Below are positions 1 through 41,004 of a stretch of 41,004 nt of DNA, piece after piece. Made by a program: the position numbers and the translations under genes. The notes beneath the pieces are model-generated. The model did no database searches. It was not told where the DNA came from and saw only the letters and a list, made by a program, of their open reading frames with translations. The DNA is from Pseudomonadota bacterium (GTDB taxonomy: Bacteria; Pseudomonadota; Gammaproteobacteria; Burkholderiales; Thiobacillaceae). The stretch spans positions 1-41,004 of the forward strand of contig JAJZSR010000005.1 of NCBI GenBank assembly GCA_021849595.1, given 5' to 3'. Each line of letters begins with the position of its first letter. Position 1 is the first letter of the stretch.

Positions 1-3
1 GGT

Positions 4-50
4 TATTAAAGTCGTAAACAAGCCATTAAAGTCGTAAACAGTCGTTAAAT
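4..50 (+). repeat. Left repeat array (14-bp core, two copies plus a partial)
   Basis: The core TAAAGTCGTAAACA occurs at 7-20 and 27-40 with a 20-bp period, and a degenerate third unit (GTCGTTAAAT) follows at 41-50. Positions 4-24 are a perfect 21-bp inverted match to 8676-8696. Iterated short sites at the borders of a gene block are typical of transposase-binding sites at Tn7/Tn5053-like or IS21-like ends, but no transposase is visible in the window. The orientation, with ACA pointing inward, would also fit the right end of an element lying to the left of the window. Confidence 0.7.
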
Positions 51-144
51 AGGGCTTATTTCAGGCGCCAAAGCAGCGCAAGAACGGTAACAAACTGATT
101 TTTAACGGCTTTGTGGTTGAACGCCTTCCGACTAACATCCCCAC

Positions 145-516
145 ATGGAATTTTTTGCCACGACCATCATTCCCGCTACGGTTGAAGACTTGCAGCGTCG
201 CCTGACGATCAGCGAACTGCCACGCTGGTGTGCTTCTATCGAAACGGTGCTTAGCGACGCCAAGTCGAGCGGCGAAATTTACTGCGTGTGGGGGGTGTTC
301 CGTGTGCACCGCGAGGACTTGAGCCATGGTGTGCGTTTTTCATTGCCCGACTGTCCCAATGCCTTGCAATGGACCGTGACCACCGGACATCAGCCAAACC
401 CGCAGAATACCGTTATTCATCTCACCATCAACCGTACCGAACAAGATCAGGACTTCATCGACTCAATCGGGGAGTTCGTGGATGCCTGGAAGGCAGGGTT
501 GGAGGCGCATTGGTAA
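145..516 (+). CDS. Hypothetical protein, 123 aa
   Basis: I do not recognise this protein. It is a soluble, mildly acidic 123-residue product with no signal peptide, no membrane segment and no obvious motif. The middle (around residues 45-100) looks like alternating beta strands, and the last 25 residues like one amphipathic helix ending in Trp. No clear Shine-Dalgarno precedes the ATG. The composition reads like real protein rather than a GC-rich shadow frame. It lies just inside the left repeat array and converges with the cysteine synthase-glutaredoxin gene, 69 bp away, so it is probably transcribed separately from the minus-strand cluster. Confidence 0.55.
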   Translation: MEFFATTIIPATVEDLQRRLTISELPRWCASIETVLSDAKSSGEIYCVWGVFRVHREDLSHGVRFSLPDCPNALQWTVTTGHQPNPQNTVIHLTINRTEQDQDFIDSIGEFVDAWKAGLEAHW

Positions 517-585
517 CCGGGCGATGGGCCGCTCTTTGCAGGCGTTCCGGCTTTGGCGTGAATAAGAAATGAATTTGACGCAGGT

Positions 586-2073
586 TCAACGCGGGTGCAA
601 CCACTTGGGCAGAAGTTCATAGGGGTTGGTCTTGACTGACAGGTCGACAGTGACGCCGTGTTTTTGCAGGCAAGTCTGCAGCCGGCCTGACTTCAGGCTG
701 TCGAACACGTCGGTGCAGCCGCCTGCGAAGTCGCCCCCGATGAAGATCTGCGGCAAGGTGACCGATCCGGTCCGGCGCTTGAGAACCTCGAACATCTTGC
801 TGCCGCGATCGCCTGGCTGGTAGGCGACCGAATCGAGATCGATCGAGGTGTAGGCGATGCCGTACTTTGAGAACACCTTGCGGACCGCGTTGCAGAACTC
901 GCACCACTCGTAGGCAAACATGACGACAGGCTGGTCCGGGTCGCACAACATGGCATCGACCTCGCTGGCGGCCGCTTCGTCCAAGGCATCCGCCGCTGCC
1001 ACCGACGGCGGTGCGGCCGCCGGGGCGACATCGAAGCGGAATCCCGGCGTCGACCGCGAGAGCTCGAGCTCCTCCTCGGTCATCTCGATGGCAATGTCCT
1101 CGAACAACGGTGTGGAAAGGTAGCGTTCGCCGGTATCGGGCAGCATGCACAGGATGTTGGCGCCCGGCAGCGCAGCCTGGGCGACCCGCAGCGCGCCCGA
1201 AAACGTGGCACCCGCCGAGATGCCGACGAAGATGCCTTCCTGCCGCGCCAGTTCCCTGGCGCAACGCAGCGCGTCATTGCCGTCAATCGGCAGAAAGCCG
1301 TCAATGCGGCTGGCTGCCGTGACCTGCTCCACGAGCCGGGAAATGAAATCCGGGGCCCATCCCTGCATCAGGTGCGGCCGGAACCGGGAATGGCTCGCGC
1401 TGGGCGAGCCGTCGCCGTGCCTGGCCTGCGCGATGCCGCTGGCCAGCATGGCCGCATTGTCCGGCTCGCAGACGATGATCTGCGTATGCGGGCTCTTTTC
1501 CTTCAGCACCCGCGATACGCCGTTCAGCGTGCCGCCGGTGCCGAAGCCGGTGACCCAGTAGTCGAGCGAGACATCGGCGAAGTCCTCGAGGATCTCCACG
1601 GCGGTGGTGCGGGCGTGGATCTCTGCATTGGCCGGGTTCTCGAACTGGCGCGGCTGCCACCAGCCATGCGCGCGGGCCAGCTCCTCGGCCTTCGCCACCA
1701 TCCCCGTGCCCTTCTGGGCGGCCGGCGTCAGTACGACCCTGGCGCCGAGAAATCGCATCAGCTTGCGCCGCTCGACGCTGAAGTTCTCTGCCATGGTGAC
1801 GACCAGCGGATAGCCCTTCTGGGCGCAGACCATGGCGAGGCCGATGCCGGTGTTGCCGCTAGTGGCTTCGACGATGGTCTGTCCGGGCTTGAGTTCACCG
1901 CGGCGTTCGGCGTCCTCGATCACCCCCAGGGCCAGCCGGTCCTTCACCGAACCCATCGGGTTGAAGGACTCCAATTTGACAAAGAGATTGACGCCCCTGG
2001 GGCCCAGCTTGTTGATGCGAATCACCGGCGTGTGGCCGATGGTGCCCAGAATGCTATCGTATCGCCTGCCCAT
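586..2073 (-). CDS. Cysteine synthase-glutaredoxin fusion protein
   Basis: The 495-aa product has a fold-type II PLP domain of the CysK/CysM family (about residues 1-340) joined by an Ala-rich linker to a glutaredoxin-like domain (about 380-475). Visible motifs are the PLP lysine in NPMGSVKDR (Lys44), the phosphate/substrate loop TSGNTGIG (71-78), the glycine loop GFGTGGT, and the C-terminal PDTGERYLST typical of O-acetylserine sulfhydrylases. The second domain has a dithiol CEFC at 391-394 and a TLPQIFI cis-Pro segment. The family makes cysteine (or S-sulfocysteine) from O-acetylserine; the fused glutaredoxin would supply reduction, for example of S-sulfocysteine or a mixed disulfide, which is inference. 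GGGAG lies 8 nt before the ATG. It is the last gene of a six-gene minus-strand cluster, 63 bp after the chlorite dismutase-like gene. Confidence 0.9.
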   Translation of the reverse strand: MGRRYDSILGTIGHTPVIRINKLGPRGVNLFVKLESFNPMGSVKDRLALGVIEDAERRGELKPGQTIVEATSGNTGIGLAMVCAQKGYPLVVTMAENFSVERRKLMRFLGARVVLTPAAQKGTGMVAKAEELARAHGWWQPRQFENPANAEIHARTTAVEILEDFADVSLDYWVTGFGTGGTLNGVSRVLKEKSPHTQIIVCEPDNAAMLASGIAQARHGDGSPSASHSRFRPHLMQGWAPDFISRLVEQVTAASRIDGFLPIDGNDALRCARELARQEGIFVGISAGATFSGALRVAQAALPGANILCMLPDTGERYLSTPLFEDIAIEMTEEELELSRSTPGFRFDVAPAAAPPSVAAADALDEAAASEVDAMLCDPDQPVVMFAYEWCEFCNAVRKVFSKYGIAYTSIDLDSVAYQPGDRGSKMFEVLKRRTGSVTLPQIFIGGDFAGGCTDVFDSLKSGRLQTCLQKHGVTVDLSVKTNPYELLPKWLHPR

Positions 2074-2136
2074 GGCCGTTCTCCCGTGTTTCCTTATGTC
2101 TGGATGCCGGCTCCTGGCGGCGGCATCCAGAATGAG

Positions 2137-2703
2137 TCAGCCACCCTCACGCACGAGCCGGATGTCGACTTCCCGTTCAACATACTTCCACTCCTCAGTT
2201 GCACGCAACTCGGCAAGCAGCTTGTTGAACGCCACCTCATCAGCCGGCGCGTACTCAAACCAAGTGAGGAAATCGAACGGCTCGTTCTCCGCCAGGTCGC
2301 GGCAATGATGCAGTCTGCGCGCCAACTCGGGAAAATGCTTGAGGCCGATGCTGGCGTGCCGGGACTGCGCTTCGAAAACATGCTGCCGCTCGGCTTGCGT
2401 GAGCGCCCACCAGGCGGCATTCTTGCGAATGGGGATCAGTGCCGCGAACGACGCCTCCGGACGACCGAGCGCCAGTTGCCGGGCAACGATCTGGCGTTTG
2501 TCCTCCCTGGAGACGGCGTACCGCTCATTGCTGGTGATGCCACGCAGCACCCAGGCCGCATCTGAGCCAACCGGAACTTCCGGCCCGGAGACGATGCCAA
2601 GCCTGCCTGCTGATGGCAGCGGCGCTCCGGTGATCGCCTCGATGCTGGCGACGCGCCAGGAGCCCGTGTCACCACCGATGAAGCAAAACAATCGTGTAGG
2701 CAT
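2137..2703 (-). CDS. cld: Chlorite dismutase family protein (short type)
   Basis: The 188-aa product matches the short (dimeric, Nitrobacter-type) chlorite dismutases: a WWALTQAERQ segment, then RRLHHCRDL, PFDFLTWFEYAP and EEWKYVEREVDIRL. Counting from an upstream ATG at 2733, the heme-ligand His is residue 126 and the distal Arg is residue 139. This His-Arg spacing of 13 is the one known for chlorite-degrading enzymes, and the Arg is missing in HemQ-type coproheme decarboxylases. The family converts chlorite to chloride and O2. I chose the internal ATG at 2703 because AAAGGGG lies 6-7 nt upstream and the length then matches the family; the ATG at 2733 would add 10 residues. No signal peptide is visible, so it is probably cytoplasmic. 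No perchlorate or chlorate reductase is nearby, which suggests detoxification rather than respiration. Confidence 0.85.
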   Translation of the reverse strand: MPTRLFCFIGGDTGSWRVASIEAITGAPLPSAGRLGIVSGPEVPVGSDAAWVLRGITSNERYAVSREDKRQIVARQLALGRPEASFAALIPIRKNAAWWALTQAERQHVFEAQSRHASIGLKHFPELARRLHHCRDLAENEPFDFLTWFEYAPADEVAFNKLLAELRATEEWKYVEREVDIRLVREGG

Positions 2704-2769
2704 ATCGATCCCCTTTGATTTATATCCTTGCATGCCACACCCCGCGCCAGGCTTCCGGGCCCGCGCCGT

Positions 2770-2997
2770 TTACATACCGACCACCTGGCCGGTATAGCCT
2801 GCCGCCCGCACTGTCTCCAGCAAGGCAGCCGTGGTGGTTTTTTCCGTGTTATAGGTGATCAAAAGAAGATGCGCCTTGTCTGCGTTAAACCCTGGCGATA
2901 CGACGCCGTCGATCTTACGCATGGTATCTTCGAGAGAGGTGCGCGCGTCTTCACTCAGGGATTCATTGATGTGAATCATGACATCGCTAATGTTCAT
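2770..2997 (-). CDS. Small HMA-like (ferredoxin-fold) protein without the CxxC motif
   Basis: This 75-aa protein has the beta-alpha-beta-beta-alpha-beta pattern of heavy-metal-associated domains: a first strand MIHINESL, a helix around DARTSLEDTMRKIDGV, strands around FNADKAHLLLITYN, a helix TTAALLETVRAAGY, and a closing strand QVVGM. The M/LxCxxC metal site of copper and mercury chaperones is absent; there is no cysteine at all. A classical metal chaperone role is therefore unlikely, and it may bind a different ligand or a protein partner. AAGGAG lies 8 nt before the ATG. It is 66 bp upstream of the cld-like gene and 51 bp downstream of the DUF6632-like gene, consistent with one transcript. 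Confidence 0.75.
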   Translation of the reverse strand: MNISDVMIHINESLSEDARTSLEDTMRKIDGVVSPGFNADKAHLLLITYNTEKTTTAALLETVRAAGYTGQVVGM

Positions 2998-3048
2998 TTT
3001 ATGGCTCCTTAATGTGAGGGGTTGAACGACAAGTTATGCCGCCGATGG

Positions 3049-3438
3049 TTATTTCTTTGCGGTGCTCCGCCTTGGGGTCAGCACTGCCAACACGACCGCC
3101 ACGGCAATCAAGGCCGCGACGTCCCCAAAGAGATGCCCGATGTGATGGGGATTGGCGATAGACTGAATCCCCATGATTCCGCCGTGCACGATGCTCGACC
3201 AGACCGTGAACCAGATTAGGCTTCGGTGCGCCAGCGGATCGCGCGAGGCGATCATGAGGAACACGCCGAGCGTGGCATAGATACCCAGGATCATCTCGAG
3301 ATATTCCGAGCGACCTCCTTCATGCCACACCCAGCCCGACGGCCAGATGATGCCAAGCGGCCATATGCCGAACGTGAAAATCAGCCCCACGAGCAGCAAG
3401 GCAATGCGTAGATATTTGATGCGATCAGCTTCAGTCAT
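3049..3438 (-). CDS. DUF6632-like small membrane protein
   Basis: The 129-aa product has four hydrophobic segments: about residues 9-30, 46-64, 73-92 and 104-120. Conserved-looking stretches between them include IWPSGW, ILGIYATLGVFLMIASRDPLAHRSLIWFTVWSSIVHGG and a GHLFGDV segment. The pattern is that of a family I recall as DUF6632, whose function is unknown. The ends (MTEADR... and ...RRSTAKK) are hydrophilic and the C-terminus is basic. It is an inner membrane protein by prediction. AGGAG precedes the ATG at normal spacing. Its place inside the cluster suggests co-expression with the cupin and chlorite dismutase-like genes; no catalytic motif is visible. Confidence 0.8.
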   Translation of the reverse strand: MTEADRIKYLRIALLLVGLIFTFGIWPLGIIWPSGWVWHEGGRSEYLEMILGIYATLGVFLMIASRDPLAHRSLIWFTVWSSIVHGGIMGIQSIANPHHIGHLFGDVAALIAVAVVLAVLTPRRSTAKK

Positions 3439-3530
3439 GATGTTCTCCTTTGTTACTCACATAATTTCTAGGCTTGCATGCAATTCACCGCGATGCGCCT
3501 TCGAGGCGACCTCCAACCCAGGCACCGGGC

Positions 3531-3917
3531 TTAACTTTTCACCTTCGCTATCATGTGGTTGATGACATGGCTGTGTTCGCGCTGCGGGCTGAACATGATG
3601 ATCTCCGCGTCTGCATCGACCTTTACGTTGTGCCCGGGCGGCCAGTAAAACAGATCATTCGTGTTGACCGTTTCCTGCGTGCCGTCCGCGCTGGTCGCGG
3701 TGAGTTGCCCACGTAAGACGAAACCCCAGTGAGGGCACTGGCACAAATTGCCTTCCAGTCCCTGGAACAGCGGGGTGGTATCTACGTCTTTGGAGAGACT
3801 GAAGTACTCGCAGCCGATCTTGCCCAATCCAGTTGCGTCGCCGAAATCCGTTCGCTGACGGATCACGGCCCCTGGTATCTCCATCTTGACGTCTATGTCC
3901 TCTTTGGCTATTCGCAT
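3531..3917 (-). CDS. Cupin domain protein, 128 aa
   Basis: The product is a single small cupin barrel. The core run CQCPHWGFVLRGQLTATSADG (first cupin motif) is followed by a TNDLFYWPPGHNVKVDADAEIIMFSP segment (second motif), with several His residues (HSHVINHM) near the C-terminus. The usual HxH...E ligand set is altered to CPHWGFVLRGQ, so the metal site, if any, is non-standard. The reading frame stays open upstream to 4202, but the ATG at 3917 has AGGAG at proper spacing, gives family-like length, and avoids overlap with the methyltransferase gene. The chemical role is unknown. It lies 101 bp downstream of the methyltransferase gene and 92 bp upstream of the DUF6632-like gene. Confidence 0.8.
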   Translation of the reverse strand: MRIAKEDIDVKMEIPGAVIRQRTDFGDATGLGKIGCEYFSLSKDVDTTPLFQGLEGNLCQCPHWGFVLRGQLTATSADGTQETVNTNDLFYWPPGHNVKVDADAEIIMFSPQREHSHVINHMIAKVKS

Positions 3918-4018
3918 GATCGTTACTCCTATGCGCAATGGATGTTTTTTGTTGGCTGGCCTGCCTATTGCAGCATCCATTTCATGCAATGGGTGCCCAA
4001 CGCCGATTCGATGGTCGA

Positions 4019-4852
4019 TTACCTGCACCTGATGACGACCTCGATGTATTCGCTCGGGGCCACCAGCGTGCCGTCGGTCGCGCGATTGAACCGCTCGGCC
4101 AGGGCGATCAGGTCGGCGGCGAGCGCTTCCTGCTGCGCGCCGTCGAGTGCCCCGAACGCCTTGTGCATCGGGCCGTAGAAGGTGCGAAAGACTTCCAGCC
4201 AATGGGCTGCGCTGCGGTAGCGGAACACGAAGTGTTTGCGCTCGATCGCCATCGAGTCGAGCCGCTCGCCGAGCAGCTCGCGCAGCCGTGCTTCGGTGCC
4301 CCAGAGCGCGGGTGACTTCACGCCGGCCGCCGGGGGCAGGTAGTGGCCTATCAGCTTGAACAGTTCACCGACAAAACTGGTCGGCGTCCAGTTTGCGAGG
4401 CCGATCCGGCCGCCGGGTTTGCAGACGCGCGCCATTTCCGCGGCGGCCTTGTCCTGGTCGGGTGTGAACATAACGCCGAAGGTGGACATCACCACATCGA
4501 AACTATGGCCGGTGTACGGCAGGTTTTCGGCGTCCGCCTGCTCGAATTGCACCGGCAGTCCTTCGGCGCTTGCCCGGGCGCGCCCCCGTTCGAGCAGCGT
4601 CGGAACGTAGTCGGTCGAGACGACGTCGCACCAGCGCCGTGAGGCGGCCAGTGTAGCATTGCCGTTACCGGCGGCGACGTCGAGCACGCGCTCGCCGGCA
4701 CGCAGGTCGAGCGCTTCGCAAAGCGACTCGCCGACGATCTGCAGAGTGGTGCCGACCACGGCGTAGTCGCCGGACGACCAGGCCAGGTGCTGCTTGGTCT
4801 TTACGGCCGCCAGGTCAACGGCGGGTGTGAAAGTGGAAACGGCTGCTGACAT
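4019..4852 (-). CDS. Class I SAM-dependent methyltransferase
   Basis: This 277-aa Rossmann-fold methyltransferase of the Methyltransf_11/UbiE type has motif I VLDVAAGNGNATL (about 57-69), a motif II-like STDYVPTLLERGR, motif post-II QADAENLPY, motif IV SFDVVMSTFGVMF, and KPGGRIGLANWTP. The C-terminal third (about 160-277) resembles the lid of small-molecule methyltransferases. The substrate cannot be read from sequence. AAGGAG sits 7 nt before the ATG. It is the first gene of the minus-strand cluster and lies back to back with the large HTH-ATPase regulator gene, with 229 bp of shared control region between them. Confidence 0.88.
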   Translation of the reverse strand: MSAAVSTFTPAVDLAAVKTKQHLAWSSGDYAVVGTTLQIVGESLCEALDLRAGERVLDVAAGNGNATLAASRRWCDVVSTDYVPTLLERGRARASAEGLPVQFEQADAENLPYTGHSFDVVMSTFGVMFTPDQDKAAAEMARVCKPGGRIGLANWTPTSFVGELFKLIGHYLPPAAGVKSPALWGTEARLRELLGERLDSMAIERKHFVFRYRSAAHWLEVFRTFYGPMHKAFGALDGAQQEALAADLIALAERFNRATDGTLVAPSEYIEVVIRCR

Positions 4853-5081
4853 GGCTGGGCTCCTTGATGAGGTGGATTAGGACTTGTCAGGGTTGGCAAC
4901 GCGGTCCTGTTGCGCGTCGTCGGATCCGGGTCTGGTGTGCCGATCGACAGGCCTATTTCACTCCAAACGAGTCTGTGTGGGGTCCCGCAAAGCGGGACAA
5001 AAAGCGGGACAAAATCGCCGACGAAACTGCTGGACATAAGCTACACTTAAGTACGCCGGATGCACTAGGGACTTAATCGGC
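4853..5081. promoter_or_regulatory. Divergent control region with palindrome and tandem GCGGGAC sites
   Basis: This 229-bp gap separates the methyltransferase-led cluster (minus) from the regulator gene (plus). It holds a perfect 7-bp inverted repeat, GTCCCGC-AAA-GCGGGAC (4982-4998), and a second direct copy of GCGGGACAAA (4992-5001 and 5004-5013, 12-bp period). TACACT at 5042-5047 is a possible -10 for the regulator gene, with no good -35. The site arrangement is what one expects for a regulator-binding operator between divergent units. Which protein binds it is unknown; the adjacent HTH protein is the obvious candidate. Confidence 0.5.
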
Positions 5082-8000
5082 ATGGAGGACAGGACGGATT
5101 CGTTTGGCTACTGGTTGCGGCGGCGGCGTAAAGCGCTGGATCTCACCCAGGAGGCGCTTGCCCGACGGGTCTGCTGCTCGGGTTTCACAATCAGAAAAAT
5201 CGAGGCCGACGAGCGCCGCCCCTCGCGGCGGCTCGCTGAACGGCTCACCGCGTCGCTCGCCATCCCCGAGGAGGAGCGGCGCGATTTCCTCGACGCGGCA
5301 CGCGCGCTCCACACCACGAACCGTCTTCAACTGGACCCGACGCCAGCCGGCACCGACGCGCGCGCCACTAGGCCCACCGCAGCGATCCGTTCCCCTCTCC
5401 AATCCGCCACTGGCACTGCGAGCGATGCCACACCCTTCGTCGGCCGAGGTAACGAGTACGGCCTGCTCATCGGACTCGTCGCGCGGCTCACCGCCGGCAC
5501 CGGCTATACCATCCTGATCGAAGGCGAGCCGGGGATCGGCAAGAGCCGGTTGCTGCGCGAGGTTGCGCGCTACGCCCGGGCCCAGGACTTGCCGACGCTG
5601 GCGACGAACTGCTACGAGATCGAGCGCGCGATGCCGTACCAGCCCGTCATCGACCTCGTCACGCGCGCGCTCGACCGCGTACCGGCCGCGGCGTTGCACA
5701 GCTTGCCGCCCGTGTCGCTCGCCGAGCTCGCCGCCCTGGTCCCCGAGGTCGGCGAGCGTTGTCCGAACCTGCCGTGGCTGTCGAACGATTTTCCAGAGGC
5801 GCGACAGGCGCGCCTGACCCGTGCAGTGGACCAACTCCTCGACGCATCGCGCGGCGGCCGTCCGGCCATTCTCATGGTGGACGACATCCAGTGGGCCGAC
5901 GACGCCAGTGCGCAAGTGCTGCATTATCTTGCCCGCCACGCCGCCCAGCGCCCGGTGCTGACGATCTACGCCTATCGCGACGAGGAAGTTGACAGCGATG
6001 AGCGGCTCGCACAGCGGGTCGAGAGCTTGCGCCGCGACACCGATGCGCGCCGGATGCCACTCGCCCGACTGGGTTTTGCGGACACCGAGACACTTGTAGC
6101 GGCGCTCGCCGATGCGAACCTCGGGGCACCCGGCTTGGCCGAGCGCCTGCATCGCGAAACCGAAGGCAACCCGTTCTTCCTGGTCTCGATCCTGCAGGCG
6201 CTGAGCGAGGGAGAGACGCAACTGGAACCGCGCCCGAGCGGCGCACCGGGGTTGCTCCCTGATGCCTTGCGTGCTGCCGTGCGCGTGCGTCTCGCGCACG
6301 TGCCCAAAGCGATGCGGCCAATGCTCGAAACCGCCGCGGTCCTCGGCCGGCGCTTCGACTTCGACACCCTTCTCGACGTGACAGGCGAGCCCGAGGTGTC
6401 GCTGCTTGACGCGCTGGAGATGTTTGTCAAGCGCCGCTTGCTGCACGAGGAACCCGAGGGCGGCGTATACGACTTCAGCCATGACAAGCTTCGCGAGGTG
6501 GTTTATCGTGACATCGGCGGGGCGCGGCGCAGACTGCTGCATCAGTCGGTGGCTGAGAGCCTGGAACGCCGCAACGAATACGCAACGCACGAACGCGACG
6601 CCCAGCTGGCGGAGCACTACGAGCGCGCGCACGTCTGGTCGAAGGCGCTCCACTACCTGGTCCTCGCCGGACAACATTCGCAGACGCTGTTCGCGATGCG
6701 CGATGCCTTGCACTGGCTGGATCGCGCGGTCGCGCTGTCCGAGTCGCACCCGGAGTCACTGGACGAGCGGCAACGCCTCGCGATCTACAAGCGGCGCGGG
6801 GAGGCACGCGCACAGGCCGGACAGACGCAAGGCGCGGTCGCCGACATTCGCCTCGTCATCGCCACGTTGCGCGCTGGCGGCGAACGCGAAAAGACGCGCG
6901 ACGCGCTGATCCATCTGGGCATGGCCTATCGGCGCGCCGATCAATATGAAGAGGCGACCGCCTGCCTCAACGAAGCGCTGGCGGAATCCCTTGCCATGAG
7001 CGACGAGCGCCACGCCGCCGATACCCTCTATCACCTGGGGACGGTCGCGTGGAGCACCGGGCAGAACGATCAGGCGATTCGATTTCACCAACAGGCGGTC
7101 GAAATCTGTGAGCGCACCGCTTGCACCGATCTGGTCGCGGTGCAGGCCTGGCACGGCCGCGGCGAGGCGCACTTTGCGAACGCGGAGCCCGCAGCGGCCA
7201 TCGTGTGCTACACGCGCTCGATCGAACTGGCCCGCCGCATAGGCGACAAGAGCTACGAGTCCGAGAACCTGATGATGGTCGGGCACGCCTGTCTCGGCAC
7301 CAAGGGGCTCGGCGACTACCCGCGCGCTATGGCAAACTTCGAGGCGGCGCTCGACATCGCGCGTGCCGCGGACTTGCAGTGGCATTTTGGACCCACGCTG
7401 CTCGGGCTCGACCATGCCCGGGCGTGCACGGGCAGCTACGGCGAGGCCTGGGCCGGCATGCAAAAGACCCTGCACTGGCTTGAGAGTCTCAGGCAGGTGC
7501 GCTATCAGTTCATCGCCTACGATTGCATCGGCCACCTCCTGCTTGACCTCGGCTTGAATGAGCTGGCGGTTGAACAACTGGAACGCGGATTCGCGCTCGG
7601 GCGCGACGCCGGCATCCTGTACTGGCGCGCCGCGATCGAAACACACCTTGCCGTCGCGCGGTCGCGGCTCGGGCAGAAGAACGTCGCGCCGCCGCTACAG
7701 GCCGCGCTCGAACAAACGCGCTGCACTGCGGAGCGTTACATGATGGTCCGGTGTCTCGACGGATTGGCGGAGATTGCGCTCGCGGCGGGCGACACGCGCC
7801 GCTGCCGAGTGTACGGGGACGAACTGCTCGCGATCGCCGAGCCGAACGGCCTGCGCGAACTCGAGGCGGTCGCGCGACGCTGGCGCGGCGAGGCTTTGCT
7901 GGCAGAGAAGAGTTATGTAGAGGCGCAGGCCGACCTGTTCCGCGCCGCGGCGCTGGCGGAGGCTATCGGTCGCGTGCGCCTGCAGATGGATGTGGAGACC

Positions 8001-8138
8001 GCGCTGGCACGTCTATTTAGGTCGCAGGGTCAGAACGACGCCGCGCAGCGCCACGGCGCCACGGCGCGCATAATTGCGGAGGCCATCGGGAAGAGCTTGG
8101 AGTCCTCCGGGCTCGATGTCCGGCTCCGCATGACCTGA
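5082..8138 (+). CDS. XRE HTH + STAND/AAA ATPase + TPR regulator
   Basis: This is a 1018-aa one-polypeptide signalling regulator. Residues 8-75 form an XRE-type helix-turn-helix (LTQEALARRVCCSGFTIRKIE). An FVGR motif (119-122) opens a STAND/AAA ATPase domain with Walker A GEPGIGKS (148-155) and Walker B ILMVDDIQWAD (263-273). From about residue 480 to the end are TPR-like helical repeats (for example LIHLGMAYRRADQYEEATACL and TLYHLGTVAWSTGQNDQAIRF). The architecture resembles AfsR/MalT/guanylate-cyclase-associated regulators but with the DNA-binding domain at the N-terminus. Such proteins usually bind an inducer through the TPR part and need ATP to activate transcription. The divergent position suggests it controls the 586-4852 cluster. 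No strong ribosome site precedes the ATG. Confidence 0.88.
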   Translation: MEDRTDSFGYWLRRRRKALDLTQEALARRVCCSGFTIRKIEADERRPSRRLAERLTASLAIPEEERRDFLDAARALHTTNRLQLDPTPAGTDARATRPTAAIRSPLQSATGTASDATPFVGRGNEYGLLIGLVARLTAGTGYTILIEGEPGIGKSRLLREVARYARAQDLPTLATNCYEIERAMPYQPVIDLVTRALDRVPAAALHSLPPVSLAELAALVPEVGERCPNLPWLSNDFPEARQARLTRAVDQLLDASRGGRPAILMVDDIQWADDASAQVLHYLARHAAQRPVLTIYAYRDEEVDSDERLAQRVESLRRDTDARRMPLARLGFADTETLVAALADANLGAPGLAERLHRETEGNPFFLVSILQALSEGETQLEPRPSGAPGLLPDALRAAVRVRLAHVPKAMRPMLETAAVLGRRFDFDTLLDVTGEPEVSLLDALEMFVKRRLLHEEPEGGVYDFSHDKLREVVYRDIGGARRRLLHQSVAESLERRNEYATHERDAQLAEHYERAHVWSKALHYLVLAGQHSQTLFAMRDALHWLDRAVALSESHPESLDERQRLAIYKRRGEARAQAGQTQGAVADIRLVIATLRAGGEREKTRDALIHLGMAYRRADQYEEATACLNEALAESLAMSDERHAADTLYHLGTVAWSTGQNDQAIRFHQQAVEICERTACTDLVAVQAWHGRGEAHFANAEPAAAIVCYTRSIELARRIGDKSYESENLMMVGHACLGTKGLGDYPRAMANFEAALDIARAADLQWHFGPTLLGLDHARACTGSYGEAWAGMQKTLHWLESLRQVRYQFIAYDCIGHLLLDLGLNELAVEQLERGFALGRDAGILYWRAAIETHLAVARSRLGQKNVAPPLQAALEQTRCTAERYMMVRCLDGLAEIALAAGDTRRCRVYGDELLAIAEPNGLRELEAVARRWRGEALLAEKSYVEAQADLFRAAALAEAIGRVRLQMDVETALARLFRSQGQNDAAQRHGATARIIAEAIGKSLESSGLDVRLRMT

Positions 8139-8221
8139 CAGCTGGTGTCTCTGTGTTGCTGATTCTCATCGGCCTTTTGGGTGCTCGGTTTCTATATTAC
8201 GTTATGAAAAAGGAGACCGGT

Positions 8222-8308
8222 ATGACGGAAATGAAGCAGATGACTGGACGCCGAGTGTTAGCTGCCCGCTTGCGCTACCTGAACAGACGATCGGCGAGCG
8301 GGCCATGA
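8222..8308 (+). CDS. Possible 28-aa small protein
   Basis: ATG at 8222 has AGGAG 6 nt upstream (8211-8215), which is the only reason to list it. The product is short and basic (MTEMKQMTGRRVLAARLRYL... ending at TGA 8306-8308). An in-frame ATG at 8204 would give 34 residues. No homologue is recognised. It could be a real small protein, a leader peptide, or the surviving 5' end of a deleted gene next to the repeat border. Confidence 0.22.
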   Translation: MTEMKQMTGRRVLAARLRYLNRRSASGP

Positions 8309-8557
8309 CTGGCCGCTTGGGGTCGACACCTGCCCGATGGGCCGCAAGGGCTAAACGGCAGGTATGAGGCGGCTCCTGCCTGCGGTCAACAATAAAGCAG
8401 ACCCTCGGCCTCCCGGCTGGATGTCGGGTGCCATAAATCGCCCACCCTATGAGCTATGATGAAGCGCGTGAATTGGAACGCGAAGTCGTGCTAGTTTTTC
8501 CGAGGCCACATATGTTTGGGGCTGGCTTGACTGGCGTCACTATTGCTCTTCCACCGT

Positions 8558-8740
8558 TGTTTACGACTTTATTGTCGGAGGTGCGGCCTAACCAAGGCAA
8601 AAAATCGGTTTTGTTTACGACTTTAGACGAAACAAGCCTCCAAACAGGTCCTTCGAGATGCGCACCAATGCTAGGGGCTTGTTTACGACTTTAATAGCAA
8701 GGAACAGGGGATTTGCTCCGAGCCGTCAAAGGCGTAAACA
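8558..8740. repeat. Right repeat array: three 14-bp units plus a degenerate inverted unit
   Basis: TGTTTACGACTTTA is present exactly at 8558-8571, 8612-8625 and 8680-8693, in inverse orientation to the copies at 7-20 and 27-40. The last one extends to a perfect 21-bp inverted match (8676-8696) with 4-24. A degenerate opposite copy, CAAAGGCGTAAACA (12 of 14), lies at 8727-8740, so 8558-8740 has TGT...ACA ends like a 183-bp miniature element. No flanking 5-bp duplication is seen. It could be transposon-end binding sites or a MITE. Confidence 0.65.
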
Positions 8741-8914
8741 GATTACCCTAAATTCCTCACCACGAAGACACAAAAACACGGAAAAATACGATAAATCATT
8801 AGGTTGCAATCACTTAACCACTCAACCTTCGCCCAGACCAACCGTGGAAACGAAGCACTTTCTCGTTCAGAAGTGCCCAATATTCCTCAAAGGCCGGAGG
8901 CCTCCTTCGGCTGG

Positions 8915-9811
8915 CTAGGGCTGGGGGCCTTCGATCGGGCGGCCGCGGTAGGGATAATTCTTCAGGCGAGTGTCCGAGCGTTGGTGCGGGTTTGCGACGG
9001 CCTTGCCGGGGTCGATCCAGTCTGCCCATTTGAAGTCCTTGATGACCTTGGCCTGGTAGCTCTCCTCCAGCGGGTGCTCAAGGATATCGTTGACGTGCAC
9101 CCATTGCTGGTAGCGCATGAGGTCGACCTGGTAGGGCGTCGGGTTGCCGCCGGCCTTCTTCACCACCGCCTTCAGCGCCTCCACGTCCTTCATCGTGATT
9201 TTCGGCAGCCAGGTGATCTTGCCCGGCAGCATCACCGGCTCGCCGGGAATGTTGTTGATGCCTTCCTTCCAGGTCGCCAGCACTGCCACCTTGGTATCGT
9301 CCCGGTAGAGCAGGATGGCGTGGCTGTAGCGCTTGTCCTTGAAGAAACCGAGGTTGCCGTATTGCAGGCGCGCGCCGGTCAGGTAGGCCACCGCATCCGA
9401 CCAGCAGGGCGAGTCGCCGGTGATGCCCCACAGCACGCTGCGGTCGATGATGCCGTCGGGAAACAGGATCTTGAATGCTACCCAGGCCGCGTTGGCGGCG
9501 TGTGTCGTGCCCTCGCAGTCGTGGCCGTGAAAACGCACCAGGTCTTTCAGCGTGACCGGATAGGTGTAGTGGTAGTAGCGGCCCTGCGTGCCCCGCGTGG
9601 CCAGCATCTCGAATACCGGTGCGTACGGCTTGGCGACCATGGCGGCATACCAGGTGGGGTTGCGGTCGGGGGCTTCCACGCCGGTCTCGATGAAGATCGT
9701 CTCGCCTTGCTTGTAGGTGGGGGGTGCGGCGACGACGCTGTTGGCCAGAAGCAAGGCCAGCCCGCCAGCTGCCAGGATCCTCGGGAGGAATTTGCGCATG
9801 GGTTTTTTCAT
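8915..9811 (-). CDS. Exported FmdE-domain protein
   Basis: The 298-aa product starts with a Sec signal peptide (basic MKKPMRKFLPR, a hydrophobic stretch GGLALLLANSVVA, cleavage near AAP). The central part (about 90-180) matches the FmdE domain: FHGHDCEGTTHAANAAW, then DSPCWSDAVAYLTGARLQYGNL and DKRYSHAILLY. These correspond to the family's HGHxC metal site, CxxDAIQ segment and TGxTxGKGNL. FmdE was named from formylmethanofuran dehydrogenase operons, but most bacterial members are metal-binding proteins of unknown function. The usual Pro after the HGHxC Cys is replaced by Glu. The signal peptide places it in the periplasm. It is a single gene, divergent from the SrkA-type kinase gene with 207 bp between them. 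Confidence 0.82.
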   Translation of the reverse strand: MKKPMRKFLPRILAAGGLALLLANSVVAAPPTYKQGETIFIETGVEAPDRNPTWYAAMVAKPYAPVFEMLATRGTQGRYYHYTYPVTLKDLVRFHGHDCEGTTHAANAAWVAFKILFPDGIIDRSVLWGITGDSPCWSDAVAYLTGARLQYGNLGFFKDKRYSHAILLYRDDTKVAVLATWKEGINNIPGEPVMLPGKITWLPKITMKDVEALKAVVKKAGGNPTPYQVDLMRYQQWVHVNDILEHPLEESYQAKVIKDFKWADWIDPGKAVANPHQRSDTRLKNYPYRGRPIEGPQP

Positions 9812-10018
9812 GAGGCCTCCTTGGGCGCGGATGGCGGAATCGACGGCGCGTCGTGCCCCAAGCGCGACCAGAGCATTCGCCGCCTGCCCTGGTCCCTGTA
9901 TAGCAGGCCGGATCGGTTGAGGAAAACACGAAGCCGGCGAGAGCCAGGCCTCCCGATCCCGCGGCGTAACCTATCCAGGTGTGCACTATCATGCAGGCTT
10001 CGCTATGGCCCGATCGTC

Positions 10019-10996
10019 ATGCCGCCTCACCCTTACGCCGCCCTCACCCCCGACTGCATCCTCGACGCGCTGGAGAGCACCGGCCTCGTTGCCGACGGCC
10101 GCCTGCTCGCGCTGAACAGCTACGAGAATCGCGTCTATCAGGTAGGCCTGGAAGATGCCGCGCCGGTGGTGGTCAAGTTCTACCGCCCCGGACGCTGGTC
10201 CGATGCCGCCATCCTGGAGGAGCACGCCTACACCCAGGAACTCGACGCCCAGGAAATCCCCGTCGTCGCGCCGCAGGTGCTGAACGGCGCGACCCTGCAC
10301 CACCACGCCGGCTTCCGCTTCGCGGTCTATCCCAAGCAGGGCGGGCGCACGCCGGAATTCGACCAGCCCGACACCCTGCGGCGCATAGGGCGCTTTCTCG
10401 GCCGCATCCATGCGGTCGGCGCGCAGAGCGACTTCGTGCACCGCCCCACGCTCAACCTGCAGACTTTTGGCTTGGAGCCGCGCGATTTTCTCAGCCAGGG
10501 CGGCTGGCTTCCGCCCGATCTGCAGCCGGCGTGGACGAGCGTGATCGATCATGCGCTGCAAAACGCGGCGCATTGCTTCGACCGCGCGGGTGCCATCAGG
10601 CACATCCGCCTGCACGGCGATTGCCATGCGGGCAATGTGCTGTGGACCGACGCGGGGCCGCATTTCGTGGATTTCGACGACAGCCGCATGGGTCCCGCGG
10701 TACAGGACTTATGGATGCTGCTGGCCGGCGAGCGCGAGGCGCAGGAGGCGCAGCTGCGCGAGGTGCTGGCGGGCTACGCCACCTTTGCCGACTTCGACCG
10801 GCGCGAGCTGCACCTCATCGAGGCGCTGCGCACCCTGCGCCTGATCCACTATGCCGCCTGGCTTGCACTGCGCTGGGACGACCCCGCCTTCCCCGCCGCG
10901 TTTCCCTGGTTCAATACCCAGCAGTACTGGCAGGCGCGCATCCTGGAATTGCGCGAACAGATTGCCCTGATGGAGGAGGCGCCGCTGGCGGTTTGA
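10019..10996 (+). CDS. srkA: SrkA/YihE-type stress response serine/threonine kinase
   Basis: The 325-aa aminoglycoside-phosphotransferase-fold kinase is the same length as E. coli SrkA (YihE). Motifs are LNSYENRVYQVGLED at the nucleotide loop, VVKFYRPGRW with the ATP-site lysine, the catalytic loop HGDCHAGNVLW, the metal-binding VDFDDSRMGP, and a helical C-terminal lobe ending near ALRWDDPAFPAAFPWF. SrkA phosphorylates proteins and protects cells from stress-linked death. The reading frame stays open far upstream over the fmdE-like gene, but homology begins at ATG 10019. No strong ribosome site is seen. It converges with arfB, 49 bp downstream. Confidence 0.9.
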   Translation: MPPHPYAALTPDCILDALESTGLVADGRLLALNSYENRVYQVGLEDAAPVVVKFYRPGRWSDAAILEEHAYTQELDAQEIPVVAPQVLNGATLHHHAGFRFAVYPKQGGRTPEFDQPDTLRRIGRFLGRIHAVGAQSDFVHRPTLNLQTFGLEPRDFLSQGGWLPPDLQPAWTSVIDHALQNAAHCFDRAGAIRHIRLHGDCHAGNVLWTDAGPHFVDFDDSRMGPAVQDLWMLLAGEREAQEAQLREVLAGYATFADFDRRELHLIEALRTLRLIHYAAWLALRWDDPAFPAAFPWFNTQQYWQARILELREQIALMEEAPLAV

Positions 10997-11045
10997 GGCG
11001 GGCCGCCGCTAGCGGGCGCCGGAGGGAGCATCCGCACCCTGCCCG

Positions 11046-11450
11046 CTATTCCTCCACCTTGCCGCGCCCGGCCTTCACCGTCGCACGGCGCGCCTTGCCT
11101 TCCAGCCGCTTCGCCACAGCGGCGCGGGTGGGACGGGTCGGGCGGCGCTTTTTCGGCAGCACGGCGACGCCGGCGATCAGTTCCTGCAGCCGGCGCAGGG
11201 CTTCGGCGCGGTTCAACTCCAGGCTGCGGAATTCCTGCGCCTTGATGACGACCACGCCCTCCTTGCTGATGCGCTGATCGCCCAGCTGGAGCAGCCGCTC
11301 GCGAATGATTTCCGGCAGCGACGAGGCGGCGATGTCGAAGCGCAGGTGCACGGCGTTGGCGACCTTGTTGACGTTCTGCCCGCCCGCACCCTGCGCACGG
11401 ATGGGAGTGATTTCGACCTCCTCGGGCGGGATGGGGAAGCGGGAACGCAT
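11046..11450 (-). CDS. arfB: Alternative ribosome-rescue factor ArfB (YaeJ family)
   Basis: This 134-aa peptidyl-tRNA hydrolase has the release-factor GGQ motif in [21 protein letters not shown] (GGQ at 23-25) and a long basic tail ([23 protein letters not shown]) that in ArfB threads into the empty mRNA channel. It lacks the codon-recognition domains of RF1/RF2, as expected. It frees ribosomes stalled on non-stop mRNAs. Length and domain layout match E. coli ArfB (140 aa). It is divergent from the YaiI gene with a 60-bp gap and convergent with srkA. Confidence 0.93.
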
Positions 11451-11510
11451 GCGGGCATCTGACGGTGGGTGGCGGTGCTATTGTAGGGCTCCGCCAGAAA
11501 AACCTCCGTC

Positions 11511-11963
11511 ATGAAGATTTGGGTCGATGCCGACGCCTGTCCGGCCGTCATCAAGGACATTCTCTACCGCGCCGCGGACCGCGTGCAGGTGCCGCTCACG
11601 CTGATTGCCAACAAGCTGCTGCGCGTGCCGCCCTCGCCATGGATCCGAGCGCTGCAGGTGCCGTCCGGATTCGACGTTGCCGACCAGCGCATCGCCCAGG
11701 AGGCGAACGCCGGCGACCTGGTCATCACCGCCGACGTGCCGCTCGCCGCGCTGGTGATCGAGAAGGGTGCCCGGGTGCTCGATCCGCACGGCGAGCTGCT
11801 GGACGCGGGCAACATCCAGGCGCGGCTGACCCTGCGCAACTTCATGGAAGGCCTGCGCGGCAGCGGCGTCGACACCGGCGGCCCGGCAGCCTTTTCCCAC
11901 GCCGACCGGAAGGCGTTTGCCAACCAGCTCGACCGCCTGCTGGCCAAGCACGCGCGGCGCTAG
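11511..11963 (+). CDS. yaiI: YaiI/YqxD family protein (DUF188, UPF0178)
   Basis: The 150-aa product matches the UPF0178 family end to end: the opening [22 protein letters not shown] with the acidic-cysteine motif, then [33 protein letters not shown] with further acidic residues, and a C-terminal [32 protein letters not shown]. The fold is PIN-like, which suggests nuclease activity, but the cellular role is not established. The gene ends 18 bp before the preferred ggt start, so the two are probably co-transcribed. Confidence 0.9.
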
Positions 11964-11981
11964 ATGCTAAGGAGAGTATGC

Positions 11982-13751
11982 ATGCGTTCGTTCGCCGCCT
12001 TGTTGCTTGGTGCCCTGCTGATTACTGGATGGATGCCGAGCACCGGCGCTGCGTCGCTGTCCGCGGCGGCCCTTCCCAGCCAGGCGCTGGACAGCACGGC
12101 GGGCAGCGAGCGGACGGCGTTCCGGGCCGCGCAGCCGGTGACGGCCAGGCATGCAATGGTGGTGACGGCGCAGCACTATGCTTCCGAGGTGGGGCTGAAA
12201 ATCCTCAAGGACGGCGGCAATGCCGTCGATGCCGCGGTGGCGATAGGCTACGCCCTCGCGGTGGTGGAGCCGTGCTGCGGCAACCTCGGCGGCGGCGGCT
12301 TCATGGTGATCCACTTGGCCGGCGGCAAGAACCTGTTCCTCGACTTCCGCGAGAAGGCGCCGCTCGCCGCCACGCCCGCCATGTTCCAGGACGCGCAGGG
12401 CAACGTGGTGCCCGGGCGCAGCACCCAAACCTATCTCGCCGTGGGCGTGCCCGGCACGGTGCTGGGCCTCGACGCGGCGCTAAAGCAATATGGAACCATG
12501 AGCCTCAAGCAGGTGATGGCGCCGGCCATTGCGCTGGCCGAGCACGGCTACGTGCTGCAGCAGGGCGATGTGAATGTCCTCGACACCCGCATCCAGGACT
12601 TCGCCGAGCACCCCAATGTCGCCGCGATTTTTCTCAACCACGGCAAGCCCTGGCAGGTGGGCGACGTCCTCAAGCAGCCCGAGCTGGCCCGCTCACTGAG
12701 ATTGATTGAAAAGAAAGGTGCCGAGGCGTTTTACCGGGGCCCCATTGCGCGCGCGCTGGTCGCCGCCAGCGAAGAACACGGTGGCCTGCTGACGATGAAG
12801 GACTTCGCCGACTACAGCGTGGTCTGGGCGAAACCCGTGGAATGCGAGTACCGCGGCTACACCGTGGTTTCCGATCCCCCGCCCAGCTCGGGCGGCACCA
12901 CCATTTGCGAGATACTGCAGATCATCAAGCCCTACCCCCTCAGCCGCTGGGGCTACGCCTCGGTGAAAACCACGCACTACCTGGCGGAAGCCGAGCGCCA
13001 CGCCTTCGCCGACCGCAACAGCGCGCTGGGCGATCCGGCATTCGTGAACAACCCGGTCGCGCAGCTCCTCTCGCCAGCGCATGCAGCCAGCATCCGCGCC
13101 CGCATCCTGCGCGACCGCGCCACGCCCTCCTCGGAGGTCAAAGGCGATCCGGGCGCCGCCGAAGGCAGGCACACCACCCATTACTCGGTGGTCGATGCCA
13201 AGGGCAATGCGGTGAGCGTGACCTACACCATCAACTATCTGTTCGGCCTGGGGCAGATGGCCGGCGACACGGGCTTCTTCCTCAACAACGAGATGGACGA
13301 CTTCACCTCCAAGCCGGGCGTGCCCAACACCTTCGGGCTGGTGCAGGGTCGCGCCAACGAAGTGCAGCCGGGCAAGCGGCCCTTGTCGTCGATGGCGCCG
13401 ACCATCGTGCTGAAGCGCGGCCGGCTCTTCATGGTGACCGGCAGCCCCGGCGGCTCGACCATCATCTCGACCACGCTGGAAAGCATACTCAACGTGGTGG
13501 ATTTCGGCATGAACATGCAGCAGGCGGTGGATGCCCCGCGCATGCACATGCAGTGGTATCCGGACGAGATCTTCGTGGAGCCCGGCTATCTCACCGCGCG
13601 GACGCAGACAGCGCTCGAGGCGATGGGCTATCGCTTCAAGGTCGTACCCGCCTGGGGCGCGGACGAGGCCATCCTGGTCAACCCCAAAACCCACCTCCTG
13701 GAAGGCGCCAACGATAGGCGCCGGCCGGCCGGGCTCGCGGTGGGTTATTGA
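11982..13751 (+). CDS. ggt: Gamma-glutamyltransferase (glutathione hydrolase) precursor
   Basis: This 589-aa periplasmic Ntn-hydrolase cleaves glutathione and transfers the gamma-glutamyl group. It has a signal peptide ([17 protein letters not shown]...), then the large subunit with GGNAVDAAVAIGYALAVVEP and a GGGGF loop. The autoprocessing site is T-THYSVVD, with the catalytic Thr near residue 398 becoming the small-subunit N-terminus. The oxyanion and substrate segments RPLSSMAPTIV and TGSPGGSTI follow. An ATG at 11964 would add six residues, but AAGGAG at 11969-11974 is correctly spaced only for ATG 11982. Located after yaiI on the same strand. Cysteine salvage by this enzyme fits the thiol-rich gene content of the window. 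Confidence 0.94.
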   Translation: MRSFAALLLGALLITGWMPSTGAASLSAAALPSQALDSTAGSERTAFRAAQPVTARHAMVVTAQHYASEVGLKILKDGGNAVDAAVAIGYALAVVEPCCGNLGGGGFMVIHLAGGKNLFLDFREKAPLAATPAMFQDAQGNVVPGRSTQTYLAVGVPGTVLGLDAALKQYGTMSLKQVMAPAIALAEHGYVLQQGDVNVLDTRIQDFAEHPNVAAIFLNHGKPWQVGDVLKQPELARSLRLIEKKGAEAFYRGPIARALVAASEEHGGLLTMKDFADYSVVWAKPVECEYRGYTVVSDPPPSSGGTTICEILQIIKPYPLSRWGYASVKTTHYLAEAERHAFADRNSALGDPAFVNNPVAQLLSPAHAASIRARILRDRATPSSEVKGDPGAAEGRHTTHYSVVDAKGNAVSVTYTINYLFGLGQMAGDTGFFLNNEMDDFTSKPGVPNTFGLVQGRANEVQPGKRPLSSMAPTIVLKRGRLFMVTGSPGGSTIISTTLESILNVVDFGMNMQQAVDAPRMHMQWYPDEIFVEPGYLTARTQTALEAMGYRFKVVPAWGADEAILVNPKTHLLEGANDRRRPAGLAVGY

Positions 13752-13790
13752 GGTACGGCAGGTAAGGCGGGACTCCCGGGCGATACGGCT

Positions 13791-16586
13791 TTATGGCACC
13801 AGCCGGCTCACCAGTTCATCGGTCGGGATGTTTTTCGGGTCGCCACCCAGCACCGCTTGCAGCGTACCCACCATCTTGGCCACCACCTTGTAGCCGAGAT
13901 GCCGGTAGGCCTCGAACTGATTCTCGTCAAAGAACTGATCGGTGGTGGTTTCATGAGGGAAGTCCGGGTGGGCATCGGCGTACTGCCGTATGTCCGGCCA
14001 CTCGTCACCCGTCATCGAGCTCTTGAGGTAAATGATCGCGCCATCAGGCCCTCCGTCGTAATACTGGATGCGGCCCACGGCACCGTGGGCGCCGCAGTAG
14101 CGGCTGTGCTCTTTGAGATGCATGGGCTCGAACTCATCGAAACGTATGTTGACGCCCAGGTCAGTCCAGCACTTGCGCACCAAGTTGGCCAGATCCTCGA
14201 AGTGGTGCCTGGGATCGCAGCCCGCATCCGTCACGAGGATGAGCCGGCAGCGCCGCCGGATGAGCTCGTACACCCCCAGGTTCTCGAAGTGGCCGCCATC
14301 GGTCAGGTTGATCCAGTCCGCGCGGGCCGTGGCCGAGCCGGTGAGTTCGGCCAGGATGGGCTGGGCGGCGAATCCCGGGCTCGCCTGCTTCCAAGTGCCG
14401 TCGTCGAGCTCCGGATTGCCGCACCAGCGTCCAAGCCTCAGGTTGAACGCGGTCATGAGTGCGGCGACCGCCGCCGAGGTGTGGTAGCCCATGTTGGGAC
14501 TGGCGGCGGCACCGGACACCGCCATCAGGGTGCCCAGCTTGCGGTTGGCCGCGTATAGCCTCGTGGGGCGGTAGCAGCCGAGCTTTGTTCCTTGAGTACT
14601 GCGCGTCTCGTAACCTGCCCAGCAAGGGGTAAAGGCGAAGGATGCCGCCCGCCGCGTCTGCCAGGCCAGGTCATCGCCTCCGGTCATATTGATGGCCGTG
14701 TTGATGATGGGGATGGGCCGCTGCCTGACGAGATCGCTGAAGTGCAAATCGTCCTCGGCATCAAAGCCCGTGTAGGGGTTGGGTCGGCGCGCACCCGCCC
14801 GCGAGGCGCCGAGATAAGCACGGGCCAGCCGGTTGCAATACATGGCATGCAAGGAAAACAGGTTGATGTCGAGGCGCCAGGCGATGAGCACGAACAGCGC
14901 GCAGACGAGAACAAGAGCGGCAAAGGTTCCCGCCAGCGGCAGTTCGTGCAACTGTTGCAGGGCACTGGCAGCGGCGATGCCGAAGTCCGAAGTGGGCGAC
15001 GGAATGTAGCCCGATTCGGTAAGAAATTTCAGCAGGAGGATATGCGTCGCATCGGCCACGATGACCGCAAGGCCGATCACGAAAAGCCAGGGAGCGATGC
15101 GTGCGGCAGCCTCTTTCCACTTGCTGCCGCCCGGCATGCCGCTGGTGGCCGGCCCGCGGGCGAGCCAGGCGCCGATGCCCGATGCGCCGATCCAGGCCGC
15201 CAAGGCCGCCGAGCCACCGCCCGCCAGCCAATGCACAAAGGGCGTGGCATACAGTACCAAAGTGAAGACGAGCGCCCAGGCCGCAGCGGTGTACAAGACG
15301 AAGCCGCCTAGGCGGGCGAACCACTCCCGCTGATTCTCGCTGAAAGCGCGGCGGGCCGCACCGATGTGCACGGTGACGACGAACGACAGGCCGAGAAGCA
15401 GCAAGGGCGGTCCGTACGCGACCGCATGCCACAGATCCATCGGCGCGGCGCTGGAGATCTCTTTCACGCGGCAAGCAGCCGCGAACAACATCAAGCCCAG
15501 GACGGCACCGGAAGCCACCGCGGCAAGGCCCAGGCGCATGATCGGATGCGGCGCCTGGTCCTCGCCGGCATCTCCGTCCCCGGCGTCGAGGTACCTGCGC
15601 CTGGACTGCAGCGCAACATAGCCCAGATACCAGGCGCCGGCGTAGCCCAAACCTCCGAACAACGCCCAGAAAAACGCCGCCACCCCGCCGTTGCCGAGAA
15701 GCATCGCCTGCGGCCGCCCCACCGCCGCCGCCGATAGCCACCAGACCGCGAGCAGGCCCGGCAGCACGACCCGATAGTGCACCGCGCGTCCTGCCCTGGC
15801 GGGCTTGTCGGGTTGTGCCCCGCGCTCCGCTACCAGCCGGCCCGCCATTACCACTGAAAACACCAACAACAGCGCACTGGCGGCAAAGGGCCATGCCGGA
15901 TTCAGGAATGCGTCGATCCCATAATGCCCGGCCACCCCAAGACTAAAGGTCTTCGAAGCCACGGCCACGACGTGGGCCAGCAGCAGGAAGCTCGCCACCA
16001 AGCTGATCAAGGCCAGTTGGATAAGCGTGAAGTTGCGCAGAAAGATCGAAACGGCCGCAAGCACGTCGCCAGACAGACCGAGCCTGGGGGAAAGATAATT
16101 GCTGTAGCGGCGTAGATAGCGCACGGCCAAGTGCTCAACCGGCGCAAAGCCCACCGTCTCAGGCAAATCGCCGCACCGCGGCTCAGGCTCCGGGTGCGTC
16201 TTGAGGCAGCACTGGAAGCACTCGACGTCCTGCTGATCCACCCTCTTATCCTGCCCTGCCGCCTTGCGATGCAGAAGCGCCGACAGCCAGCCGCCAATAT
16301 AGCCGCCGCCGGAGACCGTCGAGAGGTAGTCGAATCTCGACAGCAGCCCGAAGCGGGCGAGCGCCTGGATGACGCCAAGATTGAACGTCGCGCTGCGGAT
16401 GCCGCCGCCGGAAAAAGCCAGGCCGGCAAGATTCATGGCCCGGGCGCGCCAGTAGGCCGTGTCCGCCGGGCCGGCCCAATAGTCCCCTCTAAGCCCGCTC
16501 AGGAGATCCAGTTCCTCCTCCAGGACTTGCGCGAATTCGGCTCGGTCTTCCTGCGGCTTGCCTTGGGCTTGGTCTTGTGTGCTCAT
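13791..16586 (-). CDS. Polytopic patatin-like phospholipase
   Basis: The 931-aa protein carries a split patatin domain. The N-terminal half has the oxyanion motif GGGIRSATFNLG (60-71) and the nucleophile Ser92 in STVSGGGYIGG. Nine or so hydrophobic segments follow (about 160-580). The C-terminal part holds the DGG of the catalytic dyad (Asp near 763, in NLTDGGHFENLGVYELIRRR). The nucleophile elbow is TVSGG rather than GxSxG, as in other large bacterial members. It is presumably a membrane lipid acyl hydrolase. The frame extends to a GTG at 16634, but the AGGA there is too close to that codon, whereas GGAG is 9 nt before ATG 16586. It lies downstream of the SGNH hydrolase gene (92-bp gap), probably in one operon. 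Confidence 0.87.
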   Translation of the reverse strand: MSTQDQAQGKPQEDRAEFAQVLEEELDLLSGLRGDYWAGPADTAYWRARAMNLAGLAFSGGGIRSATFNLGVIQALARFGLLSRFDYLSTVSGGGYIGGWLSALLHRKAAGQDKRVDQQDVECFQCCLKTHPEPEPRCGDLPETVGFAPVEHLAVRYLRRYSNYLSPRLGLSGDVLAAVSIFLRNFTLIQLALISLVASFLLLAHVVAVASKTFSLGVAGHYGIDAFLNPAWPFAASALLLVFSVVMAGRLVAERGAQPDKPARAGRAVHYRVVLPGLLAVWWLSAAAVGRPQAMLLGNGGVAAFFWALFGGLGYAGAWYLGYVALQSRRRYLDAGDGDAGEDQAPHPIMRLGLAAVASGAVLGLMLFAAACRVKEISSAAPMDLWHAVAYGPPLLLLGLSFVVTVHIGAARRAFSENQREWFARLGGFVLYTAAAWALVFTLVLYATPFVHWLAGGGSAALAAWIGASGIGAWLARGPATSGMPGGSKWKEAAARIAPWLFVIGLAVIVADATHILLLKFLTESGYIPSPTSDFGIAAASALQQLHELPLAGTFAALVLVCALFVLIAWRLDINLFSLHAMYCNRLARAYLGASRAGARRPNPYTGFDAEDDLHFSDLVRQRPIPIINTAINMTGGDDLAWQTRRAASFAFTPCWAGYETRSTQGTKLGCYRPTRLYAANRKLGTLMAVSGAAASPNMGYHTSAAVAALMTAFNLRLGRWCGNPELDDGTWKQASPGFAAQPILAELTGSATARADWINLTDGGHFENLGVYELIRRRCRLILVTDAGCDPRHHFEDLANLVRKCWTDLGVNIRFDEFEPMHLKEHSRYCGAHGAVGRIQYYDGGPDGAIIYLKSSMTGDEWPDIRQYADAHPDFPHETTTDQFFDENQFEAYRHLGYKVVAKMVGTLQAVLGGDPKNIPTDELVSRLVP

Positions 16587-16678
16587 GGACGGATTCTCCG
16601 TTGGCGCAGCAACCGGGCGGCGCTTGCGAAACACTTCCTGCCACAGACATCGCCTTCCAAACGACAGGATAGGGCATG

Positions 16679-17539
16679 CTACAAAATCTTGTTGAGCAGC
16701 GCGGCCAGCCGGTCGGCAATCTTGCGATAGCCGTCGCCGTTGGGATGGATTTCATTGAGCCAGTCCCCGCTGTTGCCCTTGGCGTCGATGTCCGCCCGTA
16801 GCAGCGTGTTGCGCGTGTCCACCACATGAAATGCCGGCAGTTCCTGTTCAAGCTCCAGCAACGCTTCCGCCAGGGCGTCCAGCAGACGCTCGGCAATCTT
16901 GACGCGCAGCAGCTTCGGCACTTGGCGCGCCTCGAATACCGGATGCATCCACGGCTTGGTAATGGGCATGATGAAGAATGTGGCCGGCGCGGGCCGCGGC
17001 GTGGGATAGTCGTAAGTGTGGACGACGATGGGCTTGCCTCGATTGGGACTGGCGGCTGAATCGCGCAGCGCAACGATGCGCCGATAGGCCGCCTGGACAT
17101 CGGCCGTGAAGGCTGCGAGCTGCGCGCCGTCCACGTAGTCGGAAATCTTCTTGCCCGTGCCGCCACTTGGGGAACGGATGATGTCGGGCGCGCGGTCGAT
17201 GAGATCATTGCCGCCGCCGCTGAGCAGCACTGCGTTCCAATCGGAGGCCCAATTGGGATGCGCGAGGCGGCGGCTGAATTCCGTGTTGGCGGACAACTGC
17301 GCGATATTGGAAATCGTATCCCCCGGATAGCCCAAATTCAGCAGCACCGCCCGCTGCTTCAAACGGAGCTCATAAAGCAGATTCGAGGAGGGAATGGCGC
17401 CGATGGAAAACCAGGAATCCCCTTCCGCAAGCATGCGCCAGGGGTAATCCGGGTCGTCCGGGCTGAGCGGGGACTCGCCCGCCCCCAAGCTCATGGCCTG
17501 GATGATGTCGGGACGATAGCGCACGGCTTTCCTCGGCAC
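16679..17539 (-). CDS. SGNH/GDSL-family hydrolase
   Basis: This 286-aa esterase/lipase-fold protein has block I EGDSWFS (Ser42), a block II-like NLGYPGDTI with Gly, block III LLSGGGNDL (Asn111) and block V SGDWLNEIHPNGDGY (Asp259, His265). All four invariant residues of the family are present. No signal peptide is evident, so it is probably cytoplasmic or membrane-associated. The start is GTG, supported by AGGAGG 5 nt upstream. A plausible promoter precedes it (17584-17611). It lies directly upstream of the patatin-like phospholipase gene, so the two acyl hydrolases may act on the same lipid. The substrate is not readable. Confidence 0.87.
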   Translation of the reverse strand: MPRKAVRYRPDIIQAMSLGAGESPLSPDDPDYPWRMLAEGDSWFSIGAIPSSNLLYELRLKQRAVLLNLGYPGDTISNIAQLSANTEFSRRLAHPNWASDWNAVLLSGGGNDLIDRAPDIIRSPSGGTGKKISDYVDGAQLAAFTADVQAAYRRIVALRDSAASPNRGKPIVVHTYDYPTPRPAPATFFIMPITKPWMHPVFEARQVPKLLRVKIAERLLDALAEALLELEQELPAFHVVDTRNTLLRADIDAKGNSGDWLNEIHPNGDGYRKIADRLAALLNKIL

Positions 17540-17583
17540 GACTTCCTCCTTCCGTCGAGCGCACCAACCCCGCCCTTTTGGGC

Positions 17584-17611
17584 AGTATAGTCAGCCGGCG
17601 GCGCCTGGCAG
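17584..17611 (-). promoter_or_regulatory. Candidate sigma70 promoter for the SGNH-patatin pair
   Basis: Read on the minus strand, CTGCCA (-35, 17606-17611, 4 of 6) is followed by a 16-bp spacer and TATACT (-10, 17584-17589, 5 of 6). It overlaps the 3' end of the MFS gene and lies 45 bp upstream of the GTG start of the SGNH hydrolase. It is recognised by pattern only. Confidence 0.35.
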
Positions 17612-18817
17612 GGGGCTGACACCGCGCTGCCGGTGCAAATCCGGCAGGAATACCGCCAGCAGGCCCATGAGCGGCAGAAAGGAACACAGTTTGTAGACCG
17701 CGGCGATGCCCCACAGATCGGCCAACTGGCCCAATACGGCCGCCCCTATGCCGGCCAGACCGAAAGCCAGGCCGAAGAACAATCCGGAGATCGTCCCCAC
17801 CTTGCCCGGGATCAGTTCCTGGGCGTACACCACAATGGCAGGAAAGGCAGATGCCAGGAGGAAGCCGATGATCATGGTCAGCAGAACGGAAGCCCCCAAG
17901 CCCACGTAAGGCAGCGCCAGGGTAAAAGGCGCGACCCCCAGGATGGACACCCAAATGACCTGTTTGCGTCCGATGCGATCGCCGATCGGCCCGCCCAGCA
18001 AAGTGCCGGCGGCCACCGCAAACAAAAAATAAAACAAATGGTATTGCGCCTGCTGGGTATCGATGCCGTATCGGTGCATGAGATAGAAGATCAGATAGCT
18101 GCTGATGCTGGCGAGATAGAAAAACTTGGAAAAGATCAAAGCCAGGAGAACGGCCAGTGTTGCCGCCACATGCCGGCGCGGCAGAGGCAGGGCCTGTGCC
18201 TGGGCGGCCTTTCCCGGCCGGCGATGCTGGCGGCGGTACCACAGACCCACGCCGGCGAGCACCGCCATGGCAACGAGCGCCACAACGGAAAACGCGGCGA
18301 CGCTGTGTTGGCCGTGCGGCAGGACGATCCAGGCAGCCAACAGGGGGCCGGCGGCGGTGCCAGCATTGCCACCGACCTGGAATATCGATTGCGCCAGGCC
18401 ATGCTTGCCCCCCGAGGCCATGCGTGCCACGCGCGAGGACTCGGGATGGAATATGGACGAACCCATACCCACCAGCGCGGCGGCCGCCAGCAAGGCAGGA
18501 AAGGTGGCGGCATAGCCGAGCAGAAGCAGCCCGAGAAAGGTACAGCCCATGCCCAAGGCCAGGGAAAAAGGCTGAGGACGGCGATCGGTGTAATACCCCA
18601 CCACGGGCTGCAGCAGCGATGCGGTGAGCTGGAAAGTCAAAGTGATCAGACCGATCTGGGCAAAATTGAGATGAAACTGCGACTTGAAAAGCGGGTAAAT
18701 GGCCAACATCAGCGACTGCATGGTGTCGTTGAGAAAATGCGAAAAGCTGATGGCGCCCAAAACCTTGAATGCCGTGGCGGCGGGGGCGCCGGCGGGAATG
18801 GCTGAACGAGTTTCCAT
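17591..18817 (-). CDS. fsr: MFS transporter, Fsr (fosmidomycin resistance) type
   Basis: This 408-aa major facilitator has about 12 hydrophobic segments and the N-terminal signature of E. coli Fsr and its relatives: SFSHFLNDTMQSLMLAIYP, then GLITLTFQLTASLLQP and the motif A-like GYYTDRRPQPFSL. A GSSIFHPESSRVARMASGGKHGLAQSIFQVGGN segment is also typical of this subfamily. A second-half motif A, GGPIGDRIGRKQVIW, is present. Substrates of Fsr-like exporters include fosmidomycin; the native substrate is unknown. No Shine-Dalgarno is visible before the ATG. It is divergent from ovoA with 150 bp between. Confidence 0.88.
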   Translation of the reverse strand: METRSAIPAGAPAATAFKVLGAISFSHFLNDTMQSLMLAIYPLFKSQFHLNFAQIGLITLTFQLTASLLQPVVGYYTDRRPQPFSLALGMGCTFLGLLLLGYAATFPALLAAAALVGMGSSIFHPESSRVARMASGGKHGLAQSIFQVGGNAGTAAGPLLAAWIVLPHGQHSVAAFSVVALVAMAVLAGVGLWYRRQHRRPGKAAQAQALPLPRRHVAATLAVLLALIFSKFFYLASISSYLIFYLMHRYGIDTQQAQYHLFYFLFAVAAGTLLGGPIGDRIGRKQVIWVSILGVAPFTLALPYVGLGASVLLTMIIGFLLASAFPAIVVYAQELIPGKVGTISGLFFGLAFGLAGIGAAVLGQLADLWGIAAVYKLCSFLPLMGLLAVFLPDLHRQRGVSPLPGAAG

Positions 18818-18886
18818 GTGCAGAGGAGGGATATCAAGCGGGAAGATGGTTGCCGATAAGGTAACATGGGGGCGCGAACACCGAGC

Positions 18887-18914
18887 CTGGCAACAGATGG
18901 AAACTGGCTATATT
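18887..18914 (+). promoter_or_regulatory. Candidate sigma70 promoter for ovoA-ovoB
   Basis: CTGGCA (18887-18892, 4 of 6 for -35), a 16-bp spacer, and TATATT (18909-18914, 5 of 6 for -10) lie about 53 bp before the first possible ATG of ovoA. Pattern only; no operator is evident. Confidence 0.35.
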
Positions 18915-18967
18915 GAGCTCGTCCGGGCCAGCGCCCAGGGGGATGGGGGAGTTCGCATAGGTCCGTA

Positions 18968-21112
18968 ATGCCGCGTCGACTCAACCGACCAAGCGCCATG
19001 TCCAAGCCTTTGCTGCAACGCACGCCTTTGTTGACCGGCGCCGATCCCGAGGCCAAGCGCCGGGAAATTCGCGCCTATTTCCACGCCACGCTGGACGCCT
19101 ACGAGCGGCTGTTCGATGTACTCGCCGACGACGAGGCGTACTACGTCAAACCCATCCCGCTACGCCATCCGCTCATTTTTTATTACGGCCACACTGCCGT
19201 CTTTTTCGTCAACAAGCTGATCCTGGCGGGCTTGCTGGAGCAGCGCATCGACCCGCGCCTCGAATCCCTGCTGGCGGTCGGCGTGGACGAGATGAGTTGG
19301 GACGACCTCAACGACACCCATTACGACTGGCCCACGGTGGAGGCGGTGCGCGCTTACCGCCTGCGCATGCGCTCGGTGGTCGACGACCTCATCGGCAAGC
19401 TCCCGCTCACGCTGCCCATCCAGTGGGAAAGCCCCTGGTGGCCGATCCTGATGGGCATAGAGCATGAGCGCATACATCTGGAAACCTCCTCCGTCCTCAT
19501 CCGACAACACCAACTCAAGCATGTGCGCCCGCATCCGGCCTGGGCACCCTGTCCCCTGCGCGGCGCTGCACCTGAGAACGCCCTGGTCGAGGTTCCCGCC
19601 GGCCGCGTGGCGCTGGGCAAGGGCAGCTCCGACTTGCCGCACTATGGCTGGGACAACGAGTATGGCCGGCACAATGCCGACGTCGCGTCTTTCCTGGCCT
19701 CACGGCAATTGGTGTCCAACGCGGAATTCCTGGCTTTCGTCGAGGCCGGAGGCTACGCCGACGAGAGATACTGGGACGAGGAGGGACAGGCTTGGCGCCG
19801 CTACGCCGGTGCCGTGCACCCGAGCTTCTGGGTGAGCGACGGCGCCTCCTGGCGCCTGCGCCTCATGCTCGAAGAAGTGGCCATGCCCTGGGACTGGCCG
19901 GCGGAGGTCAACTGCCACGAGGCGCGCGCCTACTGCGCTTGGCAGGCGCGCGAGCTGGGCCGGCCGGTGCGCCTGCCGAGCGAGGACGAATGGCACCGTC
20001 TGCACGAGGTGTCGGGCCTGAGCGGCGTGCCTCCCGATCGGCCGGCCAACGCCAGCCTGCACCTGGACCATTGGGCATCTCCCTGCCCCGTGACCACGTT
20101 CCGGCAGGGCGATTTCTACGACGTGGTCGGCAATGTCTGGCAATGGACCGACACGCCCATCTATCCCTTCGAAGGATTCCGCGTGCATGCGCTTTACGAC
20201 GACTTCAGCACGCCCACGTTCGACGGGCGCCACAATCTCATGCTGGGCGGCTCCTGGATTTCCTGCGGCAACGAGAGCCTGCCCGGCGCGCGCTACGCTT
20301 TCCGCCGGCACTTTTTCCAGCATGCCGGATTCCGCTATGTCGTCGGCGAGCGGCCGGTCGCAGCGCCCGCGTCCAGGTATGAAACGGACCAACTGCTGTC
20401 GGAATATGCTGAGTTTCATTACGGTGACGAGTATTTCGGCGTTCCCAACTTTCCGCGCGCCCTGGCCGAACACGCCATCCGTGCCATGGGTGACCGGCCT
20501 TGCCGGCGAGCCTTGGACTTGGGCTGCGCGGCAGGCCGTGCCACTTTCGAACTTGCACGCCGCTTCGACGCAGTGACGGGCATCGATTTTTCTGCGCGTT
20601 TCATCGGCCTGGGCGTGCAAATGGCCGCCCAGGGCGTATTGCGCTACACCCTCAGCGATGAAGGGGAGCTCGTCAGCTATCATGAGCGCCGTCTTGCCGA
20701 CCTGGGGCTGGAGGCAGTGCGCGGCGAAGTGGGTTTCTTTCAGGGCGATGCGTGCAACCTCAAACCAGTCTTTGCCAGCTATGATCTGATCCTGGCCGCC
20801 AACCTCATCGATCGCTTGTACAGCCCGAGGAAATTCCTCGCCGGCGTGCACGAAAGACTCACTCCGGGCGGGCTGCTGGTGATCGCCTCGCCCTATACCT
20901 GGCTGGCGGAGCACACAGCGCGCGAGGAATGGCTGGGCGGCTACAAGAAAGACGGCGAGAGCTACACCACGCTCGATGGCCTCAAAGCGGCGCTCGGCAC
21001 GCACTTCCGACCAATCGGGGAACCGATGGATATGCCCTTCGTCATCCGCGAGACACGGCGCAAGTTCCAGCACACGCTTTCCGAAGTGACGGTATGGGAG
21101 CGGCGCGCATGA
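18968..21112 (+). CDS. ovoA: OvoA: 5-histidylcysteine sulfoxide synthase / 4-mercaptohistidine N-methyltransferase
   Basis: This 714-aa three-domain enzyme is the first step of ovothiol synthesis: non-heme iron, O2-dependent coupling of cysteine to histidine, and later N-methylation of the mercaptohistidine. Residues about 30-180 form the DinB-like domain with the iron ligands His75 (FYYGHTAVFF) and the HxxxH pair His166/His170 (GIEHERIHLETS). Residues about 200-460 are the formylglycine-generating-enzyme-like domain (VNCHEARAYCAW, VRLPSEDEWHRL, GNVWQWTDTP, LGGSWISCGNE). The C-terminal 230 residues are a SAM methyltransferase (ALDLGCAAGRATFELARRF). EgtB of the ergothioneine pathway lacks this third domain, so OvoA is favoured. 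The start is uncertain: ATG 18968 or ATG 18998 (MSKPLLQRTPLL), neither with a clear ribosome site. It overlaps ovoB by 4 bp. Confidence 0.93.
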   Translation: MPRRLNRPSAMSKPLLQRTPLLTGADPEAKRREIRAYFHATLDAYERLFDVLADDEAYYVKPIPLRHPLIFYYGHTAVFFVNKLILAGLLEQRIDPRLESLLAVGVDEMSWDDLNDTHYDWPTVEAVRAYRLRMRSVVDDLIGKLPLTLPIQWESPWWPILMGIEHERIHLETSSVLIRQHQLKHVRPHPAWAPCPLRGAAPENALVEVPAGRVALGKGSSDLPHYGWDNEYGRHNADVASFLASRQLVSNAEFLAFVEAGGYADERYWDEEGQAWRRYAGAVHPSFWVSDGASWRLRLMLEEVAMPWDWPAEVNCHEARAYCAWQARELGRPVRLPSEDEWHRLHEVSGLSGVPPDRPANASLHLDHWASPCPVTTFRQGDFYDVVGNVWQWTDTPIYPFEGFRVHALYDDFSTPTFDGRHNLMLGGSWISCGNESLPGARYAFRRHFFQHAGFRYVVGERPVAAPASRYETDQLLSEYAEFHYGDEYFGVPNFPRALAEHAIRAMGDRPCRRALDLGCAAGRATFELARRFDAVTGIDFSARFIGLGVQMAAQGVLRYTLSDEGELVSYHERRLADLGLEAVRGEVGFFQGDACNLKPVFASYDLILAANLIDRLYSPRKFLAGVHERLTPGGLLVIASPYTWLAEHTAREEWLGGYKKDGESYTTLDGLKAALGTHFRPIGEPMDMPFVIRETRRKFQHTLSEVTVWERRA

Positions 21113-22269
21113 AACACGACTTCGACCGCATCATCGAACGCACCGGCACCCATGCGCTGAAATGGGTCGGCCGCGCACGCCAGTTCGGCACGGAGGACGT
21201 CCTGCCCCTATGGGTGGCGGACATGGATTTCGCCGCCGCGCCGGCCATCGTGCAGGCCCTGCAGGCGCGCGCCGCCCATCCCGTATACGGCTACACCAGC
21301 CGACCCGACAGCCTGTCCGAGGCGATTGCGCAATGGATGGAATCACGCCACGACTGGCAGATCGACCCGGACTGGGTGCTGTGGGCGCCCGGCGTAGTGC
21401 CTTCGCTGCATGCCGCTGTACTGGCTTTTTCCGCACCCGGCAACGGCGTCATCGTCCAGCCGCCTATCTATCCGCCCTTCTTTTCCGCCGTTACCACTAC
21501 GGGGCGACGGCTCGTGGAAAATCCGCTGGTCTATGACAACGGCAGCTACCGTTTGGATTTGGGGCATCTGGAGCAATGCGCCCGCGAGGCGCGCATGCTG
21601 CTGCTGTGCTCGCCCCACAACCCCACAGGGCGCGTGTGGTCCGAGGAGGAATTGCACAGCATTCTCGACATCGCACGACGCCACGGGCTGTCGGTGGTCT
21701 CTGACGAAATCCATCACGACCTGGTTTATCCGGGCCAACGCCACACACCGACGGCAAAGCTGGCCGCGGCGCACGAAGTCGTCACCCTGGCGGCGCCGAG
21801 CAAGACCTTCAACATCGCCGGCCTGGGCATCTCCGCCCTGATCGTGCCGAATGCGCAACAGCGCGCGGCGCTGGAGCAAAGCTTCGCGCAGTTGCACGTG
21901 TCCGCCAACAATCCTTTCAGCATCGCCGCGTGCGAAGCCGCTTATCGCCATGGCGGCGCCTGGCTGGACGATCTTCTGGCTTATCTGACCGAGACGCGCG
22001 ACGACGCGCTGGATTTCATCGCGCAGCGGCTGCCCCGCATCAAGGCGATCGCACCCCAGGGTACCTGTCTGCTGTGGCTCGACTGCAAGGCGATGAACAT
22101 GAGCGATGCCGCTCTGCAGGATTACTTCGTGCGGCGCGCCCGCGTAGGGTTGAGTCCGGGCGCCGCATTCGGTCAGGCGGGCAGTGGCTTCATGCGCCTC
22201 AATCTGGGGGCTCCGCGCGCCATTGTCCGAGAGGCGCTGGAACGCATCGAAGCGGCGCTAGCCGGCTGA
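21109..22269 (+). CDS. ovoB: PLP-dependent C-S lyase, probably OvoB
   Basis: The 386-aa aminotransferase fold-type I enzyme is of the MalY/PatB class (cystathionine beta-lyase-like). Visible features are LPLWVADMDF near the N-terminus, the CSPHNPTGRVW loop (Asn171), SDEIHHDLVYPG (Asp199, binding the pyridine N), and the PLP lysine in APSKTFNIAGL (Lys232). Its ATG overlaps the ovoA stop in ATGA, indicating translational coupling. In known ovothiol pathways a MalY-like lyase cleaves histidylcysteine sulfoxide to mercaptohistidine, pyruvate and ammonia, which is the step between the two OvoA activities. The position makes OvoB the best call; sequence alone cannot exclude a general cystathionine beta-lyase. 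Confidence 0.85.
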   Translation: MKHDFDRIIERTGTHALKWVGRARQFGTEDVLPLWVADMDFAAAPAIVQALQARAAHPVYGYTSRPDSLSEAIAQWMESRHDWQIDPDWVLWAPGVVPSLHAAVLAFSAPGNGVIVQPPIYPPFFSAVTTTGRRLVENPLVYDNGSYRLDLGHLEQCAREARMLLLCSPHNPTGRVWSEEELHSILDIARRHGLSVVSDEIHHDLVYPGQRHTPTAKLAAAHEVVTLAAPSKTFNIAGLGISALIVPNAQQRAALEQSFAQLHVSANNPFSIAACEAAYRHGGAWLDDLLAYLTETRDDALDFIAQRLPRIKAIAPQGTCLLWLDCKAMNMSDAALQDYFVRRARVGLSPGAAFGQAGSGFMRLNLGAPRAIVREALERIEAALAG

Positions 22270-22295
22270 CCTCCAGCACGCGAGTATCGGGCACT

Positions 22296-23339
22296 CTAAG
22301 GCGCCGGATTGCCATGGCGCAGGTGGAAGTGCTCGATTTCTGCGAGCAACTCCTCGCTCAGCGGCGCATCCCAGGCGTCCAGGTCTTCCTTGAGCTGCGC
22401 CAGGCCGGTTGCACCGATCAGCGTGCTGCCGACAAACCAACGGCGGTACACGAAGGCCAGCGCCAGAGCCGCCGGGCTGCGTCCATGGCGTGCGGCAAGC
22501 TCTGCATAAGCGGCCAGGGCTGCGGGCACGCCGGGCTTGTCGTAGCGTTGCGCGAAACCCGGGAAGGCCGTGACGCGCCCTTTTGCCGCGGGATCGCGCA
22601 AATACTTGCCCGACAACAAACCGAAGGCCAGGGGCGAATAGGCCAACAGGGGCACCTGCTCGCGGAAGGTGATCTCACTCATGCCGTATTCGAACACGCG
22701 ATTAATCAGGTTATAGGAGTTCTGCACGCTCACGATGCGCGGCAGGCCTGATTCCTCGGCCAGGCGAAGGAATTCCATAATTCCCCAAGGTGTCTCATTG
22801 GACAGGCCGATATAGCGAATCTTGCCCTCGCGCATCAGCTCGGCGAGCGCCTCCAACTGTTCCCGTATAGGCAGCGCCTGGTTCTCCTTGGCCGGATCGA
22901 ACTGATACTGGCCAAACATAGGCACGTTGCGCTCCGGCCAGTGCAGTTGGTAGAGATCGACATAATCGGTTTTGAGGCGGCGCAGCGATCCCTCCAGGGC
23001 GGCGCGCAAATTGGTGCGGTCCATGGAACTCGGGCCGCCGCGTATCCACTCCAGACTGCGGCGCGGCCCGGCTATCTTGGTGGCGACCACGACCTCGTCG
23101 CGGCGCCGTTTGGCCAGCCAATTGCCGACGATGCTCTCGGTGCGCGTGTAGGTCTGCGCCCGCGGCGGCACGGGATACATCTCCGCCGTGTCGAGAAAAT
23201 TCACGCCCCGGTCAAAAGCGTAATCGAGTTGCGCATGCGCCTCGCTCTCGTTGTTTTGCTCGCCGAAGGTCATCGTGCCTAGGCAAATCGCGGACACGGT
23301 CAAGTCGCTGCTGCCGAGTTTGCGGTAATCCATGCTCAT
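22296..23339 (-). CDS. tas: Tas-type NADP(H)-dependent aldo/keto reductase
   Basis: This 347-aa aldo/keto reductase closely follows the E. coli Tas pattern: a YRKLGSSDLTVSAICLGTMTFGEQN opening, GVNFLDTAEMYPVPP with Asp50 and Tyr55 of the catalytic tetrad, VVATKIAGP with Lys88, and DLYQLHWPERNVP with His133. The C-terminal NADP-binding segment includes STLIGATGLAQLKEDLDAW. Tas-like proteins reduce aldehydes, and the physiological substrate is unknown. It converges with ovoB (26-bp gap) and is divergent from purT. It is on the opposite strand from the ovothiol genes, so it is not part of that operon. Confidence 0.9.
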   Translation of the reverse strand: MSMDYRKLGSSDLTVSAICLGTMTFGEQNNESEAHAQLDYAFDRGVNFLDTAEMYPVPPRAQTYTRTESIVGNWLAKRRRDEVVVATKIAGPRRSLEWIRGGPSSMDRTNLRAALEGSLRRLKTDYVDLYQLHWPERNVPMFGQYQFDPAKENQALPIREQLEALAELMREGKIRYIGLSNETPWGIMEFLRLAEESGLPRIVSVQNSYNLINRVFEYGMSEITFREQVPLLAYSPLAFGLLSGKYLRDPAAKGRVTAFPGFAQRYDKPGVPAALAAYAELAARHGRSPAALALAFVYRRWFVGSTLIGATGLAQLKEDLDAWDAPLSEELLAEIEHFHLRHGNPAP

Positions 23340-23665
23340 CCCATAAATCCCTGATCTGCGTTTGAAAGGGTACGGCGCGGGAGTTCCCGCCGGCTTCCTT
23401 CAACGCCTACTGCCCTGAGTCGGAAATTTGTTACTGAAAAATGTCGAATATCGCCGCCATACTTTGGCGCCGTGCTCGCGAGGTGTTCCACCTCGCTGCG
23501 CGCGACTTCGCGTCTGACAGCGATATCGCCATTTTTCGATGGTGCTTCAACCCTCCCGAATATATTCCACAAACTTCCGACCAGGACACTAGCGACAGCA
23601 TACCCGCCCGTAACCGCCGCCGCACTTCCGCTACAATCGGCGCTCCCTCACGGACGAGCACAGCC
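23340..23665. promoter_or_regulatory. Divergent tas / purT intergenic region
   Basis: This 326-bp stretch contains no convincing gene. The purT frame stays open upstream to 23441, but that extension is Arg/Ser-rich and unlike the PurT N-terminus. TACAAT at 23632-23637, 29 bp before the purT ATG, is a good -10 without a recognisable -35. A short perfect inverted repeat, GCGGGAGTTCCCGC, lies near 23375-23390, close to the tas start. Confidence 0.4.
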
Positions 23666-24865
23666 ATGAAGATCGGCACCCCGCTTTCCCCTTCCGCCAC
23701 CCGCGTCATGCTGCTGGGCGCCGGCGAGCTGGGCAAGGAAGTGATCATCGCCTTGCAGCGCCTGGGCGTGGAGGTCGTCGCCGTGGACCGCTACCCCGGC
23801 GCTCCGGGGCACCAAGTCGCTCATCGCGCCCATGTGATCAACATGACCGATGCCGCGGCGCTGCGCGCCCTGGTGGAAAGAGAGCGCCCGCATCTCATCG
23901 TCCCGGAAATCGAGGCCATCGCCACCGAGGAGCTTCTGCGCATCGAGGATGCCGGCCTGGCCCAGGTGATCCCCACGGCGCGGGCGGCCTGGCTTACCAT
24001 GAACCGCGAAGGCATCCGCCGCCTCGCCGCGGAGGAGCTGGGGCTGCCCACCTCGCCCTACCGCTTCGCCGATTCCCTGGCGGAACTGCAGGCGGCCATT
24101 GACGACGGCATCGGCTATCCTTGCCTGGTGAAACCAGTCATGTCTTCCTCGGGCAAGGGGCAAAGCCGCATCGACAGCCCTGCCGAAGTCGCCGCAGCCT
24201 GGGACTACGCCATGAGCGGCGGCCGCGTGGGAGGCGGACGCGTGATCGTGGAAGGCTTTATCGACTTCGACTACGAGATCACCCAGCTTACCGTGCGCGC
24301 GAAAAATGCCGTCGGAACCACGGAGACCCATTTCTGCGCACCCATCGGCCATGTGCAAGTAAGGGGCGACTATGTCGAATCCTGGCAGCCCCAGCCCATG
24401 AGCGATGCGGCTTTGCGGGAAGCCCGCCGCATCGCCCGGGCGGTGACCGACAATCTCGGGGGGCTGGGTATTTTCGGCGTCGAGCTGTTCGTCAAGGGCG
24501 ACCGGGTCTGGTTCTCGGAAGTCTCGCCGCGCCCCCACGACACCGGCTTGGTCACGCTGGCCGGCCAGCGGCTGAGCGAATTCGAACTGCATGCGCGCGC
24601 CATCCTGGGCCTGCCGGTGGACGTCACCCTGCGGCGCCCGGCGGCCTCCGCCGTGATTTACGGCGGCGTGGACGCCGCAGGCATCGTGTTTGACGGCGTG
24701 GCCGAGGCGCTGCAAATGCCGGAATCCGACCTGCGCCTGTTCGGCAAGCCGGAGAGCTTTGTGCGCCGGCGCATGGGCGTCGCCGTGGCCTGCGGCGACA
24801 GCGTCGAAGAAGCACGCCGGCGCGCGCAAGAATGCGCCCGGCGCGTACGTCCCCAAGCTGCGTGA
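23666..24865 (+). CDS. purT: Formate-dependent phosphoribosylglycinamide formyltransferase PurT
   Basis: This 399-aa ATP-grasp enzyme makes formyl-GAR from GAR, formate and ATP in purine synthesis without folate. Characteristic PurT segments are [62 protein letters not shown], the ATP-grasp loop [60 protein letters not shown], and the C-terminal [15 protein letters not shown]. Length and order match E. coli PurT (392 aa). The ATG is chosen at the start of homology ([14 protein letters not shown]). It converges with clsB, 25 bp away. Confidence 0.95.
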
Positions 24866-24890
24866 AAGCGAGGCGACAGGCTGCCCGGCT

Positions 24891-26081
24891 TCAGTGCCGC
24901 CGGCGCCGCGGGGAATCAAAGCCCCAGTAGCCGGAAAAGCCCACCAGATGTCGTACCACGCCGTAGGCCAGCCAGGCGAGCAGACGCCCATGCCAGGGCC
25001 GGCGGCGCCAGTGATCGGGATTGACCGGACGGGCATGGGTGGCGATCTGGGCCTCGAGACGTTGCCTGAGCTGGGCGGCGAAATCCGGATCGTCGAACGC
25101 CACGTTGGCTTCGCGCGCAACCAGCAGGCTAAAAGGGTCGATGTTGCTGGAGCCTATCGTGCACCAGCGACTGTCCACCACCGCTACCTTGGCGTGCAGC
25201 AGCGCGGCGCGGTATTCATGGATCTCCACCCCGGCCGCCAGGAGATCGCCGTACAGGGCACGGCTGGCCAGATATTCGACGATGTGGTCGACGCGCCCCT
25301 GCAGCAGCAGGCGCACACGCACGCCGCTCATGGCCGCCGCCTTGAGGGCGCGCCGGAATCGGCGCCCCGGCACGAAGTAGGCATTGGCAATGAGCACTTC
25401 GTCGCGCGCCGAAAGGATGGCCTCCAGATAAGCCCGCTCGATGCTGAAGCGGTGGCGCAGATTGTCGCGCCAGAGAAACAACGCCGCGATCGGCCCGGCC
25501 GCGCGCGGCGCAGGAGCGTGCACCGGCGGGTCACGCCCGAGCGCGCCCAGACGGGTCCAGTTGACCGCCCGCCAAAGGCTGCGCATGGTGGCCCGGATGC
25601 CGGCGACGAGGGGGCCTTCCACTTGCACCGCATAATCGAGGCGGGGAACCGTCTGGCGCGGGAAATCATAATCGCTTTGCAGATTGATGCCGCCCACGAA
25701 GGCGACCCGGCCATCCGCCACCGCGAGCTTGCGGTGCAGGCGCCGCAACTGCAGCCGGTTCCAATGCAGGAAACGGTAGGGTCGATAAAGATATACGCGC
25801 AGCCCGGCCTGCCGCCAGGCTTCGATCTGCACCTGATCCAGATGGCGCGAGCCGAAGCCGTCCACCAGCATGTACACCGCCACGCCGCGCCGCGCCGCCG
25901 CCAGCAGGGCCTCGATGATCGGCTGCCCGGCCTCGTCGAGCTTGAGAATATAGGTTTCCAGGAGTATTTCCCACTCGGCCGCCTCGATGGCGTCGCGCAG
26001 GGCGGGGAAAAACTCGGCGCCGTTTTCCAGCAGGCGCGCGCTGTGCCCCGCGACAAATCGGGGCCCTGCCGATCCCCGCAT
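24891..26081 (-). CDS. clsB: Cardiolipin synthase ClsB-type phospholipase D family protein
   Basis: The 396-aa protein has two HKD catalytic motifs: HRKLAVADG (His116, Lys118, Asp123) followed by GGIN, and LHAKVAVVD (His296, Lys298, Asp303) followed by GSSNID. This is the phospholipase D fold of cardiolipin synthases, and the absence of N-terminal membrane helices together with the YbhP-type neighbour points to ClsB (YbhO). The frame extends to 26135, but the ATG at 26081 shares its A with the stop codon of the upstream ybhP-like gene (TGATG), which indicates coupled translation. It transfers a phosphatidyl group to make cardiolipin at the inner membrane. Confidence 0.92.
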   Translation of the reverse strand: MRGSAGPRFVAGHSARLLENGAEFFPALRDAIEAAEWEILLETYILKLDEAGQPIIEALLAAARRGVAVYMLVDGFGSRHLDQVQIEAWRQAGLRVYLYRPYRFLHWNRLQLRRLHRKLAVADGRVAFVGGINLQSDYDFPRQTVPRLDYAVQVEGPLVAGIRATMRSLWRAVNWTRLGALGRDPPVHAPAPRAAGPIAALFLWRDNLRHRFSIERAYLEAILSARDEVLIANAYFVPGRRFRRALKAAAMSGVRVRLLLQGRVDHIVEYLASRALYGDLLAAGVEIHEYRAALLHAKVAVVDSRWCTIGSSNIDPFSLLVAREANVAFDDPDFAAQLRQRLEAQIATHARPVNPDHWRRRPWHGRLLAWLAYGVVRHLVGFSGYWGFDSPRRRRH

Positions 26082-26845
26082 CAGGGCCGCTGCAGCGTGG
26101 CGGTCAGCGCCGCGTGATCGGACAGCCGCCGCCAATCCCGCCCGGAATGGACTTCCGCCGCTTCCACCTGCAAATCACGCACATAGATGCGGTCCAGATG
26201 CAAAAGCGGAACGAGGGCCGGAAAGCTGCGCGCCGGACGGCCCTGACGGATCTGGAATGCATCCCGCAAACCCAGATTGGCCCCCAGATAACGGCAGGCA
26301 CGCACCCGCCAGTCGTTGAAGTCCCCGGCAAGAATAAGCGGATCGCCGGCAGGCACCTCTTCCAGGATGCGGCTGCGGATCATGTCCAACTGGCGCCGCC
26401 GCCCACCCTCAGTCAGCCCCAAGTGGACATTGATGGCATGCAGCGGCCGCTTCCAGCCCGGCACCGCGATATGGCAATGCAGCATGCCGCGCGACTCTAG
26501 GCTGTGGGCCGAGATGTCCTCGTTATCCCACTGCACAATGGGAAAACGCGACAGGATGGCATTGCCATGATGACCCTCGTCGTACACGGCATTACGGCCG
26601 TAGGCATAGTCCTGCCAAACGCTGTCGGCGAGAAACTCATGTTGCGGCTGGCCGGGCCAGTGCGGAAAGCGTTGCGGATGGGCCTCGTGGTCACCCAACA
26701 CCTCCTGCAGAAAGACAATATCGGCGCCCAGCAGCCGCAGCCTTTCCTTGAGTTCGTGAACAATCAGGCGGCGGTTGAACTGGGACAGGCCCTTGTGGAT
26801 GTTGTAGCTGGCGACCCGGATGGAGCTGGTGGTCATGGCATGCAT
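26081..26845 (-). CDS. ybhP: YbhP-like endonuclease/exonuclease/phosphatase family protein
   Basis: The 254-aa protein has the EEP fold. Motifs are VASYNIHKGLSQFN, FLQEV (metal-binding Glu), GNAILSRFP, INVHLGLTEGGRRRQ, ILAGDFNDWR (catalytic Asp/Asn), LDRIYV and the terminal LSDHAALTATL (His). In E. coli ybhP lies next to ybhO (clsB), and the same order is found here with overlapping start/stop codons, so a role in lipid headgroup metabolism is often supposed; the substrate is unknown. A second in-frame ATG at 26836 (MTTSSIRV...) is equally possible, as neither has a ribosome site. The nudB gene lies 18 bp upstream. Confidence 0.87.
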   Translation of the reverse strand: MHAMTTSSIRVASYNIHKGLSQFNRRLIVHELKERLRLLGADIVFLQEVLGDHEAHPQRFPHWPGQPQHEFLADSVWQDYAYGRNAVYDEGHHGNAILSRFPIVQWDNEDISAHSLESRGMLHCHIAVPGWKRPLHAINVHLGLTEGGRRRQLDMIRSRILEEVPAGDPLILAGDFNDWRVRACRYLGANLGLRDAFQIRQGRPARSFPALVPLLHLDRIYVRDLQVEAAEVHSGRDWRRLSDHAALTATLQRP

Positions 26846-26863
26846 GATAGCAAGGTGCCGCTG

Positions 26864-27325
26864 CTACTCAAGCAGCCTGCGTATGGCCGCCGCGTTGCTC
26901 GGAGAAAAACACAGCGCCGCCGCCTCCGCCGCCGGCAGCCACCGGCGGGCAAGATGCTCGCCGGGGCTCAGCCGCACCGGCATGGGCCGCGGCAGGCGCA
27001 TGCCGAACACGTGCTCGGTATTGTGCGTGGTGCCCGGCGCGTAACGATGGCGGTAGCAGGCAAAAATTTCGTACACATTGCTGTATCCCCAGGAGACGGG
27101 CGGATAGGCGGTCACGTCCAAACCCGTTTCCTCAGCCACTTCGCGCCGGGCGGTGTCCTGCAGGCTCTCCCCCGCCTCGCGCGAGCCGGTCACGGACTGC
27201 CACCATCCCGGATGATCGGCCCGCTCCAGCAGCAGTACCTGGCCGTCATCAGCATGGACGACCACCAGCACGGATTCGGGCAGCTTATAAGGCTTCAGTT
27301 GCGGCTCCTTTTGGCCGTAGTACAT
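26864..27325 (-). CDS. nudB: NudB-type Nudix hydrolase (dihydroneopterin triphosphate diphosphatase)
   Basis: The 153-aa product has a complete Nudix box, G47-x5-E-x7-REVAEETGL, in the segment GSREAGESLQDTARREVAEETGL. Flanking family features are KLPESVLVVVH near the N-terminus, LLLERADHPGWWQSVTGS, and NTEHVFGMRLP. This matches NudB, which removes pyrophosphate from dihydroneopterin triphosphate in folate synthesis. The position in the aspS neighbourhood is also typical. It is followed by ybhP and clsB on the same strand with very short gaps, suggesting a three-gene unit. Confidence 0.9.
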   Translation of the reverse strand: MYYGQKEPQLKPYKLPESVLVVVHADDGQVLLLERADHPGWWQSVTGSREAGESLQDTARREVAEETGLDVTAYPPVSWGYSNVYEIFACYRHRYAPGTTHNTEHVFGMRLPRPMPVRLSPGEHLARRWLPAAEAAALCFSPSNAAAIRRLLE

Positions 27326-27379
27326 TTATACGATGAGGTTGCATAACGATAAAGGTTTCACAGAGGAAGAGAGATAGCC

Positions 27380-27889
27380 ATGGACAGCCGGACACGCTTC
27401 GCCCTTACCCCCAAGGGGCGTGAGGAAAGGCTCAAGCCCACCCATGCCCTGCGGCCGCGTTGCCGGCAGTTGCTGTTCGTTCTGGACGGCCAAATGAGCC
27501 TGGGCCAACTGCGCGAACATTTCAAGACATTTGCCGATTTGGAAGACAATCTTCTGCGGCTCGCCGAAATGGGCTTCATCGCCGCCCAGGAGGTCGCTCC
27601 CCCGAGGCCCGGCGAGCACGATGACCTGGTCGACAAGATCAATACCGCGCTGCAGCACACCGCCCCGCCCGAACAGAACCGCTTCGAGCATGCCCGGCAA
27701 CAGGCCGTGGACATCATGGTATCGCTGTTCGGAGCCAACACCCCACATGTCGCCAAGCTGAAGTACGCCGTCGACGAAGCCGGCCTGCTCGCCGAAGTGG
27801 CCGCCTGCAAGCGCATATTGGGGGCGGTGGCGAGCGCCTCCAAAGCGGAACTGTTCGAACAGAGCGTGCTCAAGGCCCTTAAGGGCTGA
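27380..27889 (+). CDS. Hypothetical winged-helix-like protein, 169 aa
   Basis: I do not know its function. The N-terminal 70 residues (RFALTPKGREERLKPTHALRPRCRQLLFVLDGQMSLGQLREHF, then LLRLAEMGFI) have the look of a small winged-helix domain found in uncharacterised betaproteobacterial proteins. The C-terminal 90 residues are helical and start after a Pro-rich linker (APPRPGEHDD). AGGAAGAGAG precedes the ATG. Its TGA abuts the aspS stop on the other strand (shared TGATCA at 27887-27892), leaving no room for a separate terminator. It is divergent from nudB (54-bp gap). Confidence 0.75.
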   Translation: MDSRTRFALTPKGREERLKPTHALRPRCRQLLFVLDGQMSLGQLREHFKTFADLEDNLLRLAEMGFIAAQEVAPPRPGEHDDLVDKINTALQHTAPPEQNRFEHARQQAVDIMVSLFGANTPHVAKLKYAVDEAGLLAEVAACKRILGAVASASKAELFEQSVLKALKG

Positions 27890-29674
27890 TCAGTCCGGCC
27901 CGCCTGCCGGCTGGCGCAGACGGATGTGCAGTTCGCGCAACTGTTTCTCGTCTACGGCGTTGGGGGCGCTGGTCATCAGGTCGTTGGCGCGCTGGGTCTT
28001 GGGGAAAGCAATGACGTCGCGGATGGATTCCGCGCCCGCCATGAGCGCCACCAGGCGATCGAGGCCAAAGGCCAGACCGCCGTGCGGCGGCGCCCCATAT
28101 TGCAGGGCGTCCAGCAGGAAGCCGAATTTGCTGCGCTGCTCCTCGGCGCCGATGTTGAGGGCGTCGAAAACCTTTTCCTGCACGTCCTCACGATGTATGC
28201 GGATGGAGCCGCCGCCGATCTCCCAGCCGTTCAGCACCATGTCGTAGGCCCGCGACAGGCAAGCCCCCGGGTTGCTGACCAGCATGTCCTCGTGCCCTGG
28301 CCTGGGGGCGGTAAAGGGATGGTGCAGGGCCACCCAGCGATTGGCTTCCTTGTCGAATTCGAAGGCAGGAAAATCCACCACCCAGAGCGGCTTCCATTCC
28401 TGCACCGCGTAGCCTTTCTCGTGCCCAATCTTGGCCCGCAAGGCGCCCAAGGCGTCGTTGACGATCTTGGCCTCGTCAGCGCCGAAGAAGATCAGGTCGC
28501 CGTTCTGCGCCCCCGTGCGCGCCAGCACTTCACCCAGCGCGACATCGTGGAGATTCTTGACGATGGGCGATTGCAAGCCGTCGCGCCCTTTTTCCCGCTC
28601 GTTGACCTTGATCCAGGCCAGCCCCTTGGCCCCGTAGATCTTGACGAATTCAGTGTAGCCGTCGATTTCGCCGCGGCTGAATTCCCCACCGCGGGGAATC
28701 CTGAGCGCCGCCACGCGGCCGTCGGGGTTGTTGGCCGGGCCGGCAAACACTTTGAAATCGACGTCCTTCATCACCTCGGTCAGCTCGGTAAGCTCCAGAC
28801 TCACGCGCAGGTCGGGCTTGTCGGAGCCATAACGCGACATGGCCTCGTGCCAGGTGATGCGTGGGAACGGGTCGGGCAGGGCGACGTCCAGCACTGAGCG
28901 GAAGGTCGCGCGGATCATGCCCTCCACCAGCCCCATGACGTCCTCTTCGTCGACGAAGGACATCTCCAGGTCCACCTGGGTGAATTCGGGCTGACGGTCG
29001 GCGCGCAAATCCTCGTCGCGGAAGCATTTGGTGATCTGGAAATAGCGGTCATAGCCCGCCACCATGAGCAGTTGCTTGAACAGTTGCGGCGATTGCGGCA
29101 GGGCGTAGAACATGCCGCTGTGCACGCGCGAGGGCACCAGGTAATCGCGCGCGCCCTCGGGCGTGGAGCGCGTGAGCATGGGAGTCTCGACCTCGATGAA
29201 ACCCTGCTGATCCAGATAGTCGCGCATGGCCTTGGCGACCCGGTAGCGCAGTTTCATGTTCTGCTGCATGGGCTCGCGCCGCAGATCGAGGTAGCGGTAA
29301 GTCAGACGGGTGTTTTCGTTGATGTTGTCCTCGTCGATCTGGAACGGCGGCGTGGCCGCGCTGTTGAGGATTTCGATGTCCTGCGCCAGGACTTCCACCT
29401 CGCCGGTCGCCAGGTGGGGATTCACCGTCCCCTCCGGCCGATGCCGCACCAACCCGGCAATGCGCAGCACATATTCGCTGCGCACCTCTTCGGCACGGTG
29501 GAAACCCTCCCCCATGTCCGGGTCGCAGACGATCTGCACGAGGCCATCGCGGTCGCGCAGGTCGATGAAAATCACGCCGCCATGGTCGCGCCGCCGATGC
29601 GCCCAGCCGCAGAAGGTGACCGTCTGGCCGATGTGCGCGGCGTCGACGCCGCCGCAGGTGTGGGTACGCATCAT
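27890..29674 (-). CDS. aspS: Aspartyl-tRNA synthetase, probably non-discriminating
   Basis: This 594-aa bacterial-type class II synthetase has an N-terminal OB-fold ([24 protein letters not shown]), class II motif 2 ([24 protein letters not shown]), the GAD insertion domain around 300-400, and motif 3 ([13 protein letters not shown]). Residue 31 is His (RRRDHGG), where discriminating enzymes such as the E. coli one have Leu; His31 is a known mark of AspRS that also charges tRNA-Asn. The cell would then need GatCAB, which is not in the window. Its ATG overlaps the DUF502 stop (ATGA), so translation is probably coupled. Confidence 0.95.
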
Positions 29675-30294
29675 GGGAATAGCTTCCTGGAAGTTTTTTG
29701 CTCGGCGGGCGTCGCCACGCCCATGGAGACGATGTATTTGAGCGCGACGTCAACGCTGATGGGCAATTCGCGGGTTTCGCTTTTTTTCACGTAGAAATAA
29801 AAGCCGTTCACCGGGCTGGGTGTGGTGGGGATAAACACCCCGACATGCTCCTCCTCCAATTTTTCGCCGACCTCCGTCGGCACATTGGTCTGAAAGGCGA
29901 GGCTCCAGGCTTCGGGATGCGGGTAGCGCACCAGCAGCACCTTTCTGAAGGCATGGCCGTCGCTCGACAGCAAGGTGTCTGACACCTGCTTGACGCTGGT
30001 ATAAATCGACTTGACGATGGGAATGCGCATGAGCACGGCTTCCCATATCGCCACCAGTCGCTTGCCGATGATATTGGCCGTCAGCAGGCCGGTGAGGAAG
30101 ATCACCAGCAGGGTCAGGATGGCCCCCAGGCCGGGAATCTGGCGGCCCAGCCAGACTTCCGGCCGCCAGTGCGGCGGCAACAGGAGCAGGGTCTGGTCCA
30201 TGGTGCCGACGATCAGGTCCAGCACCCACAGGGTGATGGCCAACGGCACCCAGATCAGCAGGCCGGTGATGAAATAACGCTTCAAGTATTGCAT
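29671..30294 (-). CDS. DUF502 family membrane protein
   Basis: This 207-aa protein has two strong hydrophobic segments, [23 protein letters not shown] near the N-terminus and [19 protein letters not shown] around 60-78. A conserved soluble part follows: [39 protein letters not shown] and [17 protein letters not shown]. This is the DUF502 pattern, function unknown. The frame begins at 30324 inside a terminator-like hairpin, so the ATG at 30294 (MQYLKRYFI) is preferred. The gene lies between fmdB and aspS, an order common in Betaproteobacteria, and overlaps aspS by 4 bp. Confidence 0.9.
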
Positions 30295-30304
30295 GGCATG
30301 TCCG

Positions 30305-30333
30305 CCAAAATAAACGCCGGGCAATGCCCGGCG
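30305..30333 (-). terminator. Rho-independent terminator after the FmdB-type gene
   Basis: CGCCGGGC-AAT-GCCCGGCG (30315-30333) is a perfect 8-bp GC stem with a 3-nt loop. Read on the minus strand it is followed by TTTATTTT. It lies 22 bp after the FmdB-type stop codon and just before the DUF502 ATG, so it would end or attenuate transcription between these genes. Confidence 0.75.
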
Positions 30334-30354
30334 CTTAACGAGGCACGACCTCTC

Positions 30355-30606
30355 TCAACTGCAGGCCGGACAGCCGCCGGCGCCGCAGGCAGGCGCGGGG
30401 GCCTCTTCCTTCTTGGGCGCCGCACCGCCCTTGAAATCGGTGGCATACCACCCCCCGCCCTTCAACTGGAAACCGGCAGCGGTGATTTGCTTGGCAAAGC
30501 TCTCCGCGCCGCAGGCGGGGCAGGTGGTCAGGGGGGCATCGGACATTTTCTGCATGACGTCGGCGGTATGGCCGCAGGCGCTGCAACGATAGGCGTAAAT
30601 CGGCAT
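30355..30606 (-). CDS. FmdB-family zinc-ribbon protein
   Basis: The 83-aa protein opens with the FmdB/CxxC_CxxC_SSSS signature MPIYAYRCSACGHTADVMQKMSD, then CPACGAESFAKQ. The two CxxC pairs form a zinc ribbon. The C-terminal tail is Ala/Pro/Gly-rich with two more cysteines (ACGAGGCPACS). The family is named after a putative regulator of formamidase, but its role in most bacteria is unknown. It has its own perfect TATAAT box upstream and a terminator downstream, so it is probably expressed on its own. It lies 50 bp downstream of the TonB-dependent receptor gene. Confidence 0.9.
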   Translation of the reverse strand: MPIYAYRCSACGHTADVMQKMSDAPLTTCPACGAESFAKQITAAGFQLKGGGWYATDFKGGAAPKKEEAPAPACGAGGCPACS

Positions 30607-30638
30607 GGTAGCGCTCCGCTAAAACGATAACTGGCTGA

Positions 30639-30644
30639 ATTATA
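30639..30644 (-). promoter_or_regulatory. -10 box (TATAAT) for the FmdB-type gene
   Basis: A perfect TATAAT reads on the minus strand 32 bp upstream of the ATG. The sequence 16-17 bp further upstream (CACTGG/TGCACT) is a poor -35. Recognised by pattern only. Confidence 0.45.
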
Positions 30645-30656
30645 AACCCCAAATGC

Positions 30657-32642
30657 CTACCAGTGCATGGACAGGCTGCCGTAATAGCGTCCGCCGAAGA
30701 CGTATTCGCGGCGGAACTCGGAATACGAGCCGGTCAGACTTTGCGCGACCACGGCCGCCTCCACGCCATGCCCAGCCCAGCGGAAGCGCCTGGCAAGCCG
30801 CGCATCGACCCGGGTGTAGGACTTGGTCCAATCCCCGTCCGAAAGCCACTTCATGGTGCCGTTGAAATAGGCACCCACGCTCGCCTGCCAGCCGTTGCCG
30901 AAGCGGTAGCTGGTCAGCAGGCTGCCGGTGGTGCGCGGCGCCGAGACGGCCACGTCGGGATCGGCGGCATTGACCTGGGCATCCGGGTAGGCAAACACGC
31001 GCGCCGCCGTGACCCAGACGTCGATATCGTTATGCGGCCGCCAGTGCGCTTCCAACTCGGCGCCGTGGATATCGATCGTGCCGGTGTTCTGGAATTGATC
31101 TATGCCCAGCACCGACGAAGTCGCCGGAACGACCGTGTTGACCGCGATGTAGTTGCGGAAAGTGTCGTAAAACACCCGCGCGTCCATGTCCAGGCCAAGC
31201 CCGGGAAACTGGGCGACATAGCCGATCTCGCGCGACAACAGGCGTTCCGGCTTGAGTCCTCGATTGGGAACCACAGCGACGTTGTCGCCATTGTTCTTGG
31301 TGTAATAAAAATTGTCTTCCTCATGAAAGGTGGGGGTGCGGTCCGCCACGGAAACCGCGAAGCGCAGCGTCTGCCCGGGCGCGAAGGTGTAATTCGCCGC
31401 CACCCTGGGAGAGACATCCGTGCCGGTGAAATAATGGTGCTCCACCATGGCCTCGCCCTGCACCACCCAGCGCTCCGCCGGCCGCCACTCAAGGTTAAGG
31501 TAGCCGCGCGTCAATACGCCGGAATAGGTGTCGGTAGTGCTGAAATAAGCCGGCGATGCGTCGGTTTCCTGGCGTAATTCCGCGCCCCACACCGCGCGCA
31601 GAGTCGGGCTCAGGCGGTGGCTCATCTGCGCATCGAGGTTGGTGCGGCTTTGCAGGATGTATAGGGGCAGCCCGAACGGAGGCAAGGCCAACGCCGTGTC
31701 GAAGCGATCGCGCGTGTAATAGAACTGCACGTACCACTCATCATCGGCACTCAGGATGCGGTGGTATTTGAGCTGCAGAAACCCCGCATAGACGTTTTCG
31801 GGACTGAATAGGCCCGGGGTGGGCGAAAACGTCCAGTTGCCCGTGGTTAGACCGAACTGCGCCATCACATCATCGGTATTGTTGACCTGCCAGTCCAGCC
31901 TGCCATTGGTGAAATAAGTCTTGGTCGTCTCGTCGGGATACACGGGCTTGCCCGAGTTGTCGTATCCCACACTGTTGAAGCGCTGGCGCTTCTGCGCCGA
32001 CACCGTGATGCGGTAGAGCGCCGGCCCCAGGCTGCCACCCTGGCGCAGCATGACGCCGCCCATGCCGTGGGTGCCGGCCTGGACCGAGCTGTAAAACCCA
32101 GGCGTCTGCCCGGCCGATTTGGTGATGATGTTGATGACCGCGAAAAAGGCATTGGAGCCGTAGGCGGCGGCGTTGGGACCGCGCACCACCTCGATGCGGT
32201 CGATATCCTCGATGGAAAGCGGAAGGTCGTTCCAATTCACCTCGCCGAAATTGGAGTTGTAAATGGAGCGGCCGTCCACCAACACCTGGTAGCGCCGGGA
32301 AAAGGCATCGGCGAAGCCGTGGTAGCCCACCGCCCAGGTATTGAGCCCGGAATCGGCCACCGAAAATCCCGGCACCAGCCTCAGCAGATCGGGGATATCG
32401 CGAAAGCCGGACGCCTTGATTTCCGCCTGGGTAATGACGGTAACTGCGGCAGGCGCATCTGCCACCGGCTGCGACAGGCGCGAGGCCGAGAGCACCACCG
32501 GCACGTCGGCAAAGAAAGCGGATTCCGTGACCGGCTGGTCGGCGTAGGCCTTCAAGGCGAGCGCGGCGGCAGCCCAAAACGCCGCGATCAAGGCACCGCG
32601 TCCGCACATGGCGCGCCACCCGCAGGGCGGGACTGTCCGCAA
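30657..32642 (-). CDS. TonB-dependent outer membrane receptor
   Basis: This 661-aa receptor has a signal peptide (MCGRGALIAAFWAAAALALKAYA around residues 12-34), an N-terminal plug (PVVLSASRLSQPVADAPAAVTVITQAEIKASGFRDIPDLLRLVPGF to about 160, including VEVVRGPNAAAYGSNAFFAVINI), and a beta-barrel rich in alternating aromatic strands. The last residues are YYGSLSMHW, so the terminal aromatic is Trp rather than Phe. The plug resembles cobalamin/siderophore receptors but the ligand is not readable. The start is TTG at 32642, supported by GGGGAGG 6 nt upstream, whereas the internal ATG at 32609 has no ribosome site. It lies 39 bp after ssb on the same strand. Confidence 0.88.
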   Translation of the reverse strand: MRTVPPCGWRAMCGRGALIAAFWAAAALALKAYADQPVTESAFFADVPVVLSASRLSQPVADAPAAVTVITQAEIKASGFRDIPDLLRLVPGFSVADSGLNTWAVGYHGFADAFSRRYQVLVDGRSIYNSNFGEVNWNDLPLSIEDIDRIEVVRGPNAAAYGSNAFFAVINIITKSAGQTPGFYSSVQAGTHGMGGVMLRQGGSLGPALYRITVSAQKRQRFNSVGYDNSGKPVYPDETTKTYFTNGRLDWQVNNTDDVMAQFGLTTGNWTFSPTPGLFSPENVYAGFLQLKYHRILSADDEWYVQFYYTRDRFDTALALPPFGLPLYILQSRTNLDAQMSHRLSPTLRAVWGAELRQETDASPAYFSTTDTYSGVLTRGYLNLEWRPAERWVVQGEAMVEHHYFTGTDVSPRVAANYTFAPGQTLRFAVSVADRTPTFHEEDNFYYTKNNGDNVAVVPNRGLKPERLLSREIGYVAQFPGLGLDMDARVFYDTFRNYIAVNTVVPATSSVLGIDQFQNTGTIDIHGAELEAHWRPHNDIDVWVTAARVFAYPDAQVNAADPDVAVSAPRTTGSLLTSYRFGNGWQASVGAYFNGTMKWLSDGDWTKSYTRVDARLARRFRWAGHGVEAAVVAQSLTGSYSEFRREYVFGGRYYGSLSMHW

Positions 32643-32681
32643 CTTTTTTCCTCCCCGGTATTTTTTGTTTTTTGGTGTTTT

Positions 32682-33137
32682 TTAGAACGGTATATCGTCT
32701 TCCATATCGTCGAAGCCGCCCCCCGCCGGCGCCGCCGGCTTGCCTTTGCCCGCGGGCGCGGCGGCCCGGCCGGGCCCTTTGTCCATCTCAGCGGTGCCGC
32801 CGGTTCCGCGGCCACCCAGCATCTTCATCTCGTTGGCGACGATTTCGGTGGTGTAACGCTCCTGGCCTTCCTTGTCCTGCCACTTGCGGGTCTGGATACG
32901 GCCCTCGATGTAAACGGCGCTGCCCTTCTTGAGATACTCGCCGGCGATTTCCGCAAGCTTGCCGAAGAGGGCCACACGGTGCCACTCGGTGCGCTCCTGT
33001 TTCTCGCCGCCTTTGTCCTTCCAGGTGTCGGTGGTGGCGATGCGCAGATTGGCGATGGCATCGCCGCTGGGCATATAGCGAATCTCCGGGTCGGCCCCCA
33101 GGTTGCCGATGAGCAAGACCTTGTTTAGCGACGCCAT
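32682..33137 (-). CDS. ssb: Single-stranded DNA-binding protein
   Basis: The 151-aa product has an OB-fold ([37 protein letters not shown], then [36 protein letters not shown]), a Gly/Pro/Ala-rich linker, and the acidic tip DDIPF that docks partner proteins. It is a tetrameric SSB by homology. The ATG at 33137 shares its A with the stop codon of the upstream MFS gene (TGATG), so the two are translationally coupled; GGGAG precedes it. The uvrA / MFS-ssb arrangement is common in Betaproteobacteria. Confidence 0.96.
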
Positions 33138-34516
33138 CACGTTTCTCCCTGTATCAGTTTCATGGCTCCGGCTTCATCCCAGCCGGAGAGTTTGACCTTG
33201 AGCATGGCCACCCCTTCCTCCGCCAGCACGATGACCTCTTCCACCCCCATCACGCCGGACAAGGCCTGTTTGAGGCGATCGGCGTCCCCGCCGGACAGCT
33301 TGCCGAGGTGGAACATCCGCGTCTTCACTGCCGGCGGCGTGCGCATGCCCACCGCCAGAGCGAGCCAGAGCACCATCAGCACGGTACAGAACGCGAACAC
33401 CTCCGCAAAGCCGAAGCGTTGCGCCAGCAGGCCGCCGACCGCACCGCCGGTGAACTGGCCAAAGGCCTGCGAAGTATTGTACACGCCCATCGCCGCGCCC
33501 TTGGCAGAGACCGGCGCCAGCTTGGATATCAGCGAGGGCAAGCTGGCTTCCAATATGTTGAAGGCAATAAAATAGGCCAAAAGGCTCGCCACCACGGCGG
33601 CAAAGACGTGAGTGCCGAGGAACATGCCCAGTTGCGCGAACACCATCAGGAAAATGGCGCCGAGAAATACCGTTTTGAGCCTGCCGCGCTTTTCCCCGTA
33701 AATGATGGCGGGCACCATGAGTATGAAGGCCACGATCACGACCGGAAGATATACCCACCAGTGATGCCTGAGCGGGAGATGCCCGGTTCGCTCCAGTATC
33801 GACGGCACGACTACGAACATGCCCATTTGCGCGGCGTGCAGCGCGAAGATGCCGAAATCCAGGCGCAGCAGTTGGCCATCGCGCACCACGTCGCGCAATT
33901 TCGCCGGATTGGCCTCGGCATCGCTGTGAAAACTCGTGTGCAGCGGATCCGGCACGTAATACTTGATGGCCACGATGGCGGCCAGCGACAGTATCCCGGT
34001 CAACGCAAAGATGCCGGGCACGCCGATGTAGTGGTCGATCAGCGGCCCCGCCACCAGCGAGAATGCAAAGGTCAGGCCGATGGTGCCGCCAATCATGGCC
34101 ATGGCCTTGGTGCGGTGCTCTTCGCGGGTGAGATCGGCCAGCAGCGCCGTCAAGGCGGCGGCGATGGCGCCGGCGCCCTGCACCATGCGGCCGAAAATAA
34201 TCCAATAGATATTAGTTGCGAAGGCGGCGATGAAGCTGCCGGCCGCGAACAGGATCAGGCCGAAGACGATGACTTTCTTGCGCCCGATGCGGTCGGACAC
34301 CATGCCGTAGGGCAGCTGCAGCAGGGCCTGCGTCAACCCATAGGTGCCCAGGGCGAGGCCGACCAGGAAATGGTTGTCACCCCCCGGAATATGCGCCGCA
34401 TAAAGCGCAAACACCGGCAGGATGAGAAACATCCCGAGCATGCGCAGCCCATAGATGCCCGCCAGGCCAACGGCGGCACGTTTTTCTTGCTTGTTGAGGG
34501 ATTCGGAATGATCCAT
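33137..34516 (-). CDS. YajR-type MFS transporter with C-terminal YAM domain
   Basis: The 459-aa protein has 12 predicted membrane helices with motif A in [16 protein letters not shown] and a second-half equivalent in [14 protein letters not shown]. The last ~70 residues (about 388-459; [31 protein letters not shown]) form a small ferredoxin-like soluble domain, as in YajR. The transported substrate is not known. A TATAAT on the minus strand at 34552-34557 may be its -10 (no clear -35). It is divergent from uvrA and coupled to ssb. Confidence 0.88.
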
Positions 34517-34639
34517 GGGGTGTTTCGGGGTGTCTGGAAACAGCCAGACGGATTATATCCAAGCTCGAAGGTTCCCGGCAGGCGCACGGCGCGGGCAAAT
34601 CCCTTATAGTCTCGGGTTCGCGTGTCATCACCGGCAGTC

Positions 34640-37468
34640 ATGGACAGCATCCGCATCCGGGGCGCCCGCACCCACAACCTCAAGAACGTCAATCTGGACA
34701 TCCCGCGCAACCAGCTGGTGGTCATCACCGGCTTGTCCGGGTCCGGGAAGTCGTCGCTGGCTTTCGACACTCTGTACGCCGAAGGCCAGCGCCGCTATGT
34801 GGAGTCGCTTTCGGCCTACGCGCGGCAATTCCTGCAATTGATGGAAAAACCGGACGTCGATCTCATCGAAGGCCTGTCGCCGGCCATTTCCATCGAGCAG
34901 AAAGCCACCTCCCACAATCCGCGCTCCACGGTCGGCACGGTGACGGAAATCCATGACTACCTGCGCCTGCTCTATGCGCGCGCAGGCGAGCCCCACTGCC
35001 CGGACCATGGCGTGCCGCTCGCCGCCCAGACCGTGTCGCAAATGGTGGACACCCTGCTGGCCCTGCCGGAGGACACCAAGCTGATGATCCTCGCCCCCCT
35101 GGTGGTGGGCCGCAAGGGCGAAAACCTGGAACTGTTCTCCGAGCTCACCGCCCAGGGCTTCGTGCGCGTGCGCGCGGACGGCAAGGTCTACGAGCTGGAT
35201 GCCGTGCCCCGCCTGGACAAGAACAAAAAGCACACCATCGAAGTGGTGGTGGATCGCCTCAAGGTGCGCGCCGACGTCAAGCAGCGCCTGGCCGAATCCC
35301 TGGAAACCGCGCTGCGCCATGCCGATGGGCGCGCCCTCGGCGTGGAAATGGACAGCGGCCGCGAGCATCTTTTCTCGGCAAAATTTTCCTGCCCGGTGTG
35401 CGACTACGCCTTGCCGGAACTGGAGCCCCGGCTGTTCTCCTTCAACAATCCCATGGGCGCCTGCCCTGAATGCGACGGCCTGGGTGCGGTCACCTTCTTC
35501 GATGCCGAGCGCGTGGTCGCCTTCCCGCATCTGTCGCCGGCGGCGGGGGCCATCAAAGGCTGGGATCGGCGCAACCAATTCTTCTATCAGATGCTGCAGA
35601 GCCTGGCGCTGCACTACGGCTTCGACCTGAACACACCTTATGAGGAGCTGCCGGCACGCATACGCGACATTCTTCTCAATGGCAGCGGGCGCGAGGAAAT
35701 CGCTTTCCGCTATCTGGGCGAGAAGGGCGGCTGGGGTACGCGCAAGCACGCCTTCGAAGGCATACTCAAAAATCTCGAACGCCGCTACCGGGAAACGGAT
35801 TCTTTGGCGGTGCGCGAAGAATTGGCCAAATATCTCAACACCAAGCCTTGCCCCACCTGCGAGGGCACGCGCCTGCGGCGCGAAGCGCGCCACGTCTACG
35901 TGGCTGGCGTCAGCCTGCCGCAGATCAGCGAACGTCCGCTCAGGGAGACGCTGAACTTCTTCAAGGAACTCAGGCTCACCGGTCAGCGCGCCCAGGTGGC
36001 GGAAAAAATCGTCCACGAAATCGACGCGCGCCTCGGATTCCTGGTCAATGTCGGACTGGATTACCTGTCCCTCGATCGTTCCGCCGACACCCTGTCCGGC
36101 GGCGAGGCCCAGCGCATCCGCCTGGCGTCGCAAATCGGCTCGGGGCTCACCGGCGTCATGTACGTGCTGGACGAACCGTCCATCGGCCTGCACCAGCGCG
36201 ACAACGACCGCCTGCTCGCCACCCTCAAGCATTTGCGCGACTTGGGAAATTCCGTCCTGGTGGTGGAGCACGACGAGGACGCGATCCGTTCCGCCGACTA
36301 CCTCGTGGACATGGGCCCAGGGGCGGGCGAGCACGGCGGCCAGGTCGTGGCCGAAGGCCCGCCGGAGGCCGTCATCGCCAATCCTGCCTCCCTTACCGGG
36401 CAGTACCTGGCGCGCAAGCGCGGCATCGCCATTCCGAGCCCGCGCCGCAAGCCGGACCCCAAGCGTCTGCTCGTGCTGGAGGGGGCTCGGGGCAATAATC
36501 TGCAAGGCGTCGATCTGCGCCTGCCGGTGGGCTTGCTGGTGTGCGTCACCGGGGTGTCCGGCTCGGGCAAGTCCACCCTGGTCAACGATACGCTCTACCG
36601 CGCGGCGGCGCGCCATCTTTACGGTTCCGCGGAAGAACCCGCTGCCCACGGCGAGATCAAAGGGCTGGAGTTCTTCGACAAGGTCATCGCGGTCGATCAA
36701 AGCCCGATCGGCCGCACCCCCCGCTCCAATCCGGCCACTTATACCGGGCTGTTCACCCCCATCCGCGAACTCTTCGCCGGCGTGCCGGAGGCACGTGGGC
36801 GCGGCTACGGCCCGGGACGCTTCTCCTTCAACGTCAAGGGCGGGCGCTGCGAAGCCTGCCAGGGCGACGGTGTGATCAAGGTGGAGATGCACTTCCTGCC
36901 GGACATCTATGTGCCCTGCGACGTGTGCCACGGCAGCCGCTACAACCGCGAAACCCTGGAAATACACTACAAGGGCAAAACCATTTACCAGGTGTTGGAG
37001 ATGACGGTGGAGGAGGCGCTCGATTTCTTCGGCGCGGTGCCGGCCGTGGCCAAGAAGCTGCAGACCCTGATGGACGTGGGTCTGGGCTACATCCGCCTGG
37101 GCCAATCCGCCACCACCCTCTCCGGCGGCGAGGCGCAGCGCGTCAAGCTGTCATTGGAATTGAGCAAACGCGACACCGGCCGCACCCTCTACATTCTCGA
37201 CGAACCCACCACCGGCCTGCATTTTCACGACATCGATCTGCTGCTCAAGGTGTTGCACCGGTTGCGCGACGCCGGCAACACCGTCGTGGTCATCGAGCAC
37301 AATCTGGACGTCATCAAAACCGCCGACTGGCTCGTCGACTTGGGCCCGGAAGGCGGCGCTGGCGGCGGGCGCATCATTGCCGAAGGCGCGCCCGAAGAGG
37401 TGATAAAAAATCCGGCAAGCCACACCGGGCGCTATCTCAAGCCCGTGCTCGCCCGCAAGCGTCCGTGA
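34640..37468 (+). CDS. uvrA: Excinuclease ABC subunit A
   Basis: This 942-aa damage-recognition ATPase of nucleotide excision repair has two ABC modules: Walker A GLSGSGKS (31-38) and GVSGSGKS in the second half, and two LSGGEAQR signatures each followed by the Walker [12 protein letters not shown] / [11 protein letters not shown]. Zinc-finger cysteine pairs are [11 protein letters not shown]...CPECDG and CEACQGDG...CDVCHG. The frame begins at GTG 34622, but ATG 34640 gives the usual [16 protein letters not shown] start and E. coli-like length. No LexA-type CTGT-N8-ACAG box is seen in the 123-bp divergent gap. It overlaps the glycerate kinase gene by 4 bp. Confidence 0.97.
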
Positions 37469-38733
37469 CGCATCCGCAAGACCTCCTGCTCGACACTTTC
37501 CGTGCCGCGCTGGCCTCGGTCAATCCGCTACAGATCCTGCCCCCACATCTGCCCGACCCGCCGGCCGGCCGCACCCTAGTCGTCGGCGGTGGTAAGGCGG
37601 CCGCCGCAATGGCCGCCGCCGCGGAAAACCACTGGCCCGCGGACGCGCCGCTCTCGGGCTTGGTCGTTACGCGTTACGGCCACAGCCTGCCGACGCGACG
37701 GATTGAAGTAGTGGAGGCTTCCCACCCGCTGCCCGACGGCCGCGGCGAGGCGGCAGCGGGACGCATGCTGGAACTGGCCAGCGGCCTGGGGCCCGACGAT
37801 CTCCTGTTATGTTTGCTTTCCGGCGGTGGCTCCAGCCTGCTCGCGGCCCCCGTGGCGGGCTTATCGCTGAAGGAGCTGCGCGCAGTTACCAAGGCCCTGC
37901 TCGCCAGCGGCGCGCCCATCCGGGACATCAACACCGTGCGTAAGCATCTCACGCGCTTTTCTGGCGGTCAGGTGGCGGCCGCAACCAAGGCAAAGGTTTG
38001 CGCCCTGACCCTCTCCGACGTGGTGGGCGACGACCCCTCCGACATCGCCAGCGGCCCCTGCGCCCCGGACTGCGGAACCTACGGCGATGCCCTCACGGTG
38101 CTGCAGCGTTGGCGGGTAGTGGCAACTGCCGCGGTACAGCGCCATCTGGAGAGCGGCATGGCGGGCGAGCTACTGGACACCCCCAAGCCCGGACACGCCC
38201 TTTTTCGCCGGGTGGAAAATCGCATCATTGGCAGCGCGCGCGAGTTTCTCGCCGCTGCCGCCGATCATTTGGCATCCAAGGGCATCCCGGTCAGCAATCT
38301 CGGAGAAGTCGAGGACGATGCGTTGCGGCTTGCCCACGCGCATGCCCAATCGGCGCGCGATCATTTGGCGAAAGGCAGGCCCCGACCCCATGCCTGGCTG
38401 TCGGGAGGCGAAAGCACGGTGCACGTCGCCAATCCCGAGGGCCGCGGCGGACGCAACAGCACTTATCTTCTGGCGCTAGGCCTACAGCTCTCGGACGTGC
38501 AAGGGCTCTGGGCAATAGCCTGCGACAGCGACGGAATCGACGGCAGCGAAGACAATGCCGGCGCCCTGCTCGGCCCGCGGAGCCTGCAATTCCTCACCTC
38601 ACACCCGGAACAGGGTACCCGTCTGCTGACCGAAAATCGGGCCTATGAGTTTTTCCAGGCCATCGATGCACTCGTAGTCACCGGCCCCACCCGCACCAAT
38701 GTCAATGACTTTCGGCTCCTGCTGCTGACGTAG
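37465..38733 (+). CDS. Glycerate 2-kinase (DUF4147/MOFRL family)
   Basis: This 422-aa protein is of the GckA/TtuD family (once called hydroxypyruvate reductase). It has the N-terminal [16 protein letters not shown], the [14 protein letters not shown] loop, [33 protein letters not shown] and the MOFRL C-terminal domain with [27 protein letters not shown] and [15 protein letters not shown]. It phosphorylates glycerate to 2-phosphoglycerate. The start is GTG at 37465, overlapping the uvrA stop (GTGA), so it is translationally coupled to uvrA. An older functional label (ttuD) would also fit. Confidence 0.9.
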
Positions 38734-38781
38734 CCAGGCCGGGGCGCAGCAGTGAGGACGCGAACGTCTTCTACAGCGTGG

Positions 38782-39861
38782 TCAGCGTCCCCGGCGGCGC
38801 GCGATCAGCCCAATGAGGGCGAGGCCCGCCAACATCGTCGCGTAAGCGCCGGGCTCGGGCACGGCGGCGATCTGATTGGGATTGAAGCCTGCAATCTGCT
38901 CGCCGACATAATTCCCCACCCACTGGTTCAGTTGGTTGCCGACCGGGGTCTGTTCTGGCAACGGGTCTACCAAGCCCTCGCCGTCGAACCTGCCCAGATA
39001 TTTGTAGAACTCAAAGCGCACCACCAGCGCTTCGTCCCCGGGGTTCATGTTAACGGCCTTGGTAACTTCGTCGACCTTGCCCGGTTGCAGCACCTGCCAT
39101 TCGATTTCGGTTTCGGGCTTGTTGTTGAGGTCAGCGATGGCGGCAACGGCAAAGGGATTGTCGCCACCCATCAGTTCGTTCAGATCCACCTTGTTCGGCA
39201 GCGTTGTCTGCACGATTTTGACCCAGTAGGCATTGTCCTGGGGGAGGGCGGGATTCACGTTGACCGCCTGAATCGCGGCCACCACGGGCGGTGCGGGATT
39301 GACAGGCGTCGGCGGTGGCGGCGGCGTGAACGTGACCGACGGAATGGCCACCGCCGCCTGGGTCAGAACGCCGGGAGTAGCCGATTCAACCAGCCAGCTG
39401 TAGGTGGTCTTGGTCGGAGTACCGAGCGTGCTCACACCGAAGTGATCGCAGGGCACGGAGGGGTAGCCGACGTTGCCGAAACTCCAGCAGCTTTCGCCCG
39501 GCGTGTTGAACGTACCTGATGCCGTAGCCGCGCTCCAGGCGCCGGCGGAATACTGGGCCTGGTAGGTTATCTTGACGCCTATCACATGTCCGACACCGTC
39601 GCTCAGATCGCCAACCGTGGGAACGCCATACCGCTCAACATCGCCGGGCGAGGGTGTGCCGAAATCCCGGTTTAGGCCAAAGACGTCGATGACATCGCTC
39701 TTGCTGATGCCTTCGAGTTCGATTTCAAAGCCATGGGCGGTCGTGCCGGTATCGTTCACCGCATCAAAGTTGGCCAGCGATCCGAAAGTGGCCGTCGCGC
39801 CGGATATGCCCGGTGCGGCGCCCACGGCAATCGCCGCAGCGATCAAGACGGGTTTGAACAT
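38782..39861 (-). CDS. PEP-CTERM sorting domain protein
   Basis: This 359-aa exported protein has an N-terminal signal peptide (MFKPVLIAAAIAVGAAPGISGATA) and a C-terminal sorting signal: VPEPGAYATM, a hydrophobic helix LAGLALIGLI, and the basic end ARRRGR. Such proteins are processed by exosortase and usually go to the cell surface or exopolysaccharide matrix of biofilm-forming Gram-negative bacteria. The body is polar and Gly/Thr-rich, with a Pro-rich linker (TPPPPPTPVNPAPP) around residue 180; the function is unknown. GAGGGGG lies 5 nt before the ATG. No exosortase gene is in the window. It converges with the glycerate kinase gene, 48 bp away. Confidence 0.9.
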   Translation of the reverse strand: MFKPVLIAAAIAVGAAPGISGATATFGSLANFDAVNDTGTTAHGFEIELEGISKSDVIDVFGLNRDFGTPSPGDVERYGVPTVGDLSDGVGHVIGVKITYQAQYSAGAWSAATASGTFNTPGESCWSFGNVGYPSVPCDHFGVSTLGTPTKTTYSWLVESATPGVLTQAAVAIPSVTFTPPPPPTPVNPAPPVVAAIQAVNVNPALPQDNAYWVKIVQTTLPNKVDLNELMGGDNPFAVAAIADLNNKPETEIEWQVLQPGKVDEVTKAVNMNPGDEALVVRFEFYKYLGRFDGEGLVDPLPEQTPVGNQLNQWVGNYVGEQIAGFNPNQIAAVPEPGAYATMLAGLALIGLIARRRGR

Positions 39862-40315
39862 GTTGCCCCCTCTAGAAAAAGTTGATATCCGGGTCGCGTG
39901 CCTTGTACTTTCAACTGCTCCAGCCGCGCAACCCGCAAATCAAGCGCCGCCTGGCTTCGACCCTTCGCCGCATAATTGCGAAAAACCACTTAGGCGTCGG
40001 CTTGCCCGTCAAGTTAGCGCGCACCAACTTATATTTAATTATTAATTAATTATTTCTAATATCAATTTTAATGGAGTGGTTTGTCATGGGTCATATGCTA
40101 CCGGGCCCGATCTTCCGTTTCCCCCGTAGCGGATCCAGTCCCCCGTCCCTTCCTGCTAGCGGTTTCCCCGGGCGCACGGCGCTGTCGTCAGTGCCCAGCT
40201 TGCGCGGGCTAATCTGCCCGGAATTCGGATAAGATACGCAGCCTGCAAGATTCTTCTGTATCCGCCTGCGCCCAACCAGGAGCCGAATGGTTTCATGCAG
40301 CGGTGCCGCTTCTCC
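39862..40315. other. 454-bp intergenic region with AT-rich segment
   Basis: This lies between the PEP-CTERM gene and tRNA-Arg. A 45-bp nearly pure AT stretch (40028-40072) stands out against the GC-rich background. It is followed by GGAG and an ATG at 40086 that opens a 48-codon frame (MGHMLPGPIFRFPRSG...), Ser/Pro-rich and unconvincing as protein. No hairpin-type terminator and no strong promoter for the tRNA were identified. Confidence 0.4.
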
Positions 40316-40391
40316 GCCCCGGTAGCTCAGTGGATAGAGCAACCCCCTCCTAAGGGGTAGGTCACACGTTCGATTCGTGTTCGGGGCGCCA
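40316..40391 (+). tRNA. tRNA-Arg (anticodon CCT)
   Basis: A complete 76-nt cloverleaf. The acceptor stem GCCCCGG pairs with TCGGGGC (one G-T), with discriminator G and encoded CCA. The D arm is GCTC/GAGC, the anticodon stem ACCCC/GGGGT with loop CTCCTAA (anticodon CCT, reading AGG), and the T arm ACACG/CGTGT with loop TTCGATT. tRNA-Arg(CCU) genes are frequent integration sites for islands and phages, and the base composition drops immediately after its 3' end. Confidence 0.97.
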
Positions 40392-40607
40392 ACAAATCCT
40401 CCGTTTTTTGCATAAAATACAAAAAGTTAACGTCGTACATTCCATTATCGTCTTTTCTTTAGATTTCCCGTTTTTTACCCTTTTTTCTGCCCTCAGGGTG
40501 ACGTCATGGTGACAAATCGCAGAAACGGCTCGGACATCTATAGGGCATTAGGCCATATTGATTTTTAAAGAATTTTTTGGGAGAATTCGGTAAAGTTTTT
40601 CGGCGGC

Positions 40608-41004
40608 ATGCCGATACTAAGAACCGTGAATCTGACAGGCGACAAATCTCGGCGTAGGCCGAACCCGGACTTCCGAGCTCACTCGTGGGCTCGGCGGGGT
40701 ACGCCCGCCCGTGTGACGCGCGATCAGATTTGCGAGTGTCGCGACCGTGAGTACGAGTTTGCCTGCGAGTTTGGCGCGGCCGACGATGTCGACGACTATG
40801 AGTCCCTACTTCGCTCAGCCGAAAATAATACGAGCCGACCTGCGACGGTGCGTCGGCGACTCTCCCAGCCCCGCAGGGTTGCGGTGACGCCATACATCAC
40901 CTGGAGTTCCCAGGATTTAGTGGAGGATGAAACCCTAAGAGTCCGCGCCCCATGGGAGATACTTCATGGCCACAAAACGCAATCGCAGTCATGTTCGTCT
41001 CGCC
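40608..41004 (+). CDS. Possible partial ORF open to the window end
   Basis: From ATG 40608 one frame stays open for 132 codons to the window edge. The product starts MPILRTVNLTGDKSRRRPNP and includes CECRDREYEFACEFGAADDVDDYESLL. The first part is Arg-rich and the middle is acidic with three Cys. There is no ribosome site, and no family is recognised. It overlaps the better-supported gene start at 40966 in another frame and covers the hairpin cluster, so it may be a chance frame over a structured RNA. Confidence 0.2.
   Translation, partial: MPILRTVNLTGDKSRRRPNPDFRAHSWARRGTPARVTRDQICECRDREYEFACEFGAADDVDDYESLLRSAENNTSRPATVRRRLSQPRRVAVTPYITWSSQDLVEDETLRVRAPWEILHGHKTQSQSCSSR
40649..40709. other. 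Cluster of three adjacent hairpins (candidate structured RNA)
   Basis: Three stems follow each other: TCGGC-GTAG-GCCGA (40649-40662), CCGAGCTCAC...GTGGGCTCGG (40673-40694, about 9 bp with one G-T), and GGCGGG-GTACG-CCCGCC (40693-40709). The third overlaps the second by 2 nt, so these two may alternate. No T-run follows, which argues against a terminator. A structured non-coding RNA upstream of the gene at 40966 is possible. Confidence 0.3.
40966..41004 (+). CDS. N-terminus of a gene cut by the window edge
   Basis: An ATG with GGGAGA 6 nt upstream starts a frame reading MATKRNRSHVRLA up to the last base of the window. The basic start is common for DNA- or RNA-binding proteins, but 13 residues cannot identify it. 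It would be the first gene of the presumed island. Confidence 0.4.
   Translation, partial: MATKRNRSHVRLA

Follow-up and report, generated by a model that had tools for sequence, protein, structure and literature searches.

An ovoA-ovoB gene pair predicted to encode the ovothiol A pathway in a draft bacterial genome

Ovothiol A is a sulfur-containing antioxidant built from histidine. The gene pair described here is of an ordinary, already described kind for its synthesis in bacteria. A three-step ovothiol pathway is laid out in excerpts from PMC12631010, PMC9103826 and PMC10903977, and excerpts from PMC9103826 also report that mutation of His170, His174 and Glu176 in the OvoA of Erwinia tasmaniensis lowered its activity 100-fold; the HX3HXE spacing of those residues is the same in the OvoA analysed here. 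The locus alters no current view, since both enzymes and their pathway have already been published (excerpts of PMC12631010) and PMC9103826 cites a survey covering OvoA and OvoB in Proteobacteria; what the locus contributes is one further bacterium predicted to have the ovothiol A pathway.

We analysed a stretch of 41,004 nucleotides (hereafter the window), in which positions 18968-22269 of the forward strand carry a gene for OvoA followed by one for a PatB-family PLP-dependent C-S lyase that fits OvoB. Both open reading frames lie where an earlier note on this DNA, made from the sequence alone, had placed an ovoA-ovoB pair, and the 4-bp overlap that it described is there as well: the ATG of ovoB overlaps the ovoA stop within the ATGA at 21109-21112. 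A 446-aa frame listed from 20929 is merely a 5' extension of the ovoB frame. For ovoA, the ATG at 18998 is probably a better candidate for the start than the one at 18968, because several relatives begin at window residue 11; among the N-termini inspected (25 of the 81 aligned sequences), those of loci L008, L012 and L017 read MS(K/Q)xLFQRTP and align to that residue. OvoA residues are numbered here from the 18968 start. A promoter scan gave a single weak promoter-like site (18887-18914, against 0.5 expected), and a terminator scan gave three terminator-like sites against 2.3 expected.

Table 1. Features of the ovoA-ovoB locus and of other genes in the window
Feature	Position	Strand	Size, evidence or remark
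Cysteine synthase-glutaredoxin fusion	586-2073	-	495 aa; PALP residues 9-313, glutaredoxin residues 383-449
Protein with helix-turn-helix, AAA_16 ATPase and TPR repeats	5082-8138	+	1018 aa; weakly TOMM kinase/cyclase fusion-like
MFS transporter, divergent from ovoA	17591-18817	-	Beside ovoA in G000, G003 and G004
ovoA, longest ORF	18968-21112	+	714 aa
ovoA, probable start	18998..21112	+	704 aa; start by alignment with relatives
His75 codon (GHTAVF), first predicted iron ligand	19190..19192	+	Invariant, 81/81
HX3HXE motif (HERIHLE, residues 166-172), two predicted iron-ligand His and Glu	19463..19483	+	Alignment
Tyr410 codon (LYDDF), predicted active-site Tyr counterpart	20195..20197	+	Invariant, 81/81
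OvoA C-terminal region, TIGR04345 residues 471-712	20378..21109	+	TIGR04345; motif I DLGCAAGR
ovoB, PatB-family PLP-dependent C-S lyase	21109..22269	+	386 aa; ATG at 21109; TIGR04350, PDB 6qp3, co-occurrence with ovoA
ORF with C-terminal PEP-CTERM sorting motif	38782-39861	-	359 aa

The first gene product exceeded the cut-offs of both curated NCBIfam models for OvoA (TIGR04344 ovoA_Nterm, 675.7 bits, cut-off 400; TIGR04345 ovoA_Cterm, 337.7 bits, cut-off 170). Pfam found DinB_2, FGE-sulfatase and methyltransferase domains in that order, which are the three domains that the earlier note had assigned to it. Among solved structures, the OvoA in PDB 8khq matched with 919 bits across window residues 15-712, and the OvoM methyltransferase in PDB 9bxl matched the C-terminal part with 248.9 bits. 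We aligned the window sequence with 80 named relatives and found His75, His166, His170 and Glu172 to be the same in all 81 sequences, so that the claimed three-His iron site is present, with each histidine a predicted ligand; His75 we take, by homology, to be the first of them. Also invariant in the 81 sequences were Tyr410, presumably the counterpart of Tyr417 in Erwinia tasmaniensis OvoA judging by numbering and position, and the three positions checked (Asp517, Gly519 and Gly523) in methyltransferase motif I. The description of the host as a betaproteobacterium fits the best OvoA relatives, which come from Sulfuricella, Dechloromonas and Nitrosomonas, but gammaproteobacteria are also in that list.

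The downstream lyase scored 529.1 bits against the PatB C-S lyase model TIGR04350 (cut-off 340) and 372 bits against the PatB structure PDB 6qp3. Its Lys232 is invariant in 45 of 45 sequences (the window and 44 relatives), and the SKTFN context makes this residue the putative PLP lysine. No OvoB-specific model was among the best 25 of 65 NCBIfam matches, and the protein is assigned as a putative OvoB by its PatB subfamily together with the genomic context. The proposal that this PLP lyase catalyses the middle step is upheld as a predicted function by the PatB match, Lys232 and the pairing with ovoA.

The pairing was examined at 80 named loci with ovoA, which are the best-matching of at least 554 confirmed relatives, with flanks of up to 6 kb, some of them short. 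An OvoB homologue lay within the flank at 44 of these loci; at 43 of the 44 the start of its frame (called mechanically) falls in a range from 495 bp upstream to 278 bp downstream of the ovoA stop, and at the other it is about 3 kb away. At the remaining 36 loci, some with short flanks, there was no OvoB homologue in the flank, and adjacency of ovoA and ovoB is therefore not obligatory. Several Dechloromonas and Azonexus are among these 36. We considered an alternative lyase at the ovoB-less loci, and clustering of neighbouring ORFs gave no evident shared replacement: apart from ovoA and ovoB, none of the 25 largest clusters occurred in more than 8 loci, and ten neighbouring ORFs, picked by length and judged by eye on their first 60 residues, included nothing lyase-like. 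The clustering is crude, as it uses the longest non-overlapping frames, some of which are antisense to real genes; the representative ORF of the cluster richest in ovoB-less loci (six) runs antisense to ovoA.

Our survey of the host's family covered 117 genomes. The ovoA gene scored over the cut-off in 24, all of which encode the OvoB lyase (E <= 1e-60), directly downstream of ovoA and on the same strand in 22. In the other two, G007 and G032, it lies on a different contig from ovoA, and the lyase gene of G032 is interrupted by one internal stop. The OvoA frame match in G033 breaks off at window residue 556. A wider count took two more genomes as ovoA-bearing, namely G004, where the gene is split between two contig ends (372 and 281 bits), and G024 (174 bits, over only 114 model positions), and it excluded the remaining matches to the ovoA model in the family (at most 148 bits) as other proteins with the same domain. 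By this count the lyase is encoded in 26 of 26 ovoA-bearing genomes and in 7 of 91 ovoA-less ones (Fisher p ~6e-20, a value that overstates the evidence because the family genomes are related). Altogether this is fairly strong genomic support for OvoB as the partner of OvoA in this family; the two genes, the families they belong to, their invariant residues, the 4-bp overlap and the recurring pairing are directly established. The seven genomes with an OvoB-like lyase and no ovoA over the cut-off are G005, G012, G019, G020, G022, G025 and G029. Four of them (G012, G019, G020 and G025) are 96-100% complete, which suggests either that ovoA has been lost or that the lyase acts on a different substrate.

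We are highly confident that the locus is a standard bacterial ovothiol A operon. The complete pathway, already predicted from the gene pair in the earlier note, is well supported as a prediction by the curated models, the catalytic residues, the solved homologue and the co-occurrence; each reaction, and ovothiol A as the product, we infer from homology. With iron and O2, OvoA would join L-cysteine to C5 of L-histidine to form 5-histidylcysteine sulfoxide, and OvoB, using PLP, would cleave the C-S bond to release 5-thiohistidine, pyruvate and ammonia. OvoA as a whole is assigned as a 5-histidylcysteine sulfoxide synthase that carries a predicted 5-thiohistidine N-methyltransferase at its C terminus. 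It is quite unlikely that the downstream gene instead encodes a general PatB/MalY lyase for cystathionine or cysteine conjugates that lies there by chance, the middle step being carried out by another enzyme. The PatB model places the protein at subfamily level only, excerpts of PMC12631010 term OvoB a broad-specificity lyase, the gene is absent from the flank at 36 of the 80 ovoA loci, and since 7 of the 91 ovoA-less family genomes carry a similar lyase, such lyases may have other substrates. However, the gene overlaps ovoA by 4 bp, its relatives accompany ovoA over the cut-off in 24 of 24 family genomes (adjacent in 22), and nothing else in the own genome resembles it closely, the next best match reaching 29% identity. 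The likelihood that ergothioneine or some other 2-thioimidazole, and not ovothiol, is the product of the pair is next to negligible. Among solved structures related to the N-terminal half, those of EgtB-IV (8vig, 354 bits) rank next after OvoA, and OvoA is able to give a C2 product from hercynine according to excerpts of PMC9103826, but the EgtB model (TIGR03440, 154.4 bits, cut-off 360) and the SenA model (NF041186, 160.7 bits, cut-off 420) both remain at less than half their cut-offs, while the fused C-terminal ovothiol methyltransferase exceeds its own. Nor did egtD match in the own genome, which is weak evidence because just one of 14 control genomes gave a match, and that one below the cut-off.

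Ovothiol A, as the predicted product, would most likely work alongside glutathione and not as its replacement. A genome in which ovothiol had taken over as the main thiol might look like ours in one respect, as neither gshA (TIGR02049) nor gshB (TIGR01380) found a match in this 91%-complete draft or in the 80%-complete congener G003; we nevertheless regard such a replacement as extremely unlikely. These two genomes are the only exceptions among the 26 counted as ovoA-bearing, the other 24 matching both genes, and in the family as a whole 109 of the 117 genomes gave a match to gshA and 108 to gshB. In the congener G004, which is 99% complete, gshA lies adjacent to gshB, and ovoA is present as well, split over two contig ends. 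Contig C39 of our draft aligns to positions 2396 to 9392 of the G004 region L126 and ends exactly there, as at an assembly gap; the gshA match, at 9463, lies 71 bases further on. The far side of the gap is not a clean contig end, since the next own match, in contig C193, starts at L126 position 17749 and only from C193 base 1760. Because C39 stops 71 bases short of gshA and G004 has ovoA, gshA and gshB together, the simplest reading is that the missing genes fall in an assembly gap and that ovoA and the glutathione genes coexist; given the same two observations, we set aside ovothiol in place of glutathione as unlikely.

The earlier note also linked the pair to further thiol genes in the window. 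As a functional cluster this link is unsupported, because none of these genes is a regular neighbour in the 80 named loci. A gamma-glutamyltransferase gene lies about 5 kb from ovoA in the window and beside ovoA in one congener, G004, and 17 kb separate the pair from the cysteine synthase-glutaredoxin gene. G004 keeps the MFS transporter, the gamma-glutamyltransferase and an APH kinase flanking ovoA on one side, with an aldo-keto reductase, PurT and ClsB beyond ovoB; on the 5.6-kb contig of G003, MFS and PurT were seen near ovoA. Among the 80 named loci, not all of which have full 6-kb flanks, the APH kinase was a neighbour in two, the aldo-keto reductase and PurT in one each, and the gamma-glutamyltransferase and the MFS transporter in none. 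We therefore rejected a functional cluster with any of these five, which are neighbours of ovoA within the genus only. The MFS transporter is very unlikely to move ovothiol across the membrane, an idea that comes from its genus-level synteny and would, if true, make it an ovothiol transporter; no relative of it neighbours ovoA in the 80 other named loci. The cysteine synthase-glutaredoxin gene is itself rare and patchy in the family: at E <= 1e-120 it was found in 3 of 117 genomes (our own, G076 and G115), the G076 copy being a full-length fusion with 86% identity and the G115 match covering residues 1-310.

Set beside the closest described enzymes, the window OvoA showed no substantive difference from the solved OvoA in 8khq (5-histidylcysteine sulfoxide synthase / 5-thiohistidine N-methyltransferase), with which it shares both curated halves, the three domains, the HX3HXE motif, the active-site Tyr and an alignment over residues 15-712. 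With EgtB and SenA, the ergothioneine and selenoneine synthases, it has a homologous sulfoxide-synthase core, but it scores far under the cut-offs for both and has an ovothiol methyltransferase domain. The lyase is assigned by subfamily and context, with cleavage of 5-histidylcysteine sulfoxide as its predicted reaction, and it has in common with OvoB, the PLP C-S lyase of the PatB/MalY family, its membership of the PatB family, the putative PLP Lys and the place directly after ovoA.
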